Of a DNA stretch of 64,000 nt, positions 1 to 64,000 are shown one piece after another; position 1 is the first letter of the stretch, and each line of letters begins with the position of its first letter. Source of the DNA: an uncultured Desulfobacterales bacterium (GTDB lineage: Bacteria > Desulfobacterota > Desulfobacteria > Desulfobacterales > JAHEIW01); the NCBI GenBank assembly GCA_947259495.1, contig CAMYLV010000003.1, positions 62,001 to 126,000 on the forward strand, given 5' to 3'. Under the pieces are notes generated by a model. The model saw nothing but the letters and a program-made list of their open reading frames with translations. It was not told where the DNA came from and ran no database searches. A program made the translations under genes and the position numbers.

Positions 1-524
1 GCCATTTTGGCACGTTCAAAGGGATCCAACTCCACTCTGGTTGCCGGGTCATTTCGGTATTCAAACACAACAAAATAAAGCGCCTGAATAAGAAAAAACA
101 GCCACACCCCCAGTGCCCCCGTCAGGGTCGCAGCAGGTACTGCAGCGGCCACCGGCAGGCCAGAGCCCAGCCCCAACCCTGTTTCCGCAATGAATCGTTT
201 TATGACTGACGTCTGGTTGAAGCAGATGCCGCTGCGCATCCAGCTTAACATGCCAAGGGCAGCAAATAAAAATGCCGTGGTGGATTGGATTAAAAACGCG
301 GCAAAGAGCAGGAGTAGCAACGGCAAGGCAACCGCTGCCAGGGGTTTGGATGCCCAGCCAGACAGCAAGACACCGTATCCGGCCAGAAATGCCCAAAGCA
401 ACAGCTGAAAACTCAGCGGCCAGGGCACCATCGAATTTAAGATCAGACTCAGCGGAAGATAAATAAGCCCGCTGAGCAGACCCCAGACAATTGTGGAGCG
501 TATGGGTTTTGCAATGCCTTTCAT
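1..524 (-). CDS. Multi-spanning membrane protein, C-terminus off the window edge
   Basis: The reading frame starts at ATG 524 and stays open to base 1, so only the first 174 codons are seen. The visible part is very hydrophobic, with about four or five predicted membrane helices (for example around residues 10-30, 37-53, 60-90 and 140-160). The last visible stretch is charged and cytoplasmic-looking. No family was recognised. Its ATG overlaps the TGA of the upstream PspA-like gene by four bases (ATGA), so the two are almost certainly translationally coupled. A role as membrane partner of the PspA-like protein is inferred from this coupling alone. A leftward-lying gene may continue the operon. 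Confidence 0.75.
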   Translation of the reverse strand, partial: MKGIAKPIRSTIVWGLLSGLIYLPLSLILNSMVPWPLSFQLLLWAFLAGYGVLLSGWASKPLAAVALPLLLLLFAAFLIQSTTAFLFAALGMLSWMRSGICFNQTSVIKRFIAETGLGLGSGLPVAAAVPAATLTGALGVWLFFLIQALYFVVFEYRNDPATRVELDPFERAKM

Positions 525-1081
525 GATGTCGCACCTCCTTTGATGGCCTCTTTTCTTTGCAGAAGCTCCAGTTCAATCTCTTCTTCGCTCAGATCATGAA
601 GCCCAAAGCCGGGTTGCGCCACCGGCCCCATATCTTCCCAGCGCTGTTGCTCGGAGCGGTGAAAATATTCAGTGGCCTTTTGATGCAGCTGCTCATATTG
701 CAATCGTTGCTGTTCAATATTTTCTCGGAACTGTTTGATTTCACAAGTGAGCTGATCGATGTGCCGGCGGCGATCCGCTTGAATGCCGGCTAAGGGTTTG
801 ATTTTTTTAATCAGCATGCGGCCAATATCGTCTTTGTCATTTTTAAGGGCGATCTCCAGATCCACCTCCAGGCGGTCGCGCTCTTTTTCTCCCTTTTCAT
901 AATCCTGCCGGACCTGATCCCGCACCCGGCATATTTGTTTGAGGTTGGTCTCTTTTTGCATCAGGGATGCTTGCATATCTCTGAGGTGTTGCTTGAGCAG
1001 CAATTCCTGGTTTTCAATCTGATCCATGATTCCATGGAGATCTGCTTTAAATAACCTGACAATCCGTGTGAAAAGCGCCAT
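521..1081 (-). CDS. PspA/IM30-like coiled-coil protein
   Basis: The 186-residue product resembles the PspA/IM30 (ESCRT-III-like) family, peripheral inner-membrane proteins that respond to envelope stress. The N-terminus has the family pattern of a short amphipathic start (MALFTRIVRLFKADLHGIMD) followed by a long heptad-rich coiled coil over about residues 20-150. The C-terminus is acidic (LSEEEIELELL). It is shorter than the usual 220 or so residues, missing the last helical part. The start ATG at 1081 is followed directly by the conserved N-terminal helix. It overlaps the downstream membrane-protein gene by an ATGA. Family assignment is firm at the fold level; a true stress-response role is inferred. 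Confidence 0.8.
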   Translation of the reverse strand: MALFTRIVRLFKADLHGIMDQIENQELLLKQHLRDMQASLMQKETNLKQICRVRDQVRQDYEKGEKERDRLEVDLEIALKNDKDDIGRMLIKKIKPLAGIQADRRRHIDQLTCEIKQFRENIEQQRLQYEQLHQKATEYFHRSEQQRWEDMGPVAQPGFGLHDLSEEEIELELLQRKEAIKGGATS

Positions 1082-1163
1082 AATTATTCCCTCCAGATTT
1101 TAGCTAACCATCATTTTTTTTCATTTGATTTTTAATTGTATTCATCAAACGTACTCAGTGGGC

Positions 1164-1266
1164 TATACTGTTTTCCATAATAATGTTGCGGAATACGGAA
1201 GTGCGGCATAAGGGGTTGTAGAAAAAAACGTTTGAACACCGCAACGTTTTTTCACAACCCCTATAA
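1164..1266 (+). repeat. MITE-like palindromic repeat, family R1, copy A
   Basis: Full-length copy of an approximately 100-base element found several times in this window. The left end reads TATACTGTTTTCC and the right end ACAACCCCTATA. Between them lies an inverted repeat whose arms are GGGGTTGTAGAAAAAAACGTT and AACGTTTTTTCACAACCCC. It fills most of the spacer between the VWA gene and the PspA-like gene, so those two are probably not one simple transcript. Confidence 0.85.
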
Positions 1267-1279
1267 AGCACCGGTCACG

Positions 1280-2710
1280 TCAACGCCTCCCTTTATACCC
1301 TTCGTACTGCAGGGCCTTTGAACTGGATTTTTGCTTCCGGGAAACTGCAGACGGCGCGCCTTTAAAGGTGTCTTCCACCCGTTCCCGCAGATCTTTGAGA
1401 TCCCGATCCAGGTTTTGACTGACTTCGGCTGAACCCACACTTGCATTGATCGATTCCTGTTCGTGGTAATAGCGTTGAATTCTTTTCAGGGCTGTTTGCT
1501 TTTTGCCGGCCTTAATATCCGCGGCAACTTCCTGTTTAAGGCGGTTATAATCTTCCTGAATAACCTTTTCAGCCCAGGATGTCTTGTCGATTGAAGCCTG
1601 CACCTCTTTTTTATTTTCGACACAGGCAATCTTGAATGGCTCGGCGAGCACGGTTTCCAATGACTGGTCGTCGAAGCGATAGCGAACCTTGATGTTGCCA
1701 ATCTCAAAGTTTGCAGTTGAGTCGGTGGGCACCTTTAAGGTTAAAAATAATTTGCGGGTTTGCCCGGAACGCAAATCTCCCGGATAAATCACAGCATGGT
1801 CTTTTTGCCGGGTAATCGGATAGCCGGCCGCATCTGTCAGCGACAGGCCCCTGGCCCGGGGGAACCAAATAGACACATTGGATGCGATCGTCGCTTGCGT
1901 GTAGAAAAATTCTTTTTGAAATACTTCTGAAAATGCCATCGGATTTTCCAGATAATAATAATTTCCGGCGCCGCGGTCCGCGATGGTGGTCATTAGCTGC
2001 TCGTTGAAATCATTGCCCACCCCCACCGTGCTGACGGCAAACTCTTTTTCTACGGCAAGGCCGGCTATTGCGCCCAGGCGAGTGGAATCGGTTATCCCTT
2101 TATTGGCCAGCCCGTCGGAGATCAAAACCAACTTTCGGGCATTTCCAATTTCGGCGCCGGACAGCAAAACATCGATCCCGGCCTGAAGTCCTGCTCCCAG
2201 ATTGGTACCACCGTTGGCAGTAACACCGGCGATAAGTGTCGCCAGCTGTTGCCGATGATCCGAATTGACCGGCCTCAAATTCGAAACAAGCTGAACGCTG
2301 TCTGAGTATGTTATCAGGGCAAAGCGGTCTTTGGCGGTCAGACGGGATATGAGCTTTGACACCGCCTGCCGGGCGTCGCTGATTTTACGTCCGTTCATCG
2401 AGCCGCTGCGGTCCAGGACGATGACCATATCGACATTGCGCTCCACGGTTGCATTCGAACCGAGTCCTTCAGTTGCGGTCAGCGTTAAGGCCAGATTAAC
2501 GTTGCCGGAAGAACCTTGCAGAACCTTGTTTTGGACCAGATGGCCGCTAAGGCTCACCGGTGCAGTTTCCATCCGGGATGTGTGAGCTGCAGGCATGAAC
2601 AGGCTTGAAAGCCATGTTTTTCCCGCTCCGGCTGAATAAGTCATGGCTACCCCCGTCGCAGCGATTAAAACGATAATAAAAATAAAAGACTTCAGTCGCG
2701 TTGGATTCAT
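1280..2710 (-). CDS. Membrane-anchored or exported VWA-domain protein
   Basis: 476 residues. An N-terminal hydrophobic segment at residues 8-27 is an uncleaved anchor or signal peptide, so the body is periplasmic. Residues about 93-270 form a von Willebrand factor A domain with an intact metal-ion-dependent adhesion site, D100-x-S102-x-S104 (DRSGSM), and later NGGTNLG and ISDGLANKG. A beta-rich segment and a charged helical C-terminal tail (about residues 370-476) follow. The start ATG at 2710 has a strong Shine-Dalgarno (AAAGGAG). The architecture matches VWA/VIT-like proteins such as YfbK/BatA relatives. The ligand is unknown. It diverges from the two-component pair starting at 2941. Confidence 0.85.
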   Translation of the reverse strand: MNPTRLKSFIFIIVLIAATGVAMTYSAGAGKTWLSSLFMPAAHTSRMETAPVSLSGHLVQNKVLQGSSGNVNLALTLTATEGLGSNATVERNVDMVIVLDRSGSMNGRKISDARQAVSKLISRLTAKDRFALITYSDSVQLVSNLRPVNSDHRQQLATLIAGVTANGGTNLGAGLQAGIDVLLSGAEIGNARKLVLISDGLANKGITDSTRLGAIAGLAVEKEFAVSTVGVGNDFNEQLMTTIADRGAGNYYYLENPMAFSEVFQKEFFYTQATIASNVSIWFPRARGLSLTDAAGYPITRQKDHAVIYPGDLRSGQTRKLFLTLKVPTDSTANFEIGNIKVRYRFDDQSLETVLAEPFKIACVENKKEVQASIDKTSWAEKVIQEDYNRLKQEVAADIKAGKKQTALKRIQRYYHEQESINASVGSAEVSQNLDRDLKDLRERVEDTFKGAPSAVSRKQKSSSKALQYEGYKGRR

Positions 2711-2843
2711 GGAATACTCCTTTCAGTTTTAGGGTCTTCATTATGAAGTTGGGTTGCCTCATGTATTCAATTCTAATCCAATGCGGCTGAAACACAATTC
2801 AAAGAAATGTAAAAAAAAGCAGAATTTTTTTACATAACTTTTA

Positions 2844-2871
2844 CTTTGAAATCGGCAGGATCTGATATACT
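2844..2871 (+). promoter_or_regulatory. Candidate sigma-70-type promoter for the two-component operon
   Basis: CTTTGA (2844-2849) and TATACT (2866-2871) are separated by 16 bases, about 70 bases before the response-regulator ATG. The -35 match is weak and the -10 good. Assigned by eye only. Confidence 0.35.
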
Positions 2872-2940
2872 GTCATTGAAGGACAATGAGATTTTTACGG
2901 GCTAATATTTCTTTCAGCTAAGACTATGGATAAAAATTAA

Positions 2941-3639
2941 ATGAAAAGACCAAAAGCACGCATTCTTGTGGTTGAGGATGACCCGGCGCTGTTGCGCGGG
3001 CTTGTGGATGTACTGGTCTACAATGGCTATGAAGTCAAAGGCGTGGAAGACGGCGGCCAGGGTCTTGATGCCGGTTTGCAAGAAGTCTACGATTTGCTCC
3101 TGCTGGATGTCATGTTGCCAACCCTCGATGGATTTTCAATCTGCAAAGAGATTCGTAAAAAAAAGCCCGGCCAGGGTATCATCATGCTTACCGCCAAAGG
3201 CGCTGAAGATGATATCGTCACCGGTTTCAATGCCGGCGCCGATGATTATATCAGCAAACCGTTTTCGCTCAGGGAAGTGATGGTACGCATAGAAGCCGTT
3301 CTGCGGCGCAGCGGGAAAAATCCGGGTGATGTCGAATTCCAATTTCATGATATCTTTTTTGACGGGAAAAATCTGGTTGCTGAATATCAAACTGAAACCA
3401 CAGAGCTGACCCGCAAAGAAATGGATATCATCGCCTATTTGCATCACCACCGGGATCGAATCGTCTCCAAAAAAGAATTGCTAACCGAGGTGTGGCACTA
3501 TGCCGATGCCGATATTGAAACCCGCACAGTTGATATTCACATGTTGAAGCTGCGCAAAAAAATTACGCAGTTGATCGGAGATACACCTCTTATCACCACC
3601 ATCCGGGGTGAGGGATACCGCCTGGAGCCTGAAAAATGA
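2941..3639 (+). CDS. OmpR/PhoB-family response regulator
   Basis: 232 residues with a receiver domain (about 6-120) and a winged-helix DNA-binding domain (about 135-230). The acidic pocket is E12-D13-D14, the phospho-acceptor is D56 (in LLLLDVMLP), the switch threonine is in MLTAK and the conserved lysine is K106 (ISKPF). The C-terminal half has the OmpR signature ETRTVDIHMLKLRKK and IRGEGYRL. It is therefore a DNA-binding transcription regulator phosphorylated by the kinase encoded immediately downstream, with which it overlaps by ATGA. Targets are unknown. The divergent VWA and PspA-like genes are plausible ones by position only. Confidence 0.95.
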   Translation: MKRPKARILVVEDDPALLRGLVDVLVYNGYEVKGVEDGGQGLDAGLQEVYDLLLLDVMLPTLDGFSICKEIRKKKPGQGIIMLTAKGAEDDIVTGFNAGADDYISKPFSLREVMVRIEAVLRRSGKNPGDVEFQFHDIFFDGKNLVAEYQTETTELTRKEMDIIAYLHHHRDRIVSKKELLTEVWHYADADIETRTVDIHMLKLRKKITQLIGDTPLITTIRGEGYRLEPEK

Positions 3640-5588
3640 GGCGCTTAAAAATACTCATCCTCATATTTTGCATAACCCTGTCAGTTCCGCTCGGATATTT
3701 TGTCTGGCAGACTTATCGTGGCCTGGCGCAGGAGGAAGCCGCCACCCTCCGTTTTTTTGCCAACACGCTGTTTGACGAGATCGAACAGGCCCTGGCAACC
3801 CTTGTTCAGCGGGAGGAGGCGCGTGTTATTGACGAATACAATTTCTTTACGAGTTCTTCCGGCCGCTATCGAGAGGGGACCGATGTAAACCGCTCACCGC
3901 TCTCACGCCTGCCGGCGGAATATTATATTCTCGGATATTTCCAGAACAATCCGGACGGCTCGTTTCAAACACCTCTGGCCCAGGCCGACCGGACCGTTGC
4001 CGCCGATAATAAAGATGCCGTCACCCAGTTGGAGCAAGCCAACCGCAAATTTAACCGCATCCGAACAACAGTCACCGATAAAATTATCCCTGCACCGGAT
4101 AAAGCGATTGTCCCGGCCGAGCAAAAGAAGGGCGATGTCTTTGCCGGAAAATATCTGGATTTAACCCGTTCAAAAGAACCCAAAGCCGCTCTGGGTCAAA
4201 AAGAAAAGCGATTTGAAGAAATCACGGTGGCCCAGGCAAAAAATGTGGCCCGGCAGGAAGCCGGTGAAAGAGCCCAAAGCCCCGAACCCCCGGCCGTATC
4301 CATGTCAAAAAAGCGTCCCAGCCGCCGTCCGGCGGCTCGAGCGCCCATGGCCGACCGCGACTTTGCCGGCAGCCCCGCTGGCGAGCTGCAGTCGGAGCTG
4401 GCCGCCGGCGAGGCCAATGCAGCCGACCAGGCGGCCGCCGCAACGCGGGAAGCGGAAAGTTTTCAGGTCGAGGTGGCTCCGCTGCAATCAGTCTTTATCG
4501 GTGGCGGTCAAATTTTTATTTTTCGCCGCATCATGATCAACCAGAAAATTTACCGACAGGGCTTCATCCTCAAGGTCCCTGCGTTTTTAAATCACCTCGC
4601 GCAAAATTACTTTAGCAATCAGCCCATGGCAGGCTTTTCCAATCTGCGCCTGCGGGTCATGGATCAAGGTCGGGAAATTGAACTGGCGGAAGCCGGCGTA
4701 TCAGCGCAAGACCCTAAACTGGTCCTGCAACGCGCATTTCCGCCGCCATTCGCCTTTCTAAACGCCACGTTGAGCTGCGATGAGATCCCGCGCTCTGCCG
4801 GTCGCCAAACGCTGATGATCATGATGGGTGTGCTGGCGGCTATATTTTTAATCGGATTGTTTGCGATTTATAAAAGCGCCCAAACCCTTGTGGATCTTTC
4901 CGAACGCCGCTCCCAATTCGTGTCATCGGTCACCCACGAATTAAAGACGCCGTTGACCAATATCCGCATGTACATTGAGATGCTGGCTCAGGGCATTGCC
5001 AAGGATACCGAGCGGGAGCAGGAATATTTTCAAATCATCGACTCGGAGGGTTCACGTTTGACCCGCCTGATTAACAATGTGCTGGATTTGGCCAAGCTGG
5101 AGAAAAAGCAGCGGACCCTTGACCTGCAGCCGGGGACATTTGAGGACGTCGTCGCCGAAGTTCAAACGGTGATGCAGGCCAAACTCAAACAGGAAGGCTA
5201 CACCCTGAAATCCTTACAGGAAGATATCCGCCCGTTTAACTATGATCGGGAAGCTATGATCCAGGTATTGATCAATCTGATTGAAAACAGCATTAAATTC
5301 GGCCGGGCGGCGGTGCGCAAAGAAATCACGATTCGAACCTATCCGGACGGCCGATGGGTGAAAATTGCAGTTTCCGATTTCGGGCCCGGGATTCCGCGAC
5401 AGGCGCTTAATAAGATTTTTGATGATTTTTACCGGGTGGACAACGCATTGACGCAGACAACGCGCGGCACCGGGATCGGTCTGGCGCTGGTGAAAAAATT
5501 TATCCATCTAATGGGGGGGCGTGTCACCGCCGAGAACAACACTGGGGCGGGCTGCACCATAACAATTTCCTTACCAGTGGCCGAATAA
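3636..5588 (+). CDS. Membrane sensor histidine kinase with unusual periplasmic insert
   Basis: 650 residues. TM1 lies near residues 5-23 and TM2 at 393-412, enclosing a periplasmic sensor of about 370 residues. The catalytic core follows: HisKA with H434 (SVTHELKTPLTNIRMY), then HATPase_c with an N box (NLIENSIKFG), G1 (DFGPGIP) and G2 (GTGIGLALVKK). The sensor contains a low-complexity Arg/Pro then Ala-rich stretch at about residues 225-275, which looks disordered and is atypical for this class. It overlaps the response-regulator gene by ATGA and forms a cognate pair. No HAMP domain is obvious between TM2 and HisKA. The stimulus is unknown. Confidence 0.93.
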   Translation: MRRLKILILIFCITLSVPLGYFVWQTYRGLAQEEAATLRFFANTLFDEIEQALATLVQREEARVIDEYNFFTSSSGRYREGTDVNRSPLSRLPAEYYILGYFQNNPDGSFQTPLAQADRTVAADNKDAVTQLEQANRKFNRIRTTVTDKIIPAPDKAIVPAEQKKGDVFAGKYLDLTRSKEPKAALGQKEKRFEEITVAQAKNVARQEAGERAQSPEPPAVSMSKKRPSRRPAARAPMADRDFAGSPAGELQSELAAGEANAADQAAAATREAESFQVEVAPLQSVFIGGGQIFIFRRIMINQKIYRQGFILKVPAFLNHLAQNYFSNQPMAGFSNLRLRVMDQGREIELAEAGVSAQDPKLVLQRAFPPPFAFLNATLSCDEIPRSAGRQTLMIMMGVLAAIFLIGLFAIYKSAQTLVDLSERRSQFVSSVTHELKTPLTNIRMYIEMLAQGIAKDTEREQEYFQIIDSEGSRLTRLINNVLDLAKLEKKQRTLDLQPGTFEDVVAEVQTVMQAKLKQEGYTLKSLQEDIRPFNYDREAMIQVLINLIENSIKFGRAAVRKEITIRTYPDGRWVKIAVSDFGPGIPRQALNKIFDDFYRVDNALTQTTRGTGIGLALVKKFIHLMGGRVTAENNTGAGCTITISLPVAE

Positions 5589-5639
5589 TTTACGGGATGG
5601 GTATTTCGAATGTTGCGGCTTAACGAATAACAAAAAGGT

Positions 5640-8165
5640 TCAACCTTTTTCATCCAGGACCTCACGGACCGTTTTGGCCAGTCTGCGGATGGTAAAAGGC
5701 TTCATGATCAGGTCCTGGATACCCAACTCTTCGGCTCGTCGATCATTTATTCTTTCGCTGTAGCCGGTACAGATAATGATGGGAATATCGGCGCGGATTT
5801 GCCGTAATTGCGTTGTCAGGATGTCGCCGGTCATGCTGGGCATTGTCATGTCTGAAATGACCAGATCAAATTTATGCGGATCCGCCCGAAAGGATTCAAG
5901 GGCTTCAACCGGCCGGGTCCACGCCTCCACGCGATAGCCTAGCTTTTTGAGCATGTTTTTACCCAAATCGATGAGGGTATCCTCATCATCGACCAACAGA
6001 ATGCATTCGCTGCCAGTCGGAAGCGCTTTTAATTCTTCGGTTTCCGAAACCATCTGTCTTTCCATAATCGGAAAAAGGATATCAAAACGACTGCCCTGCC
6101 CGGGCGTACTGTCGACCTGAATACTGCCGCCGTGGCCCTTGATGATGCCGTGAACAACGGCCAATCCCATACCCGTCCCCTTATCCTGGGCTTTGGTGGT
6201 AAAATAGGGATCAAATATGCGGTCCATGGTGGCGGCGTCCATCCCATCGCCGGTGTCACTGATGCTGAGCTTTACATAAGGTCCGGCATTGAGATCCGGA
6301 TACGAAGCGGCCGCTTTGGCATTCAAATCGATATTCTGCAGACTGACACTCAATATACCGGCTGTATCGGTCATTGAATGACCGGCATTGGTACACAGGT
6401 TCATCATGACCTGATGGATCTGGGTCGGGTCCGCAAAAATTGCGTCCAGATTGGATTCGATATTTTGTTTGATCTCGATGCTGGTCGGCAACGAAGCCCG
6501 CAACAATTTCAAAGCTTCTTTGATGACGGGCGTTAATGAAATAATTTGTTTAGCCTGTTCGCTTTTGCGGCTAAAGGCCAGGATCTGCTTGACCAGATCT
6601 TTGGCCCGATGACCCGCTTTGAGCACCTGATCGATGTTGTAATGCTCCATTGAATCTTGCCGCGTATCGTAAAGGGCCATTTCCGCATAGCCGATGATGG
6701 CACCCAGGATGTTGTTAAAATCGTGTGCAATGCCGCCGGCCAGAGTACCAATGGCCTCCATTTTTTGGGCCTGTATCAGCTGGGTTTTGAGCTGTTCGCG
6801 CTCTTTCTGGGCAGATTTTAGCTCGCTGATATCCCGGGTAATGGTCAGGATGTGCGGCCGGTCTTTTAGCCGTATCAAAACCGCCGACATTAAAGCGGTT
6901 ATCGTTCGGCCGTCTTTCAAACGGAATTGGGCCTCTAAGTTTTCGATCTTACCGTTTTCAGCAATACCGTCTATCAGTTTTTGGCGCTCTGCGGGGTTTT
7001 CCCAGAGCTCAAGTTCGGCTGCCGTTTTTCCGATGACTTCTGTGGTCGACCAGCCCGTTACCCGCGAAAAAGCACTGTTGAGGTCGATGCAGCGCCCATC
7101 TTCGGCCTGAATTATGGTGACGGGATCCGGAAATGTTTCATAAACAGTCCTCAGGCGTTCCTCGCTTTCCTGCAGGGCCAGGCGGGTCCTTTTATTTTCC
7201 AATGCGTTGGCAAATACCTGCACCACGACTTTGAGCAGGGAACTGGTGTCATCGACCCACATCTTTTCTTCTCTGACCGAGTCCAGTCCGATAAATCCGA
7301 TCACCGTGCCGCCGATAATCATCGGCACGGCCAATAGCGATTGAATATCCTGTTGCTCAAGTTCCCCTTTTACTGTGGCGGCCTCGGGGGGCAATTCCGA
7401 GACACGGGGGATTAAAACCATATCTCCGCTTAAAAATTGTGTCATCGCCCATGCGAAACTGTCCACCGAAGCGTTCTGAATACGCTCAATTGTCGGCTCA
7501 ATATTATCGGCGCACCATTCATGGGTGCAGGATACGAATTTTTGGCCATCTGAGAACTGAAATACATAGCTGCGATCGGCATCGGCAAATTGACCTATCT
7601 GCTGCAGGGTGTGATCAATTTCATCATCAATTTGAGCTGGGTGCAGATTGATAAACTGGCTGGAAACTTGGGTGATCAGATTCTGGAATTTCAATCGATA
7701 ATGCAGTTCTTCTTCGGCGCGCTTGCGCTCGGTGATGTCGGTGATAATGCCCAGTATCGCCACTTCGCCCTGATAGCGGATCAATTTGGTCGTAATGATG
7801 GCCGCAATTTTTTCGCCCTGTTTGGTGATCAGGCAATATTCGTAGGGCCTGACCTTCCGACCCTGCATGTGTTTTGCAAAATTAGACCGGACCAGATCGA
7901 CGGATTCCGGAGCAATCAGGGTCATGAAATCAAAATCCGGGGCGCAGAATTCCTCGCTGCTATAGCCCATCACATGAGTGCACCTGCGATTCACATATAC
8001 GAGGCGCCCCCCTTTGTTGATGAAAATCATGTTGGGGGATTGCTCGGTAATGATTCGAAAAGCCGGCCCCATTTTGGGGGCAGGAGCATCGGTGTTCCTG
8101 GATGCAAGCTGCTTTTCCAGTACCCGGATCCGTTGGATCAACTCATCGCGGTTGGGCTTTGCCAT
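5640..8165 (-). CDS. Hybrid sensor histidine kinase (PAS-GAF-PAS-HisKA-HATPase-REC)
   Basis: 841 residues if started at ATG 8165, which has GGAG five bases upstream. A GTG at 8183 is the alternative but has a poorly placed ribosome site. Order of domains: PAS (about 35-150), GAF (about 165-335), PAS with PAC (about 345-460), HisKA with H481 in GIAHDFNNILGAIIGYAEMA, HATPase (DTGDGMD, GTGMGLAVVHG) and a C-terminal receiver (VDDEDTL, SDMTMP, MKPF). No membrane segment is seen, so it is a cytosolic sensor of small ligands or redox. The C-terminal receiver indicates internal phosphorelay or feedback. A strong bidirectional terminator lies just upstream at 8227-8271, so it has its own promoter. No partner regulator is adjacent. 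Confidence 0.92.
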   Translation of the reverse strand: MAKPNRDELIQRIRVLEKQLASRNTDAPAPKMGPAFRIITEQSPNMIFINKGGRLVYVNRRCTHVMGYSSEEFCAPDFDFMTLIAPESVDLVRSNFAKHMQGRKVRPYEYCLITKQGEKIAAIITTKLIRYQGEVAILGIITDITERKRAEEELHYRLKFQNLITQVSSQFINLHPAQIDDEIDHTLQQIGQFADADRSYVFQFSDGQKFVSCTHEWCADNIEPTIERIQNASVDSFAWAMTQFLSGDMVLIPRVSELPPEAATVKGELEQQDIQSLLAVPMIIGGTVIGFIGLDSVREEKMWVDDTSSLLKVVVQVFANALENKRTRLALQESEERLRTVYETFPDPVTIIQAEDGRCIDLNSAFSRVTGWSTTEVIGKTAAELELWENPAERQKLIDGIAENGKIENLEAQFRLKDGRTITALMSAVLIRLKDRPHILTITRDISELKSAQKEREQLKTQLIQAQKMEAIGTLAGGIAHDFNNILGAIIGYAEMALYDTRQDSMEHYNIDQVLKAGHRAKDLVKQILAFSRKSEQAKQIISLTPVIKEALKLLRASLPTSIEIKQNIESNLDAIFADPTQIHQVMMNLCTNAGHSMTDTAGILSVSLQNIDLNAKAAASYPDLNAGPYVKLSISDTGDGMDAATMDRIFDPYFTTKAQDKGTGMGLAVVHGIIKGHGGSIQVDSTPGQGSRFDILFPIMERQMVSETEELKALPTGSECILLVDDEDTLIDLGKNMLKKLGYRVEAWTRPVEALESFRADPHKFDLVISDMTMPSMTGDILTTQLRQIRADIPIIICTGYSERINDRRAEELGIQDLIMKPFTIRRLAKTVREVLDEKG

Positions 8166-8226
8166 TAAATCTCCGGCTTTCACCTCTCAGATAAAATTAC
8201 CGAATACACCTCGATCGATGCATACC

Positions 8227-8271
8227 AAAAAGGCGCATACACACGAATCGTGTTCTTGTATGCGCCTTTTT
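8227..8271 (-). terminator. Rho-independent terminator after the flavodoxin gene
   Basis: Near-perfect stem AAAGGCGCATACA/TGTATGCGCCTTT with a short loop and runs of A and T on both sides. It lies between the stop of the flavodoxin gene and the hybrid kinase start and would stop minus-strand transcription from the former. The symmetry lets it work both ways. Confidence 0.8.
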
Positions 8272-8467
8272 CGGTTTCACCCCAATGCTCCTAATCTGGT
8301 TTCAACAAAAATTTGTAATGATTCTAATTACTTTATAACGCATATGATGATCAGTTGTCAAATTTTTCCTGCTTTTTAGGCGGAGCCGTGCCGGACAAAG
8401 AAATTGATTTTAGCGAAATAAATCAACCGCAGACCGCGCGGTGTCCGAACGGGGGTTTTGCAAACGG

Positions 8468-8950
8468 TTAAGCGTGCAGTTTTTGGGCAACCGTGGCGAC
8501 GCGGCGACCCAGCTTGCGCGCATTTTCCAGACTGCGTTGATCGGGTTTGCCCGCACAGGCCGTGCCGTAGTGCCCGGTGGCGTCCATCGGGTCGCCCACA
8601 ATCACCATGCCATAGATCAACAACGCCTGGATGATGGACAGCATGGTGGTTTCCTTGCCGCCGGAAGGGTCTCCGGATGTCGCAAAGGCAGCCCCCACTT
8701 TGCCTTCCATTTTTCGGCGGACCGATACGAATTCGTCGAAGATTTTTTTTAGCGGGGCGGCCATCAGGCCGAAATATGTCGGTGATCCGGCTATGACACC
8801 CTCAGCGGCTAAAAAGTCCGCCTTGGTCACCTCGGCGGTAGTTTTTGATACCGCATTTACACCCTCCACGGTGTCGACACCCTCCTGGATGGCCTGGGCC
8901 AGCTTGCGGGTATTGCCGCCTTTTGAAAAATACAGAACCAAAATTTGCAT
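8468..8950 (-). CDS. Flavodoxin-family FMN protein (NAD(P)H dehydrogenase/WrbA-like)
   Basis: 160 residues from ATG 8950, preceded by AAGGAGG. The first strand-loop (ILVLYFSKGGNTRKLA, residues 3-18) is the FMN phosphate-binding loop of flavodoxin-like proteins. The GSPTYFGLMAAPLKKIFDEF segment and the ATSGDPSGGKETT segment are the later isoalloxazine-contacting loops seen in WrbA and related NAD(P)H:quinone oxidoreductases. It is soluble, with no signal peptide. It diverges from the cytochrome c3 gene across a 294-base spacer carrying an inverted repeat. Low-potential electron transfer is the likely role; partner and substrate are unknown. Confidence 0.88.
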   Translation of the reverse strand: MQILVLYFSKGGNTRKLAQAIQEGVDTVEGVNAVSKTTAEVTKADFLAAEGVIAGSPTYFGLMAAPLKKIFDEFVSVRRKMEGKVGAAFATSGDPSGGKETTMLSIIQALLIYGMVIVGDPMDATGHYGTACAGKPDQRSLENARKLGRRVATVAQKLHA

Positions 8951-9244
8951 GAGCAGACCTCCTTCTTTGCGCCTGTGGGTAAGATTTTGGGACATGGAAA
9001 TGAAAGATATCTTATAGAACAGGCAATCGGATGAATCAAACAGAAATAACAGTTTGCGACTCAAAATTGCTTCTACTTATCCAGTATCGCTAAAAATTGA
9101 AATTAAGGGTTGAAATTTTTTAATTTATAGCGCATTAATTTCACCTTAATTCTACGGCGTTGATATGATCATACGATTATTTGGTTTTGCCTTTGATACC
9201 GTCTGAATCAAAGCCTGTTTTTTAATCTAAAAGGGGAGTCCAAA
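8951..9244. promoter_or_regulatory. Divergent flavodoxin/cytochrome c3 control region with inverted repeat
   Basis: AT-rich spacer serving two divergent starts. Around 9098-9152 an imperfect inverted repeat pairs GAAATTAAGG..TGAAATT with AATTTCA.CCTTAATTC across about 20 bases of AT-rich loop. It could be an operator for a dimeric regulator or a simple hairpin. No perfect sigma-70 box was assigned. A clear Shine-Dalgarno (AAAAGGGGAG) precedes the cytochrome ATG. Confidence 0.35.
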
Positions 9245-9727
9245 ATGCAGAAGGTGTGTATGCTACTATTGTGTTTCGTGATGGCGATAATATTTGGATC
9301 GGTGCTGGCTGTTTCCGGCGAGGAAGATGCTGAAGATATGTGTGTTCCGATGGGAACCATCGAGCTCGGTGCTCCCGATGGCGTGGAGCAGAAAAGAGCG
9401 TCGGTGGAATTTCCGCATTCCCGGCATTTTGGGTTTGAATGCCAGACCTGCCATCATAAATGGGAAGGCACCACTCAAATAAAGGGGTGTATGACGTCCG
9501 GTTGCCATGATGTGCAGGAGGCGGCTACAAAATCCAAGCAGGGAACGCCCCTGAGAGCCGAGGAAATCCGGTATTTTAAGAAGGCCTATCATGAATCTTG
9601 CATCGGATGCCACAAGGTCATGAAGCTTAAAAACAGAAAAATCGAAATGTCCGGGAAAAAACTTGACGGTCCGTTACCTTCTCCCGGGCCAACCAGCTGT
9701 ATCCAGTGCCACCCAAAAGAAGAATAA
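9245..9727 (+). CDS. Periplasmic tetraheme cytochrome c3 (class III)
   Basis: 160 residues with a signal peptide (about 1-24). Four covalent haem sites are visible: C66-x2-C69-H70, C82-x4-C87-H88 (the longer CxxxxCH spacing seen in c3 haem 2), C119-x2-C122-H123 and C152-x2-C155-H156. Additional histidines H58, H61, H71 and H116 are placed as the distal ligands, giving bis-His coordination as in type I cytochrome c3. The role is periplasmic electron shuttle between hydrogenase or formate dehydrogenase and membrane complexes in sulfate reducers (family knowledge). It stands alone with its own promoter region. Confidence 0.93.
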   Translation: MQKVCMLLLCFVMAIIFGSVLAVSGEEDAEDMCVPMGTIELGAPDGVEQKRASVEFPHSRHFGFECQTCHHKWEGTTQIKGCMTSGCHDVQEAATKSKQGTPLRAEEIRYFKKAYHESCIGCHKVMKLKNRKIEMSGKKLDGPLPSPGPTSCIQCHPKEE

Positions 9728-9773
9728 CGGGCGCATAACACAATGATGGCAAGCAGCATCAGCCGGGCGAACT

Positions 9774-10154
9774 TCAGTGCAGGCGGTTTCCCCTCAGCCG
9801 GGTGAATTTATCCAGCCGGATGATAAATTTTGTTCGTCGACGACCCGCATTTTGCAAAAACACAATCAAATGCAAAGATTGTTTGTTTAAGCCAAGATAA
9901 AAACCATTGATTTTAGTTGCGGTAAAAACCAATTCTGAAGCCCGGTCCATTTGATCGGGCCTTTCCGTTCCAAGCCGAATCACAGATCTGAAAAACCGCT
10001 TCACATTATTATTGTTTAACAACCGCTCTGCCGGAGGGCAGATATCTTCATATTTGAGCAGGATAAAATTTTCGAGTACTTTTCTAAACATGTGCTGCAG
10101 GGTATTGCCTTTGGCAAAACAACCAACCCCGCTTACATTTGCCCCATTCTTCAT
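9774..10154 (-). CDS. Hypothetical small protein
   Basis: About 126 residues from the second of two tandem ATGs (10154; the first, at 10157, sits too close to the GGAGG). The strong ribosome site (AAGGGAGGAT) is the main argument that it is real. The product is basic and without signal peptide or membrane segment; a few features recall PilZ-like beta proteins (GFYLGLNKQSLHLIVFLQ, FIIRLDKFTRL) but no family was recognised. It precedes no obvious operon partner. Treat as a probable but unidentified gene. Confidence 0.5.
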   Translation of the reverse strand: MKNGANVSGVGCFAKGNTLQHMFRKVLENFILLKYEDICPPAERLLNNNNVKRFFRSVIRLGTERPDQMDRASELVFTATKINGFYLGLNKQSLHLIVFLQNAGRRRTKFIIRLDKFTRLRGNRLH

Positions 10155-10190
10155 CATATCCTCCCTTCTACCCGTGGCTAATGCTGAATA

Positions 10191-10379
10191 TCAGGGCCCA
10201 ACATATTCATAGGCACTGCAGTGCTCATTGAAGTAGTCGGCCGCTTCCTGGACCGTATCGAAAGTGATCCAATCTCGCCATACGGTAATTTCACCCTGTC
10301 TGCGGGTAAGCTCGATCGTCGTATTGCCATGGTATTCGTAACAATCATAATACTCCGGATTAAAATTGTGCCTTGTCAT
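10191..10379 (-). CDS. Hypothetical 62-residue protein
   Basis: Started at ATG 10379 because GGGGGATC lies five bases upstream; a longer in-frame opening to 10526 has no ribosome site and an atypical composition. The product is acidic and aromatic-rich (EYYDCYEYHGNTTIEL, WRDWITFDTVQEAADYFNEHC). It resembles small conserved single-domain proteins of anaerobes, though no named family is recognised. It diverges from the WYL regulator at 10596. Confidence 0.6.
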   Translation of the reverse strand: MTRHNFNPEYYDCYEYHGNTTIELTRRQGEITVWRDWITFDTVQEAADYFNEHCSAYEYVGP

Positions 10380-10595
10380 TTTTTGATCCCCCTTTTTTCG
10401 TTTACCTGCTTTTTTAATGTAAAAAGGTAAAAAAGTTTTCATTTTGATTCCAACATTAGCATGGGGGTTTGTCAGATCCGGACAAACTGCCGGGAAAATA
10501 AAATATTTTTTTAGGCGCTTGACCATTTGCCTGAAAGCAGGTTTATAGTGGTTGTTAATTAAGCGTTCTGATCGGAAATTTTAAGGAGGAAATAA

Positions 10596-11585
10596 ATGGC
10601 ACGGGGAGATCAACTGGCCAGGCAGTGGCGGATCTTGCAGAGCTTAGTTGCCTCACGCAGAGGCAAGTCAGCCGCCGATCTGGCCCGGGAGTTTGAATAC
10701 CACTGGCGGACGGTATATCGGGATCTCGAAGCTCTGCAGCTGGCCGGCTTTCCGATCTTTACCGACCGGGTGGATGGCAAAAACAACTGGTCGATTCTGG
10801 ACAGCGCCCGGCAGCATATCCCGATCCCCCTGGACCTGACGGAGGTCATGGCGCTTTATTTCAGCCGGGGGTTGATGCGGGTTTTAAAAGACACGGTTTT
10901 TTATGAATCCCTGGAGTCGTTTTTTCAAAAGATCAAAGCCACTCTGCCGGATGAAACCATCAAATACCTGGAAAAAATCGAGCAAAGTTTTGAGATCGGT
11001 TCAAAGCCCTATAAACGGTATGACCAATTGCGTGATGTGGTCGACCGGATCAGTCAGGCGACTGTCGATCGTCAGATCATCAAAATTGACTATTACACCA
11101 TGAGCCGCAAAAAAAAGACGCGACGCAAGGTCGCCCCATACAAAATCTGGTTTTTCGACGGTGCGTTTTACCTGGTCGGAAACTGCGGGTTGCGGAAAGA
11201 TATCCGGATTTTTGCCCTGGACCGAATCAAATCGTTAAAGTTGACAGAGGAAACATTTGAAATACCCGAAGATTTTAAGGTCGAAGATTTTATGCAGACC
11301 AGCTTCGGGGTGTTTCATGGCAAGCCCCAGAAGGTGAGAATCCGGTTTGCGGCTGAAGTTGCCGGATATATCCGCGAAAAAACCTGGCACAAAACCCAGA
11401 AAATTAAACTCCAAAATGACGGGTCCATTATTTTTGAAGCCCGGGTGGCTGGAACCGACGAAATTAAATTCTGGCTGATGAGCTGGGGGTCCAAGGCTGA
11501 GGTCCTGTCACCGGCCAATTTGCGGGATGAAATGCTATCCGAAGCGGAAGCTATGCTTCAAAATTATCACCTGAGTTCTGCCTGA
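10596..11585 (+). CDS. WYL-domain transcriptional regulator
   Basis: 329 residues with excellent Shine-Dalgarno AAGGAGG. Residues about 8-60 form a DeoR/YafY-type helix-turn-helix (SAADLAREFEYHWRTVYRDLEAL). A helical linker follows, then a WYL domain from about 150 to 240 (IDYYTMSRKKKTRR, PYKIWFFDGAFYLVG) and a WCX-like C-terminal extension. WYL domains are ligand or nucleic-acid sensors in bacteria, and such proteins regulate DNA-damage, phage-defence or metabolic genes. It stands alone, so the target may be itself or the divergent small gene. Confidence 0.92.
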   Translation: MARGDQLARQWRILQSLVASRRGKSAADLAREFEYHWRTVYRDLEALQLAGFPIFTDRVDGKNNWSILDSARQHIPIPLDLTEVMALYFSRGLMRVLKDTVFYESLESFFQKIKATLPDETIKYLEKIEQSFEIGSKPYKRYDQLRDVVDRISQATVDRQIIKIDYYTMSRKKKTRRKVAPYKIWFFDGAFYLVGNCGLRKDIRIFALDRIKSLKLTEETFEIPEDFKVEDFMQTSFGVFHGKPQKVRIRFAAEVAGYIREKTWHKTQKIKLQNDGSIIFEARVAGTDEIKFWLMSWGSKAEVLSPANLRDEMLSEAEAMLQNYHLSSA

Positions 11586-11608
11586 ATACAGGCGCGCGCA
11601 TCTTTCAC

Positions 11609-11638
11609 TTATAGGGGTTGTCAAAAAAACGTTCCGGT
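11609..11638 (+). repeat. R1 repeat, half copy (copy B)
   Basis: TTATAGGGGTTGTCAAAAAA plus ACGTTCCGG matches the right terminal arm of family R1 in reverse. Only one arm is present. It lies between the 3' ends of the WYL gene and the convergent aldo/keto reductase. Confidence 0.6.
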
Positions 11639-11639
11639 T

Positions 11640-12848
11640 TCAAATTCTAAATTTCCTTGTCGCTTCCTGAATCAGCTTTGCAATGGGCAGCCCCTGGGGG
11701 CAGTTGCGTTCTGCCTTTGAATAATCCAGGCGGGTCAGGCGCTTTCGAACTTTTGGCGAAATTGTTTTAAATCCGTCCGCGGCCAGCGCATAATCATCGT
11801 AGCTGTTGCAATACATCAGATAGCGCATCACATCACCGATGGGGGCTTCTCCACTCACGCACGACTCGCAAATAGCAGTGCATCCGGTACAATATGCCGC
11901 GCGCGTTTCTTTTGCATAAAGCTGCATCAATTCACTGTCTCGGGCGGACAGTTGGGTTTTTTCCAGGGCGGCCGCCACATTGGACATCAGGAGGGTCATG
12001 TTTGGCATTTGCGAGCAAATACTGGATATTTGCGGATTTTGCCACACGGCCTTCAGTTTGGCCTGGGCATCGGTGAAGCCTTTTTCCAGAAAGCGGCCGG
12101 CCAGCTTGAGTTCGGTTTCCGAATCGGTTCTGACCTGTCCACCCCCCTGGGTTTTCATGGCCGTAAGGCCGATGCCAGCCTTGACACAGGCATCAACAGC
12201 GCGGCGCATGTCCGCTGAATGCATCAGCCGATAATTGTAAGTCATCATAATGCCGTCAATCCAACCCAGTTTTGCGCCTTCCAGCAGGCAGCCTTCCATG
12301 TTGCTATGGGTGCTGAAACCAAAGAACCGGATCTTGCCGGCTGCTTTGGCTTCCTCAGCCCAGGCTTTAGTATCCTCATCCATTTCGCTGATGCTGCTGA
12401 TGCCGTGGACAAAGAAAAGATCAATATAATCGGTTTGCATGCGTTCAAGGGATTCATTCAATTCCCGTTTCATACCCTTTATGCTCCAGGCACCGGATTT
12501 GGTAACCAGAAATATTTTCTTACGATCCTGGGGGTATTTGGCAAAATACTTACCGATGCCTTTTTCACTTCGGCCGCGGCCATAGCTGTTGGCAGTATCC
12601 CAGTATGTAACCCCCCGGTTGATGGCCTGTCTGAGCATCAGCTGATTCGATCCGGTTTCAAACATACCCCCCAGGGATAGAATGGAGACCTGCTCGCCGG
12701 TTTTTCCGAAAGGGCGGGTCGGTATGGTTTCGGGTTCATCAGATGCGGCACACAGCTGTTTGACCGGAGCCAGAAGCGAGCCCACACCGGCGATGCCGGC
12801 AGTCTTTAAAAATTTTCGGCGAGACCACTTATGATCTTTTTGAATCAT
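11640..12848 (-). CDS. Tat-exported aldo/keto reductase with C-terminal Fe-S cysteine cluster
   Basis: 402 residues from ATG 12848, chosen for GGAGG eight bases upstream. The N-terminus has a twin-arginine signal (WSRRKFLKTAGIAG) followed by a hydrophobic stretch to about residue 36. The (beta/alpha)8 aldo/keto reductase body has the usual tetrad context: DTANSYGRG (Asp, Tyr), VTKSG (Lys) and FFVHGIS (His). The C-terminus adds CTGCTAICESC (CxxCx3CxxC) plus a later NCPQG cysteine, as in the Fe-S branch of this family. A periplasmic location is unusual because NAD(P)H is absent there. Last gene of the redox cluster at 11.6-17.4 kb. Confidence 0.9.
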   Translation of the reverse strand: MIQKDHKWSRRKFLKTAGIAGVGSLLAPVKQLCAASDEPETIPTRPFGKTGEQVSILSLGGMFETGSNQLMLRQAINRGVTYWDTANSYGRGRSEKGIGKYFAKYPQDRKKIFLVTKSGAWSIKGMKRELNESLERMQTDYIDLFFVHGISSISEMDEDTKAWAEEAKAAGKIRFFGFSTHSNMEGCLLEGAKLGWIDGIMMTYNYRLMHSADMRRAVDACVKAGIGLTAMKTQGGGQVRTDSETELKLAGRFLEKGFTDAQAKLKAVWQNPQISSICSQMPNMTLLMSNVAAALEKTQLSARDSELMQLYAKETRAAYCTGCTAICESCVSGEAPIGDVMRYLMYCNSYDDYALAADGFKTISPKVRKRLTRLDYSKAERNCPQGLPIAKLIQEATRKFRI

Positions 12849-12943
12849 GGGAAATTCCTCCACTTTGAAGTGTATTTTCACCCATTGGCGGACAATATTG
12901 AGGGCCGATTTTTCGCATTTCTAATTTCCATCCGTACATGCTT

Positions 12944-13039
12944 TTATGACAATTCATCCACGGCATCTCGCATGAGTTTGCCGATCGCCATTTTGCGGGG
13001 GCACTTTTGTTCCGCTCGAGCATAATCAAGATGAATCAT
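12944..13039 (-). pseudogene. Remnant of a second aldo/keto reductase: C-terminal tail only
   Basis: A 31-codon frame (ATG 13039 to TAA) encodes HLDYARAEQKCPRKMAIGKL and a few more residues. It aligns with the extreme C-terminus of the downstream reductase (RLDYSKAERNCPQGLPIAKL). Similarity seems to begin right after the polyferredoxin stop codon at 13054. No ribosome site is seen. The simplest reading is a tandem reductase gene that lost all but its tail by deletion. A functional micro-protein is less likely. Confidence 0.65.
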
Positions 13040-13053
13040 CTGTCTTAACTTTA

Positions 13054-15003
13054 TTAGCCTTCTATCAGCAAAGCATGCTCGCGGGCCCGTGATTCGTTTT
13101 CAGCGGTAACGCGGATGGCGCGTTTGCCGCGCACCGGGCATTCATGCTCGCAAACACCACAGCCAATGCACAGCCGGGGATCGACGTAGGGCTGCTGGAG
13201 CCGTATTTGAATTGATACCGAATTTTGGGTTTGCGGCGGCTGTTCAAATGGGTTTTTACCGTCAACCGTCAAGCTGCCGGATGTATTGGCGATGATTTGC
13301 CGTCTTCGCCGGTCCGGGCTCCCCGGAACAACACAAAAATAATCACCAGTGGCAAACTGATTGGCAACCAGTGCATCCGTTTGAAATTCAATTCGGGTGG
13401 TGTCGGCAGATTTGACGACCAGCGGATGCTGGAGGTGGACGATATTGAACAGCTCGCGGGTAAAGATGGCCTTGGGACTGACCGGGCAATTTTCCTGACA
13501 GACGATACAGGGCCGGTCCATGGCCCAGGGCAGGCAGCGGCCGCGATCGATAAAGGCGGTGCCGATTTTTATGGGGCCCTGTTCGGCATACGGGCCGAGC
13601 CCCTGACGTTCCGCGAGGCTGATGGGTCGGATTGCAGCTGTTGGACAAAGATTGCCGCAGGCAATACAATTGTGCTGACATCCGCTGGTGCCGATTCTGA
13701 AATTGAGCACCGGCGTCCACAGGCCTTCCAGGCCGGCCGTCAGACCGGCCGGATGGATCACATTGGTCGGGCAAATGCGCATGCATTGCCCGCATTTTAT
13801 ACAGCGGGACAGAAAACGGTCTTCCGGCAGACTGCCCGGTGGACGCACCAGACGGGCATTCCAGTTGAGCCCCGGGTTGCCGCCGATTCGCAACAGTGGT
13901 ATGGCAAAGGCACCCGAGACGGCGGCGGTCAGCAATTCCCGGCGGGACAGATCCGGGGAAAGGATTTCGCCGCTGGCAGACGGTGCGACATGATAGCCCG
14001 TCAAGCCATGATGGCAGTCTTCGATACAATTTAGGCAAAGCACGCATTCCGCCATCCGAATTTGGCTGGTGGGCTGGCAGGCGCCTTCGCAGTTTTTCTC
14101 ACACAGATGACAGTTGGTGCATTCTTCTCTGGATTTGCCGATGCGCCAGATGGCAAAGCGGCCCAGCACGCCGAACAGAGCTCCCAGGGGACACACAAAG
14201 CGGCAGTAAAAGCGCGGACGGATTAAATTCAGCAGCACCGCTACCACAAATATGGACGCGATCAACCAGATACCCGCATAAAGCCGCGGACTGCTTGAAG
14301 CCGCCAGGGTTGTGCGGTCGATAAGCGGCAGGAGTGTTAAATTAATCGAGCGGTAGACGAGCGGGATGGGGTCCAGTAACCCGATTTGAAGCGAAGCCAC
14401 CGGACGCCAGTCGGCATAGAATAAAAAGCTGATCAAAACCCAGCCGCCGCCAACGATGAAAGCAGCGCCGATGGTTTTTTTGGCATTCAATCTTGCCTGC
14501 CGCATGGTCAAAACGATGGCACCTGCCAGGCCCGAAGCCAGTAATACCGCAAACCCCACCGGCGTTGCACGCGGCAAACGCATCGCTCCAATTACCAGCT
14601 CGGCGACCGCCATGGTGAGTAAAAACACCAGGATCCAGTATTTGAGTGACTGCGCCGAATGGTAGCGATTGAGCGCCACTTTGGCCTTGATTGTGCGTTT
14701 GCGCCTGGCCAGATAACCGACAAATTGATGAATGGTTCCAAACGGACACAGCCAGCCGCAGAAAAATCGGCCCAATAGTATCGTCAAAACCACTGTGGCC
14801 AGACCCCACAGAAGACCGGCATAAAGCGTGCGGGTGGTTAGCAGGGTGCCCAGGCCCACCAGCGGGTCTAATTGGATGATCCAGTTGACCGGCCATCCAC
14901 GCAGCTGGAACCAGCGCTCGCCCAATGTGGTTGCCAGGCAAAACCAGAGAAACAGGATGAAGAAAAATATCTGGCAGATTCTTCGGGTGGTTACAATTTT
15001 CAT
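13054..15003 (-). CDS. NapH-NapG-type fusion polyferredoxin, membrane bound
   Basis: 649 residues. The N-terminal half (about 1-340) is NapH-like: four to six membrane helices, two CxxxCP motifs at C82-C86 and C267-C271, and then cysteine clusters at C295-x2-C298-x2-C301-x3-C305 and C320-x2-C323-x2-C326-x3-C330. An internal twin-arginine-like segment, SRRELLTAAVSGAF (353-366), begins the second half, a NapG/MauM-like ferredoxin with clusters around C401-C411, C442-C453, C490-C506 and C612-C622. It should pass electrons from the quinone pool or cytosol to periplasmic partners. Neighbouring Tat proteins are candidate acceptors. Confidence 0.88.
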   Translation of the reverse strand: MKIVTTRRICQIFFFILFLWFCLATTLGERWFQLRGWPVNWIIQLDPLVGLGTLLTTRTLYAGLLWGLATVVLTILLGRFFCGWLCPFGTIHQFVGYLARRKRTIKAKVALNRYHSAQSLKYWILVFLLTMAVAELVIGAMRLPRATPVGFAVLLASGLAGAIVLTMRQARLNAKKTIGAAFIVGGGWVLISFLFYADWRPVASLQIGLLDPIPLVYRSINLTLLPLIDRTTLAASSSPRLYAGIWLIASIFVVAVLLNLIRPRFYCRFVCPLGALFGVLGRFAIWRIGKSREECTNCHLCEKNCEGACQPTSQIRMAECVLCLNCIEDCHHGLTGYHVAPSASGEILSPDLSRRELLTAAVSGAFAIPLLRIGGNPGLNWNARLVRPPGSLPEDRFLSRCIKCGQCMRICPTNVIHPAGLTAGLEGLWTPVLNFRIGTSGCQHNCIACGNLCPTAAIRPISLAERQGLGPYAEQGPIKIGTAFIDRGRCLPWAMDRPCIVCQENCPVSPKAIFTRELFNIVHLQHPLVVKSADTTRIEFQTDALVANQFATGDYFCVVPGSPDRRRRQIIANTSGSLTVDGKNPFEQPPQTQNSVSIQIRLQQPYVDPRLCIGCGVCEHECPVRGKRAIRVTAENESRAREHALLIEG

Positions 15004-15348
15004 TATTACCGCTTAATGACGCCTTGGCCTTTTCAGGGGTTCAGGATCCAATTAAAACAGCAGTCGTGTTCAGGTGTCAGGTGTCAGTGTTCAGAAGACA
15101 GAGGTCAGACGACAGAAAACAGTCTGCTATTTGCCGTCTGTCATCTGTTTTCTGTGCTCTGTCATCTGTATCTTCCTGACACCTGAAACTCTGTATAGAA
15201 CCCAATTAACAAAAGATGCCTGCCTGTATCTTAACGATTGAGTTTTAGACCTTCCAACATGGAGCACGGTGCATGACTTCAGACAAATGCGATTGCGCAG
15301 GTCGATCAGCTTTTCTTACCCCATGCGCTATGCCCCATGCGCTTTGCA
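15004..15348. repeat. Heptamer-phased inverted repeat (family R3) in the redox-cluster spacer
   Basis: Between the DUF362 and polyferredoxin genes. Bases 15068-15186 run in seven-base steps (GTTCAGG TGTCAGG, then AGACAGA GGTCAGA), and the second half is the imperfect inverse (CTGTCAT CTGTTTT, then CCTGACACCTGAAAC). Thus the whole can fold into one long hairpin. A smaller stretch at 15319-15347 again repeats with a seven-base period (CCATGCG CTATGCC CCATGCG). The rest shows nothing. Confidence 0.7.
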
Positions 15349-16341
15349 TCATGACGTCGACTCCATCACCGGGTTAAGTGACCTGAAATCGGCGGTTCCC
15401 AGTCCCATTGCGGCTGCTTTTTTTATGAAAGCAAGATCCTCGACGGTTTTATCGAGCAGGGTGGCGCCGAAGGCATCGGCGGCCACCTGATCGGTGCTGA
15501 CGATCATGGTATTGGTTTTTTTTAAGTCTGAAAGCGAGCCGCCCGTCGGGCCGTTGTGCATCATGGTGGTGGTGCCGTCCAAAACCACCAGGGTCGGCTT
15601 GATCATCATGGCCAATTCTTTGATAATCGTATGAATGTCCTGGTGAAAAATATTGCGGCGCCCGCCCAGCAACCCGTACCAATTTTTCATAATCATGGAT
15701 GCCCCGCTGCGATGATGGTCTTTGACCGGGGCGGTTCCGATGATTTTGTCAACCCGGTTTAGCGGCTCGTATAAAACCGGCCAGTTGCGAATGAGCTGCG
15801 CTTCAGGGAGTGTAAAGGGTTTAAACAATTCTTTTTGCGGGAACAGAACAGTTGCCCCGGCCGAGCGGGCGGCCTGCTCGATGCCCGTTAATCGAAAGCA
15901 GCTGGCCGGATCATTGATCGGGTTGTCGGTTACCGCGACCGATGCGGCACCGGCCTTTAAGCACAAACGGGTTATCGCCGTAACCATATCCGGATGAGTG
16001 GTTGCGGAAAGCATGGGCGCTGATGCGAAGGCGGCATTTACCTTCAGCAGGATGCGGTCTCCCTTTTGGATAAACGCCTCCAAACCGCCGATGGCTTTCA
16101 ATGCCAGTTCCAGGGTTTCAGATCGACTGTTGCCGCGAACGATACTCATCCGTCCGCCGAGTTGCGGCATCGAAAAATCCGGTATCTGAAGCACCACCGC
16201 ATCTTCTGACCGGCGGCCGGGCCCGACGCTGTCATAAAACCAGTAACTGATGGAGCAGGCTGCCAGAATGGATGCGCCGGCTTTGGCAGAGCGGGCCATA
16301 AATTGGCGCCGGTTAATGCTATGATCCGCATTGTTATTCAC
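15349..16341 (-). CDS. Tat-exported DUF362 protein
   Basis: 330 residues starting at GTG 16341, chosen because AAGGAGG lies six bases upstream inside the end of the preceding gene; longer starts lack a ribosome site. A twin-arginine motif (INRRQFMARSAKAG) and hydrophobic segment form the Tat signal. The body matches DUF362 (LKVNAAFASAP, TTHPDMV, AVTDNP, KDHHRSGASMIMKNWYGLLGG), a family common next to Fe-S redox genes in anaerobes and of unproven function. No ferredoxin cysteine motif is attached. It overlaps the upstream gene by eight bases, so the two are coupled. Confidence 0.85.
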   Translation of the reverse strand: MNNNADHSINRRQFMARSAKAGASILAACSISYWFYDSVGPGRRSEDAVVLQIPDFSMPQLGGRMSIVRGNSRSETLELALKAIGGLEAFIQKGDRILLKVNAAFASAPMLSATTHPDMVTAITRLCLKAGAASVAVTDNPINDPASCFRLTGIEQAARSAGATVLFPQKELFKPFTLPEAQLIRNWPVLYEPLNRVDKIIGTAPVKDHHRSGASMIMKNWYGLLGGRRNIFHQDIHTIIKELAMMIKPTLVVLDGTTTMMHNGPTGGSLSDLKKTNTMIVSTDQVAADAFGATLLDKTVEDLAFIKKAAAMGLGTADFRSLNPVMESTS

Positions 16342-17350
16342 GGTGGGCCTCCTTGATACGATTAAACATTTGCACGGCCAATTCCTGAGCCGATTGCTTA
16401 TCAGCAGCTTCGCGCACGCCGACCAGGTAGGGGCCATGTGAAAATACGACCTCATAGGTATCCAGAATATGAATCATTTTGGACGCTGGGATTGGCTGGT
16501 CCGATTCCGCCGTTGTACCACCAAATGCCATTAAAAAATCCGTGTAACCGGCAGCCAGTTCCTGCGCTTCCCGGGCTGTGCTGCGGCGCGAAAAATACGC
16601 CATCAACTGGGTGTCCCCCGTCTGATAGGCCGCCGTAAATATCTGGTCGAAGCGGTCATATCCGAAAGCATCGGCAGACACCAATGCGATGCTGTCTTCA
16701 ATCAGGCCCGCCTCGGGAAAAAGCGCCTTTTCCTCGATGGTCTGCGTTTCGACCGGATGGGTTGCGATGAACGCTTGAGCTAAGGTGCGCATCGGCTGCA
16801 TGATGGCTTCGGACGTATCGGATGCGACAATTTCCACGTAAAAGGGTCCATGCACAAAAAAAATGGCGTTCGGAGTTTGATAGCCATATTGTCCCACGTC
16901 CAGTTTTTGGGCATCCGCTCTGCGCTGCGCACTGAAAACCGAAAATGCATTTTGCGCTGTCTGCATGTCGTAAACGAAAGCCTCCATCCATACATCTCCG
17001 GCAGTTTCAGTTTTCAGGCGCTGGCTGTGGAGACGCCTGAAGCCGGCCGACAGATACAGCTCGGCCTTACCGTTGATTTTATCTGATAGGGTGGCGGCGT
17101 CAAAAATTTCAACCGGCGTCAGTTGCGACTGACCGGCTGGCGGGGAGATCAATGATGGCTCAGGGGCAACCGCAGGGACCGACTCGCGTTTAGCACCGAC
17201 CGGTAAACCGGAAGCCAACTCTAGTACCGCCGGATAATAGCTGAATTGAGCCGTGAAAACGCCGCCGGCGATCACCGCAAGGACGCCCAGTATGATCAGG
17301 CTCAGAAGGGTTTGTTTTTGAGCCGCTTTGGTTTTAATTTCCTGATTCAC
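16334..17350 (-). CDS. Membrane-anchored periplasmic protein, DUF6599-like
   Basis: 338 residues. One N-terminal membrane anchor (about 14-36) precedes a proline-rich linker (about 50-75) and a periplasmic body. The segment LSDKINGKAELYLSAGFRRL and the alternating beta pattern resemble DUF6599 proteins found beside DUF362 genes; this naming is from memory and moderately sure. No catalytic motif or cysteine is visible. It is the first gene of the minus-strand redox cluster, and its end encodes the ribosome site of the DUF362 gene. Probably a structural or assembly partner. Confidence 0.7.
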   Translation of the reverse strand: MNQEIKTKAAQKQTLLSLIILGVLAVIAGGVFTAQFSYYPAVLELASGLPVGAKRESVPAVAPEPSLISPPAGQSQLTPVEIFDAATLSDKINGKAELYLSAGFRRLHSQRLKTETAGDVWMEAFVYDMQTAQNAFSVFSAQRRADAQKLDVGQYGYQTPNAIFFVHGPFYVEIVASDTSEAIMQPMRTLAQAFIATHPVETQTIEEKALFPEAGLIEDSIALVSADAFGYDRFDQIFTAAYQTGDTQLMAYFSRRSTAREAQELAAGYTDFLMAFGGTTAESDQPIPASKMIHILDTYEVVFSHGPYLVGVREAADKQSAQELAVQMFNRIKEAHRE

Positions 17351-17760
17351 ACAATCCTCAAATCACCACACTGCATAAACATGTTCGCTTGCTGAGATGG
17401 TCAAGAAATAACCGATGGCTGAGAAGTGTATCTGTTCCCTATGGTAGTTGCAGAAATTGGGATGGGACTTCACAGACAATTTTCTGGATCGGGTTCATCA
17501 TAAAAAAAAGCGCGCTGTGTGTCAATTGGAAAGAGATGTCACACCGTGATACCCTGATTGATCGCAAACAAAATGACAAACAGGCGCTAGATTTTAAATT
17601 AGTTGTGTCTGCGTGGCGCTTGTCGACAGCGACTGAACTTGACCTTACAGGTTGACGTCTTATTGTAATGCAGATTAGATTTTATTGGAATAAAGGATGT
17701 TTCAATAGCCTGGCAAACAACTGCCAGTCTCTTTGATATCTTTTCATTTAGGAGGTTGCA
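17351..17760. other. Non-coding spacer with a candidate promoter
   Basis: About 410 bases between divergent genes. No credible gene was seen. A hairpin CTGGCAAACAACTGCCAG sits at about 17712-17730, and a candidate promoter lies at 17652-17680. Otherwise nothing is recognised. Confidence 0.5.
17652..17680 (+). promoter_or_regulatory. Candidate sigma-70-type promoter
   Basis: TTGACG (17652-17657), 17-base spacer, TTAGAT (17675-17680), about 80 bases before the small gene at 17761. Good -35 and spacing, moderate -10. Confidence 0.4.
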
Positions 17761-18084
17761 ATGGATGCCACTGCTTATTGTGATACCCTGGAAGAGCATC
17801 TGACAGGATGGAAAGCCAAACTTTATGATGCCATCCGGATTGTCGACCGCCTGCCGGAAAAAGAAAAAGAAACCGTTTTTGCATCGATCCGGGGGCTGCA
17901 TTTGATCGTGGATCAAATCGATGCCGAAGTCGAGCAGCTGCGGACCGCCTGCCCGGCCGATTGGTCCCCCAACCGGCAAAACCTTGATGCCAAAATGGCA
18001 GAATTACAGCAGTCCCTGAAAAATCTGTCCGAAGGTGTCGGCGGGCCGGTGATCCCGGATAGTTTAGCCTGGGTATCCAAGTAG
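17761..18084 (+). CDS. Small helical protein of unknown function
   Basis: 107 residues with strong Shine-Dalgarno (AGGAGG). The product is mostly helical and acidic (LEEHLTGWKAKLYDAIRIVD, LHLIVDQIDAEVEQLRTAC), with a short proline-rich tail. No signal, membrane segment or metal motif is seen. The pattern resembles small coiled-coil proteins conserved in Desulfobacterota, but no named family is recognised. It is followed by an R5 hairpin element that probably ends its transcript. Confidence 0.7.
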   Translation: MDATAYCDTLEEHLTGWKAKLYDAIRIVDRLPEKEKETVFASIRGLHLIVDQIDAEVEQLRTACPADWSPNRQNLDAKMAELQQSLKNLSEGVGGPVIPDSLAWVSK

Positions 18085-18087
18085 GGT

Positions 18088-18234
18088 TTCATCCAGAAAT
18101 GGCTATTTTCCCCAATCTCTGCGTCAGATTCAGATTTTAATCCTCTACATACTTCAAGTATGCCTCCGGTATAAAATCTGCCTCTTCCTTGACCTTGGGA
18201 AAAATCTCTCATTTCTGAATGGAAACCCACATTA
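18088..18234. repeat. Large palindromic element (family R5)
   Basis: The outer arms GGGTTTCATCCAGAAATG (left) and CATTTCTGAATGGAAACCCA (right) pair, the middle arms CAGATTTTAATCCTC and GGTATAAAATCTG pair, and the tip is TACTTCAAGTA. About 147 bases, one copy here. It fills the spacer between the small helical gene and the rhomboid gene. It may act as a folded RNA end or a non-autonomous mobile repeat. Confidence 0.75.
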
Positions 18235-18268
18235 AATAATTCCATATCATCGTTATCCTTTTCAATTT

Positions 18269-19114
18269 ATGCCTGCACAGAAAAGACAATCCCTGCTGTG
18301 CCCCAACTGCAAAAAACTCATCAGTACCTCTGAGAAGCGCTGCCCGTATTGCGGCACAACTCACCCGGCCGCCTGGTGGAAAAACAATATCTGGATCCGC
18401 GGATTTAATGATCCCTACGTGCTGGTCAAATCGATTATTGGTGTTAACATTGGCATTTACGTGATCTCTCTGTTGCTGAATTATAGGGGATTCGGTCTGG
18501 CGTTGAATCCGTTGACCTTTTTATCGCCTTCAGGGCCGATCCTCGAGCTGCTGGGCGCAACCGGAACCGTTCCGATCGATACCGACCAGCGATACTGGAC
18601 CCTTGTTTCCGCCAATTATCTGCACGGCAGTATTTTGCACATTTTTTTTAATATGGTGGCCTTCCGGCAGCTGGGGTTTCTGGTTGCCCGGGAATACGGG
18701 GTGTATCGGATGTTTATCATTTACGCTCTGGGCGGGGTCATTGGCTTTTGGGTATCTTATCTGGCTTCGGTTCCCTGGACTATCGGCGCCTCCGCGTCGG
18801 TCTGCAGCCTGGCCGGCGCCTTGCTGTATTACGGCAAAAGCCGGGGAGGCGTCTACGGTCGTACCATTTACAAGCAAATCGGCATCTGGGTGATTATCCT
18901 TTTTATTTTTGGCCTCCTGGTTCCGGTGATCAACAACTGGGGGCACGGCGGGGGGATAGCGGCCGGAATCGGCCTGGGGTTCCTGCTGGGGTACAAGGAG
19001 CGCAAGCAGGAAAAGATCTTCCACAAACTGCTGGCGGGCGTTTGCGCGATTTTGACAATTATTATCCTGGGATGGGCAATTCTGGCGGGGATATATATTC
19101 GCGCTTCCGCCTGA
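18269..19114 (+). CDS. Rhomboid intramembrane serine protease with zinc ribbon
   Basis: 281 residues. An N-terminal zinc ribbon (C11-x2-C14, C25-x2-C28) is followed by six or seven membrane helices. Rhomboid catalytic features are present: H119/H124/N128 in the HGSILHIFFNM segment, nucleophile S175 in IGASAS, and the dyad histidine H226 in NNWGHGGGIAAG. The GASA rather than GASG after the serine is a known variation. It cleaves membrane-embedded substrates at the inner membrane; the zinc ribbon may recruit a partner. No operon partner is adjacent. Confidence 0.92.
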   Translation: MPAQKRQSLLCPNCKKLISTSEKRCPYCGTTHPAAWWKNNIWIRGFNDPYVLVKSIIGVNIGIYVISLLLNYRGFGLALNPLTFLSPSGPILELLGATGTVPIDTDQRYWTLVSANYLHGSILHIFFNMVAFRQLGFLVAREYGVYRMFIIYALGGVIGFWVSYLASVPWTIGASASVCSLAGALLYYGKSRGGVYGRTIYKQIGIWVIILFIFGLLVPVINNWGHGGGIAAGIGLGFLLGYKERKQEKIFHKLLAGVCAILTIIILGWAILAGIYIRASA

Positions 19115-19523
19115 AATCGCCAAACGATTGCGTCTGAAAATACGGCATGTGGCACCATGCCATTGACATCGCAAGCTTTGGGAGCAGCAGGTCTGCATTT
19201 ATCAAAGCCATAACGCTTATTGCTTGACCTGTTGCCATTTAATGGTATAAAATCTATCATTCTACCCTGAACACCAGGTCCAAATGATTTGAGCTTCAAG
19301 TTCATCTGTTGAATCGAGCCCGGGCCTGCTATTGATAGCACCTTTCTTTAATCCATTCATAGTAAGACTCTTAATATTATTTTAAATTAAACTGGGGCGA
19401 TCCCCATAGTTCAAACATATGGCGAGGGTTGAAATCGGCAGTATTCTCCTGCACCGAGGGTGTGGGTTACAGCCGGCATAACGGCATGCAAGTAAACCGC
19501 TTAGGCTGAAAGGAGGTTGTGTT
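19115..19523 (+). promoter_or_regulatory. Long leader of the FadL gene with stacked hairpins
   Basis: No gene is seen in these 409 bases. The last 125 bases contain GGGG-CGAT-CCCC (19394-19405) and a two-level hairpin: GGGTTAC (19464-19470) with GTAAACC (19492-19498) enclosing GCCG (19472-19475) with CGGC (19482-19485). A perfect AAAGGAGG follows directly before the ATG. It does not match the cobalamin, TPP, c-di-GMP or SAM riboswitch cores I know. A structured regulatory leader is possible. Confidence 0.35.
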
Positions 19524-20873
19524 ATGAAATCCGCTAGACCCATTTTTGTAATGGCTTTCGTAATTTTAGGCCTTTTATCTTTTTTTTCAGCAAATTTAAT
19601 GGCAGGTGGTTTTCTACTTTTTGAACAAGGCGTAAAGGGGCTCGGCAATTCTTTTGCCGGAGGATCCGCTATCGCCGAGGATGCATCTACTATTTTTTAC
19701 AATCCAGCGGGGATAACCCGGCTGTCCGGCTCCCAGACTGTGGCTGGTGCCCATTTTATCATTCCTCAAGCTGAATTTGATAACAAAGGATCAACGGTTT
19801 CACCGGCTTTACCGGTAGTTGGCGGAGCTCCGCTAAATGGTGGCGACGGTGGTGATGCCGGCGTTGCAGCAATCGTTCCCAATTTCTATTTTGCCCAGAA
19901 AATTACGGATAAATTTCATGCCGGAATCGGTATCAGTGTTCCATTTGGTTTGGAAACGAAATACAATAAGAACTGGGTTGGGCGCTATCATGCCGTCAAA
20001 TCAAATGTATTAACCATTGATATCAATCCCACAGTTGCTTACAGAATAAATAAATGGTTTTCGCTGGGGGGCGGTATAAGCGCCCAGTACATTGATGCCG
20101 AACTCACCAATGCTGTCGACTTCGGAACGATTGGCTTCATCGGCGGCGCAGGAACATTGCCGCAAACTCTCGATGGGTTTGTCAAACTCGAAGCGGATGA
20201 CTGGGGATGGCGTTGGAACCTCGGCACGCTGATTGAACCGACCGAAAACCTGCGGTTTGGGCTATCTTATCGCTCCAATATCGATTATACGCTAGAGGGT
20301 GATGCGAACTTTAATATACCTACGGGGGCCGGTCCCATAGCGACCGGTGCCGGACTCGTCAACACGGATGCTAAAGCCGATATTACATTACCCGGGCACG
20401 CTTCTCTGAGCGCTTACTGGAGACTGCACCCAAAATTTGCCATTATGGCAGACATTTTCTGGACCAATTGGAGCAAATTGGACGATCTGCCCATTAAACT
20501 GGACACGGGAACAGACGTTGTGACAACATTAGACTGGGAGGATACCTTCCGCTATGCCTTTGGCGCCAACTATTACTTTAACGAAAATTGGACATTTCGG
20601 GGTGGTATTGCATATGATGAGACACCCATACCAAATGCAAAGAAAAGGACTCCCAGAGTACCCGGTGCAGACAGGATTTGGACGACCCTAGGTCTGGGTT
20701 ACCGGTTTTCGGATATGATAAGTTTTGATTTGGCATACGCCCATTTGTTTGTCGATGATCCCAAGATCCGTAAAAACGGCCTTGAAACTGAGGATATTCC
20801 ACGCGGGGCCCTCCGGGGTGATTATGATGCCAGCGTAGATATCGTCAGTTTTCAGTTTAACTTAAACTTCTAG
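19524..20873 (+). CDS. FadL/TodX-family outer-membrane hydrophobic-compound channel
   Basis: 449 residues. A signal peptide ends near ANLMAGG (about 1-27). The mature N-terminus GGFLLFEQGVKGLGNSFAGG and the following EDASTIFYNPAGITRL are the FadL hatch and N-terminal signature. The rest is a run of amphipathic beta strands ending in an aromatic C-terminal residue (FNLNF), as for a 14-stranded outer-membrane barrel. FadL proteins take up long-chain fatty acids or aromatic hydrocarbons; the substrate cannot be read from sequence. It is monocistronic, with a long leader upstream and a terminator-like hairpin downstream. Confidence 0.92.
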   Translation: MKSARPIFVMAFVILGLLSFFSANLMAGGFLLFEQGVKGLGNSFAGGSAIAEDASTIFYNPAGITRLSGSQTVAGAHFIIPQAEFDNKGSTVSPALPVVGGAPLNGGDGGDAGVAAIVPNFYFAQKITDKFHAGIGISVPFGLETKYNKNWVGRYHAVKSNVLTIDINPTVAYRINKWFSLGGGISAQYIDAELTNAVDFGTIGFIGGAGTLPQTLDGFVKLEADDWGWRWNLGTLIEPTENLRFGLSYRSNIDYTLEGDANFNIPTGAGPIATGAGLVNTDAKADITLPGHASLSAYWRLHPKFAIMADIFWTNWSKLDDLPIKLDTGTDVVTTLDWEDTFRYAFGANYYFNENWTFRGGIAYDETPIPNAKKRTPRVPGADRIWTTLGLGYRFSDMISFDLAYAHLFVDDPKIRKNGLETEDIPRGALRGDYDASVDIVSFQFNLNF

Positions 20874-20883
20874 TAGCCAAATA

Positions 20884-20925
20884 AATAAAAAAAATTTCTC
20901 AATCAGGTATGCAGTTGCCTGAGAG
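20884..20925. terminator. Candidate bidirectional terminator between fadL-like gene and thiD
   Basis: CAGG-(10 bases)-CCTG stem, extended imperfectly to CTCAGG/CTGATTGAG, next to an eight-base A run on the plus strand (a U run for the minus-strand thi operon). It lies between two converging gene ends. Confidence 0.45.
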
Positions 20926-21765
20926 CTACTCCCACCACCGGAAGAAATGATGCACCGGTCCGTGCCCGTGGCCGATTTTATAAGCCGCTCCGGCCGCAAT
21001 GGCATGGTTCATAAAGGCTTTGGCTTTTTGAACCGCCGTCTCGATATCATGACCGCGGGCCAGATAACTGGCAATCGCCGATGACAGCGTGCAGCCGGTT
21101 CCATGGTTGTTTTTGGTTTGAATGCGTTCCGTCGCTAGGCGCACAAAGCGGCTCTCGCGCGTCAGATAGAGCAGATCAGTGCTTTTGTCGTCATCCCCAT
21201 GTCCGCCTTTAATCAAAATGCTGCGACTGCCGTGTGCAGCCAGAGTTTTGGCGGCGCTTTCAAGATTTTTCCGGCTCTGGATCGCCTGTCCGGTGAGAAC
21301 GACTGCCTCCGGTATATTGGGTGTCACCACATCGGCCAGCGGCATCAATTGGGTTTTGATGGCCTCAACCGCGTCATCCTGCAGGAGATTATCGCCGCTC
21401 TGGGCCACCATGACAGGGTCGAGCACGATTTTGCGGGCGCCATGTTTTTTGAGCGCTTCAGCGACCGCTTCAATCAGCTCGGCCGAGTAGAGCATTCCGA
21501 TTTTAATGGCATCGGCACCGATATCGCTTAAAACGGCATCAATTTGTTCCACGGCAAACGCCGGGGGGACGGCGTGGATGCTGTTCACACCCCGGGTATT
21601 CTGGGCGGTCAGGGCCGTAATGACCGACATGCCATAACAGCCGATGGCTGAAAAGGTTTTCAGATCGGCCTGAATGCCGGCGCCGCCGCCGCTATCGGAA
21701 CCGGCGATGGTCAAAACGATACAATACTGCCTGGGGGTTTTCTGATTTTGGGCAGCTTCACTCAT
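20926..21765 (-). CDS. thiD: Hydroxymethylpyrimidine/phosphomethylpyrimidine kinase
   Basis: 279 residues, a typical length. The N-terminal ribokinase-fold signature TIAGSDSGGGAGIQADLKTF and the substrate segment GMSVITALTAQNT are textbook ThiD. The C-terminal NNHGTGCTLSSAIASYLA carries the anion hole and the catalytic Asp/Cys region of the family. It phosphorylates HMP and HMP-P in thiamine biosynthesis and salvage. It is the last gene of thiM-thiE-thiL-thiD and overlaps thiL by eight bases. A short Asn/Gln-rich N-terminal extension precedes the core. Confidence 0.96.
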   Translation of the reverse strand: MSEAAQNQKTPRQYCIVLTIAGSDSGGGAGIQADLKTFSAIGCYGMSVITALTAQNTRGVNSIHAVPPAFAVEQIDAVLSDIGADAIKIGMLYSAELIEAVAEALKKHGARKIVLDPVMVAQSGDNLLQDDAVEAIKTQLMPLADVVTPNIPEAVVLTGQAIQSRKNLESAAKTLAAHGSRSILIKGGHGDDDKSTDLLYLTRESRFVRLATERIQTKNNHGTGCTLSSAIASYLARGHDIETAVQKAKAFMNHAIAAGAAYKIGHGHGPVHHFFRWWE

Positions 21766-22777
21766 TTTTTTCGACCTTAAAATGATCCCAGCCTGTCGGG
21801 GTTATGGGTTTGGTTCTGCCGTCCGGATAGACGAGCGTTATCTTTTTGCCCTCGGTGATTTCGCCGACGGCAAACAGCGGGCGCCTAAATTTTTGTTCAA
21901 AAGCGTTGGCGATTTCAGCGGCGCGGTCTGGTGATACCGTGCACAGCAGGGTATAATCCTCACCGCCGGAAAGGGCGTAATCGACCGGGTCAAAATTAAA
22001 GCGTGCGCAAAAATCTTTCAGGTTTTGTGAAATCGGAATTTCGTCGGCATACAGGCGAGCCCCAACCCGGCTTTCTTCAGCGATATGGCCCAAATCAGAG
22101 CTTAAACCGTCGCTGGTATCGATGGCGGCGTGAACGCCCGTTTGCCGTGCGAGAAATCTTCCTTCCCGCAGATGGGGTTGCGGCACGCGGTGGGCGGTGA
22201 GCAATGATTTCAGCCCTTCTGTGTCGGCGGGGATTTGATTTAATATCAGATGAAGTCCGGCCTTGCTGTCTCCCAGAAACCCGGTGGAGAATATGACATC
22301 TGCCGGCCGGGCGGCATCCCGGCACAGAAGTTCTGCCTCTGCGACGATGCCCTGCACGACAATATTGATGATAAGGTCTATTTTCGAGCGGGTGGTGTCG
22401 CCCCCCAGGACGTTGACGTCAAATTCAGCGGCCAGATTCTTGATCCCATCGTAGATACCATCGAGGTAATCCAGTTGACAATTGTCGGGAATGGCAATAC
22501 TGACGAATGCCTCGCGGGCGGTGCCGCCCATGGCGGCGATGTCGCTCAGGTTGACGGCCAGCGCCTTATGGCCCAGATCAAATCCGGATATGGTACCGCA
22601 CAGGAAATGAATGCGCTCTACCAGCAGATCCGTTGTCATCAGCGTCAGCTGTTCGGGATCAGTTTGAAAAGCGGCGGCATCATCGCCGATGGCTTTTACA
22701 ATATTATCCGGCCGAATCAAGCAGCCGCGGCTGATCTTTTTGATGAAGCCAAATTCGCCGATTTGCTTAAGGCTCAT
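21758..22777 (-). CDS. thiL: Thiamine-monophosphate kinase
   Basis: 339 residues with the PurM/ThiL architecture. IGDDAAAF, TTDLLVERIHF and NLSDIAAMGG are the ATP/Mg binding motifs, and AIDTSDGLSSDLGHIAEES and LSGGEDYTLL are C-terminal ThiL signatures. It converts thiamine monophosphate to the diphosphate cofactor. It overlaps thiE upstream by four bases (ATGA) and thiD downstream by eight, showing tight coupling. Confidence 0.96.
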   Translation of the reverse strand: MSLKQIGEFGFIKKISRGCLIRPDNIVKAIGDDAAAFQTDPEQLTLMTTDLLVERIHFLCGTISGFDLGHKALAVNLSDIAAMGGTAREAFVSIAIPDNCQLDYLDGIYDGIKNLAAEFDVNVLGGDTTRSKIDLIINIVVQGIVAEAELLCRDAARPADVIFSTGFLGDSKAGLHLILNQIPADTEGLKSLLTAHRVPQPHLREGRFLARQTGVHAAIDTSDGLSSDLGHIAEESRVGARLYADEIPISQNLKDFCARFNFDPVDYALSGGEDYTLLCTVSPDRAAEIANAFEQKFRRPLFAVGEITEGKKITLVYPDGRTKPITPTGWDHFKVEKNE

Positions 22778-23418
22778 GTCTTTTGGGCCTCTTTGATCAC
22801 TCTTGTTAATTGTCGGGCCGCAGCTTCGGGATCATCGGCGGCCACAATCGCAGAAACCACAGCCACCCCGTCGGCACCGTTGCGGATGACGTCGGCCGCG
22901 TTGTCGCGGTTTAAACCACCAATACCCACCAGCGGCAGCCGCACCGCCTTGCGAATTTGCCGCAGCCCTTCCAGCCCCAGGGCAGGTGCCGTATCGGTTT
23001 TGGTGGGGGTGGCATAAATGGGACTGACGCCCAGGTAGTCGGCCCCGCCTTTTTCAGCCGCGATGGCGTCTGCAAGGGATTCGGCCGATATGCCGATGAT
23101 CATCTTATCGCCCAAAATGCCTTTTGCCATTTCTAGCGGCATATCCGTTTGTCCGAGATGCACGCCATCGGCGGCAACTGCCTGAGCGACATCGACCCGA
23201 TCGTTGATGATCAGCGGGATTCCCCGGGTTTTTAGAAATTCCTGAATGCTGAAAGCCTGCGCTATGAAATCGCGGGTCGAAAAATCCTTTTCCCTTAACT
23301 GAACGATGGTGGCGCCGCCCTGGGTCGCCGCTGTGACAATATCAAGGGTTGAGCGACCGCGCGCCAGGCCCCGGTCGGTTACAAGATATAAGGAATAGTC
23401 AATGTTTCGCAATTTCAT
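22774..23418 (-). CDS. thiE: Thiamine-phosphate synthase
   Basis: 214 residues, a TIM barrel. VQLREKDFSTRDF binds the pyrophosphate, LIINDRVDVAQAVAADGVHL is the conserved strand-loop, and LGVSPIYATPTK and IGGLNRDNAADVIRNGADGV complete the signature. It joins HMP-PP and thiazole phosphate into thiamine monophosphate. It lies 55 bases after thiM and overlaps thiL by ATGA. Confidence 0.96.
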   Translation of the reverse strand: MKLRNIDYSLYLVTDRGLARGRSTLDIVTAATQGGATIVQLREKDFSTRDFIAQAFSIQEFLKTRGIPLIINDRVDVAQAVAADGVHLGQTDMPLEMAKGILGDKMIIGISAESLADAIAAEKGGADYLGVSPIYATPTKTDTAPALGLEGLRQIRKAVRLPLVGIGGLNRDNAADVIRNGADGVAVVSAIVAADDPEAAARQLTRVIKEAQKT

Positions 23419-23473
23419 TATGCTGGCCTCCGGTCTTTGGTTGCTGGCTGCTTGATACCGGCGGCCAGTGGCA

Positions 23474-24283
23474 TTAATTAGCCGTCTCTATTTTACAGCC
23501 TTTTTTTAAGTCCTGCGGCGTAATCGTATACAGCGCATCGATCATCTGGATCATAAAGCTTCCGGGCGCAGAGGCATTTTGGCCGGCAACCTCGCCGGCC
23601 AGACCAAAATAGGCCAGGGCCGTTGCCGTCGCGCTGACCGGATCGTCATCGACCGCTAAAAATGCCCCAATGACGACGGTAGCCGTGCAGCCGGTGCCGG
23701 TGACATAGCCCATCAGGGGGTGTCCATTTGCAACCCGCAGCACACGGCTGCCTTCGGTGACCAGATCCACCGGTCCGGTAATGGCCAGGGTGGTGTTGAG
23801 TTCCTCAGCCAAAACCGTGGCGGTTTGGGCGGCTTCTTCGACCGAGTGAATGGAATCCACCCCTTTTGTTTTTGATTTGTCATGTCGCAGCGAAAGTATT
23901 TCCGAAGCATTGCCGCGGATAACAGTTATCCGCGCGGCATCGATAATATTTTTGGCAGAATTTGTACGCAGGGGCGTGGCGCCGGATCCGACCGGATCGA
24001 GAATAATCGGAATTTGCTGTTCGGCGGCCCTCTTGCCTGCCTTTATCATTGAAGCAACCCAGTCATCGGTCAGCGTGCCGATATTCAGCACGAGTGCACC
24101 GGCGAAGGAAACCATATCCTCGACTTCATTCTGGGCGTGGGCCATTACCGGTGAAGCCCCCATTGCCAGCAGGGCATTGGCGGTATAATTCATAACGACA
24201 AAATTAGTGATGTTATGAATTAATGGTTTTTTCCCCCTGACGGCCGTTAGATTATGAGCAGCTTTGTCGTTTAGATGTTTCAT
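23474..24283 (-). CDS. thiM: Hydroxyethylthiazole kinase
   Basis: 269 residues. KPLIHNITNFVVMNYTANAL is the ThiM N-terminal signature; LDPVGSGATPLRT and ITVIRGNASEI are substrate-site motifs; MGYVTGTGCTATVVIGAFLA contains the catalytic Cys and anion hole. It phosphorylates the thiazole moiety in salvage. It is the first gene of the thi operon. No TPP riboswitch is visible in the 150 bases upstream; a modest ribosome site (AAAGGGGTAAGAA) precedes the ATG. Confidence 0.96.
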   Translation of the reverse strand: MKHLNDKAAHNLTAVRGKKPLIHNITNFVVMNYTANALLAMGASPVMAHAQNEVEDMVSFAGALVLNIGTLTDDWVASMIKAGKRAAEQQIPIILDPVGSGATPLRTNSAKNIIDAARITVIRGNASEILSLRHDKSKTKGVDSIHSVEEAAQTATVLAEELNTTLAITGPVDLVTEGSRVLRVANGHPLMGYVTGTGCTATVVIGAFLAVDDDPVSATATALAYFGLAGEVAGQNASAPGSFMIQMIDALYTITPQDLKKGCKIETAN

Positions 24284-24432
24284 TTCTTACCCCTTTGATC
24301 GGGACTCCATCAAGAATTCTTTTCGGTTCAACCAGCCGACGGTATTGAATTTGACAATTGATCAATCTATTTTGAAACGAAGTGTGCAGTGTGCGACCCT
24401 ATTAATCATTCCGCTGCCGTTTTACGTAGCAC

Positions 24433-24825
24433 CTACTTGACCGTCACTACAGGGCATGGTGCATTCAAAATCACGTACTGGGCGGTTGAGCCGAATACGA
24501 GTTTGCCGACTTTCGACCGGCGTTTAACCCCCATGATGATTTCGTCCACCTGTTGTTCTTTGGCCAATCGGGTCAGATCTTCGCCGGGCTCCAGGCCCCT
24601 GACCGACAGCAGATATTCGCAGGCAATGTCTTTCTGTTGGAATTGATTTTTATGATATTCCAGCTCACGCTCGTTGTTTATAAAATCCCTTTTCGGCACT
24701 TCCGGACCGCCCACCATTGATTGTACTATAAAAATTTGTGCACCAAATGCCTGTGCATGCACGGCAGCCAGCTCTAATGCCGCTTCGGACACTTTGGATC
24801 CGTCGAAACCCACCAATATTTTCAT
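24433..24825 (-). CDS. Universal stress protein, UspA family, ATP-binding type
   Basis: 130 residues, single Usp domain. The first strand ILVGFDGSKVSEAALELA and the C-terminal GVKRRSKVGKLVFGSTAQYV fit the G-2x-G-9x-G-S/T nucleotide-binding motif of ATP-binding Usps. It starts 12 bases after the LUD gene, with TAGGAGG as ribosome site, so the two form an operon. The role is stress or energy-state response; the partner is not known. Confidence 0.92.
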   Translation of the reverse strand: MKILVGFDGSKVSEAALELAAVHAQAFGAQIFIVQSMVGGPEVPKRDFINNERELEYHKNQFQQKDIACEYLLSVRGLEPGEDLTRLAKEQQVDEIIMGVKRRSKVGKLVFGSTAQYVILNAPCPVVTVK

Positions 24826-24837
24826 GTTTTTTACCTC

Positions 24838-25491
24838 CTATAGTCCTATGTCTTCATTAATTAGCACGATTTTGACCCTGCCTTTGGGAAAGGATTTTTC
24901 GGTGATAGTCCAGGTGTTGCAGATTCGGTCCGGACTTTTGCATTCTTCGCAATAAGAGGTCTTCACACAGGGCGTCTTTTTATCCAGGCGCATGGAGTTG
25001 GCCGGGGCGACATAATTTTTCACCCGAAACATGGCTTCCTCCAGATCAGGTACGATTTTATTGCGCCCGACCACAATGATGACCCAGTGAGGGCCGAAGG
25101 TCAGCGCTGCGATCCGGTTGCCGATCATATCCAGATTCACCAGCTGTCCGGCTTCGGTGACGGCATTGGTTCCGGTGATAAACAGGTCGGCATGCAGGGC
25201 CTGCCGGCGCCGTTGTTTTTTTTCATCATCGGAAACCTTTTTGTCGAACGTATCCCAGATTTCGACATCCGCTCTTTCTTTCAACGATTTGTAAATTCCG
25301 GCGCCGATGAAGGTCATAGAGCCGCCCCAGGAAACCGTTTTGGGGGCCAATCGGGGAATAAGATCTTCCAGGACGATTTTATAAGCATCCTCTTTTTTTT
25401 CTGCTAAAAATACTTCAAAGTTATTGGCTTCCAGTGCCGCTTTTACCTCTGCCAGCCGTATCTGCCAAAAGTTTTCAATCGGTTTGTCCAT
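24838..25491 (-). CDS. LUD-domain protein (LutC/YkgG/DUF162-like)
   Basis: 217 residues with GGAGG five bases before ATG 25491. It shows the LUD fold signatures VSWGGSMTFIGAGIY, ADLFITGTNAVTEAGQLVNLD, GNRIAALTFGPHWVIIVVGRNKIV. The tail has four cysteines (C-x6-C-x2-C-x6-C: PCVKTSYCEECKSPDRIC), possibly a metal site. LutC-type proteins work in lactate oxidation, but here no LutA or LutB is adjacent, so the reaction is not assigned. Operon with the UspA gene. Confidence 0.85.
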   Translation of the reverse strand: MDKPIENFWQIRLAEVKAALEANNFEVFLAEKKEDAYKIVLEDLIPRLAPKTVSWGGSMTFIGAGIYKSLKERADVEIWDTFDKKVSDDEKKQRRRQALHADLFITGTNAVTEAGQLVNLDMIGNRIAALTFGPHWVIIVVGRNKIVPDLEEAMFRVKNYVAPANSMRLDKKTPCVKTSYCEECKSPDRICNTWTITEKSFPKGRVKIVLINEDIGL

Positions 25492-25793
25492 TTTCTCCTC
25501 CGATCTGAATGAAAATATAAAAAAATCTATTAAAATCCAACTAAAACTAATTAGGGCGAACGCTTAAAATAATTTGGAACTACTACAATATCAAGTAGAA
25601 ATCAAATCAGACGATAAAACTGCCCATCATCGATTAAATTCTTTGCGTTGCCTTGCATACGAAAGCCTCCGACTTGTCCGCCTCTGGAGGACTCGTGCAA
25701 AATTCAGGTATTCGCTTTAATCCGAACCTGCGGTGTGCTATTGTGCTTTAAAAATGCGGTGAGCAATCGCTGGATAGAACACGGTAAAGCTTA
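25492..25793. repeat. Spacer with a degenerate copy of family R2
   Basis: About 302 bases without a gene. Bases 25655-25705 hold GAAAGCCTCCGACTTGTCC and GGAGGACTCGTGCAAAATTC, matching the right arm of the R2 element at 54639-54751 with a partial second copy. The rest is AT-rich and unremarkable. No ribosome site is obvious in front of the AAA gene. Confidence 0.5.
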
Positions 25794-26717
25794 ATGGGTA
25801 AAAAATTGAAAAAATTCAAAGATGTTGATCATGTGGCCACCGCGCTGGAGTCAGCCGACTATATCTGTTCGAAAACTATCGCCACGGTTGTTTTTTTGGC
25901 CCAGGCAACGCTGAAACCGGTGCTGGTGGAAGGCCCTGCCGGGGTGGGAAAAACCGAACTGTCTAAAGCCGTTGCGCGCAGCCTGAGGCGTGAGTTAATT
26001 CGCCTGCAATGTTACGAAGGGCTGGATGAAACCAAAGCACTCTATGAGTGGGAGTACGCCAAGCAACTGCTGTATACCCAGATGGTCAAAGAAAAAATTG
26101 ATGATGTGGTTTCCGGCGCCCACAGTCTGACCGAAGCGGTGGATCGCATCGCAGACCAGGAGGATGCGTTTTTCTCCGAACGGTTTATTCAACCGCGACC
26201 GCTGCTGCAGGCCATTTCATCTGCGCAGCCGGTTGTTTTGCTGGTGGATGAAGTCGATAAATCCGACCCTGAATTCGAGGCTTTTCTTTTAGAGGTATTG
26301 AGTGATTTTCAGGTATCCATTCCGGAACTGGGCACCCGCACGGCGCGTAACATTCCCTTTGTATTTTTAACCTCCAATGATTCGCGGGATATGAGCGATG
26401 CCCTGAAGCGGCGCTGCATTCATTTGTATATCGATTATCCGAATCGCGACCTGGAGATGAAAATCGTCCGGCTAAAAATTCCCGGAATTAAAGTAAAGCT
26501 GGCCGGCCAGCTGATTGATGCGATCCACAAAATTCGGGATCTGGACCTCAAAAAGAAACCCTGTGTTTCAGAAACCCTGGACTGGGCGCAATCATTGATT
26601 GCTCTTCAAATCGAAGACCTGTCTCCGGAAGTGGTCAGGGATACCTTGAATGTGATTCTCAAGTATCAGGCCGATGTGGATCAGGTGAGGGATAAGCTGG
26701 AAAAGATAATCAATTGA
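25794..26717 (+). CDS. MoxR-type AAA+ ATPase (CoxD-like)
   Basis: 307 residues. Walker A is GPAGVGKTE, Walker B is VVLLVDEVDK, and sensor regions are VFLTSNDSRDMSDALKRRC. The protein matches MoxR/CoxD ATPases, which work with a VWA protein to insert metals or remodel complexes. The adjacent CoxE-like VWA gene at 26891 completes the usual pair. No CO-dehydrogenase or other molybdenum-enzyme gene is in the window, so the client is unknown. The start ATG 25794 has a weak ribosome site. Confidence 0.92.
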   Translation: MGKKLKKFKDVDHVATALESADYICSKTIATVVFLAQATLKPVLVEGPAGVGKTELSKAVARSLRRELIRLQCYEGLDETKALYEWEYAKQLLYTQMVKEKIDDVVSGAHSLTEAVDRIADQEDAFFSERFIQPRPLLQAISSAQPVVLLVDEVDKSDPEFEAFLLEVLSDFQVSIPELGTRTARNIPFVFLTSNDSRDMSDALKRRCIHLYIDYPNRDLEMKIVRLKIPGIKVKLAGQLIDAIHKIRDLDLKKKPCVSETLDWAQSLIALQIEDLSPEVVRDTLNVILKYQADVDQVRDKLEKIIN

Positions 26718-26757
26718 TAATTGATCTAAAATGCCTAAAATAATCTAATGTTTTTGG

Positions 26758-26838
26758 TCTCCCGCAAAGACGCAAAGACGCGAAAGAAACAAGAACCCAA
26801 ATAAAAAACTTTGCGGGCTTGGCGGCTTTGCGTGAGCA
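26758..26838. repeat. Eight-base-phased inverted repeat (family R7)
   Basis: Left arm CCGCAAAGACGCAAAGACGC and right arm CTTTGCGGGCTTGGCGGC plus TTTGCGTGA form a hairpin with an AT-rich loop. Each arm repeats with an eight-base period. It sits between the MoxR and CoxE-like genes and would be read as an odd N-terminal extension of the latter if translated. Confidence 0.7.
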
Positions 26839-26890
26839 ATTAATAAAGAAAGTTCTGATTCCTCTAATCAACTCCAGACACTTTTTTCCG

Positions 26891-28273
26891 ATGCTCAATC
26901 TGGTTTTAAAATTCGTCGGTATCGCCCGTTCGGCTGGTTTGCGCGTATCGACCTCCGAGGTCCTGGATTGCCTGAATCAGCTGCAGCTGGTCGATATCAC
27001 CGAAGAGCCACAGTTTGCGGCGGTTTTGCGTGCCAATTTTGCCAAAAGTCGTCGGGAACAGGGCCGTTTCGAACGGCTTTATCAGATGTTTTTCCACGAG
27101 CTGCGCCAGGATGCTTCGATCGCCAACTCCGAACCCCTGTCGGAACAGATCCACGATGTTCTGCAAGCGCTGGCGCTCGCAGGAGAAGAGAATACGTGTT
27201 TTCAGGCCGTGCTTGATTTTTTAGACGGCGATCCCATTCCGTATTTTGAGCAGCTCCAGCAGATAGGATCCGGTGCTGATGAACAAAACCGCGGTCCGGG
27301 CGCTAATCTTGGCGCGCTGACGCAGCGTCTTGAAATCATGCTGGGGCTCAATGCGGTTGAAGCGGCGCTGGAGCAGTTTTTAGCCGATCATCGTGACCAG
27401 ATGGACTGGGAAATGCGTCGTGATTTAAGCGCGCATTTTAAAAACCGCCTGGAAAGTGCGCGCCGGTTGTTAACCCATGAGCGCCAGATATATGCGGACA
27501 GCGCTGATAAACACCTTTCTTATCGACAGCGGCTGGATCATCTGGGGGAAATCCATTTTGCGTCTCTGACCCGGAGAGAAGTGGAGACCATGCGGGAGGT
27601 GATCGAGCAGCTGGTGCGCAAGCTCAAAGACACCATCAGCCGGCGCTACGCGCGGCAAAATCGAGGGGTGCTGGATATTAAAAAGACATTGCGCCGGGCC
27701 GCAGGTTATCAAGGGATTCCTTTGGAATTGTTTTACCGCAAGCGTCCGTTGCGAAAAACCAAAATTGTCGCCCTGTGCGATGTTTCGGGATCCGTATGGT
27801 CGGCGGCACGGTTCATGTTAAATATGCTCTATTCGCTGCAGGAATGCTTTACCCAGGTACGCAGTTTTGTATTTGTGGCCGGTTTGGATGAAGTCACGCG
27901 TGTATTTGAAGATTTTGAAATCAATCAGGCCATTGAAAAGATTTTAAAGGAAGCTGACATTGAATATAATGCTGCGACTGACTACGGGTTGACATTTCGC
28001 CAGTTTAAGAACAGTCACATGGATATGCTCAATAAAAAAACAACACTGATTATTATCGGTGATGGCCGGACAAATTACGGTAATCCGGAAGAAAGAATCT
28101 TAGATGATATGCACGGCAGAAGCCGTCGGGTCATCTGGCTCAATCCCGAGACGCCGTATTTCTGGTATACGGGCGATAGCGAAATGCGAACTTACATGGA
28201 ATATTGTGATGAGGTGCGCCCCTGCCAGAACTTGAATCAGCTGCTGGCATTTATTGAGTCGCTGGTTCTGTAA
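26891..28273 (+). CDS. CoxE-like VWA protein, partner of the MoxR ATPase
   Basis: 460 residues from ATG 26891. An in-frame opening back to 26819 lies within repeat R7 and is rejected as coding. The N-terminal part is helical (VGIARSAGLRVSTSEVLDCL), typical of CoxE. The C-terminal VWA domain begins near IVALCDVSGSVWSAARFMLN with the MIDAS DxSxS, followed by ATDYGLTF and IIGDGRTNYG. Together with the upstream MoxR protein it probably forms an ATP-driven chaperone for a metalloenzyme. Confidence 0.88.
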   Translation: MLNLVLKFVGIARSAGLRVSTSEVLDCLNQLQLVDITEEPQFAAVLRANFAKSRREQGRFERLYQMFFHELRQDASIANSEPLSEQIHDVLQALALAGEENTCFQAVLDFLDGDPIPYFEQLQQIGSGADEQNRGPGANLGALTQRLEIMLGLNAVEAALEQFLADHRDQMDWEMRRDLSAHFKNRLESARRLLTHERQIYADSADKHLSYRQRLDHLGEIHFASLTRREVETMREVIEQLVRKLKDTISRRYARQNRGVLDIKKTLRRAAGYQGIPLELFYRKRPLRKTKIVALCDVSGSVWSAARFMLNMLYSLQECFTQVRSFVFVAGLDEVTRVFEDFEINQAIEKILKEADIEYNAATDYGLTFRQFKNSHMDMLNKKTTLIIIGDGRTNYGNPEERILDDMHGRSRRVIWLNPETPYFWYTGDSEMRTYMEYCDEVRPCQNLNQLLAFIESLVL

Positions 28274-28294
28274 AAATGAGCGAGTCGTAAAATT

Positions 28295-28333
28295 TTATAC
28301 CGTTTTCCATAATAATGTTCCGGAATACAGACA
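28295..28333 (+). repeat. R1 repeat, left-end fragment (copy C)
   Basis: TTATACCGTTTTCCATAATA plus ATGTTCCGGAATACAG matches the left third of R1. It is cut off directly before the terminator at 28335. Confidence 0.65.
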
Positions 28334-28334
28334 T

Positions 28335-28369
28335 AAAAAAAGCAGGGCAACTTATACCCTGCTTTTTTA
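28335..28369. terminator. Bidirectional Rho-independent terminator
   Basis: AAAAAAAGCAGGG, a nine-base loop, CCCTGCTTTTTTA. It sits between the convergent VWA and pilin-like genes and has T runs on both sides. Confidence 0.85.
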
Positions 28370-28398
28370 TTTCGGGTACCTGCAGTAATAAGGGATTA

Positions 28399-28785
28399 TT
28401 AATCCCATCTAGCTGAGGATGTTACAGTTGATTCTTGCCGGTTAAGCGACACTGAGGCTGTTTTAAAGGTCAGTGTGCCGCCCGTCAATCTATCTGGCGG
28501 AGCAGTCCACGTATACATGCTGCCCAGATTCGTATCGATTAAACTCCATAGATTCTCATCTGTCGAATATCCACTACCAGATATCTTAAGGTTTGACCAG
28601 ACGAGTGTTTCTCTGACATTGAGTTCTTTGATCCCTGAAATCAAGGCTCTTGTATTTGCGCTGTCGGATACTATATCAAATTTCTGAACCGATACAGATG
28701 CGACGACGCCCATGATGATCATCACAGAAATAATTTCAATTAAAGTAAAACCTTTCTGGTTCAGGCAATCAAATTTAGTGCGCAT
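28399..28785 (-). CDS. Orphan type IV pilin-like / pseudopilin protein
   Basis: 128 residues. The leader ends at G12 before FTLIE, the prepilin peptidase site, with E17 at the +5 position, followed by a 20-residue hydrophobic helix (ISVMIIMGVVASVSVQKF). The short globular part resembles minor or GspH-like pseudopilins. No other pilus or type II secretion genes lie in the window, so it depends on machinery elsewhere. GGACAG precedes the ATG. Confidence 0.85.
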   Translation of the reverse strand: MRTKFDCLNQKGFTLIEIISVMIIMGVVASVSVQKFDIVSDSANTRALISGIKELNVRETLVWSNLKISGSGYSTDENLWSLIDTNLGSMYTWTAPPDRLTGGTLTFKTASVSLNRQESTVTSSARWD

Positions 28786-29225
28786 GCTTTTCTGTCCTTT
28801 TCTTTGAATGGCTGTTCCGATTTTAGCGTTAATATTTCTGCGGGTGAAAGTGTAGCCAAAAAATATCGGTCTAATTCGTAAGCTAAAGCTGCTGAGCTGT
28901 GGAAAGCATGTTGCTCGCTACTCGCCATTGCAAAAAGCATGCAAATGCAATGCGTATATTAATTTTTAAGGTATTGTGAGAAATTACAAATACTTATCCA
29001 GCCGCGCAAATTGCCGGCAGATGGAGATCTCTGTAAAAAAGGTGATATCAGTTGTGTAGTTTATTTCACAATCCCTATAAATCTGTCAGAACGTTGCATA
29101 AGCTGGGAGCGGTGCACGGGGCTGTTTATAACACAAATGGCGGTAACGTGCGGTGGAACAGGGTTCAGAGATATTAGAAGCGATTATTTATCATTTGTTT
29201 TACGAGGGAGTTAGCTTTAAAGCAG
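28786..29225. other. Non-coding spacer
   Basis: 440 bases. An in-frame opening at 29011-29214 lacks a ribosome site and family similarity and is not accepted. Around 29059-29080 CACAATCCCTATAAATC recalls the end of R1. The sequence ATGCAATGCGTATATT (28945-28960) recurs almost exactly upstream of the YjbQ gene. Otherwise nothing is seen. Confidence 0.4.
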
Positions 29226-29735
29226 TTAGGCTAAGGATTCGATGATTTCATTTGCTTTACATAGCATCAATCTTTCGTCATTCCAGGGTTGAAGCGCAGG
29301 TTGGAATTCTGGCGAATCCATTGTATGATTGCAGATGAAATACTCTAATTGAGCGCGTTGCCGCTGATTCAATTCACCAAATTTCACCCCGCATTTGCGG
29401 ATCGCAAAAGAGTTTAGCGGGATATCCGTCTTAATTTCAAAATCGAAAATCGGCTTAAAGAGTAGCCGATCCAGATAAAAGGCGTCTTTGGCAAATAAGA
29501 TATCCATCTTAAAAAGGCTGTTCGATCCATCCTGACGGTCGATGTAATGAAAAGCCAGTCCATCGGTTGAGATATTGATGATTTGACCCATTTTAATGGG
29601 CTTGGATTTGATCACCGCGAAGGCAATCTCACCCATGCTCATATCCTTTATTTTGCTCAATTCAATGGACGTGGACCTCAGAACGGCAAAAGTACCAAGT
29701 TGAACCCCATAGCGTTGGTGGTTTCGGCGCTCCAT
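29226..29735 (-). CDS. PilZ-like domain protein
   Basis: 169 residues from ATG 29735 (GAGG eight bases upstream); ATG 29786 is an alternative. The N-terminus MERRNHQRYGVQ carries the RxxxR c-di-GMP-binding motif, and IINISTDGLAFHYID carries the D/NxSxxG motif that completes a PilZ site. An additional helical tail follows. PilZ proteins are c-di-GMP effectors in motility or surface adhesion; its position 450 bases from the pseudopilin is suggestive only. Confidence 0.78.
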   Translation of the reverse strand: MERRNHQRYGVQLGTFAVLRSTSIELSKIKDMSMGEIAFAVIKSKPIKMGQIINISTDGLAFHYIDRQDGSNSLFKMDILFAKDAFYLDRLLFKPIFDFEIKTDIPLNSFAIRKCGVKFGELNQRQRAQLEYFICNHTMDSPEFQPALQPWNDERLMLCKANEIIESLA

Positions 29736-30097
29736 CTTCCTTACCTCTTTGGATTGGAAATGAACAGATTCAGATTGGGAATGCACAAAATATCTTAAGC
29801 AGCAATTTTCCTGCCAAAGTTCTTATGCGGGGGGAGCCAATGATGGCTGAAAAGAAATTATTATATAAATTTTAAATGGTTATGTTGTTATAAAAAAATG
29901 AAAATACATTCATTTTCTGATATTAAAAAAATTTATTTTGAAGAATTATGTGCATTTTTATGCACACCCATGCGACCATGGCCTTTAATTTATTGATAAT
30001 ATTAAACTTTTTGTCATGCGCGTACATGCAATGCGTGTATAGAAAAAGATAAAACTATACTAAAGTTTGACTTTTCTCGTTGATGGAGGGAAAAAAT
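29736..30097. other. AT-rich non-coding spacer
   Basis: Strongly AT-rich spacer between divergent genes. It holds the motif ATGCAATGCGTGTATA at 30026-30041 and candidate -10 sites (TATACTAA around 30055). No gene is supported. Confidence 0.4.
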
Positions 30098-30532
30098 ATG
30101 TCGTCCTTATCTCTTTTTTGTAAATCTGTTGAAATCAGCCTTAAAACAGGAACTGATATTCGTGACATCACGCCGGCGTTAGAGCAACTGATTTATGATT
30201 CGCAGGTTGAAAATGGTAGTCTAAACGCCACGATGGTGGGTTCTACGGGTTCGTTGACGACGATTGAATATGAATCCGGTGTGGTCAGCGATCTCATTGC
30301 AGCAGTAAATCGTATGGCGCCGCCGGATCTGGAATATGCCCATGAATTAGCCTGGCATGACGGCAACGGGCACAGCCATGTGCAGGCCGCCTTGATGGGC
30401 CCCTCGATCGTCCTGCCGATTCGAAAGGGGCGTCTGAAAATGGGGACCTGGCAACAGGTTGTGGCCATCAACCATGATAACCGCCGCCGTCAGCGCACCA
30501 TCGAAGTCAGCATCATCGGCACAACCGTTTAA
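30098..30532 (+). CDS. YjbQ/UPF0047 family protein
   Basis: 144 residues from ATG 30098 with GGAGG eight bases upstream. It matches the small YjbQ family: DITPALEQLI, NGSLNATMVGSTGSLTTIEYE, LAWHDGNGHSHVQAALMGPSIVLPI and GTWQQVVAINHDNR. The conserved His-Asp-Asn-Gly-His segment is the putative metal site. Some members show weak thiamine-phosphate synthase activity; the physiological role is uncertain. It stands alone and is followed by an R6 hairpin. Confidence 0.9.
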   Translation: MSSLSLFCKSVEISLKTGTDIRDITPALEQLIYDSQVENGSLNATMVGSTGSLTTIEYESGVVSDLIAAVNRMAPPDLEYAHELAWHDGNGHSHVQAALMGPSIVLPIRKGRLKMGTWQQVVAINHDNRRRQRTIEVSIIGTTV

Positions 30533-30628
30533 GGATCGGCCTTTCAGGCCTAAAAGAGCGGCTCTGCGGGCCTTTACGCACAGAGAGAATCTCCGTCGGT
30601 GGACTGTAAAAAGGCGTCATAAAAAAAG

Positions 30629-30774
30629 TAAACCGGACTTGGAGCGTTTTGATCTTGTTCAGTGACAAGGCTTGTTTCGCTTCAAAAGTGGAGCGTACAG
30701 GATAGTACGCGAGCATTTTGAAGCGGAGCCTAACGCAGTCACTGGGCTATAGATGAATGCTCTAAGTCCGGTTT
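30629..30774. repeat. Long palindromic element (family R6)
   Basis: The outer arms CCGGACTTGGAGCGTTTTGA and GATGAATGCTCTAAGTCCGG pair imperfectly. The inner arms CAGTGACAAGGCTTG and CTAACGCAGTCACTG pair, then GCTTCAAAA with TTTTGAAGC, with GTACAGGATAGTAC at the tip. It covers the gap between convergent gene ends. Confidence 0.7.
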
Positions 30775-32129
30775 TAGCGTTTGCGGCGGAGCCTGTTCAT
30801 AGCCAGCCTCAAACTGGTCTGCATGCGGCCAATCGCCTGGGCCAGCAAACCGATCTCATCTCTGGATTTAATATCGATTTTTACATTCAATTCTCCGAGG
30901 CTCATACGCTCCGCTGCGTCGGTTAGCTTCATTACCGGTGTCACAATCGCCCGGGCTGAAAACCATGCGATAACCGATACCAGCAAAATAGTGCACCCCA
31001 GAAGGGTCAGCGCAAACTTTTGCATGCGGTTTAAAGCAGTAAAAACCTCACTGTCTTCCTGTTGCATGGCCAGGGCCCAACCGTAATTGTTGCTGCGGAC
31101 ATGACCCAGAGCCGGCATTTCGTTTGCAGTGTTAAATCGGGTGGTGATGGTGGTCCAGCCTTTTTTTCGGTAATTGGCAATCAATGGATGGCTGTTGAGG
31201 TTTTTGCGTTTGGCCACGTATTGTCTGTTCGGGTGTGCGACGACATAGCCTTTTTCATCCACCAAAAAAGCATAACCGGTCTTGCCCTTCTTCCATGTGG
31301 CAATGCTTTTGGATATGTCGTCGATGTTCATTGCCGCTGCCATCACGCCAACGGTTTGGTCTGCTGATTTGATCGGTACCGCCAGAACAAGAGCCGGTTT
31401 TTTGGAGGTTTTGCCGATCAGGGTCTGCCAGCTGAGGCCTTTACCCCGCATTATATCCTTGTAATATTGTCGGTCAGAATAATCTTTCAGGGGCACATCA
31501 TCATTGCGGGCAACGTTGATCCCGTTGGTTCCAACGGTGAATACCAGATACATCCACGGGTATTGCTTTTGAATGGTTTCCAAAATTGGCTTCTGCAATA
31601 TGCCATCCATGGATTTGATTTCGGGAAGCTTCGCTGCAGTGCGCAAAATGGCCACATTGTTATTAATCCAGCCGTTAATCTGATTTTCCAAGCCCGAAGC
31701 CGTTTGTGCCATCAGTGTTTCGGTATCGGTGCGAATCCGTTCATTGGTTTCCTGTAGCGTGATTCCCCAATAAATGGCAAACGGCAACAAACTGACGATG
31801 AGCATAACGGTGATAATCTTGCCAAATAGACCGATACGCACTTTCTGGCCGCCGTAAAAGGGCGGTGTTTCTTGGCGTAAATCTTCAGTTTCCGTGCCCA
31901 GTGATGCCGCGTGATCAGTGACCTGCGCGGGCATCTGCGATACCGGGGAGGGTTGCTCCTCGGGTATTTCAGGAGCCAAAGAAGGTTCATCAGGGGCTTC
32001 GGGGGTGGGCTTGGTTACAACCATGATGTTATCACAGGCTTTGCATTTAACCTTGGCTTTTTGGCCTTTCATCTTCGTTTCGTCAACGCGATATTTTTTC
32101 CCGCATGCATCACAAATAATGTCCATCAT
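30774..32129 (-). CDS. Zinc-ribbon, Cache and HAMP membrane sensor lacking an output domain
   Basis: 451 residues. The N-terminus is a zinc ribbon (C6-x2-C9, C29-x2-C32, MJ0042 type), followed by a proline-rich linker. TM1 lies at about 102-124, a double-Cache periplasmic sensor at about 130-365 (GNGINVARNDDVPLKDYSDR-like PAS fold, VDEKGYVVAHPN), then TM2 and a HAMP domain. The protein ends about ten residues after HAMP, so no methyl-accepting, kinase or cyclase domain is present. It overlaps the upstream small gene by ATGA. The output must pass through that partner or the N-terminal zinc ribbon. Confidence 0.88.
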   Translation of the reverse strand: MMDIICDACGKKYRVDETKMKGQKAKVKCKACDNIMVVTKPTPEAPDEPSLAPEIPEEQPSPVSQMPAQVTDHAASLGTETEDLRQETPPFYGGQKVRIGLFGKIITVMLIVSLLPFAIYWGITLQETNERIRTDTETLMAQTASGLENQINGWINNNVAILRTAAKLPEIKSMDGILQKPILETIQKQYPWMYLVFTVGTNGINVARNDDVPLKDYSDRQYYKDIMRGKGLSWQTLIGKTSKKPALVLAVPIKSADQTVGVMAAAMNIDDISKSIATWKKGKTGYAFLVDEKGYVVAHPNRQYVAKRKNLNSHPLIANYRKKGWTTITTRFNTANEMPALGHVRSNNYGWALAMQQEDSEVFTALNRMQKFALTLLGCTILLVSVIAWFSARAIVTPVMKLTDAAERMSLGELNVKIDIKSRDEIGLLAQAIGRMQTSLRLAMNRLRRKR

Positions 32130-32617
32130 GGTTTAGGCACCTCCGTATAGATTCGCTTTTTATTTAAGATATCCATCATGGATTTTTTAAATTCAATCCG
32201 CTTCTCCGCATCCGGTATTTCATGCGAAAGGGTGGCAATCATTTCCGCTGCCTGATGTACCGGAATTCCTGAGTCGGTGATTGCCATTTCCGACGCGACT
32301 TCTTCGATTAAGAATTCGGCTATCGGTCCAATCGCTTTGGACAAATTTATATTCAATGCTTGCAGGAAGATCTTGTCCAAAACGGGCAGGTCTTTTTTTA
32401 CAGGTTCAACCAGCCCCAGGCGAATCAATTTTGCCAAATTCTTCTTCAGCGTCTCGGTTTCCATTTGCACTTCAGCAGCAATTTGAGACAGACTCTTTTT
32501 TTTATCGATGGCAATCAGCAGGCGTATCATATCCGCATCCAGGGCGATTTGGTCATGATCCTTGCGAAGTATTTTGCGATAAAAAATTTCTGGCTGATCG
32601 GGTCTACCAATATCCAT
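32126..32617 (-). CDS. Winged-helix plus helical-domain protein, partner of the Cache-HAMP sensor
   Basis: 163 residues. Residues about 25-75 look like a winged helix (LLIAIDKKKSLSQIAAEVQM, LIRLGLVEPV). The C-terminal half contains LSKAIGPIAEFLIEEVASEM, a helical motif with the sequence IGPIA seen at the end of some Myxobacterial and cyanobacterial signalling proteins. It overlaps the Cache-HAMP gene by ATGA. It could be the output or adaptor for that sensor. Family name is uncertain. Confidence 0.7.
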   Translation of the reverse strand: MDIGRPDQPEIFYRKILRKDHDQIALDADMIRLLIAIDKKKSLSQIAAEVQMETETLKKNLAKLIRLGLVEPVKKDLPVLDKIFLQALNINLSKAIGPIAEFLIEEVASEMAITDSGIPVHQAAEMIATLSHEIPDAEKRIEFKKSMMDILNKKRIYTEVPKP

Positions 32618-32984
32618 TTAGAATTCCATCCATTGCTAAAAATGATGTCAAATCGTCTAATTGCACTTTTCGGAGCCGCACACCGTCAACGCTTGCCCGT
32701 TATGTCTATTCGCAGCTACCAATTATTTTATGTATTTGAAAACAATACAAATTGGATGGCTACAGTATTAAGCTTAATGATAAAGCTAATTTTATGTCAA
32801 GCAAAAAATTCATCATGATATTTGATAGTTGGCTTGGCTTTCAACGCCGGGCAGAAGAAACAATTAGGCTGACCGGAAACCCGGTATACATCCTTATGAT
32901 AAATTACCGGCCGGCCGGACAGGTGGCTGCTGATGATGGCGCGGGGTGCTATTTAATACGTTTGCGGGGGCTGCAAAGCGGCAT

Positions 32985-33189
32985 TTATACCGCCTTCCAT
33001 AATAGTGTTCCGATATATGGAATTAGGGCATAAGTGGTTGTAGAAAAAAACGTTTGTACCGTTTTCCATATTTATGTTCCGAAATACAGAAGTGCGGCAT
33101 AAGTGGTTGTAGAAAAAAACGTTTGAATACCGCAACGTTTTTTGACAACCCCTATAAATATCGGAACGTTTTTTTGACAACCACTATAA
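32985..33189 (+). repeat. Two R1 copies, one nested in the other (copies D1 and D2)
   Basis: An outer copy is split by an inner one. The outer left part (32985 to about 33055) ends in AAGTGGTTGTAGAAAAAAAC and the outer right part (about 33156-33189) reads AACGTTTTTTTGACAACCAC. These two arms match each other, down to the shared GTGGTTGT/ACAACCAC variant. The inner copy (about 33056-33155) has GTGGTTGT on the left and ACAACCCC on the right. This looks like insertion of a full element into the loop of an older one. Confidence 0.75.
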
Positions 33190-33315
33190 CAGGGTGAGCC
33201 GGAGGTTTTCATCTGCTTTGTCACTACGGGTTTAGCCATCCGCCTCCGACGGATGGCTAAGCCCGTAGATGCCTCGTGGAATGGGACATCTGAAAGCCTC
33301 CGACGCGTGCAGCAT
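33190..33315. repeat. Palindromic element, family R2
   Basis: Outer arms GAGCCGGAGGTTTTCATCTG and CATCTGAAAGCCTCCGACGC. The inner part is a strong hairpin, CTACGGGTTTAGCCATCCG with CGGATGGCTAAGCCCGTAG. The outer arms match the element at 54639-54751, but the inner hairpin is different. Confidence 0.75.
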
Positions 33316-33328
33316 CCAAGAATTAAGT

Positions 33329-33745
33329 TTATGATTTTTTATCCAGTTCCTGCTTGAGTTTTTTCTCCATCTCGGCAAAAAGGTCTTTTTTCTTTTGGGC
33401 CTGTTTGGCTTGAATGGTTTCAATCTTTTCTGTTAGCGCTTTCTGGGATTCTTTAAATTTTTGTAGCTCCGCTTCCAATTCTGTACCATCTGCCTCGCGC
33501 GGGATTTCTTCAATTTTCAAATGGTCTCGCACGAACAGCCGGTTATCATATGAGCCCTCGACACTGTCGACAACTCCCAATTCCTTCAGTTTTCTGCAGA
33601 TATAACTGCTGCGTTCAATGGACATCACCAAAATTTGAGATATATCATCAATCGTCGGCGGGGTGTTCATTTGATGCTCATACACCCGGATGGCCGATAC
33701 GAAAAGGTGGGCTGCTGCGTATAAATCTTGGCTTTTTTTTTCCAT
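33329..33745 (-). CDS. Winged-helix and coiled-coil protein of unknown function
   Basis: 138 residues from ATG 33745; an upstream TTG at 33772 is an alternative and neither has a good ribosome site. The N-terminus (AAHLFVSAIRVYEHQMNTPP, TIDDISQILVMSIERSSYIC, RKLKELGVVDSVEG) is a winged-helix-like DNA or protein-binding fold. The C-terminal part is a Lys/Glu-rich coiled coil (about 85-138). No membrane segment is seen. Similar small proteins occur in Desulfobacterota, but no name is recalled. Confidence 0.7.
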   Translation of the reverse strand: MEKKSQDLYAAAHLFVSAIRVYEHQMNTPPTIDDISQILVMSIERSSYICRKLKELGVVDSVEGSYDNRLFVRDHLKIEEIPREADGTELEAELQKFKESQKALTEKIETIQAKQAQKKKDLFAEMEKKLKQELDKKS

Positions 33746-35332
<1,587 letters not shown>

Positions 35333-35334
35333 TA

Positions 35335-36300
35335 ATGATTATGGCCTATTCGAAAATATTTGTCGCAACCGTCATGAGTCTGACCCTCACGGCGTTTTTC
35401 CCTGCCATTGCGAAACCTTACGTGCTTCAAGGTCTGCATATCATCCAGCTCATGGCCGAAAAACTGGGGCAGGCCGATAGCCTGTTTGTTTCCCAACGGG
35501 TAATCTTTTACAATGTCGAACCTCAGCCTGAAATTTTAGATGCAGAAAACAGCGGCGACATGGCTAAAGATACCGCCGAGCACCTGAACAACGGTCAACC
35601 GGCGGAGCCGGATGAAACTGTCTGGGCGCCTATTGAGCCCAAAGCCATTCAATTAGAAGAGTCTATCAGATATGTATTTTCACAGGCGTTTCGCTCCGAT
35701 ATTATCTCGGATACAAACCGGCGGACATATGTATATAATGGAGGGCAAAGCCTTACGGTGATTGACGGAATTATTGCCAATCTTACCGAGTCCCGCTTTG
35801 ACCTCTACAAGGATCTGTTGTTGTATCGCTCCCGCGAAACGCTTTCCGAGCGATTGGTGAATCTGGGGGTTGATGTTACCGTCTCCAGTCTGGGAAAATT
35901 TGACGATCGGCTTGCGCTTGTGGTCGGAGCTGAATTTCCAGACGAAACAGTCCCGCAGGTTTGGGTCGATAAGGATACCTTTCAACCCCTGCGCATGATT
36001 ATCCCCGCTGCCCACGATAACCGCACCGGCATTCTGGAAATTCGATACGCAGATTGGCTACAAATTGGAAATACATGGTATCCCATGCAAATTGAATTTA
36101 TTCAAGATGGTACGCTTGTGCGTGCGGTTGAAGTCAGTAATTTTCAGATCAATCCCGATTTTTCAGAAGACGAATTTGATATTGCGCGCTTGATGTCTGA
36201 ATATCGCCAAACCGATCAAACACCGAAAAGCACTGGAAATAACGAAGGCTTAAGCGAAGTTCAAAAAACCATCGAGGGATTCAAAAAAATATTTGAATAA
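35335..36300 (+). CDS. Exported LolA-like protein of unknown role
   Basis: 321 residues (ATG 35335 or 35341). A cleavable signal peptide spans about residues 3-26 (ending FFPAIAKP). The mature part has alternating amphipathic strands resembling LolA/LolB or outer-membrane lipoprotein-sorting folds: RRTYVYNGGQSLTVIDG, LALVVGAEFPDETVPQVWVD, LRMIIPAAHDNRTGILEIRYADWLQ. No lipobox cysteine. The two-base spacing to eno indicates co-transcription, with no functional link obvious. A possible terminator follows at 36311-36337. Confidence 0.75.
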   Translation: MIMAYSKIFVATVMSLTLTAFFPAIAKPYVLQGLHIIQLMAEKLGQADSLFVSQRVIFYNVEPQPEILDAENSGDMAKDTAEHLNNGQPAEPDETVWAPIEPKAIQLEESIRYVFSQAFRSDIISDTNRRTYVYNGGQSLTVIDGIIANLTESRFDLYKDLLLYRSRETLSERLVNLGVDVTVSSLGKFDDRLALVVGAEFPDETVPQVWVDKDTFQPLRMIIPAAHDNRTGILEIRYADWLQIGNTWYPMQIEFIQDGTLVRAVEVSNFQINPDFSEDEFDIARLMSEYRQTDQTPKSTGNNEGLSEVQKTIEGFKKIFE

Positions 36301-38301
<2,001 letters not shown>

Positions 38302-38326
38302 GACCTTATGGTCGACGCTTCTGCAC

Positions 38327-38428
38327 TTATACTGTTTTCCATAATAATGTTCCGGAATACGGAAGTGCGGCATAAGGGGTTGTCAAAAAACGTTTGAATA
38401 CCGCAACGTTTTTTGACAACCCCTATAA
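38327..38428 (+). repeat. R1 repeat, full copy (copy E)
   Basis: Complete element from TTATACTGTTTTCC to ACAACCCCTATAA with a perfect inner palindrome GGGGTTGTCAAAAAACGTT / AACGTTTTTTGACAACCCC. It lies just after pyrG and may double as a transcript end. Confidence 0.85.
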
Positions 38429-38447
38429 GTACTAGCCGGACATGTCA

Positions 38448-38474
38448 TTTGCGGATCCCGCAAAGCGGGATTTC
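38448..38474. terminator. Short hairpin between convergent genes
   Basis: GGATCCCGC-AAA-GCGGGATTTC stem loop after pyrG and before the end of the response-regulator gene. T-run is short, so terminator function is uncertain. Confidence 0.4.
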
Positions 38475-38501
38475 ACATCTATTCATAATCAAATCTGATA
38501 T

Positions 38502-39098
38502 CTATTTTTTAATTTGGGTAACCTTGCGATGGGTAAAGGCCTCCATGGTCTGCTGGGCGCAGTCCGGGCAATAGCTGGAAGTGATATCAAGGTTGGCCTT
38601 ATCATGGATAAATTGTTCAACCGCAACCCATTGCCCCTTGCCGGGCTCAGTCTGGCGGTCGTCTCTGATTTTTTTACACACGCAGCACATCGGCAACAGT
38701 TTTTGATAAAGCTGCAATTTTTGTCGAAGCGCTGCTTTTTCCTGACATTGATTGATGCGGTGAAGCATCTCTGCCGATTCACAGGGTTTCAGCAAATAAT
38801 CATCGGCTTCGTGTCGCAGGGCGTCGATAGCGGATTTCATATTGCCGTAGCCGGTCAGGATGATGACCATCGTGTCCGGGTTGAGCGCTTTGGCTTTTTT
38901 TAAGACCTGGATTCCGTCCACATTTTCCATGACCAAATCCGTAATAACCAGATCAAAATTCTTTTCGGCCAGCAATTCCAGCGCGCGGTCACCGCTGTTG
39001 GCTTCAGTTAAACCAAAGCCCTGGCTTTCAAGGTCTGCTCCGATGCCCTCCAGAATAAACGGGTCATCATCTACCAATAAAATACTGTATTCTTTCAT
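38502..39098 (-). CDS. Response regulator with Cys-rich C-terminal domain
   Basis: 198 residues. A receiver domain (about 4-120) has the acidic pair D10-D11, phospho-acceptor D54 (VITDLVMENVDG) and K104 in LLKPCE. After a helical linker comes C138-C139-V-C141 followed by KKIRDD, and then C177-x2-C180 (YCPDCAQQ). This pattern, CxxC...CxxC, suggests a zinc-binding or Fe-S tail; it recurs in deltaproteobacterial response regulators (recalled from general knowledge). It carries no DNA-binding domain. Ribosome site AGGACC precedes the ATG. Confidence 0.88.
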   Translation of the reverse strand: MKEYSILLVDDDPFILEGIGADLESQGFGLTEANSGDRALELLAEKNFDLVITDLVMENVDGIQVLKKAKALNPDTMVIILTGYGNMKSAIDALRHEADDYLLKPCESAEMLHRINQCQEKAALRQKLQLYQKLLPMCCVCKKIRDDRQTEPGKGQWVAVEQFIHDKANLDITSSYCPDCAQQTMEAFTHRKVTQIKK

Positions 39099-39218
39099 TT
39101 GGTCCTGCCTTTAGTCGGCGGCGGGGGCGTTGTTTGATGCAGGGTAGGATTAAGTCTCAGCGATTTCAAAATCAGATATTCCATAGCATAACACGATTTT
39201 CGTGATTCCAAAACATTT

Positions 39219-40727
39219 TCATTTTTCCAGCAGGTCATAACGGCTGATGAGGCGAGACAGGTAAGTTCTTTGGATATCCATGGTTTTGGCCGCTACGCTT
39301 CTATTTCCGCCGGTGTGCCGTAGATTCAGCGCGATGAATTCTTTTTTGAACATGTCGGTGGCTTCTTTTAACGTCAATCCGACTTTCATGCCCGGGTAGC
39401 TGGGTTTGGCGGCAAATTGGGGAAGATCTTCAGGCATCACAGCCCCACCGTTTCCCATGACAACCGCCCTTTCAATGGCGTTTTTCATCTCCCGTACATT
39501 TCCGGGCCAGTCATATTGAATCATGGCATTCATTGCCTTTTTGGAGATGGTCATATTCGACACACCGCGGTCGCGCTTGAAAATGTCTAAAAAATAATCG
39601 GCCAATAAGGGGATGTCTCCCTTGCGCTCCCTTATGGGTGGCATATGGATCTGGACAACATTGAGCCGGTAGTAAAGGTCTTCGCGGAACCGGCCCTCTG
39701 CAACTTCTTCGGCAATATTGCGATTCGTCGCTGCAATGACCCGAACATCGACCGGGATTGATTTATTCCCGCCGACCCGATAAAATACGCCTTCCTGCAA
39801 GATGCGAAGCAGTTTGGATTGCATGCCGGGGCTCATTTCGCCGATTTCATCTAGAAAAATGGTCCCTTTGTCAGCGAGCTCGAATTTTCCGATTTTGCGA
39901 CCGGTGGCTCCGGTATAGGCGCCTTTTTCATGGCCGAATAGCTCGTCTTCAAGCAAAGTCTCCGGCAGGGCCGCACAATTGAGCACGATCATGGATTCAT
40001 CTTTGCGGGCCCCCGCGCGGTGAATCAGCCGGGCGAGCAATTCTTTGCCGGTACCGCTTTCCCCCAGGATTAAGGTACTGGCCTTGGAATTTGCGACTTT
40101 GACGGCATCGGAGATAACTTTTCTAAGGGCCGGACTTTCTCCAATAAGTTCGTATTTAAGATCCAGCTCTTCTTTGAGATCTCTGATTTCTTTCTTGTCG
40201 TGTTCGATTTTTCGCGCGTTGCCGATCCCCACCGCAGCGAGTTCGGCAAAAACCGATAATCTCTTTAAATCTTCACCTGTGATTGCACTGCCGTCGGCCT
40301 TGTCGATAATTTCAACAACGCCGATGATTTCACCCCGAAGTTTCATCGGAACGCAGGCAATAGAGCGCGTTTCAAATCCAATGCTCTCGCTGATTTCTTT
40401 ATACCAGCGCGGATCCTCGGATACATTGGGGATCAGCAGCGGTTCGCCCGTCTGGGCCACATATCCCGCGATGCCCTGTCCCATTTCAATTTCAAACTGT
40501 TTGACATCATCTTTTTTTTCTCCGGTGGCGACCTTGAAGTACAATCGCTGCGTTTTTGGATCCAACAATAACAAGGAACTGGCTTTGGCGTCCATCATGC
40601 GCGTGGCGGTTTCAATGATCAGCTCCAGTAGCTGATCCAGATCCTGAACCGATGACACCCAGGTGGAGATTTCTTTCAAACGATCAATGGAAATACCCGC
40701 ATCCTTTGCTTTTTTATCCATTTTCAT
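39219..40727 (-). CDS. GAF-domain sigma-54-dependent transcription activator
   Basis: 502 residues. An N-terminal GAF domain (about 25-175) precedes the AAA+ module with Walker A GESGTGKE, the sigma-54-contact loop GAYTGA (a common variant of GAFTGA), Walker B GTIFLDEIGEM and the arginine-finger region YRLNVVQIHMPPIRERKGDI. A Fis-type helix-turn-helix ends the protein (GGNRSVAAKTMDIQRTYLSRL). The GAF domain suggests control by a small ligand or redox state rather than phosphorylation. It is preceded by a 231-base AT-rich spacer; no sigma-54 promoter was found for it. Confidence 0.95.
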   Translation of the reverse strand: MKMDKKAKDAGISIDRLKEISTWVSSVQDLDQLLELIIETATRMMDAKASSLLLLDPKTQRLYFKVATGEKKDDVKQFEIEMGQGIAGYVAQTGEPLLIPNVSEDPRWYKEISESIGFETRSIACVPMKLRGEIIGVVEIIDKADGSAITGEDLKRLSVFAELAAVGIGNARKIEHDKKEIRDLKEELDLKYELIGESPALRKVISDAVKVANSKASTLILGESGTGKELLARLIHRAGARKDESMIVLNCAALPETLLEDELFGHEKGAYTGATGRKIGKFELADKGTIFLDEIGEMSPGMQSKLLRILQEGVFYRVGGNKSIPVDVRVIAATNRNIAEEVAEGRFREDLYYRLNVVQIHMPPIRERKGDIPLLADYFLDIFKRDRGVSNMTISKKAMNAMIQYDWPGNVREMKNAIERAVVMGNGGAVMPEDLPQFAAKPSYPGMKVGLTLKEATDMFKKEFIALNLRHTGGNRSVAAKTMDIQRTYLSRLISRYDLLEK

Positions 40728-40958
40728 ACACCTTAAAGCAACCGCAGAATTAATTTGCCTATTTATGCATAAATGCGTTTAGCACATTTGTCGAAACCAA
40801 CTCGACCGACTAATATTTAAATTTTATATATATACCAAATGCTTATACCTTGAATAGGCGTCCAGGCAGTTCGCTCTGAGAAACTTCTCGGCCAGCATAT
40901 TTTCACTTTTGTATACGAATTATAGCATAGTTCGGTTTCATGTCAATTTTTATATAGA

Positions 40959-41612
40959 TTATTGTGCACTTTTTTGAATATATCTTGATTTTTGCCGCAA
41001 AAAAGTGGTCTGTTCCCAGTGGACCGAGTATGTCAAAAAATCTTTCATACCGCCGTACCAGGGGTAATTTACCCAAAAAGATACTCCGAAAAAATCGAAA
41101 TAGGCCGTCTGGGTAACTTTTGTTTTCTGGCCTGAAGGGCCAGCCGCTTCGAGTTGAATAGATCCATGATGAAATTTTTGGCCGCATTCTGCTGGATTTA
41201 AAAGCACAAAATCAAGCCGATACTCGGCAGGGAAGAGCGTTGTTTGCCAGCGAAATTTGGCTTTGGGCCTGTGGGTATACAGATATTCACTGAAAATATC
41301 CTCGGTCACGACAACATTTGTGTGGTGGCTGATCAATCGGTGGGCCTTAATAAATTTGTTGGTTTTCAACAAATCGTTATCAAAATCTGTCTTAAACTTC
41401 CAGAAAGCATTGAGCGGTGCCTCAACCACATACACGAGCTCATATCCACTTCCATTGCCGTCTTTATGTTGCGATTGGAGCTTGCGAATGAACGCTTTGC
41501 CTTCAACTAGCGCCGCTTTGTCCGGTTCCTTGGCCGGCAATTCCAGCGTCGAAAGGGGCAATACAACAAAGCATTGGGCCAAAAGAACCCACTTTAGCAG
41601 CCGGAGTCGCAT
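40959..41612 (-). CDS. Exported protein with START/SRPBCC-like fold, unknown role
   Basis: 217 residues. A signal peptide occupies about residues 1-27 (LLKWVLLAQCFVVLPLST). The mature part resembles a hydrophobic-ligand-binding START-type fold (YELVYVVEAPLNAFWKFKTD, TNVVVTEDIFSEYLYTHRPK, VTQTAYFDFFGVSFWVNYPW). No catalytic motif. It follows the giant SIS/amidotransferase gene with a 92-base gap; linkage is unproven. Confidence 0.7.
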   Translation of the reverse strand: MRLRLLKWVLLAQCFVVLPLSTLELPAKEPDKAALVEGKAFIRKLQSQHKDGNGSGYELVYVVEAPLNAFWKFKTDFDNDLLKTNKFIKAHRLISHHTNVVVTEDIFSEYLYTHRPKAKFRWQTTLFPAEYRLDFVLLNPAECGQKFHHGSIQLEAAGPSGQKTKVTQTAYFDFFGVSFWVNYPWYGGMKDFLTYSVHWEQTTFLRQKSRYIQKSAQ

Positions 41613-41704
41613 TGATTGGCTCAGATTGGTTTAATGGTGGATGTGTCTTGCAGTCTGTTACAGTTGTTTTTTTAATCCAAAATTTCAAGCATAAAATCAT
41701 GCCA

Positions 41705-44700
41705 CTATGTGCCGACCTGAGATACGATGAATTCACTCACCTTTTCTGCGGACCGTCCAAATAATTCCTCAATGGCCATGCTCTCAAGCAATTGATCATC
41801 CCAGACAATAGTGTTTTCCTGTACGATATTTTGAATGTGTTCGTATTTACCGCCCAGGGCTTTGATTTTAGCGCTCAGCGGAATGTTTTCTCTAAACATA
41901 ATATGCAGCAAAAGCAGATTTTCAATGATGCTCGGTGATGAGGGTGAATGGGAAAGGACCGGTATAACAACGATGCTGCGTTCATCTTTGCGGCCCTTAC
42001 CGATGTAAACGTTACCCTGTCTGACAATGATGCGTTTGGTTCCTTTCAACTGGGCATCGACTTCAACCCGTGAAGGGACATTACTGGCAGCACCTCTCTT
42101 GGCGACAACGTTAATGGTCGTCTCTTTTACCGGTTCGCCCAATAGATTTAAACCTTCAATGCGATAGAGAATGGATCCGGTGATATCGCTTATTATTTCC
42201 TGTAAATTTTTCAACACGATAATATTGCTGGCCGTCAGTTGAGAAACGCTGAAAGTTTCCGCCGCCAGAGCCTCAAATAAGATTCCTTCCAGGCGCTCAC
42301 TGATCCGACTGGTTCCAACGGTGACGGTTTTGGCCTGGTGTTTGATGGCATCCACCGGGCGTGCCATATAATTGATCGCCTGCCCCAGGTAGTTGAACAT
42401 CGCATTGAGCATATTGGCGGCGGTGCCCTTCTGGCTGAAATCAAGTTCAAAGTCGGAAACCGGCAATCGACCGGATAGATATTTGAGCAGTAAAGTTAAA
42501 TCCGAAGTGACGTCCGACCCGATAGCCGCCGGGAACTGTTTTTTTGCTTTTTGGACTCTAAACGCTTTATCAAAATGGGCTACTTTTTCCTGAAATGTTT
42601 TCTCGAGAATAATTTCATATACCGTCAAGCCCTCAGCGGCATGTGTCTGGATACTTTTTTGCAGGTCCTCCTGGAATCGATACAAAAACCGTGAGCCGTC
42701 ATTGATGGATAGCGCGGCATAATAGCCCCAGATGTGGCCCACTAGCGTATTTAAAATGGGAGCCAGATGCTCTGCAACGGGCGGGACTCGAAAAACATCG
42801 GCGGCATACGGATTAAAACGATCTTCGCCTTCATCGGCAATGACAACAGGGGTTGCTTTGTGCGCTTTGAATATGGCTGTGTCTTTGATAATGTCGCCAA
42901 TTACCGTGCTTCTTGAACCGGCGGCGCACACGATGATCAGCGGTTCTGAAGACAGATCAATGTGTTTTTTGTCCTCAACGTAATCCGAGGAAATCGTTTT
43001 ATAACAAAGTTCACTGAGTTTGATACGAATTTCATCGGCGGCAGCTTTGTTCGGTCCGCTGCCAACAGCCGCCCAGTAAGTTTTGGTAACGGCCAGCTTC
43101 CGGGCGGAGCGTTTGATGGCCTCTCGCATTGCAAGCACCTTGCGCATGTGCGACGGTAGTGCCAGTAGTCGCCGGGTCTCCTCGTTTACAAATGCATCAT
43201 CACGGCAATTTTTTAAGCGGGCGATATACAAGCCCAAAACGGCACCGGCGACGATTTGGGAATAAAAGGCTTTGGTGGAAGCCACCGACATTTCAATATC
43301 CCGACCGCTGCTGGTATACATCACCCCGTTGACCTTAAACGTGATATCCGAATCCCGACGATTGACAATCGCCAGGGTGTATGCTCCGCGTTCTTTGACC
43401 ATATCAACGGTGCGGTTGGTGTCGGTGGTAGTGCCGGACTGACTGATGGCCACCACCAGCGTGTCGGTCATAGCATGGGTGCTGTCATTTTCATTTAATT
43501 GAAAACCGCTGAATTCCGAAGCTTTGAGAGCACTGATCTGAATAGCCGGGTTATCCAGATAATAATTCAGGATATTGGCACAGGCCAATGCGGCGACACC
43601 GGCGGTGCCCTGACCGATAAAAAAGATACGCTTTATCTGATTGGTTGCCAGCGCTTTTTGCAGGGATTGGGGGATGATGGTTTCATCCAATGCAATCGTG
43701 TATTGCGAAGGGTGGTCTTCTTTGAATTTCCAGCGGTTCTGCAGCGTTTTTTCAACCGATGCTGGCGATTCTGAAATTTCTTTTAAAAAATAGTGTGGAA
43801 AATTTTGGCGATCGATATCCCGGGTGGTTATTTCGGTATACTTTATGTCGCTTTCCTTGAGCATGAATGGGGTGCCATCATAAAACCGGGCGTCGATGCC
43901 ATCCAGTCCCCCGCTGCTTGTCTGGTCCAAAATAAAAATTTGCCCCTGGGTGCGCCCCTGCTGGCCGGCTATTGTTTTCTCGCCGTCCAGTTTGAGGTAA
44001 TAGGGCGTTTCTTCCACGAAGCCGTAAACCTCAGAGCTGGCCATATAATGCTCATCTGCGATACCGACAAAGATCGCCTGTCCGCTACCCCTTTGCGCCA
44101 GAAACAGTTTTCCGGGCGCCAGATCCGTGTGCATGGAGATGGCATGGGAGCCCTCAAAATCGTTGACGGCCAATCGAAAAGCCTCATCGATCGTCTGGCC
44201 CTGCTGGAAATACTGCTGGATTCTAAGCGGAATAATCTTCGTGTCGGTGGTGATGTCGCTGTGAATTTGCGCGGTGGTGCTTTCTAATTCAGTCTTTAGT
44301 TGCTGAAAATTATCGATATCGCCATTCAGGCAGGTGTGAATAATGCCGCATTTTGCGGTGGCATTGCCGGTGCTGTGGTTATCGACAGGGTGACAGTTTG
44401 CCTCCGTGATGGCGCCCACCGATGCCCAACGGGTGTGCGCTGAAACCGTGTCAAATGCGGCGGGAATCGTCGCCAGAACCTGAAAAACGGGGTCATTTGC
44501 AATTTGCCGGCGCAAATACCGCACGTTGTCGCCAAGGCTCCCGATTTCAAGTGCGATTTTATAAGTAACTGCAACGGCCACCCGCTTCTTTCCGTCCGCT
44601 CGGGTGGTGGGCTGGCAGTTGATTCCACCGTTAATCAGCGGGTCCGGATCGCACCGTTTCTTAAATTCATCGAGCTGACCGGCCTGCTCGAGAGCCGTTT

Positions 44701-45478
44701 GACCTTTTTGAAATTCAGGCCTTTCAAAAATAAACATGATGGAAATGCCCGCCGAATCTCTGCCCCTGACCTCAAGTCGGTCAATGCTGTTCAGCACTAC
44801 ATTGAGCTTTTTAAACAGGCAAACGCTTGACGGTGAAGGCGTTTCAGGACTGCGGGCCAAAAGATCTCGAATTTTTTTTGTATTGGCAAGTATATCATTT
44901 TCAAGACGCCAGTTGATATCCTTCAGTTTTTCAATCGCCCGGGCCATCAGATTGACACGCTCGGCGGAAAGATGGCCCATTTGTTCGGCCAGCAGGTCGC
45001 TTTCAACGGCCGTTATGGCAGCCAGACGCTCTGCCAGCTGCTGAAGTCGGCTCTGGGTCTTTTCGTCTGAATAAACCTCAAAAAATTGAGCGTCGGTTTT
45101 TAATGCCTGCACGGCGCTCCACAACGCCGCCAATTTTTCGCGGCCGCTCAGATAACAACCCTTCCAACGATCAGCCTGTGCGCAAGAACGATAATCGCTG
45201 GTCTCGATCTGGCGGACCAGATCTTCGAGCGAGCCGAGGTCGATTTTAGTGGGGGCGGACTTTTTGTTTTTAATCGCCACAATTCCGGCAATGCCGCAGC
45301 AGAGCATGGTTTGCCGACAAGGGCAAAACACGATGGACCCATCGGGTACGCGGTCGATATATTTTCCGAAATAAACATTAGCCGCAAGAAGTGCGCGGAC
45401 CCAAGCGACCTGCAGTTGAAAAAAATTATAGATGGATCTTAAAAGCTGCCGATGATGGGTGAAAAAGGGTGTTTTCAT
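41705..45478 (-). CDS. Double-length GlmS-like amidotransferase and SIS-domain protein
   Basis: About 1257 residues from ATG 45478 (AAGAAG upstream); ATG 45502 is made by the end of an R1 repeat and ATG 45307 (three residues before the active Cys) is also possible. Residue numbers here count from 45502. Glutaminase signatures: CCGIAGI at C69, LEVRGRDSAGISI near 243-255, HTRWASVGAITEANCHP near 356, NGDIDNF and DITTDTKI. An approximately 150-residue helical insert separates C69 from the RGRDSAG motif. Two SIS domains follow (GQGTAGVAALA, SQSGTTTDT; GSGPNKAAADEI, CAAGSRSTV), then a C-terminal extension of roughly 300 residues with no known fold. GlmS is usually about 610 residues. Confidence 0.85.
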   Translation of the reverse strand: MKTPFFTHHRQLLRSIYNFFQLQVAWVRALLAANVYFGKYIDRVPDGSIVFCPCRQTMLCCGIAGIVAIKNKKSAPTKIDLGSLEDLVRQIETSDYRSCAQADRWKGCYLSGREKLAALWSAVQALKTDAQFFEVYSDEKTQSRLQQLAERLAAITAVESDLLAEQMGHLSAERVNLMARAIEKLKDINWRLENDILANTKKIRDLLARSPETPSPSSVCLFKKLNVVLNSIDRLEVRGRDSAGISIMFIFERPEFQKGQTALEQAGQLDEFKKRCDPDPLINGGINCQPTTRADGKKRVAVAVTYKIALEIGSLGDNVRYLRRQIANDPVFQVLATIPAAFDTVSAHTRWASVGAITEANCHPVDNHSTGNATAKCGIIHTCLNGDIDNFQQLKTELESTTAQIHSDITTDTKIIPLRIQQYFQQGQTIDEAFRLAVNDFEGSHAISMHTDLAPGKLFLAQRGSGQAIFVGIADEHYMASSEVYGFVEETPYYLKLDGEKTIAGQQGRTQGQIFILDQTSSGGLDGIDARFYDGTPFMLKESDIKYTEITTRDIDRQNFPHYFLKEISESPASVEKTLQNRWKFKEDHPSQYTIALDETIIPQSLQKALATNQIKRIFFIGQGTAGVAALACANILNYYLDNPAIQISALKASEFSGFQLNENDSTHAMTDTLVVAISQSGTTTDTNRTVDMVKERGAYTLAIVNRRDSDITFKVNGVMYTSSGRDIEMSVASTKAFYSQIVAGAVLGLYIARLKNCRDDAFVNEETRRLLALPSHMRKVLAMREAIKRSARKLAVTKTYWAAVGSGPNKAAADEIRIKLSELCYKTISSDYVEDKKHIDLSSEPLIIVCAAGSRSTVIGDIIKDTAIFKAHKATPVVIADEGEDRFNPYAADVFRVPPVAEHLAPILNTLVGHIWGYYAALSINDGSRFLYRFQEDLQKSIQTHAAEGLTVYEIILEKTFQEKVAHFDKAFRVQKAKKQFPAAIGSDVTSDLTLLLKYLSGRLPVSDFELDFSQKGTAANMLNAMFNYLGQAINYMARPVDAIKHQAKTVTVGTSRISERLEGILFEALAAETFSVSQLTASNIIVLKNLQEIISDITGSILYRIEGLNLLGEPVKETTINVVAKRGAASNVPSRVEVDAQLKGTKRIIVRQGNVYIGKGRKDERSIVVIPVLSHSPSSPSIIENLLLLHIMFRENIPLSAKIKALGGKYEHIQNIVQENTIVWDDQLLESMAIEELFGRSAEKVSEFIVSQVGT

Positions 45479-45879
45479 TTTTCTTCTTTTCTGGAAAGGC
45501 ATATAGGGATTGTCAAAAAAACGTTGCGGTATTCAAACGTTTTTTCTAAAACCCCTTATGCCGCACTTCCGTATTCCGAAACATTATTATGGAAAACGGT
45601 ATAAAAATTGATTAACAATGCAAACTCGCCATAACATAATATTATCGCCCATGGCCCGCAGAGGGTCAAGGGTTCTGTTCAGGTTCCGGGGTCCAGAGGC
45701 TGGGGGTTCCGGGGTTCAGGATTTCAATTGGTCGGCCTCTGGCTACTCGCTGCTGGCTACTGGTTAAGAACCTATAACCAATGACCGGCAGCCAGCGGCC
45801 AGTGGCCAGTGGCCAAGAGCAAACAGCCGACAACCAGAGGCCACAACTTTTGAACCTCTGAACGCTGAACCTTTGAACC
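45479..45879. other. Repeat-filled spacer between metG and the GlmS-like gene
   Basis: 401 bases holding R1 copy F (45501-45605) and a compound heptamer element (45661-45883). No gene is supported. Confidence 0.6.
45501..45605 (-). repeat. R1 repeat, full copy in reverse orientation (copy F)
   Basis: Starts at ATATAGGGATTGTCAAAAAA and ends at GGAAAACGGTATA, the reverse of copies A and E. It lies immediately upstream of the GlmS-like gene and overlaps its most distal ATG. Confidence 0.85.
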
Positions 45880-45883
45880 CTAC
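45661..45883. repeat. Compound heptamer-phased inverted repeat (family R3)
   Basis: The outer left arm repeats in seven-base steps (GGGTCAA GGGTTCT, TTCCGGG, GGGTTCA), and the outer right arm is the inverse (GAACCTC TGAACGC, then TGAACCT TTGAACC). Inside, CTCTGGC TACTCGC TGCTGGC TACTGGT pairs with CAGCGGC CAGTGGC CAGTGGC. It ends at the metG stop codon. Confidence 0.75.
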
Positions 45884-47802
45884 TTGAGCGGAGTTCCCGG
45901 TGCCACTTTTTTTTCCAGAGTCGCCAGGGTAGGGCCGGAGTCGTCCACTGCGGCTATCACCATCCCGTTGGACAGCACGCCCATAAGTTTGGCGGGTTTT
46001 AGATTGGCAACGATGATCACCTGTTTACCGATCAACTCTTGAGCCGAGTAATTTTCGGCAATCCCGGCAACCAGGGTTCTTTTTTGTCCCATATCGACTT
46101 CCAGTTTAAGCAGTTTCTGCGCTTTGGGGATCGGTTCAGCCTGCACAATAGTGGCTACTCTCAGGTCGATGCGACTGAACTCATCCAGAGCTATTTCAGG
46201 CTTGATTTTCAATGATGGGGGGCCCTCCTGTTTCTGGGCGGCTGCGCCCGGTGCCTTTTCGCTGACTTCAATTCTGGGAAAAAGAACGATGGATTTTAAA
46301 AGCTGGGTTCCCGACGGTATCGATCCCCAGGTTCTGAGTTGATCGAGATGGTAAAAACAGCTGGCCGGATCCAGTCCGAGATATTTTTGCATTTTTTGGG
46401 AGGTGCCGGGCATCACGGGGTAAATTAAACCTGAGATGACACGAAGCCCTTCTAACAAATGATAGATAACGGCCGCCAATTGTTTCTGGTTTGATTTTTT
46501 TTTGGCCATAACCCAGGGGGCGGATATATCGATCATTTTGTTCATCTGCCCGATAAATTCCCATACAGCCATCAAGGCTTTATGAAATTCAAAAGATTGC
46601 ATAAAGGTTTCAAAATGATCAATCGTTTCCATGGCATTGGATTGCAAATCAAGGCTTAATTCCTGTTCCACCTGCGGATCGACTTGCGGAACATGCCCGT
46701 CAAAGTATTTATGGGCCATGGAAATAATTCTGGAAAAAAGGTTGCCGAGGTCATTGGCCAGATCCGAGTTGATCCGTTGAACCAATGCCACCTCGCTGAA
46801 GCTTGAATCCAGTCCAAAATTCATTTCTCGAATCAGAAAAAACCGAAAGGCATCCAGGCCGTAGACATTTCTCAGCTGGAGCGGATCGACGACATTCTCT
46901 AGGCTTTTGGACATTTTGCTCTGATCGATATTCCAGTATCCGTGCACATTCAAGTGCTGGTAAATAGGAATTCCGGCGGCCTTGAGCATAATGGGCCAAT
47001 AAATTCCGTGGGGTTTAAGTATATCTTTGGCGACAATGTGTTGTGCTACAGGCCAGAATTTGCTGAACAAGTCGCCATCCGGGTATCCGAGCGCTGAAAC
47101 ATAATTTAACAGGGCATCAAACCAGACATAGGTGACATAATTTTCATCAAAGGGAAGGGTGATGCCCCATTTTAATCGACTCTTCGGCCGGGATATACAC
47201 AGATCTTCAAGCGGTTCTTTTAGAAAAGCCAGGACTTCATTACGGTAGCGTTCAGGACGGATAAACCCTGCATGTTGCTTGATGTGATCGATGAGCCAAT
47301 TCTGGTAGCGGCTCATTTTAAAAAAATAATTGGATTCTTTGATGATTTCAGGGGCGGTTTCATGGTCCGGACATTTACCATCGACCAATTCCCGATCGGT
47401 ATAAAATCGCTCACATCCGAAGCAGTATTGTCCCTCATATTCACTGAAATAAATATCGCCCGTATCATAGATTTTTTGTAAAATTTGGCTGACGACCTCC
47501 ATATGGTTATCATCAGTTGTACGAATAAAATAATTGTTGTTGACGTTGAGTTCCGGCCAGAGCTCTTTGAAAAGCCGGCTAATTTTATTGACGTATTCCC
47601 TGGGGCTCAGGTTTTCCTTTTGAGCGGAACGCACCACTTTGTCGCCATGTTCGTCAGTTCCGGTCAGGAAGAAAACATCTGTCGCTTGCATTTGGTAAAA
47701 ACGGGTTATGACATCAGCCACGATGGTGGTGTAGGCATGCCCCAGATGCGGGCGAGCGTTAACGTAATAGATAGGGGTCGTGATGTAAAACGGCTCGGGC
47801 AT
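45880..47802 (-). CDS. metG: Methionyl-tRNA synthetase
   Basis: 640 residues. Class I signature PHLGHAYT (HIGH variant), zinc motif (CFGCERFYTDREL then GKCPDHE), KMSKS motif in SKMSKSLENVVDP and a C-terminal tRNA-binding EMAP-like domain (FSRIDLRVATIVQAEPIP). It charges tRNA-Met for protein synthesis. Its ribosome site lies within the final codons of the PSP1-domain gene, two bases away, so they are co-transcribed. Confidence 0.97.
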   Translation of the reverse strand: MPEPFYITTPIYYVNARPHLGHAYTTIVADVITRFYQMQATDVFFLTGTDEHGDKVVRSAQKENLSPREYVNKISRLFKELWPELNVNNNYFIRTTDDNHMEVVSQILQKIYDTGDIYFSEYEGQYCFGCERFYTDRELVDGKCPDHETAPEIIKESNYFFKMSRYQNWLIDHIKQHAGFIRPERYRNEVLAFLKEPLEDLCISRPKSRLKWGITLPFDENYVTYVWFDALLNYVSALGYPDGDLFSKFWPVAQHIVAKDILKPHGIYWPIMLKAAGIPIYQHLNVHGYWNIDQSKMSKSLENVVDPLQLRNVYGLDAFRFFLIREMNFGLDSSFSEVALVQRINSDLANDLGNLFSRIISMAHKYFDGHVPQVDPQVEQELSLDLQSNAMETIDHFETFMQSFEFHKALMAVWEFIGQMNKMIDISAPWVMAKKKSNQKQLAAVIYHLLEGLRVISGLIYPVMPGTSQKMQKYLGLDPASCFYHLDQLRTWGSIPSGTQLLKSIVLFPRIEVSEKAPGAAAQKQEGPPSLKIKPEIALDEFSRIDLRVATIVQAEPIPKAQKLLKLEVDMGQKRTLVAGIAENYSAQELIGKQVIIVANLKPAKLMGVLSNGMVIAAVDDSGPTLATLEKKVAPGTPLK

Positions 47803-47804
47803 TT

Positions 47805-48608
47805 TTATTCCTTTTGCAGGGTTATTTGGTCAGCCTTGTATTCGACTTCCGCATTGTCCTCCAGACGAACGGCAACCCGATTACAAATCGCATTATGACG
47901 GATGACCTTGCCTTTGCCACCGGGCGTCTTGACGGTTTTACCCAGGCGTGGCAAATCTTTCTTCAAATGTTTGTAGGTTTCAAACTCGTAGTTTAAACAA
48001 CACATCAAGCGTCCGCATTGTCCTGAAATTTTGGTCGGATTCAGCGAAAGGCACTGTTCCTTAGCCATTCGGATTGAAACCGGATCGAATTTGTCCAGAA
48101 ATGTCGAACAGCACAGTTCGCGGCCGCAACGGCCGATTCCACCGCACATTTTAGCCTGGTTGCGGATACCTACCTGCCGCATTTCAATTCTGACACCCAG
48201 TTCTTTGACCAGCATTTTGACCAGCTGGCGAAAATCAACCCGGCCTTCGGCTGTAAAAAAAAAGATATATTTGTTTCCATCGAATAATTTCTCCACCGAG
48301 AAAAGGTTCATTTTCAAGCCCAGTTTGCGGATGCACTCCAGGCAGTAGGCATGGGCTGAATTCTCGTCCGTCAGGTTTTGCTGTCGCTGCTTGAAATCTT
48401 TTTCAGTCGCCAGCCGGAAAACCTTCTTGAGCGGCTTATCGCCGGGCGATTTTTCATAGGCTCTTGGCGGCACCACCACTGTTCCGAAACCCAGCCCCTG
48501 TTCAGTTTCAACGATGATGTGATCGCCCTGTTTCAGGACAAATGCACCGCAGTCAAAATCATATACTTTGCCTGCCGTTTTGAATCGTATTCCGACTATT
48601 TTTTTCAT
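47805..48608 (-). CDS. PSP1-domain protein (RicT/YaaT-like)
   Basis: 267 residues. The PSP1 core shows ATEKDFKQRQQNLTDE, KYIFFFTAEGRVDFRQLVK and the cysteine-rich segments MCGGIGRCGRELCC and ISGQCGRLMCCLNYE. In Bacillus, the related RicT joins an Fe-S complex that affects RNA turnover and biofilm; whether that holds here is open. The gene lies between holB and metG, the classic neighbourhood of this family. An exact 78-base direct repeat lies just upstream. Confidence 0.88.
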   Translation of the reverse strand: MKKIVGIRFKTAGKVYDFDCGAFVLKQGDHIIVETEQGLGFGTVVVPPRAYEKSPGDKPLKKVFRLATEKDFKQRQQNLTDENSAHAYCLECIRKLGLKMNLFSVEKLFDGNKYIFFFTAEGRVDFRQLVKMLVKELGVRIEMRQVGIRNQAKMCGGIGRCGRELCCSTFLDKFDPVSIRMAKEQCLSLNPTKISGQCGRLMCCLNYEFETYKHLKKDLPRLGKTVKTPGGKGKVIRHNAICNRVAVRLEDNAEVEYKADQITLQKE

Positions 48609-48938
48609 TTTGTATCTTTAACTTTAAATTTTACCACGGCGCGCACAGAGAATATAAAAAACGATAGAATTCCATAAAATCCCAAAGTGTTTCCCCTATT
48701 TTTAATTTGAAACGCTCATTTTAGGTTTTACCTGAATAGAGCGATTGTCGAGGTTGCCGCAGCTACACGGAAGAAGCCGTTCCGCTATAGTTGCCTATGC
48801 GGGACGGCATCTGACACCGTAGATGCGGTAAGATCGGCAATCCCGCAGGGTTTCAAATTAAAAATATAAAAAACGATAGAATTCCATAAAATCCCAAAGT
48901 GTTTCCCCTATTTTTAATTTGAAACGCTCATTTTAGGT
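48609..48938. other. Spacer between holB and the PSP1 gene, carrying a direct repeat
   Basis: 330 bases without a gene. Two exact 78-base copies flank a structured centre. The spacer may separate an otherwise typical holB-PSP1-metG operon. Confidence 0.6.
48651..48728. repeat. Exact 78-base direct repeat, copy 1
   Basis: Begins AATATAAAAAACGATAG and ends GAAACGCTCATTTTAGGTTT. It is identical over 78 bases to 48863-48940. The end CGCTCATTTTAGGT forms a hairpin with the following ACCTGAATAGAGCG. Confidence 0.95.
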
Positions 48939-48940
48939 TT
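48863..48940. repeat. Exact 78-base direct repeat, copy 2
   Basis: Identical to 48651-48728; the last two bases touch the holB stop codon at 48939. Short relatives of its end (CGCTCATTTAGG and CGCTCAATTTAGG) are at 55532-55543 and 59049-59061. Confidence 0.95.
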
Positions 48941-49964
48941 AAGGTTGTGCCAGCTGTATGAGCAACCGTTCCATGCTGAGTCTTAAATTGGTGTTTGCTG
49001 TTATACGGTTTTGGGCTTTTTGAACCGCATCCACCTTAGACAGGAGCGTCGCCAAATCCGTTTGGCGGGATGCGATCCTGACCTGATCGGCGACATCCTG
49101 GTTGATGATTTTTTCGGTGTCATAACGGTCGATGATCAAATCTCTAAACCAGGTTTTTGTGATCTCTAAACGTTCAGCCAGCGCTTCTTTTTCATGGGAT
49201 AATTTTTCGGCCAGCGCAAATAGTCGCGCTATCGGCTGTAAAGACAGGGTCCGAATTTCAGCGAGCAACCATTTTCTGCGCGACAACCAGTTTTCGGCAA
49301 TCATCATCTGAGCTTTGCCAAGGCTTCCATTGGCCATTGCCGAAATAATTTCAGCAGCTTGCGGTTTGAGGCCATGTTCTTTTATGATCCGGGAAGTGAT
49401 ATATTCTCGGGAGATCCGATTAAACTTCACCTGCTGGCAACGGGATGCAATTGTCGGTAGAAGGTCAGATCCACAGGTCGCGATCAGCACCAGCATCGAG
49501 CGGTTGGGCGGCTCTTCCAGTATTTTAAGCAGCGCGTTGCTGGCGGCTGCATTCATGCATTGTGCCTTTGAAACAATCACCACCCGGGTTTTGGCTTCGT
49601 ACGGCTTCATGGAGAGGGTGTGCAACAATGCCCTGATCTGCTCGATTTTGATAAAGGGTCCGCGTGGTTGGATCTGGATGACATCCGGGTGATTGCCGGC
49701 TAAAATTTTTTTACAGGACTTGCAGACACCGCATGATTCGATCGGTGGATTGACAGGGCCCTGCTCGGATGCATCATCAGCGTTGAAACCGGAAGTCTCG
49801 CCCTGACAGTTGCAGGCCATTGTCAGGGCAACGGCAGCTGCCTGTTTGCCCACTCCTGCTGTTCCTGTAAAAAGAAGCGCGTGTGGAAGAGTCCTGTTTT
49901 TAAGGAGGGTGGTTAATATTCTTATGGGCCGTTCTTGATTTATTAGCAACTCAAACCCAGGCAC
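48939..49964 (-). CDS. holB: DNA polymerase III delta-prime subunit
   Basis: 341 residues starting at GTG 49964. AAA+ signatures: FTGTAGVGKQAAAVAL (Walker A variant), the four-Cys zinc module with CGVCKSCKKI, SKAQCMNAAASNALLKILEEPP and ATCGSDLLPTIASRCQQVKF (sensor 1 and SRC motif). It is part of the clamp-loader complex. It begins four bases after the HU-like gene, so is likely co-transcribed with it. Confidence 0.93.
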   Translation of the reverse strand: MPGFELLINQERPIRILTTLLKNRTLPHALLFTGTAGVGKQAAAVALTMACNCQGETSGFNADDASEQGPVNPPIESCGVCKSCKKILAGNHPDVIQIQPRGPFIKIEQIRALLHTLSMKPYEAKTRVVIVSKAQCMNAAASNALLKILEEPPNRSMLVLIATCGSDLLPTIASRCQQVKFNRISREYITSRIIKEHGLKPQAAEIISAMANGSLGKAQMMIAENWLSRRKWLLAEIRTLSLQPIARLFALAEKLSHEKEALAERLEITKTWFRDLIIDRYDTEKIINQDVADQVRIASRQTDLATLLSKVDAVQKAQNRITANTNLRLSMERLLIQLAQP

Positions 49965-49968
49965 AACT

Positions 49969-50244
49969 TCAGTAGTCTACCCGTTCCTTCAGCTCTTTTC
50001 CCGATTTGAAAAAAGGAAGTTTTTTTGGCCTAATCGTAACTTGCTCGCCGGTTTTAGGGTTTCGGCCGGTATAGCTTTTGTAATCCTTAACAAAAAAGCT
50101 GCACAGACCTCGAATTTCAACCCGTTTTCCTCTTGCCATGGCGTCCGCCATGTTATCGAAAAAAATCTGTACGACCTTCGCAGCTTCCGCTTTCGATATA
50201 TTGGCCTCTGTTTTCAAGGCGGAGATGAGCTCCAACTTATTCAT
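49969..50244 (-). CDS. HU/IHF-family DNA-binding protein
   Basis: 91 residues from ATG 50244 with AAAGGAGG upstream. The family signature is complete: MNKLELISALK start, KRVEIRGLCSFFVKDYKSYTGRNPKTGE beta arms, and KKLPFFKSGKELKERV. It bends DNA as a dimer. Placement as IHF-alpha, IHF-beta or HU cannot be made from one sequence; the FxVKxYxxYxGRNPKTGE arm resembles IHF-beta slightly more. Co-transcribed with holB. Confidence 0.95.
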   Translation of the reverse strand: MNKLELISALKTEANISKAEAAKVVQIFFDNMADAMARGKRVEIRGLCSFFVKDYKSYTGRNPKTGEQVTIRPKKLPFFKSGKELKERVDY

Positions 50245-50323
50245 AGAACCTCCTTTTTCATAATACGGATCGGCAATAACATTTTGAAATGTATATGCTA
50301 AAACTCGATTAGATGTCAAGCGG

Positions 50324-50851
50324 TTATGTTAATATTTTCGGCACCATCTCAATGTCATCCTCACTTACTTCTACCCCGGCGTATTGTCCGAGGGCTTCAA
50401 TATTGACAATCACGCGTCCCCGGCCACCATAGCGGATAAAGGTTCCGGTGACACCGGCAAACGGACCGTGAACCACAATGACCTTATCCCCTTTTCTTAA
50501 ATGGGTGCCGGTTGTGATCGTGTGTTCCGCACTGACCATGATTTTTAAGGATTCGATGGTTTCTTCCGGCACCGGTACCGGACCCTGTTTGCTGCCGATC
50601 AATCGCACCGCTCCAGCGGTTTTAACAATTTCCAGATGGGACTGGGGGGCTAAATCTGTTTTGACAAACAGGTACCCGGGAAACAGAGGCACACGAATCA
50701 TGACTTTGCGATCACGTCGTTTGCTCCGGACCGTTACCTTCGGCAGAAAAACCTCGATGGATTTTTTTCCCAGGCCGTCATTCACAACGTTTTCAAAACG
50801 GCTTTTGGTATGCAACACATACCAGAGGTGTGCTAATCGTTTGTCTTCCAT
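50324..50851 (-). CDS. NusG paralogue (RfaH/UpxY/LoaP type)
   Basis: 175 residues. The NGN domain (WYVLHTKSRFENVVNDGL, SIEVFLPKVTVRSKRRDRKV, VPLFPGYLFVKTDL) and the C-terminal KOW domain (LRKGDKVIVVHGPFAGVTGTF) are present. It is a specialised NusG paralogue, an elongation factor for particular long operons such as polysaccharide clusters, rather than the housekeeping NusG, which usually sits beside secE and rplK. It lies between lptD and the HU gene. Its target operon is not in the window. Confidence 0.88.
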   Translation of the reverse strand: MEDKRLAHLWYVLHTKSRFENVVNDGLGKKSIEVFLPKVTVRSKRRDRKVMIRVPLFPGYLFVKTDLAPQSHLEIVKTAGAVRLIGSKQGPVPVPEETIESLKIMVSAEHTITTGTHLRKGDKVIVVHGPFAGVTGTFIRYGGRGRVIVNIEALGQYAGVEVSEDDIEMVPKILT

Positions 50852-51008
50852 TTATTCCGATCCACTTTTTTTATTACCTTATTCCAACGGCAAGCACAAG
50901 AAACGATAAGCAGAAAAAAAATGATTTCCTATCTTGCTTCCTTTGTGTTTTCGCTGTTGATATTGGAATGTCGGTGATTAATCTTGCGGGACGATAAAAA
51001 CGTGTATT

Positions 51009-53369
51009 TTAATATCGGAATCCGCCCAGTCCGATCAATTCTATTTTAAAACCAACTTTCCAATCATTGGGTTCATTTGTGTAGTTAAAATCGAGAGCCC
51101 AACACTGGGAGTTATAAATGAATCCGGCCATTGTCTTAATTCTCTGATTGGTTTCAAAGTTATATTCATTTCCACCGTTAACTGAAAAGTTATCGGTCAA
51201 TTGCACCTTTAATTTGCCGGTTATGGACTGGATGTCTTCATCGACGTTCGTTTCCTTGGATTTCTTTTCATACCGATAGTCCACATACAGTTCGTCACCC
51301 CGATTGTCCCATAGGGATCCCTGAACGTTGTGCCCCAGGAATTCGTTGTCGTAGACCGAGTATTGTGCATCAGCATCGATCCAGACGTATTTTCCCGGAA
51401 AGAGTTCGAGTTTGGCAAAAATCGGTGAAAACGGCCGTTCTGATCTTTTAAAGTCATAACTATGCTCTACTTTGAGGCGAAAAAGATCGTTGTACATAAA
51501 GTCGGCGGTGGATTGGCGCCGAGCGCCGCGGTTAATTGCCAACGTTGGTTTGGATTTCTTTGCATCCATCGTTTTTGATTTGGAAGTCAATGTATTGGTC
51601 AATGCGTACGTAATTTTGTTGGTTTCATCGATGCGGTCGATTGTATCAAATCGGGGCAGGTCTCCTTGGCTGGAATTTGATATAAAATCATGCGTAATCT
51701 GGGGTCGGATGCGATGTTTGATTTTTTCAAATAGCTGGCCTTCCCAATTGAAAACTTTTTCGATTTCAGTAAAAAGCTCCAGTCGGGTGTCAAAAAGTTC
51801 GCGATGGGACCATCGATCGGTATTGGTTTGGTCGTCGGAATTATTCTCATCCAGGCGGTAGAGCGTCTGTCGGTAACCGGCCGAAGGTTCAATTGTCATG
51901 TAATTTTGAACACGAAAGGGAAAATAGAGTCTGGGCTGCAGATCCATCCGTTGGCCCCGGGTGCCGCTGTCGCGCCAAAAATAGGTATATTGCGAGGCCA
52001 GATCATAATAAAAGGGAGAAGTCATAATCTTTTGCTTGGCACCATCAAAGCTGATAAACGGTAATTGTTGCAGGGTTCCACTGGTATTAATATCCCGTCG
52101 CGTATCATCATTCCAGCGCGGTTCAAAGTTGAGGCTGAATTTCGGCCAGAGTCGATTTAAATTCAAACGGTTGGTTCTAACTGGATCGTTATAGTCATCA
52201 AGCTGCCGTTGGAACGCTCTGCGGAAATAGTCATTGGTATCCTCGTAGCCCATGTAACCTTCCTGAAATTCCCGCAGATAGTCCTGATCTCTGACAACGT
52301 CCAAATCCAATTTGGCAAAAATACCCAGGGGAACGGGTTGATGATGGCTCATGCGGAACCAATAGCGATTTTGACTGGTGCGCAAGACCTGTTCGCCGTC
52401 ATCCCGATACCCGTAATCATAGCTGGATTGGCCGCCGTCATCGGTTTTATCATCGTGGAGTCCATCCAGCATGAAGCTTCCCTTGGAACGCTCGTTTAAG
52501 AGATAGCGAAATTCGGCACCGGGCCTTATGCCGCGATTTGACATGTAATAGCCGTAAAATGTCGCATCTGCACTTTCTGATATGGCCCAGAAAAAGGGTT
52601 GATTATATTGATAGCCTTTGCGCTCGGACTCTCCGAACTCGGGCGTCAGAAAGCCGCTCTGGCGGTCTTTTCTTGCCGGGTAGTAAAAGAAAGGTGTATA
52701 CAGCACCGGTACATTGCGTGCCCGCAGGGTGGCATGTCTGGCGGTGCCGGCACCATCCGCTTTAACCTTAACGTCTCGCGCGCTGATTTTCCAGCTCGGT
52801 TTTGGCCCATCGCAAGTGGTCAGTGTGGCTTCATCTATCTGATACGTATTTTTACCGGTTTTTTGGATTTTATCGGCTGTGATGTGAAAATTATTTTCCT
52901 TTAAAAATAAAGAGGCATTTTCAATATGGCCCATCTGGTTTTCGAGATCGATCTCCATGTAACTGCCGGAAAGGATATCCTGACCGACAGTCAGAACCAC
53001 ATTGCCCCGGGCAAATGCGCTTTGGGCCTTGTGATCATACTGGATAAAATCGGCCGTCAGGCGCATATCAGCCTTGGATATCTGGACATTGCCGCGGGCA
53101 ACATATTGGTCCAGCAGTTGGTCGTAGGCCACCTCATCGGCCTGCAGCTCCCACGGCAACCGGTTGTCATCTTTTAAAACCTGATCGGGTTCCAATTTCA
53201 AAATCTGAGCTGGCACCGGGTGCGGCGCTGCGATACAGGCCAAAATAATACAGCCGATAAAGGCCGTCAGGCAGCTCCTTTTTGAAAAAATAATCGGATA
53301 CAAGCGTTTCAACCGTTTCAGCTGAAAAACAGGTCCCCCGCATTTTTCCAGCGACTTGAGATAAACCAT
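51009..53369 (-). CDS. lptD: LPS-assembly outer-membrane protein
   Basis: 786 residues. A signal-type hydrophobic segment (about 34-57, ending HPVPAQ) is followed by an N-terminal OstA/LptA-like jellyroll (WELQADEVAYDQLLDQYVAR, ADFIQYDHKAQSAFARGN) and a large C-terminal beta barrel (HHQPVPLGIFAKLDLDVVRD, QLTDNFSVNGGNEYNFETNQ). It inserts lipopolysaccharide in the outer membrane with LptE, proving a didermic envelope. It heads the minus-strand housekeeping run. The N-terminal extension of about 30 residues before the signal may mean a later start. Confidence 0.93.
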   Translation of the reverse strand: MVYLKSLEKCGGPVFQLKRLKRLYPIIFSKRSCLTAFIGCIILACIAAPHPVPAQILKLEPDQVLKDDNRLPWELQADEVAYDQLLDQYVARGNVQISKADMRLTADFIQYDHKAQSAFARGNVVLTVGQDILSGSYMEIDLENQMGHIENASLFLKENNFHITADKIQKTGKNTYQIDEATLTTCDGPKPSWKISARDVKVKADGAGTARHATLRARNVPVLYTPFFYYPARKDRQSGFLTPEFGESERKGYQYNQPFFWAISESADATFYGYYMSNRGIRPGAEFRYLLNERSKGSFMLDGLHDDKTDDGGQSSYDYGYRDDGEQVLRTSQNRYWFRMSHHQPVPLGIFAKLDLDVVRDQDYLREFQEGYMGYEDTNDYFRRAFQRQLDDYNDPVRTNRLNLNRLWPKFSLNFEPRWNDDTRRDINTSGTLQQLPFISFDGAKQKIMTSPFYYDLASQYTYFWRDSGTRGQRMDLQPRLYFPFRVQNYMTIEPSAGYRQTLYRLDENNSDDQTNTDRWSHRELFDTRLELFTEIEKVFNWEGQLFEKIKHRIRPQITHDFISNSSQGDLPRFDTIDRIDETNKITYALTNTLTSKSKTMDAKKSKPTLAINRGARRQSTADFMYNDLFRLKVEHSYDFKRSERPFSPIFAKLELFPGKYVWIDADAQYSVYDNEFLGHNVQGSLWDNRGDELYVDYRYEKKSKETNVDEDIQSITGKLKVQLTDNFSVNGGNEYNFETNQRIKTMAGFIYNSQCWALDFNYTNEPNDWKVGFKIELIGLGGFRY

Positions 53370-53735
53370 TCAGCTCTGATCTTTGCGTGGGGCTATTCGG
53401 CACAGCCGTTAAGCCCCGGATTCGTCTATATACCTTGAATATAATTGGAATTTGAGATATACATCCAGAATGGTTAAATATGTCAAGATATCGCTGGAAA
53501 GTCAATTGGGTGCAAATCGCTGCAGTCTTTGCCTAAAAATCATAAGTGAGACCCATTTAAATTGCCCATTCAATTCGTTTTCAGGACCCTTCGGTGCTGT
53601 GTGTTTCGCTGAACCTTTTCCCGCCTTTGTATCCGCAAGTGCGGGTTGAAAGGCCGCTCTGTCAACCCCGCCGATGCTTCCTTGCACGAATTCTTATTGG
53701 CCGAACACCTCAAAAGCCAATTTGTGTGAAAAATG
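53370..53735. other. Divergent lptD/surE intergenic region
   Basis: About 366 bases between divergent starts. No gene or strong repeat was recognised; openings here lack ribosome sites and family matches. Both promoters must lie here. Confidence 0.4.
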
Positions 53736-54512
53736 ATGAATATTCTGTTAACCAATGACGATGGAATTTATGCCCCGGGGTTAGCGTCCCTTTGCACGCA
53801 CCTGGCGGCCAAAAATAATGTTATGGTCATTGCGCCGGACCGTGAACAAAGTGCCGTCGGCCATGGCATTACCTTAAACGAGCCGCTGCGTACGCGCAAG
53901 GTTTCGATCCCGAATGCATTTGAGGGCTATGCCGTTTCAGGGACGCCGGCCGATTGCATCAAGATCGGCGTGCTGGAAATTCTGAAAACCAAACCCGATT
54001 TGGTGATATCCGGCATTAATCCGGGTGCCAATGTCGGTGTCAATATTAATTATTCCGGAACGGTTGCCGCCGCCAAAGAAGCGACGCTATACGGTATTCT
54101 GGCTATTGCGGTGTCCATTCACAGCCGTCAGGTTGAATCCTATGACGAGGCTGCCGGCTTCGTAGCACAACTGGCCCAAGACGTATATGCCCGCGGCCTG
54201 CCTTTCGGCACATTTTTAAATGTCAATATTCCGAACCGGCCTTTAGCGGAGATTGCCGGCGTGCAGTTTAGCCGGCTCGATATGGATTTTTTCCCTGAAT
54301 ACATCGATAAACGGATCGATCCGCGCCAGCGCACCTATTATTGGCAGGGATGTGACAGTCTGCCTCAGGGCAAGTCCATCGATATTGACGGCTCGGCCTT
54401 ATGTGAGGATTTTATTTCGATCACACCGATTAAATGCGATCAGACCGATTACGACGTGCTCGCAAACATGAAGGACTGGAAAATTATTACCAAAATTTTG
54501 CATGAAAATTAA
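53736..54512 (+). CDS. surE: 5'-nucleotidase SurE
   Basis: 258 residues from the second of two adjacent ATGs (53733 is equally possible). SurE signatures are complete: ILLTNDDGIYAPGL with metal-binding Asp pair, APDREQSAVGHGITL, GYAVSGTPADCIKIG and SGINPGANVGVNINYSGTVAAAKEA. It dephosphorylates nucleoside monophosphates or related substrates, often linked to stationary-phase survival. Confidence 0.95.
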   Translation: MNILLTNDDGIYAPGLASLCTHLAAKNNVMVIAPDREQSAVGHGITLNEPLRTRKVSIPNAFEGYAVSGTPADCIKIGVLEILKTKPDLVISGINPGANVGVNINYSGTVAAAKEATLYGILAIAVSIHSRQVESYDEAAGFVAQLAQDVYARGLPFGTFLNVNIPNRPLAEIAGVQFSRLDMDFFPEYIDKRIDPRQRTYYWQGCDSLPQGKSIDIDGSALCEDFISITPIKCDQTDYDVLANMKDWKIITKILHEN

Positions 54513-54803
54513 TGAGAAGTTTAAATTATATTTAATGGCTTCAAGTTAAGCTACGACCGACGCAAAACAAAATACCGATCAGGTATACAGGTATAATGGA
54601 TGAAAATCATTTTATCTCATTGATTTTCACCCTTCTGGCGAGCCGGAGGCTTCCATCTGCTGCGTTATTAAGGCCAAAGCATAGTTCACTATAGCTTCGC
54701 CCTTAAGTGCCTTGCGGATGAAAGCCTCCGACTCGTGCAAAATTTTGGTACTAAGCAGCATGAAAATTAACGCTTAACAGGTAAATGAAAATCGGTTAGC
54801 CCC
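54513..54803. other. Spacer between surE and tmk
   Basis: 291 bases with no gene. Contains hairpin TGAAAATCA/TGATTTTCA at about 54600-54634 and the R2 element. Confidence 0.5.
54639..54751. repeat. Palindromic element, family R2
   Basis: Outer arms GAGCCGGAGGCTTCCATCTG and TGCGGATGAAAGCCTCCGAC. The inner arms TTAAGGCCAAAGCATAG and CTATAGCTTCGCCCTTAA pair. It shares its outer arms with 33190-33315 and partly with 25655-25705. Confidence 0.75.
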
Positions 54804-55436
54804 ATGTTCATCACATTGGAAGGTATCGAAGGCTCGGGTAAAACGACCCAGATAGATCGGCTGGCGGAATTTCTTGAGGCCAACGGAATGAAATGCGTGA
54901 CGACCCGGCAGCCGGGCGGAACCGTCATCGGTGAAAACATACGATCGATTCTACTGAACCCGGCAAATCATACCCTGCAACCGATGACAGAATTGCTGCT
55001 CTATCTGGCGGATCGCGCGCAGCACATCGATGAGATTATCAGCCCCGCTTTGGCGGCAGGCAAAACGGTCATATGCGATCGTTATTTTGATGCGACACTG
55101 GTGTATCAGGGTTATGCCCGAGGGCTGAGTGTCCAGTTGCTTTTAGAATTGCACCAGATTTTATTTGATAATTTAAAACCGGATGTCACGCTGCTGCTGG
55201 ATCTCTCACCGCGCCAGGGGTTGGAAAGGGCCTGGCAGCAATTAAATAGCGGCCAGCGGGTGGGCCATGAAAGCCGCTTTGAAAACGAGGCCGTGGCCTT
55301 TCATAAGAAAGTCAGGACCGGCTACCTTGAGCTGGCACGTCTCGAACCGCAGCGGTTTCGCATTATCGATGCCGCCCAGAGTCCGGATCAGGTCTTCGCC
55401 GAGATCAGCAAAACACTATCATCCTTTCTCAAATAA
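54804..55436 (+). CDS. tmk: Thymidylate kinase
   Basis: 210 residues. Walker A GIEGSGKTTQ, the DR(Y/H) motif in VICDRYFDATLVYQG, TRQPGGTVIG after the P-loop and a LID region with Arg-rich LDLSPRQGLERA. It phosphorylates dTMP to dTDP. It is separated from holB by lptD and surE, unlike the usual tmk-holB order. The CysK-CysS gene follows 124 bases later. Confidence 0.96.
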   Translation: MFITLEGIEGSGKTTQIDRLAEFLEANGMKCVTTRQPGGTVIGENIRSILLNPANHTLQPMTELLLYLADRAQHIDEIISPALAAGKTVICDRYFDATLVYQGYARGLSVQLLLELHQILFDNLKPDVTLLLDLSPRQGLERAWQQLNSGQRVGHESRFENEAVAFHKKVRTGYLELARLEPQRFRIIDAAQSPDQVFAEISKTLSSFLK

Positions 55437-55501
55437 AGTGTGGCATGGCCGCTGGATTATATTGTTGCAATAAATTTAAATTTCGCGCCGTTAACCCGAT
55501 C

Positions 55502-55543
55502 CTAAATTGAGCGATGGTCGAGATTTGAAGCGCTCATTTAGGA
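55502..55543. repeat. Short hairpin related to the 78-base repeat
   Basis: CCTAAATTGAGCG and CGCTCATTTAGG pair around GATGGTCGAG. It is a miniature relative of the structure at 48709-48760 and lies just before the fused CysK-CysS gene. Confidence 0.6.
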
Positions 55544-55560
55544 TAAGATAGGCCTACGAT

Positions 55561-57834
55561 ATGGGCAACTCTATTCTGGATGCCATCGGCAATACGCCCC
55601 TGGTTGAAATCCAAAAGTTAAATCCGAACCCCGGCGTAAATCTGCTGGCCAAGCTTGAGTATTTTAATCCCGGTGGTTCGATTAAGGATCGCGCCGCCGT
55701 TTGGATGATCGAGACCGCCGAAAAATCAGGTGCGCTGACACACCAAAAAATCGTAATCGAGCCCACCAGCGGCAATACCGGCATTGGCCTGGCCCTGGTT
55801 TGTACCGTCAAGGGGTACCGGCTGCTGCTGGTCATGTCAGATGCAGTCAGCATCGAACGCCAGAAGATCCTAAAGGCCCGGGGAGCGGACATTCTTTTAA
55901 CCCCCGGCCATTTGGGCACCGATGGGGCCATTGAAGAAGCCTATCGCCTGGCCCGTGAAAATTCGGACACCTATTTTCTGCCCGATCAATTTAATAATGA
56001 AGCCAACTGGCTGGCGCACTACCACGGGACGGCGGAGGAGATCTGGCAACAGACCAATGGCCGAATTACCACCTTGGTGGCCACTCTGGGAACAACCGGC
56101 ACATTAATGGGCGTTTCCAAGAAATTAAAGACCTATGATCCGACCATTCAGATCGTCGGTATCGAACCGTATCTGGGCCACAAAATTCAGGGATTAAAGA
56201 ACATGAAAGAGGCCTATCGCCCTGAAATTTTTGAAAAGGAGCGCCTGGATCAAAAGCTCAATATCGAAGATGAAGCAGCTTATGAAATGGCCCGGCGGCT
56301 GGCCAGGGAAGAAGGCATATTTGTCGGGATGAGCAGCGGCGCGGCCATGGCCGGCGCCTGTAAGGTCGCCGAGGCAATGACAAAAGGCACTATTGTCGTG
56401 ATATTTCCCGATGGCGGCGAACGCTATTTAAGCACATCCCTTTTTGCCGTGCGCGATGAGATATCCCTGAAATTATTTAATCCCTTAAGCCGCAAAAAAG
56501 AAGTTTTTGAACCTCAGGTACCGGGAAAGGTCTCGGTTTATTCTTGCGGGCCGACCGCCCATGCCCGCGCTCATCTGGGAGAAATGCGGCGCATTGTGTT
56601 TGCCGATCTGATGTGTCGCTACCTGGAGTACCGCGGGTATGCGGTCCATCATTTAACCGATATCAATGATCTCGATGATAAAGCCATCAGTGGATCCGAA
56701 AAACGGGGTGTCGGTCTGGACGAATTTACTGAAGCCAATATTGTCAAATTTAAGGCGGATCTGGCCGTTTTAGGCATTACCCCTGCCAATGTTTATGCCC
56801 GGGCAAGCCAGCATGTTGATGACATGGTGGCCCTTGGCGAGCAACTGGTGCAAAAGGGCATTGCCTATGAAAAATTGCGCTCGTTATATTTTGACATCTC
56901 GCGACTGGATGTCTACGGTCGACTTTCCGGAATTGATATCAATAAAATTAAAGTAGGGGTTACGGTTGATCTGGAGAACTATGAAAAACTAAATCCGCGG
57001 GATTTTACGCTTTTTAAACGCTCCAAACTTTCAGAATTAAAGCGGGGCATCTTTGTCAAAACCCAATGGGGTAACGCCCGGCCCTCCTGGCATATTAAAT
57101 CGGCGGCCATTTCGATGAAATACTTGGGGGAATGTTTCGACATCCACACCAGCAGCCGGGAGCTGGTCTTTCCCCACCACGAAAATGAGAACGCCATAGC
57201 AGTCGCTTTAACCGGAAAGCCACTTGCCAGATGCTTTGTACACTGTGATCGGGTGCTTTTGGATGGTAAAAAATTAGATGAACAGGCGGCCGGGTTAACC
57301 GTCGCAGATTTAGTCAATATGGGATATTCTGGCCGGATCATTCGTTTTTGGCTGCTTTCCAGCCACTATCGCAAACCGATACCCTTTTCAAAAGAGCGCC
57401 TGGTTGATGCCAGGCGTGCGCTCGAGCGTCTCGATCGATGTGTTTCCAATCTGCGCTGTGTCAAACAGGGTGATGCTTATGCCGAGCTCGAACAGTTGCT
57501 TTACGACCTTAAAAACGGGTTTATGAGCGCTATGGATGATGATCTAAATATTTCAGCGGCCCTGGCGACGATTTTTACAATTGTCAAAAAGATCAACACG
57601 CTCATCCGCAAGAAGCAACTGAATTCAGCGGACGCTTCAAAGATTGTTGATGGCTTCCGCAGCATCGACGCGGTTTTGAAGGTATTTAATTTCCTTGATG
57701 CTTATGCTGACCCTGAAATACAGCGCCTGCTCGAAAAAAGAAAGCGTGCCCGCTCGGCGGCAAATTGGGATCTGGCAGATAAAATCAGAGAAGAACTCAG
57801 GTCACGCGGAATACCGGTTCAGGATCAGAGATAG
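55561..57834 (+). CDS. Fusion of cysteine synthase (CysK) with a degenerate cysteinyl-tRNA-synthetase-like domain
   Basis: 757 residues. Residues 1 to about 305 are a complete CysK: PLP lysine K42 in GGSIKDR, PTSGNTGIGLAL, GTTGTLMGV, SSGAAMAGACK. Residues about 312-757 match CysRS from SVYSCGPT (C329) through PHHENE (539-543) to the helical C-terminus. Key catalytic positions are altered: HIGN is HLGE (338-341), the WHIECS zinc Cys is S514, and KMSKS reads K571-L-D-E-Q. It may not charge tRNA-Cys normally. The CysK part should use O-acetylserine and sulfide. Upstream is tmk; no known partner lies next to it. Confidence 0.85.
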   Translation: MGNSILDAIGNTPLVEIQKLNPNPGVNLLAKLEYFNPGGSIKDRAAVWMIETAEKSGALTHQKIVIEPTSGNTGIGLALVCTVKGYRLLLVMSDAVSIERQKILKARGADILLTPGHLGTDGAIEEAYRLARENSDTYFLPDQFNNEANWLAHYHGTAEEIWQQTNGRITTLVATLGTTGTLMGVSKKLKTYDPTIQIVGIEPYLGHKIQGLKNMKEAYRPEIFEKERLDQKLNIEDEAAYEMARRLAREEGIFVGMSSGAAMAGACKVAEAMTKGTIVVIFPDGGERYLSTSLFAVRDEISLKLFNPLSRKKEVFEPQVPGKVSVYSCGPTAHARAHLGEMRRIVFADLMCRYLEYRGYAVHHLTDINDLDDKAISGSEKRGVGLDEFTEANIVKFKADLAVLGITPANVYARASQHVDDMVALGEQLVQKGIAYEKLRSLYFDISRLDVYGRLSGIDINKIKVGVTVDLENYEKLNPRDFTLFKRSKLSELKRGIFVKTQWGNARPSWHIKSAAISMKYLGECFDIHTSSRELVFPHHENENAIAVALTGKPLARCFVHCDRVLLDGKKLDEQAAGLTVADLVNMGYSGRIIRFWLLSSHYRKPIPFSKERLVDARRALERLDRCVSNLRCVKQGDAYAELEQLLYDLKNGFMSAMDDDLNISAALATIFTIVKKINTLIRKKQLNSADASKIVDGFRSIDAVLKVFNFLDAYADPEIQRLLEKRKRARSAANWDLADKIREELRSRGIPVQDQR

Positions 57835-57835
57835 G

Positions 57836-57965
57836 GTTCAAGGGTTCAGAGGCTAAAAAACAGATGGAAAAACTGGAAGATGTTTCACCCATTCTGTTTT
57901 CAGTTTTAATCTCTTTCAATTATTTAACCTCCCAACTCTAAACGCTGAACCTTTGAACCTTTAAT
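57836..57965. repeat. Heptamer-phased inverted repeat (family R3)
   Basis: Left arm GGTTCAAGGGTTCAGAGGC; right arm CTCTAAACGCTGAACCTTTG. The central arms AACAGATGGAAAAACTG and CTGTTTTCAGTTTT pair imperfectly. It begins directly at the stop of the CysK-CysS gene. Confidence 0.75.
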
Positions 57966-58022
57966 TTGAAAATCCCAGCAGGTGGGGGTAAGCACCATCA
58001 TACACAGGAGTTTTAAATTCGA

Positions 58023-59030
58023 ATGATACAACCGATTTATTTCCCCTTTACCTACGTCCCGCAGTGGGTAGCGGAGACTTTCGCTGCCGGCTTCAAGCAT
58101 TTCTGCGTCTATCAGCCCTCGGGTAAAGATGTGCCAGCTGAAATGCAGGCCTGGGTCGCAAAAAATGCGATGAACATCTGTGTGCCGGTGCCGACTGAAG
58201 ATGAAAACCTCGCTGAGGTGGTCAGGGAGTTTCAACGGTTTGCGCATCTGCACGCTGATGGCAAAAATCTCAGGACGGCGGCATTTTGGAATCGGCAAGG
58301 TGCCGTTCCATTTTTCAATGAAACTTCAGCCTCACAAATTGCTGCAGATCTGAAAAAAGACAAAGCTTCGGATGCCGGGCCGGCGCATCCGGACACCTTG
58401 CTGCGTGCGCGGGTTTTTCTCGAATTTGCCCAGGAATTCGACCGGCACAATGCGGAACTCCAGCAGGAATTGGACGTTAATGATCGACGTTCCGAAGATC
58501 TGCTAGCGAATCTGAGCGGCCCAAAAGATAACACCCCACCGGTCACCCGTCTTACGGCTGAAATCAGAGTCGATGATCCGGGTGAATACATGGCGCAGGA
58601 CCGGCTACAGGCGTGGATTCGACTGTTTATGGAAGAACCCATCGATTCGGGGCTTCTGGTGACCAGCAGTCCATCAGTTTTTAACTATCTGGTTGAGAAC
58701 CAGCCGACTGCTGAAAAGATCCTTGAATCCAAAACACTGCCGGCGAAGACGGCAAACGACGATTGGCGGGATGCATTTTTAAATCAGATAAAACACCTTG
58801 TTGAATCCGAGGGGTTGGCAGCCGGCGATGATTCCATTCAATGGCCGGCGGGTGAAAATTATTCGGCAAATCGAACACTCACACTCTATCGGTTGCCCGG
58901 CCGCAGTCCGGCAGATTTACTTGGCCGGATCTTACTGTCGTCAACCAGCGCCCAAAATACATCCAGTCAGATGCCTGAAATTAAGAATACCCTGCTCGGA
59001 CTTATCAGTCAGCGAACCGGCGGCACTTAA
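58023..59030 (+). CDS. Conserved-looking protein of unknown function
   Basis: 335 residues with AGGAG twelve bases upstream. The N-terminus is aromatic (MIQPIYFPFTYVPQWVAETF), and the middle is helical (LLRARVFLEFAQEFDRHNAE, LQQELDVNDRRSEDLLANL). The later segment LQAWIRLFMEEPIDSGLLVT and a tail with SPADLLGRILL follow. No signal peptide, membrane segment, Fe-S cysteine set or nucleotide motif is seen. No family is recognised. It lies between the CysK-CysS fusion and a ferredoxin. Confidence 0.7.
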   Translation: MIQPIYFPFTYVPQWVAETFAAGFKHFCVYQPSGKDVPAEMQAWVAKNAMNICVPVPTEDENLAEVVREFQRFAHLHADGKNLRTAAFWNRQGAVPFFNETSASQIAADLKKDKASDAGPAHPDTLLRARVFLEFAQEFDRHNAELQQELDVNDRRSEDLLANLSGPKDNTPPVTRLTAEIRVDDPGEYMAQDRLQAWIRLFMEEPIDSGLLVTSSPSVFNYLVENQPTAEKILESKTLPAKTANDDWRDAFLNQIKHLVESEGLAAGDDSIQWPAGENYSANRTLTLYRLPGRSPADLLGRILLSSTSAQNTSSQMPEIKNTLLGLISQRTGGT

Positions 59031-59048
59031 ATTTTGTTAAAATCTGAA

Positions 59049-59061
59049 ACGCTCAATTTAG
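59049..59061. repeat. Isolated end-motif of the 78-base repeat family
   Basis: CGCTCAATTTAGG after the stop of the unknown gene, matching the end of the repeats at 48728 and 55543. Confidence 0.4.
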
Positions 59062-59184
59062 GTAAAAATTATTATCAAGACTTGACTCAGTTTTCCAATT
59101 GGTATAATGACTTTTTTTTTAATGGAATCCAAGGGGGCCTTCCAGCACCTTTATCAAATCCTAATTTGAAAGGAGATGTATATA

Positions 59185-59373
59185 ATGGCTTTTAATCCTA
59201 TCGTCGACGAAGAAAAATGCGTAGGTTGCGAAGAATGCGTAGATGTCTGCCCGGTTGAAGTATTTGAAATGCAGGACGGGAAATCCGTGCCCGTTAATGC
59301 TGAAGAATGTTTGGGCTGCGAAAGTTGTGTCGAGGTCTGTGAAGAAGGCGCTATTGTCGTAGAAGAAACTTAA
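59185..59373 (+). CDS. 2[4Fe-4S] ferredoxin
   Basis: 62 residues from ATG 59185 (AAAGGAGATG upstream; ATG 59176 is too close to the ribosome site). Cluster ligands: C12-x2-C15-x2-C18-x3-C22-P and C42-x2-C45-x2-C48-x3-C52-E, the second cluster with E where P is usual. A small acidic soluble ferredoxin, a low-potential electron carrier for anaerobic metabolism. A strong terminator follows at once, so it is expressed as a short single-gene transcript. Confidence 0.95.
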   Translation: MAFNPIVDEEKCVGCEECVDVCPVEVFEMQDGKSVPVNAEECLGCESCVEVCEEGAIVVEET

Positions 59374-59381
59374 TCCGATTT

Positions 59382-59434
59382 GACCCCCTGACCAGCATGA
59401 CCTTATCAAAAGCGCAGTCAGGGGGGTCTTTTTT
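59382..59434 (+). terminator. Rho-independent terminator of the ferredoxin gene
   Basis: GACCCCCTGAC (59382-59392) pairs with GTCAGGGGGGTC (59417-59428), followed by six T. Loop is 24 bases and partly structured. Confidence 0.85.
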
Positions 59435-59557
59435 ACAGGCGCGCGGAATCGCCTGCCGGAACGATTTTACATCGAGAACCCCGCCCATCTGTCTCTTTTT
59501 TGTAATCCATTGAATTCGAACCAACCGTTTAGCGGCTGGTTGTTGACTCAGCCTTTT

Positions 59558-59890
59558 ATGAAACAATATGTAATCGATGAACTCAGACCCAAGGACCATC
59601 ATAAGATAAAGGAATATCTGGACAAAACTTATGGTCCTGCGGAAATGGAGAGTATCTACTGGGTGCCGCTGGCCGTGGAGGTGCTGACGGAAATCCAGCA
59701 CCAGCATTCCGATTGCCAACCCTTCTTTTTTGCTATAGATTTGCAAGAAGATCAGTTGGCCCTTGAACTGCTGGTCCGCACCAAAAGCCGGGTTCGGTGT
59801 GCTTGTATCGGCGATGCCGCTGAAGAACAGCGGATCTGGATTATGGACATTGTTGATGCCATATTCAAACTATTGGATATTGTTACCTGA
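59558..59890 (+). CDS. Small hypothetical protein
   Basis: 110 residues from ATG 59558 (no strong ribosome site; an upstream in-frame ATG at 59510 has none either). A helical start (VIDELRPKDHHKIKEYLDKT), YWVPLAVEVLTEIQ and a C-terminal beta segment (IWIMDIVDAIFKLLDI) suggest a compact single-domain fold. No family is recognised. It stands between the ferredoxin terminator and plsC. Confidence 0.6.
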   Translation: MKQYVIDELRPKDHHKIKEYLDKTYGPAEMESIYWVPLAVEVLTEIQHQHSDCQPFFFAIDLQEDQLALELLVRTKSRVRCACIGDAAEEQRIWIMDIVDAIFKLLDIVT

Positions 59891-60041
59891 GATACAATTG
59901 TAAATTTTCGATTGACGATTGTATATTGAAAAAATTTCCCCAAATTTTACATTATCCTGTATTATAATATTCGCGCAAAGCAGCTTACCCCAATCTTCAA
60001 TTGCAATCGGCAAAATTCAATGACGTGCAGGAAATGTTGAA

Positions 60042-60767
60042 ATGATTCGGACCTTATATGTCACGATCTGGGTTATTTTTGCTACGCTGGTGCTGGGCAT
60101 AGTGGTTATGGTGCTTTCAATTTTTGTCAAATCTGGCAATCCCCTGCACAAAATTGCCCGTTTTTGGGGTCGATCCATTCTGGTGGTCAGCCGCATCAAG
60201 GTTACCGTCGAAGGGCTTTCCGGCATTGATCCGCAACGCCCATATATTTTCATGTCCAATCACCAGAGTAATTTTGACATACCGGTTTTGCTGGGGCATC
60301 TTGCGGTTCAGTTTCGTTGGCTGGCCAAGGTGGAACTTTTTAAAATTCCGATTTTTGGTCACGCCATGCGCAAGGCCGGTTATATCAATATTGACCGCAA
60401 TAATCGCAAGTCGGCCATTAAAAGTCTTGAGGTGGCAGCCGAAAAGATAAAAAACGGCGTCTCGGTACTCATTTTTCCGGAAGGCACGCGCACCCAGGAC
60501 GGAAAAATCCGACGCTTTAAGAAAGGCGGATTTGTGATGGCCATTGATTCCGGAGTCCCGATCGTCCCGGTTGTCATTAGCGGCGCACATGCGATTATGG
60601 CCAAAGGTAAGTTTCGTGTTAATCCGGGCCAGATCCGTATGCTGATCCACGAACCAATCGACACTTCGACCTATACCCGCGAGACGAAAGAAGCGCTGAT
60701 GGAACACGTTCGCCGCGTCATGTGTGACAATTTTGAACCCCGTGGGATGGAGGAAAGGGTATGTTAA
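60042..60767 (+). CDS. plsC: 1-acyl-sn-glycerol-3-phosphate acyltransferase
   Basis: 241 residues. An N-terminal membrane helix (about 5-28) precedes the acyltransferase motif H74-x4-D79 (NHQSNFD), the LAKVELFKIPIFG motif and FPEGTRTQDG. It makes phosphatidic acid at the inner membrane in phospholipid synthesis. AGGAAATG precedes its ATG. The gene overlaps rnj by seven bases, and its last codons contain rnj's ribosome site. Confidence 0.95.
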   Translation: MIRTLYVTIWVIFATLVLGIVVMVLSIFVKSGNPLHKIARFWGRSILVVSRIKVTVEGLSGIDPQRPYIFMSNHQSNFDIPVLLGHLAVQFRWLAKVELFKIPIFGHAMRKAGYINIDRNNRKSAIKSLEVAAEKIKNGVSVLIFPEGTRTQDGKIRRFKKGGFVMAIDSGVPIVPVVISGAHAIMAKGKFRVNPGQIRMLIHEPIDTSTYTRETKEALMEHVRRVMCDNFEPRGMEERVC

Positions 60768-62410
60768 AAATTATCCCGCTCGGCGGCCTTGGTGAGATTG
60801 GCCTGAATATGCTGGTATTCGAATACGGGGGCACCCTCTTTGTGGTCGATGCCGGATTGATGTTTCCAGAAGATTACATGCTGGGGGTGGATTTTGTCAT
60901 TCCGGACATGGGCTATTTGCGGCAGAATGAATCCCGTGTGGCGGGTATTGTTCTAACCCATGCTCACGAAGATCATATCGGCGCTTTACCGTATTTATTA
61001 AAAGAGGTCAGGGCCCCGGTATTCGCAACGCCGTTTACCCTGGGGCTGGTTCGAAAAAAAATGGAAGAATACGAGCTCGGCGGTCCCGCGGATTTGCATT
61101 CCATATTACCGGATGAAACATTGAAATTGGGCCCGTTTACCTTGGAATTTATTCGTGTTGGCCACAGCGTGTTGGACGGCGTGGGGATTTCCATCCAGAC
61201 GCCATTGGGCAGAATAATCCATACCGGTGATTTTAAAATTGGCTATGGTTCCGCTGATGGGATGGCCACGGACGTAAACAAATTCGCCAAATTTGGAGAA
61301 AAGGGGGTATTGGCCCTGCTGTCGGATTCCACCAATGTGGAAAGGGAAGGATATCCCATTACGGATAAAGAAATTTGTGAGGCCCTGCTGCGGATTATTG
61401 CCGGAAGCAGCGGCCGTGTGATTGTGGCTTTATTTGCTTCCAATATCGCCCGTATTCAGGTCATTATGGATATTGCCAAGGCGAACGGGAAAAAGATCAT
61501 ATTTGATGGAAAAAGTATTGAAGCCAGTGTACATATTGCCAGCAAGCTGGGGTATCTGGACACCTCCACAAACGCGGTCATCTCAATCGATGAGCTCGCG
61601 GATTACGATGATGAAGAGATTATCATCATTACCACCGGAACCCAGGGCGAACCGATGTCCGCTCTGGCCCGAATGTCCGCCGGGACCCATAAGCACTTAA
61701 AAATAAAATCGGGGGATACGGTGGTTCTATCCTCTAAATTCATTCCCGGCAATGAAAAGGCGATAACCAAAATTATCAACAATCTCTATCGCAAAGGCGC
61801 TGATGTTATCTACGAAAAAATATCTGATATTCATGTTTCCGGGCATGCATTTCGGGAAGAACTCAAACTGATGATCAAATTGACCCAACCCCGGTATTTT
61901 ATCCCGGTTCATGGAGAATACCGGCATCTGATTTTGCATTCGCGTCTGGCCGCAGAAGTGGGCATTCCAAAAGAGAATATCTTACTAACCGAAAATGGTC
62001 AAATTGTCGAATTTGATAAAAGCGGTGGCCGGATGAACGGGCGGGTTCCCACCGGCCGGGTGCTCATCGATGGCAAAGGCGTTGGGGATGTCGGGCGCAG
62101 CGTTTTAAAGGAACGTCGGGTGTTGTCTGAAGATGGCATGGTCGCTGTGACCATGGCGTTTGATGAAGAAACCGGTGTTGTGGTTTACGGTCCTGAGATT
62201 ATTTCAAGGGGTTTTGTTTTTGAAACTGAAAGTGGTCACCTGTTGGAAGATGCCCAGTGTGTGGTTTTGGAGATTGTCGAAGAGGTGACACCGGAGATTA
62301 ACAACCGGGTCGATATCATCCGCTCAAAGATTAAAACCGCATTGCGGCAATATTTTTTCTTTACCATCGGTCGCCGGCCAGTTATACTTCCGTTTATTAT
62401 GGAAGTTTAG
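60761..62410 (+). CDS. rnj: Ribonuclease J
   Basis: 549 residues with GGAGGAAAGGG upstream. Beta-lactamase/beta-CASP signatures: LTHAHEDHIGALPYLL (H67, H69, D71, H72), HSVLDGVGISI, HTGDFKIG, SDSTNVEREG, TTGTQGEPMSALARM and VSGHAFREELKLMI, and a C-terminal helical domain. RNase J is a 5'-3' exonuclease and endonuclease for mRNA decay and rRNA processing. It is typical of Desulfobacterota and Firmicutes but absent from E. coli. Co-transcribed with plsC. Confidence 0.97.
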   Translation: MLKIIPLGGLGEIGLNMLVFEYGGTLFVVDAGLMFPEDYMLGVDFVIPDMGYLRQNESRVAGIVLTHAHEDHIGALPYLLKEVRAPVFATPFTLGLVRKKMEEYELGGPADLHSILPDETLKLGPFTLEFIRVGHSVLDGVGISIQTPLGRIIHTGDFKIGYGSADGMATDVNKFAKFGEKGVLALLSDSTNVEREGYPITDKEICEALLRIIAGSSGRVIVALFASNIARIQVIMDIAKANGKKIIFDGKSIEASVHIASKLGYLDTSTNAVISIDELADYDDEEIIIITTGTQGEPMSALARMSAGTHKHLKIKSGDTVVLSSKFIPGNEKAITKIINNLYRKGADVIYEKISDIHVSGHAFREELKLMIKLTQPRYFIPVHGEYRHLILHSRLAAEVGIPKENILLTENGQIVEFDKSGGRMNGRVPTGRVLIDGKGVGDVGRSVLKERRVLSEDGMVAVTMAFDEETGVVVYGPEIISRGFVFETESGHLLEDAQCVVLEIVEEVTPEINNRVDIIRSKIKTALRQYFFFTIGRRPVILPFIMEV

Positions 62411-62411
62411 C

Positions 62412-62590
62412 TTTCGGGTTCAGGGTTCAAAAGTTCAGGGTTCCGGGTTGATGAGTTTCAGAATTGAACTGACCTGTTTCTGGCTGTTGTCCTATGTCGC
62501 CAATTATCTAATGATCTATTTCTGATGTTGCCTAACCTCTGAACCTTTGAACGTTGAACCTCTGAACCAGGTGACTGACTCCTGAAACTT
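62412..62590. repeat. Heptamer-phased inverted repeat (family R3)
   Basis: Left arm CGGGTTCAGGGTTCAAAAGT and right arm GAACCTTTGAACGTTGAACC followed by TCTGAACC. It begins two bases after the rnj stop and ends before ftsK. Confidence 0.75.
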
Positions 62591-62634
62591 AAAAAACGAC
62601 ACGCAAAACGTAACCCACAACCCGATACAAGCCT

Positions 62635-64000
62635 ATGCGCAAAGAAATTATCGGCATCTTTTGTTTTTTTCTGGTTATCTATACGCTGATCAGTCTGTTG
62701 TCATTCAGTCCGGATGATCCGTCGATTCACAACGCTAAAGCCGGGGGTGAGTTTCACAACCTGTTTGGCTTTCTCGGTGCGCATCTGGCCGGTATTTTGA
62801 TCGGCCTCTTCGGGCTCGGCGCATTTTGGATCCCGCTTTTGCTGTTATTGACCAGTATTCATTTTTTTGGCGATCATCCGATGAAGGCAAAAATTGCGAC
62901 ACTCATCGGCGGTGTTCTGCTGGTGGCCACCACCGGCAGCCTGCTGGCCATGCGTCAAGATGCCTACCTTCTGTTTGGCAGCCAGTTTTCGGCCGGCGGT
63001 CTGGTTGGCATTCCATTAAAGTCCTTCCTGACCCAATACACCAACTTTACCGGGGCCTTAATTATTTTAATCCTGCTGTGGATCGTCGGCTTCATTCTGG
63101 CTACCGGTTTTTCCCTTATCACTTTTGGCCTGCGATGCTGGGCTTGGATTTCTGCAATCTTAGACCGCATAATGACCGTTTATCTTAAATGGAAGGAGCG
63201 TCGCGAGCGGTCAAAGAAATTTGCTCAAGTTGATCGCAATACCACGCGTGCCAAAGCCAAGAAAATAAAAATCAAAGCCGCCAGCGCTAAACCGATCAAG
63301 CCCGTTCCATCGCCCAAGCAGGAAGAATTTAAGTTCATGCGAACCGGCAAGGGCTTCCAACTGCCGTCGATAAATTTTTTGGAAGAGCCGGAATTTCAAA
63401 TCGGTTCAGCAGATAATGAAAATTTACGAATGCAGTCCCAGCTGCTTGAGAAAAAACTGGAGGATTTCGCTGTTCAGGGAAGAGTGGTTGAAGTCGCCCC
63501 CGGCCCGGTTGTTACCACCTTTGAATATGAACCGGCCCCCGGTGTGAAGATCAACAAAATTGTCAACCTGACAGATGATCTGGCACTGGCCATGCGGGCA
63601 ACCAGCATTCGGATCGTGGCGCCGATTCCGGGCAAGGCCGTCATTGGTATCGAGGTTCCGAATACCGATCGCCAGATGGTCAAATTCAAAGAAATTATTG
63701 CATCCAGCGTATTTGAAAAGTGTAAATCAAAGCTGACCCTTTGTCTGGGGAAAGATATTGTCGGCAACCCGGTGGTTGCCGAACTGGAAAAAATGCCCCA
63801 TCTCTTGATTGCCGGCGCCACCGGCACCGGTAAAAGCGTGGCCTTAAATGCCATGATCTGCAGCCTGCTTTACAAGTCCAAACCAAGTGAAGTCAAAATT
63901 ATTATGGTCGACCCCAAACGCATCGAGCTGTCCAGCTACGATGGGATTCCCCATTTGATCACACCGGTGGTCACCAATCCAAAGAAAGCAACCAATGCGC
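62635..64000 (+). CDS. ftsK: DNA translocase FtsK/SpoIIIE, 5' part
   Basis: Starts at ATG 62635 and runs open to the window end, 455 codons seen. Four membrane helices occupy about residues 5-25, 45-75, 80-105 and 135-165. A charged linker (KERRERSKKFAQV) precedes the motor alpha domain (RVVEVAPGPVVTTFEYEPAP, LALAMRATSIRIVAPIPGKA). Walker A is GATGTGKS and the chain ends just past VDPKRIELSSYDGIPHL. The gamma domain lies outside the window. It pumps DNA during chromosome segregation at division. The linker is short, about 100 residues, compared with E. coli. Confidence 0.96.
   Translation, partial: MRKEIIGIFCFFLVIYTLISLLSFSPDDPSIHNAKAGGEFHNLFGFLGAHLAGILIGLFGLGAFWIPLLLLLTSIHFFGDHPMKAKIATLIGGVLLVATTGSLLAMRQDAYLLFGSQFSAGGLVGIPLKSFLTQYTNFTGALIILILLWIVGFILATGFSLITFGLRCWAWISAILDRIMTVYLKWKERRERSKKFAQVDRNTTRAKAKKIKIKAASAKPIKPVPSPKQEEFKFMRTGKGFQLPSINFLEEPEFQIGSADNENLRMQSQLLEKKLEDFAVQGRVVEVAPGPVVTTFEYEPAPGVKINKIVNLTDDLALAMRATSIRIVAPIPGKAVIGIEVPNTDRQMVKFKEIIASSVFEKCKSKLTLCLGKDIVGNPVVAELEKMPHLLIAGATGTGKSVALNAMICSLLYKSKPSEVKIIMVDPKRIELSSYDGIPHLITPVVTNPKKATNA

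Follow-up and report, generated by a model that had tools for sequence, protein, structure and literature searches.

Several described systems come close to the gene analysed here. In HisZ-HisG and in the HisRS-like domain of Gcn2, a degenerate synthetase domain regulates amino-acid supply. MshC is the cysteine ligase of mycothiol synthesis and has no anticodon domain. In the Desulfobacterales, the cysS* gene, located downstream of selB*, encodes CysRS*, an active enzyme that likewise has no anticodon domain (PMC7609411, accessible sections). Among cysteine synthases, CysM of M. tuberculosis belongs to the O-phosphoserine type, according to the available part of PMC12910592.

The gene lies in a stretch of 64,000 nucleotides from an uncultured Desulfobacterales bacterium (the window, i.e. 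the whole stretch of DNA that was analysed) and joins a cysteine synthase of the CysM/CysK type to a region resembling cysteinyl-tRNA synthetase (CysRS; aa 303-756). Both halves are encoded in a single reading frame that runs from ATG to TAG (Table 1), and the original prediction had placed such a fusion at exactly this position and on this strand. The residues it had singled out are also all present: the PLP lysine K42 and PTSGNTG at 68-74 (TSGNTG, 69-74) in the PLP half and, in the CysRS half, Ser514 as well as HLGE (338-341) and KLDEQ (571-575) in place of the HIGN/HIGH and KMSKS motifs of canonical CysRS. The PLP half further carries GTTGT (177-181) and an HKIQGLKNMKE loop (207-217), and the CysRS half DIHTSSRE (527-534). 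The four zinc-site positions of E. coli CysRS (C28, C209, H234, and E238) correspond to C329, Ser514, H539, and E543, and the set is therefore incomplete in the window protein.

Table 1. Position of the fusion gene, its domains, and its neighbours in the window.
Feature	Position	Strand	Basis
tmk (thymidylate kinase), upstream neighbour	54804..55436	+	Pfam Thymidylate_kin; neighbour cluster c1
Fusion gene (cysteine synthase and CysRS-like putative pseudo-synthetase)	55561..57834	+	757 aa; full-length homologues elsewhere
PLP (fold type II) CysM/CysK domain, aa 1-297	55561..56451	+	Pfam PALP (5-284); TIGR01136; invariant catalytic columns in 163 fusions; structure match
CysRS-like catalytic domain with degenerate motifs, aa 303-618	56467..57414	+	Pfam tRNA-synt_1e (316-618); TIGR00435 from 303; alignment to E. 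coli CysRS
DALR_2 domain, aa 654-709	57520..57687	+	Pfam PF09190
CysS_C anticodon-binding domain, aa 717-756	57709..57828	+	Pfam PF23493; kept columns
Hypothetical protein, 335 aa, downstream neighbour	58023..59030	+	no Pfam match; neighbour cluster c0

The fusion is common in the phylum. At E<=1e-140, it was matched by 165 of 394 sampled genomes (>=90% completeness), and nearly all phylum matches listed cover the whole query, with partial coverage in a few (e.g. G035, G301, G351, and G532). Some partial matches sit at contig ends or frame breaks. Given that full-length homologues of ~757 aa are single frames in many genomes, single-contig ones included, the fusion is beyond chance, and a chimera or a sequencing frame error joining two genes, which the original prediction had named as a possible refutation, is ruled out. 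For the order, 70 genomes were sampled; the matches listed include the fusion for 62 of them (60 as frames of >=570 aa and two as fragments) and not for the other eight; in G049 and G020, the fetched stretch contains a CysM homologue without a CysRS half or a remnant of it. The titles of the best 80 of 420 confirmed loci refer to Desulfobacterales, Desulfobulbales-type families, and unspecified Deltaproteobacteria, plus one Proteobacteria label and one Aminicenantes label (L062), which may be a misbinned contig. Four fusions (L189, L092, L091, and L105) have long in-frame N-terminal extensions that we judge to be open-frame noise; that of L189, the one extension compared with Pfam, gave no match. 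For the comparisons below, 163 distinct full-length fusions (~119 after weighting at 80% identity) and 52 canonical CysRS sequences (53 with the E. coli enzyme) were taken from fetched loci; L242, the tail of a frameshifted fusion, was dropped from the canonical set, and zinc-ligand counts, entropy values, and first motif counts predate its removal.

The same genome encodes a separate, canonical cysS (L003) with KMAKS, a WHLECS zinc motif, and HIGN. Similarly, a standalone CysRS-type gene was found in all 70 sampled genomes of the order among the matches listed, the copy of G041 being shortened. These findings rule out that the fusion serves as the sole housekeeping CysRS. A search with a diverged CysRS as query had hinted that most of the order might have no CysRS other than the fusion, an idea refuted by a Pfam search. 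A quick tree separates 105 fusions from 31 canonical enzymes, with the CysRS halves of the former in a single clade (SH-aLRT 100). L237, which had a long branch in a first tree, was excluded from the second, and MshC was compared by profile score and structure match, outside the tree. As the original prediction had anticipated, the CysRS half is a paralogue rather than the housekeeping enzyme.

An AlphaFold2 model of the window protein (mean pLDDT 86.4, pTM 0.62) has low-confidence stretches at the HKIQGLKNMKE loop of the synthase (206-219) and at residues 465-478, a loop of the CysRS half, and the predicted spatial arrangement of the two halves is uncertain. The CysRS half (model residues 302-757) matches chain B of the CysRS:tRNACys complex (1u0b_B) with a Z-score of 49.3 over 434 residues, anticodon domain included, and is thus predicted to fold as a CysRS. 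The original prediction was silent on the DALR_2 and CysS_C domains and on the conserved anticodon-reading residues. In E. coli CysRS, G34 of tRNACys is contacted by hydrogen bonds from R427 and D436, by stacking of W432, and through a water network at R423 (PMC12684709, available part, citing Hauenstein 2004). The window protein retains this G34-reading domain, with R727, R731, W736, D740, R743, and D755 at the places of E. coli R423, R427, W432, D436, R439, and D451. The R-R-aromatic-D set that contacts G34 is intact in 159/163 fusions (three have K for R427 and one has a gap). R439, D451, and others may be conserved for structure, and the tail C-terminal to D451 is shorter in many fusions.

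To compare the parts of the CysRS half, we followed 60 columns that are >=98% fixed in canonical CysRS, recording for each the share of fusions that keep it and the number of changes on the tree. Five columns of the anticodon domain are kept by 99% of the fusions on average, with a median of 0 changes (0 to 2), whereas eight columns in HIGH, GGxD, and KMSKS are kept by 40% on average, with a median of 15 changes. Three zinc columns take a position in between (87% kept on average, median of seven changes), and the remaining fixed columns are varied (mean of 75% kept). Because the anticodon domain is kept while the ATP chemistry is mostly lost, the simplest reading is that the CysRS half still binds tRNACys, and we weigh the alternatives against this reading.

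The original prediction regarded the loss of the zinc-binding cysteine as a key feature. However, this cysteine (C209) is still present in 131/163 fusions of the wider alignment and its loss is therefore not defining. Of the other ligands, H234 is kept in 159 and C28 in 134 of the fusions, the complete CCHE set is found in 79, and W205 persists in 156. The minimum number of changes on the tree is at least seven for C209, at least eight for C28, and at least 14 for E238; the zinc site decays repeatedly and Ser514 of the window protein is one recurrent loss. Such partial retention would suit a pseudo-CysRS that senses free cysteine independently of tRNA and exerts feedback on the synthase via the old zinc-thiolate pocket. 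We nevertheless consider this unlikely, given that the ligands have been lost many times, including in the clade of the window protein itself, and that the anticodon residues, which are of no use to such a sensor, hardly change.

The CysRS half might alternatively serve as a structural or oligomerisation scaffold only, or as a partner of canonical CysRS to which it hands over cysteine. The retained predicted fold is compatible with this role, as is the stretch 420-505, which is more conserved in the fusions than in canonical CysRS (mean entropy of 1.20 vs 1.49 bits), and the best structural match (8qhp) is titled a CysRS homodimer. What a scaffold or a partner leaves unexplained is why the G34-reading residues rank among the most conserved of all, and we doubt that either is the answer.

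Decay is most evident at the sites of adenylation chemistry. At the place of KMSKS, the pattern K[MIL][SAG]K[SAT] occurs in 52/52 canonical enzymes and in none of the 163 fusions (three text matches in fusions lie elsewhere in the protein). KMSRS is the commonest single string at this place (18/163); KPSKS and KMSKE are each found in one fusion, the former in L088. The pattern H.G[HN] is present at its place in 52/52 canonical sequences vs 6/163 fusions. HIGH-type text occurs anywhere in the protein in 13/163 fusions. Three further residues that are fixed in canonical CysRS, R168, W184, and G201, are kept in 1, 0, and 0 of the 163 fusions, respectively. Most members, that of the window included, therefore probably no longer make cysteinyl-adenylate, as judged from these motifs. 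Given the KMSRS and near-canonical members, adenylation is possible in those clades: the 18 KMSRS fusions, three of which are near-canonical at further sites, may have kept some of it, and L177, L201, and L236 have near-canonical motifs at several sites.

An active second CysRS, which would make the protein both a synthase and a synthetase in one or more lineages, has to be considered. In addition to the KMSRS and KPSKS strings, the window protein scores 340.1 bits against the CysRS equivalog TIGR00435 and passes the NCBIfam cut-off of 340 by 0.1 bit. However, not one of the 163 fusions resembles canonical CysRS at each of four sites (KMSK/RS, HIGH, zinc CCH, and GGD), five do so at three of them, and the order has its standalone cysS throughout the genomes listed, which makes this proposal highly improbable. 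The label 'cysteine--tRNA ligase' is probably wrong for most proteins of this kind.

The synthase half presents a different picture. K42, SGNTG, GTxGT, DQxN, and YLST are found in 163/163 fusions at their fixed letters, position 69 is occupied by T in 150 of them and by S in the other 13, and the HKIQGLKNMKE loop is specific to the family and largely fixed. The half is ~46% identical to E. coli CysM, and matches CysM structures with a Z-score of ~39.7, those of M. tuberculosis CysM giving 39.3-39.8. The original description as a complete CysK can be refined: the window PLP half scores above the cut-off of the cysKM subfamily (TIGR01136; 364.3 vs 344.15 bits), and its score is higher for CysM (TIGR01138; 359.5 bits, cut-off 394.2) than for CysK (TIGR01139; 316 bits, cut-off 350.95), although it misses both equivalog cut-offs.

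The genome of the window also contains a separate cysE-cysK pair (L002), and the fusion is hence not the sole cysteine synthase there. Among the 394 genomes of the phylum sample, 84 have both the fusion and cysE, 81 the fusion without cysE, 189 cysE without the fusion, and 40 neither, an association with a Fisher p of 3e-11 when relatedness is ignored; cysE was scored as TIGR01172 at E<=1e-25, and 77 of the 273 positive genomes exceed the curated cut-off. At E<=1e-40, no other CysK-family match was found in 77/80 tested genomes (of 81) with the fusion and without cysE, the exceptions being G399, G483, and G561, while a second CysK-family match was present in 77/80 tested genomes (of 84) that have both (exceptions G337, G363, and G589). 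An earlier set of 15 genomes gave the same pattern: in the nine with the fusion only, no cysE match surpassed 1e-45 (the one in G092 reached 2.4e-31), and in all six with a second CysK one did. Thus, cysE and a separate cysK co-occur, and where both are absent, the fusion is usually the sole candidate synthase found. Since the fusion is usually the sole CysK-family match where cysE was not found, these genomic data indicate that it is probably a catalytically active synthase that does not depend on CysE.

Where CysE is missing, the donor would probably be O-phosphoserine rather than O-acetylserine. K213, which is invariant in the fusion family, aligns with R210 of E. coli CysM, an O-acetylserine enzyme. 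Given that CysM of C. jejuni accepts O-acetylserine as its only substrate (PMC9855970, in the part available), this correspondence proves nothing on its own.

The genomic pattern, together with the retained tRNACys-reading residues, could also be taken to indicate tRNA-dependent synthesis, in which a seryl-type group on tRNACys bound by the pseudo-CysRS would be the substrate of the PLP half, a bacterial analogue of SepCysS. Three observations render this very unlikely: SGNTG is intact in all fusions and is part of the TSGNTG loop, which we take to bind the free alpha-carboxylate of the substrate; SepCysS has a different PLP fold; and SepRS (TIGR00470) scored above cut-off in none of 10 fusion genomes, including that of the window.

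Turning to the neighbourhood, the family of the 335-aa hypothetical protein (cluster c0) directly follows the fusion (+1) in 43 of 116 loci analysed, and the neighbours named by Pfam are tmk and surE. The former is collinear with the fusion in some members of the order; we do not think that it is part of the system. No dedicated partner gene was found in the neighbourhoods analysed, except perhaps the downstream family c0, and no thiol-biosynthesis gene was recognised in the 24 largest neighbour families of the 116 loci, which were judged mostly by eye. An MshC-like ligase joining cysteine to a small acceptor to yield a new low-molecular-weight thiol, a role raised in the original prediction and in line with the similar fold of MshC (3c8z, Z 45.0), is most improbable because most members have lost the adenylation motifs to decay and these neighbour families include no recognised gene for making thiols, and the window protein moreover keeps the anticodon domain and scores 170.6 bits against TIGR03447 (MshC), far below the cut-off of 485.1.

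We therefore return to the tRNACys-binding reading, which we favour tentatively and at somewhat less than even chances: the fusion would be an active PLP cysteine synthase linked to a pseudo-CysRS that binds tRNACys, so that cysteine synthesis would be coupled to the supply of this tRNA or to its charging state. Two of the original suggestions, a sensing function and regulation of CysK, still describe the gene best in this sense. Binding would occur through the kept anticodon-reading residues, and coupling could follow two routes: uncharged tRNA might switch the synthase allosterically, or the synthase might be held at the place where cysteine is used. In the absence of serine acetyltransferase, the synthase would take O-phosphoserine as donor. 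A more far-reaching version, in which a tRNACys-governed synthase reads the anticodon and couples the production of cysteine (derived from O-phosphoserine where CysE is missing) to charging, strikes us as somewhat unlikely; in its boldest form, cysteine would be delivered to, or formed at, tRNACys and the fusion would be the bacterial equivalent of the transsulfursome of archaea, with no SepRS involved.

In the open-access literature, searched by title and the beginning of the abstract (with subscription papers mostly outside that search), we found no description of the fusion. Likewise, it is not mentioned in the accessible portions of PMC2922099 (a 2010 survey of synthetase-like proteins), PMC5424206, PMC7609411, PMC12684709, PMC8762117, PMC9976931, PMC5764234, PMC7311316, PMC9855970, and PMC12910592. 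Judging by which residues are kept and which have decayed, many sulfate reducers and their relatives may link the making of cysteine directly to tRNACys. If true, tRNA charging and the final step in the synthesis of an amino acid would be connected at the protein level, within a single polypeptide, and many of the bacteria concerned live in sulfide. The fusion also offers an explanation of how cysteine might be made by the numerous Desulfobacterota for which no serine acetyltransferase was found. Other amino-acid gaps are known from related bacteria, such as the serine steps that are unresolved in Desulfovibrio (PMC7311316 and PMC5764234, in the parts available).

Compared with CysRS (TIGR00435; E. 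coli CysS, 1li5/1u0b), the fusion half shares the full domain order, the predicted fold, and the anticodon-reading residues. However, its KMSKS, HIGH, and GGxD motifs are degenerate in most members, R168, W184, and G201 are replaced, and it sits behind a cysteine synthase and coexists with a canonical CysRS. With CysM and CysK, the fusion has in common the PLP lysine, SGNTG, and GTTGT, to which it adds a CysRS half of 450 aa and its own HKIQGLKNMKE loop. Similar to the fusion half, MshC is a CysRS paralogue of the same fold that acts outside translation, but its chains comprise 413-414 residues, whereas the fusion keeps the CysS_C anticodon domain. CysRS* is likewise a second CysRS paralogue in the same order; in contrast to it, the fusion retains the anticodon domain, is probably inactive as a CysRS, and adjoins surE and tmk. 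Closest in its possible mode of action are HisZ and Gcn2, whose combination of a degenerate catalytic site and retained tRNA-reading residues is also found in the fusion. Here, however, the amino acid and the synthetase class are different, and the putative regulatory domain is covalently linked to the last biosynthetic enzyme.

The 335-aa protein encoded next to the fusion gene has no match in a Pfam search, and its family (cluster c0) is present at 48 of the 116 fusion loci analysed, occupying position +1 relative to the fusion in 43 of the 116. When the protein was compared with the neighbour proteins, all 47 that matched fell into this cluster. Within the order, the family is a possible functional partner of the fusion.

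Features discussed, with coordinates in the window or in the fetched locus
Feature	Location	Strand	Remarks
335-aa protein	window 58023-59030	+	directly 3' of fusion gene
Canonical cysS (housekeeping CysRS)	L003 1447-2895		window's own genome
CysM homologue without any CysRS half	L240 5986-6891		genome G049
CysM homologue without any CysRS half	L241		genome G020

With a PF01406 score of about 316 bits and a KMAKS motif, the housekeeping CysRS of the same genome is of a diverged second type. Among the PF01406 matches listed, this type occurs in a minority of the 70 genomes sampled from the order, most of which carry a commoner type scoring ~440-480 bits. The diverged enzyme may represent a horizontal replacement.

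The stand-alone proteins at L240 and L241 are closely related CysM homologues, with identities of 56% and 52%, and no CysRS remnant was found near either in the fetched stretch. Two fusions, L245 (G176) and L246 (G205), occupy open frames of 862 and 819 aa, and the query matches them in separate pieces, which together suggests lineage-specific insertions. Judged by their ATP motifs, KMSRS and HLGN, the fusions L177, L201, and L236 are candidates for a CysRS half that is still active or was inactivated recently.
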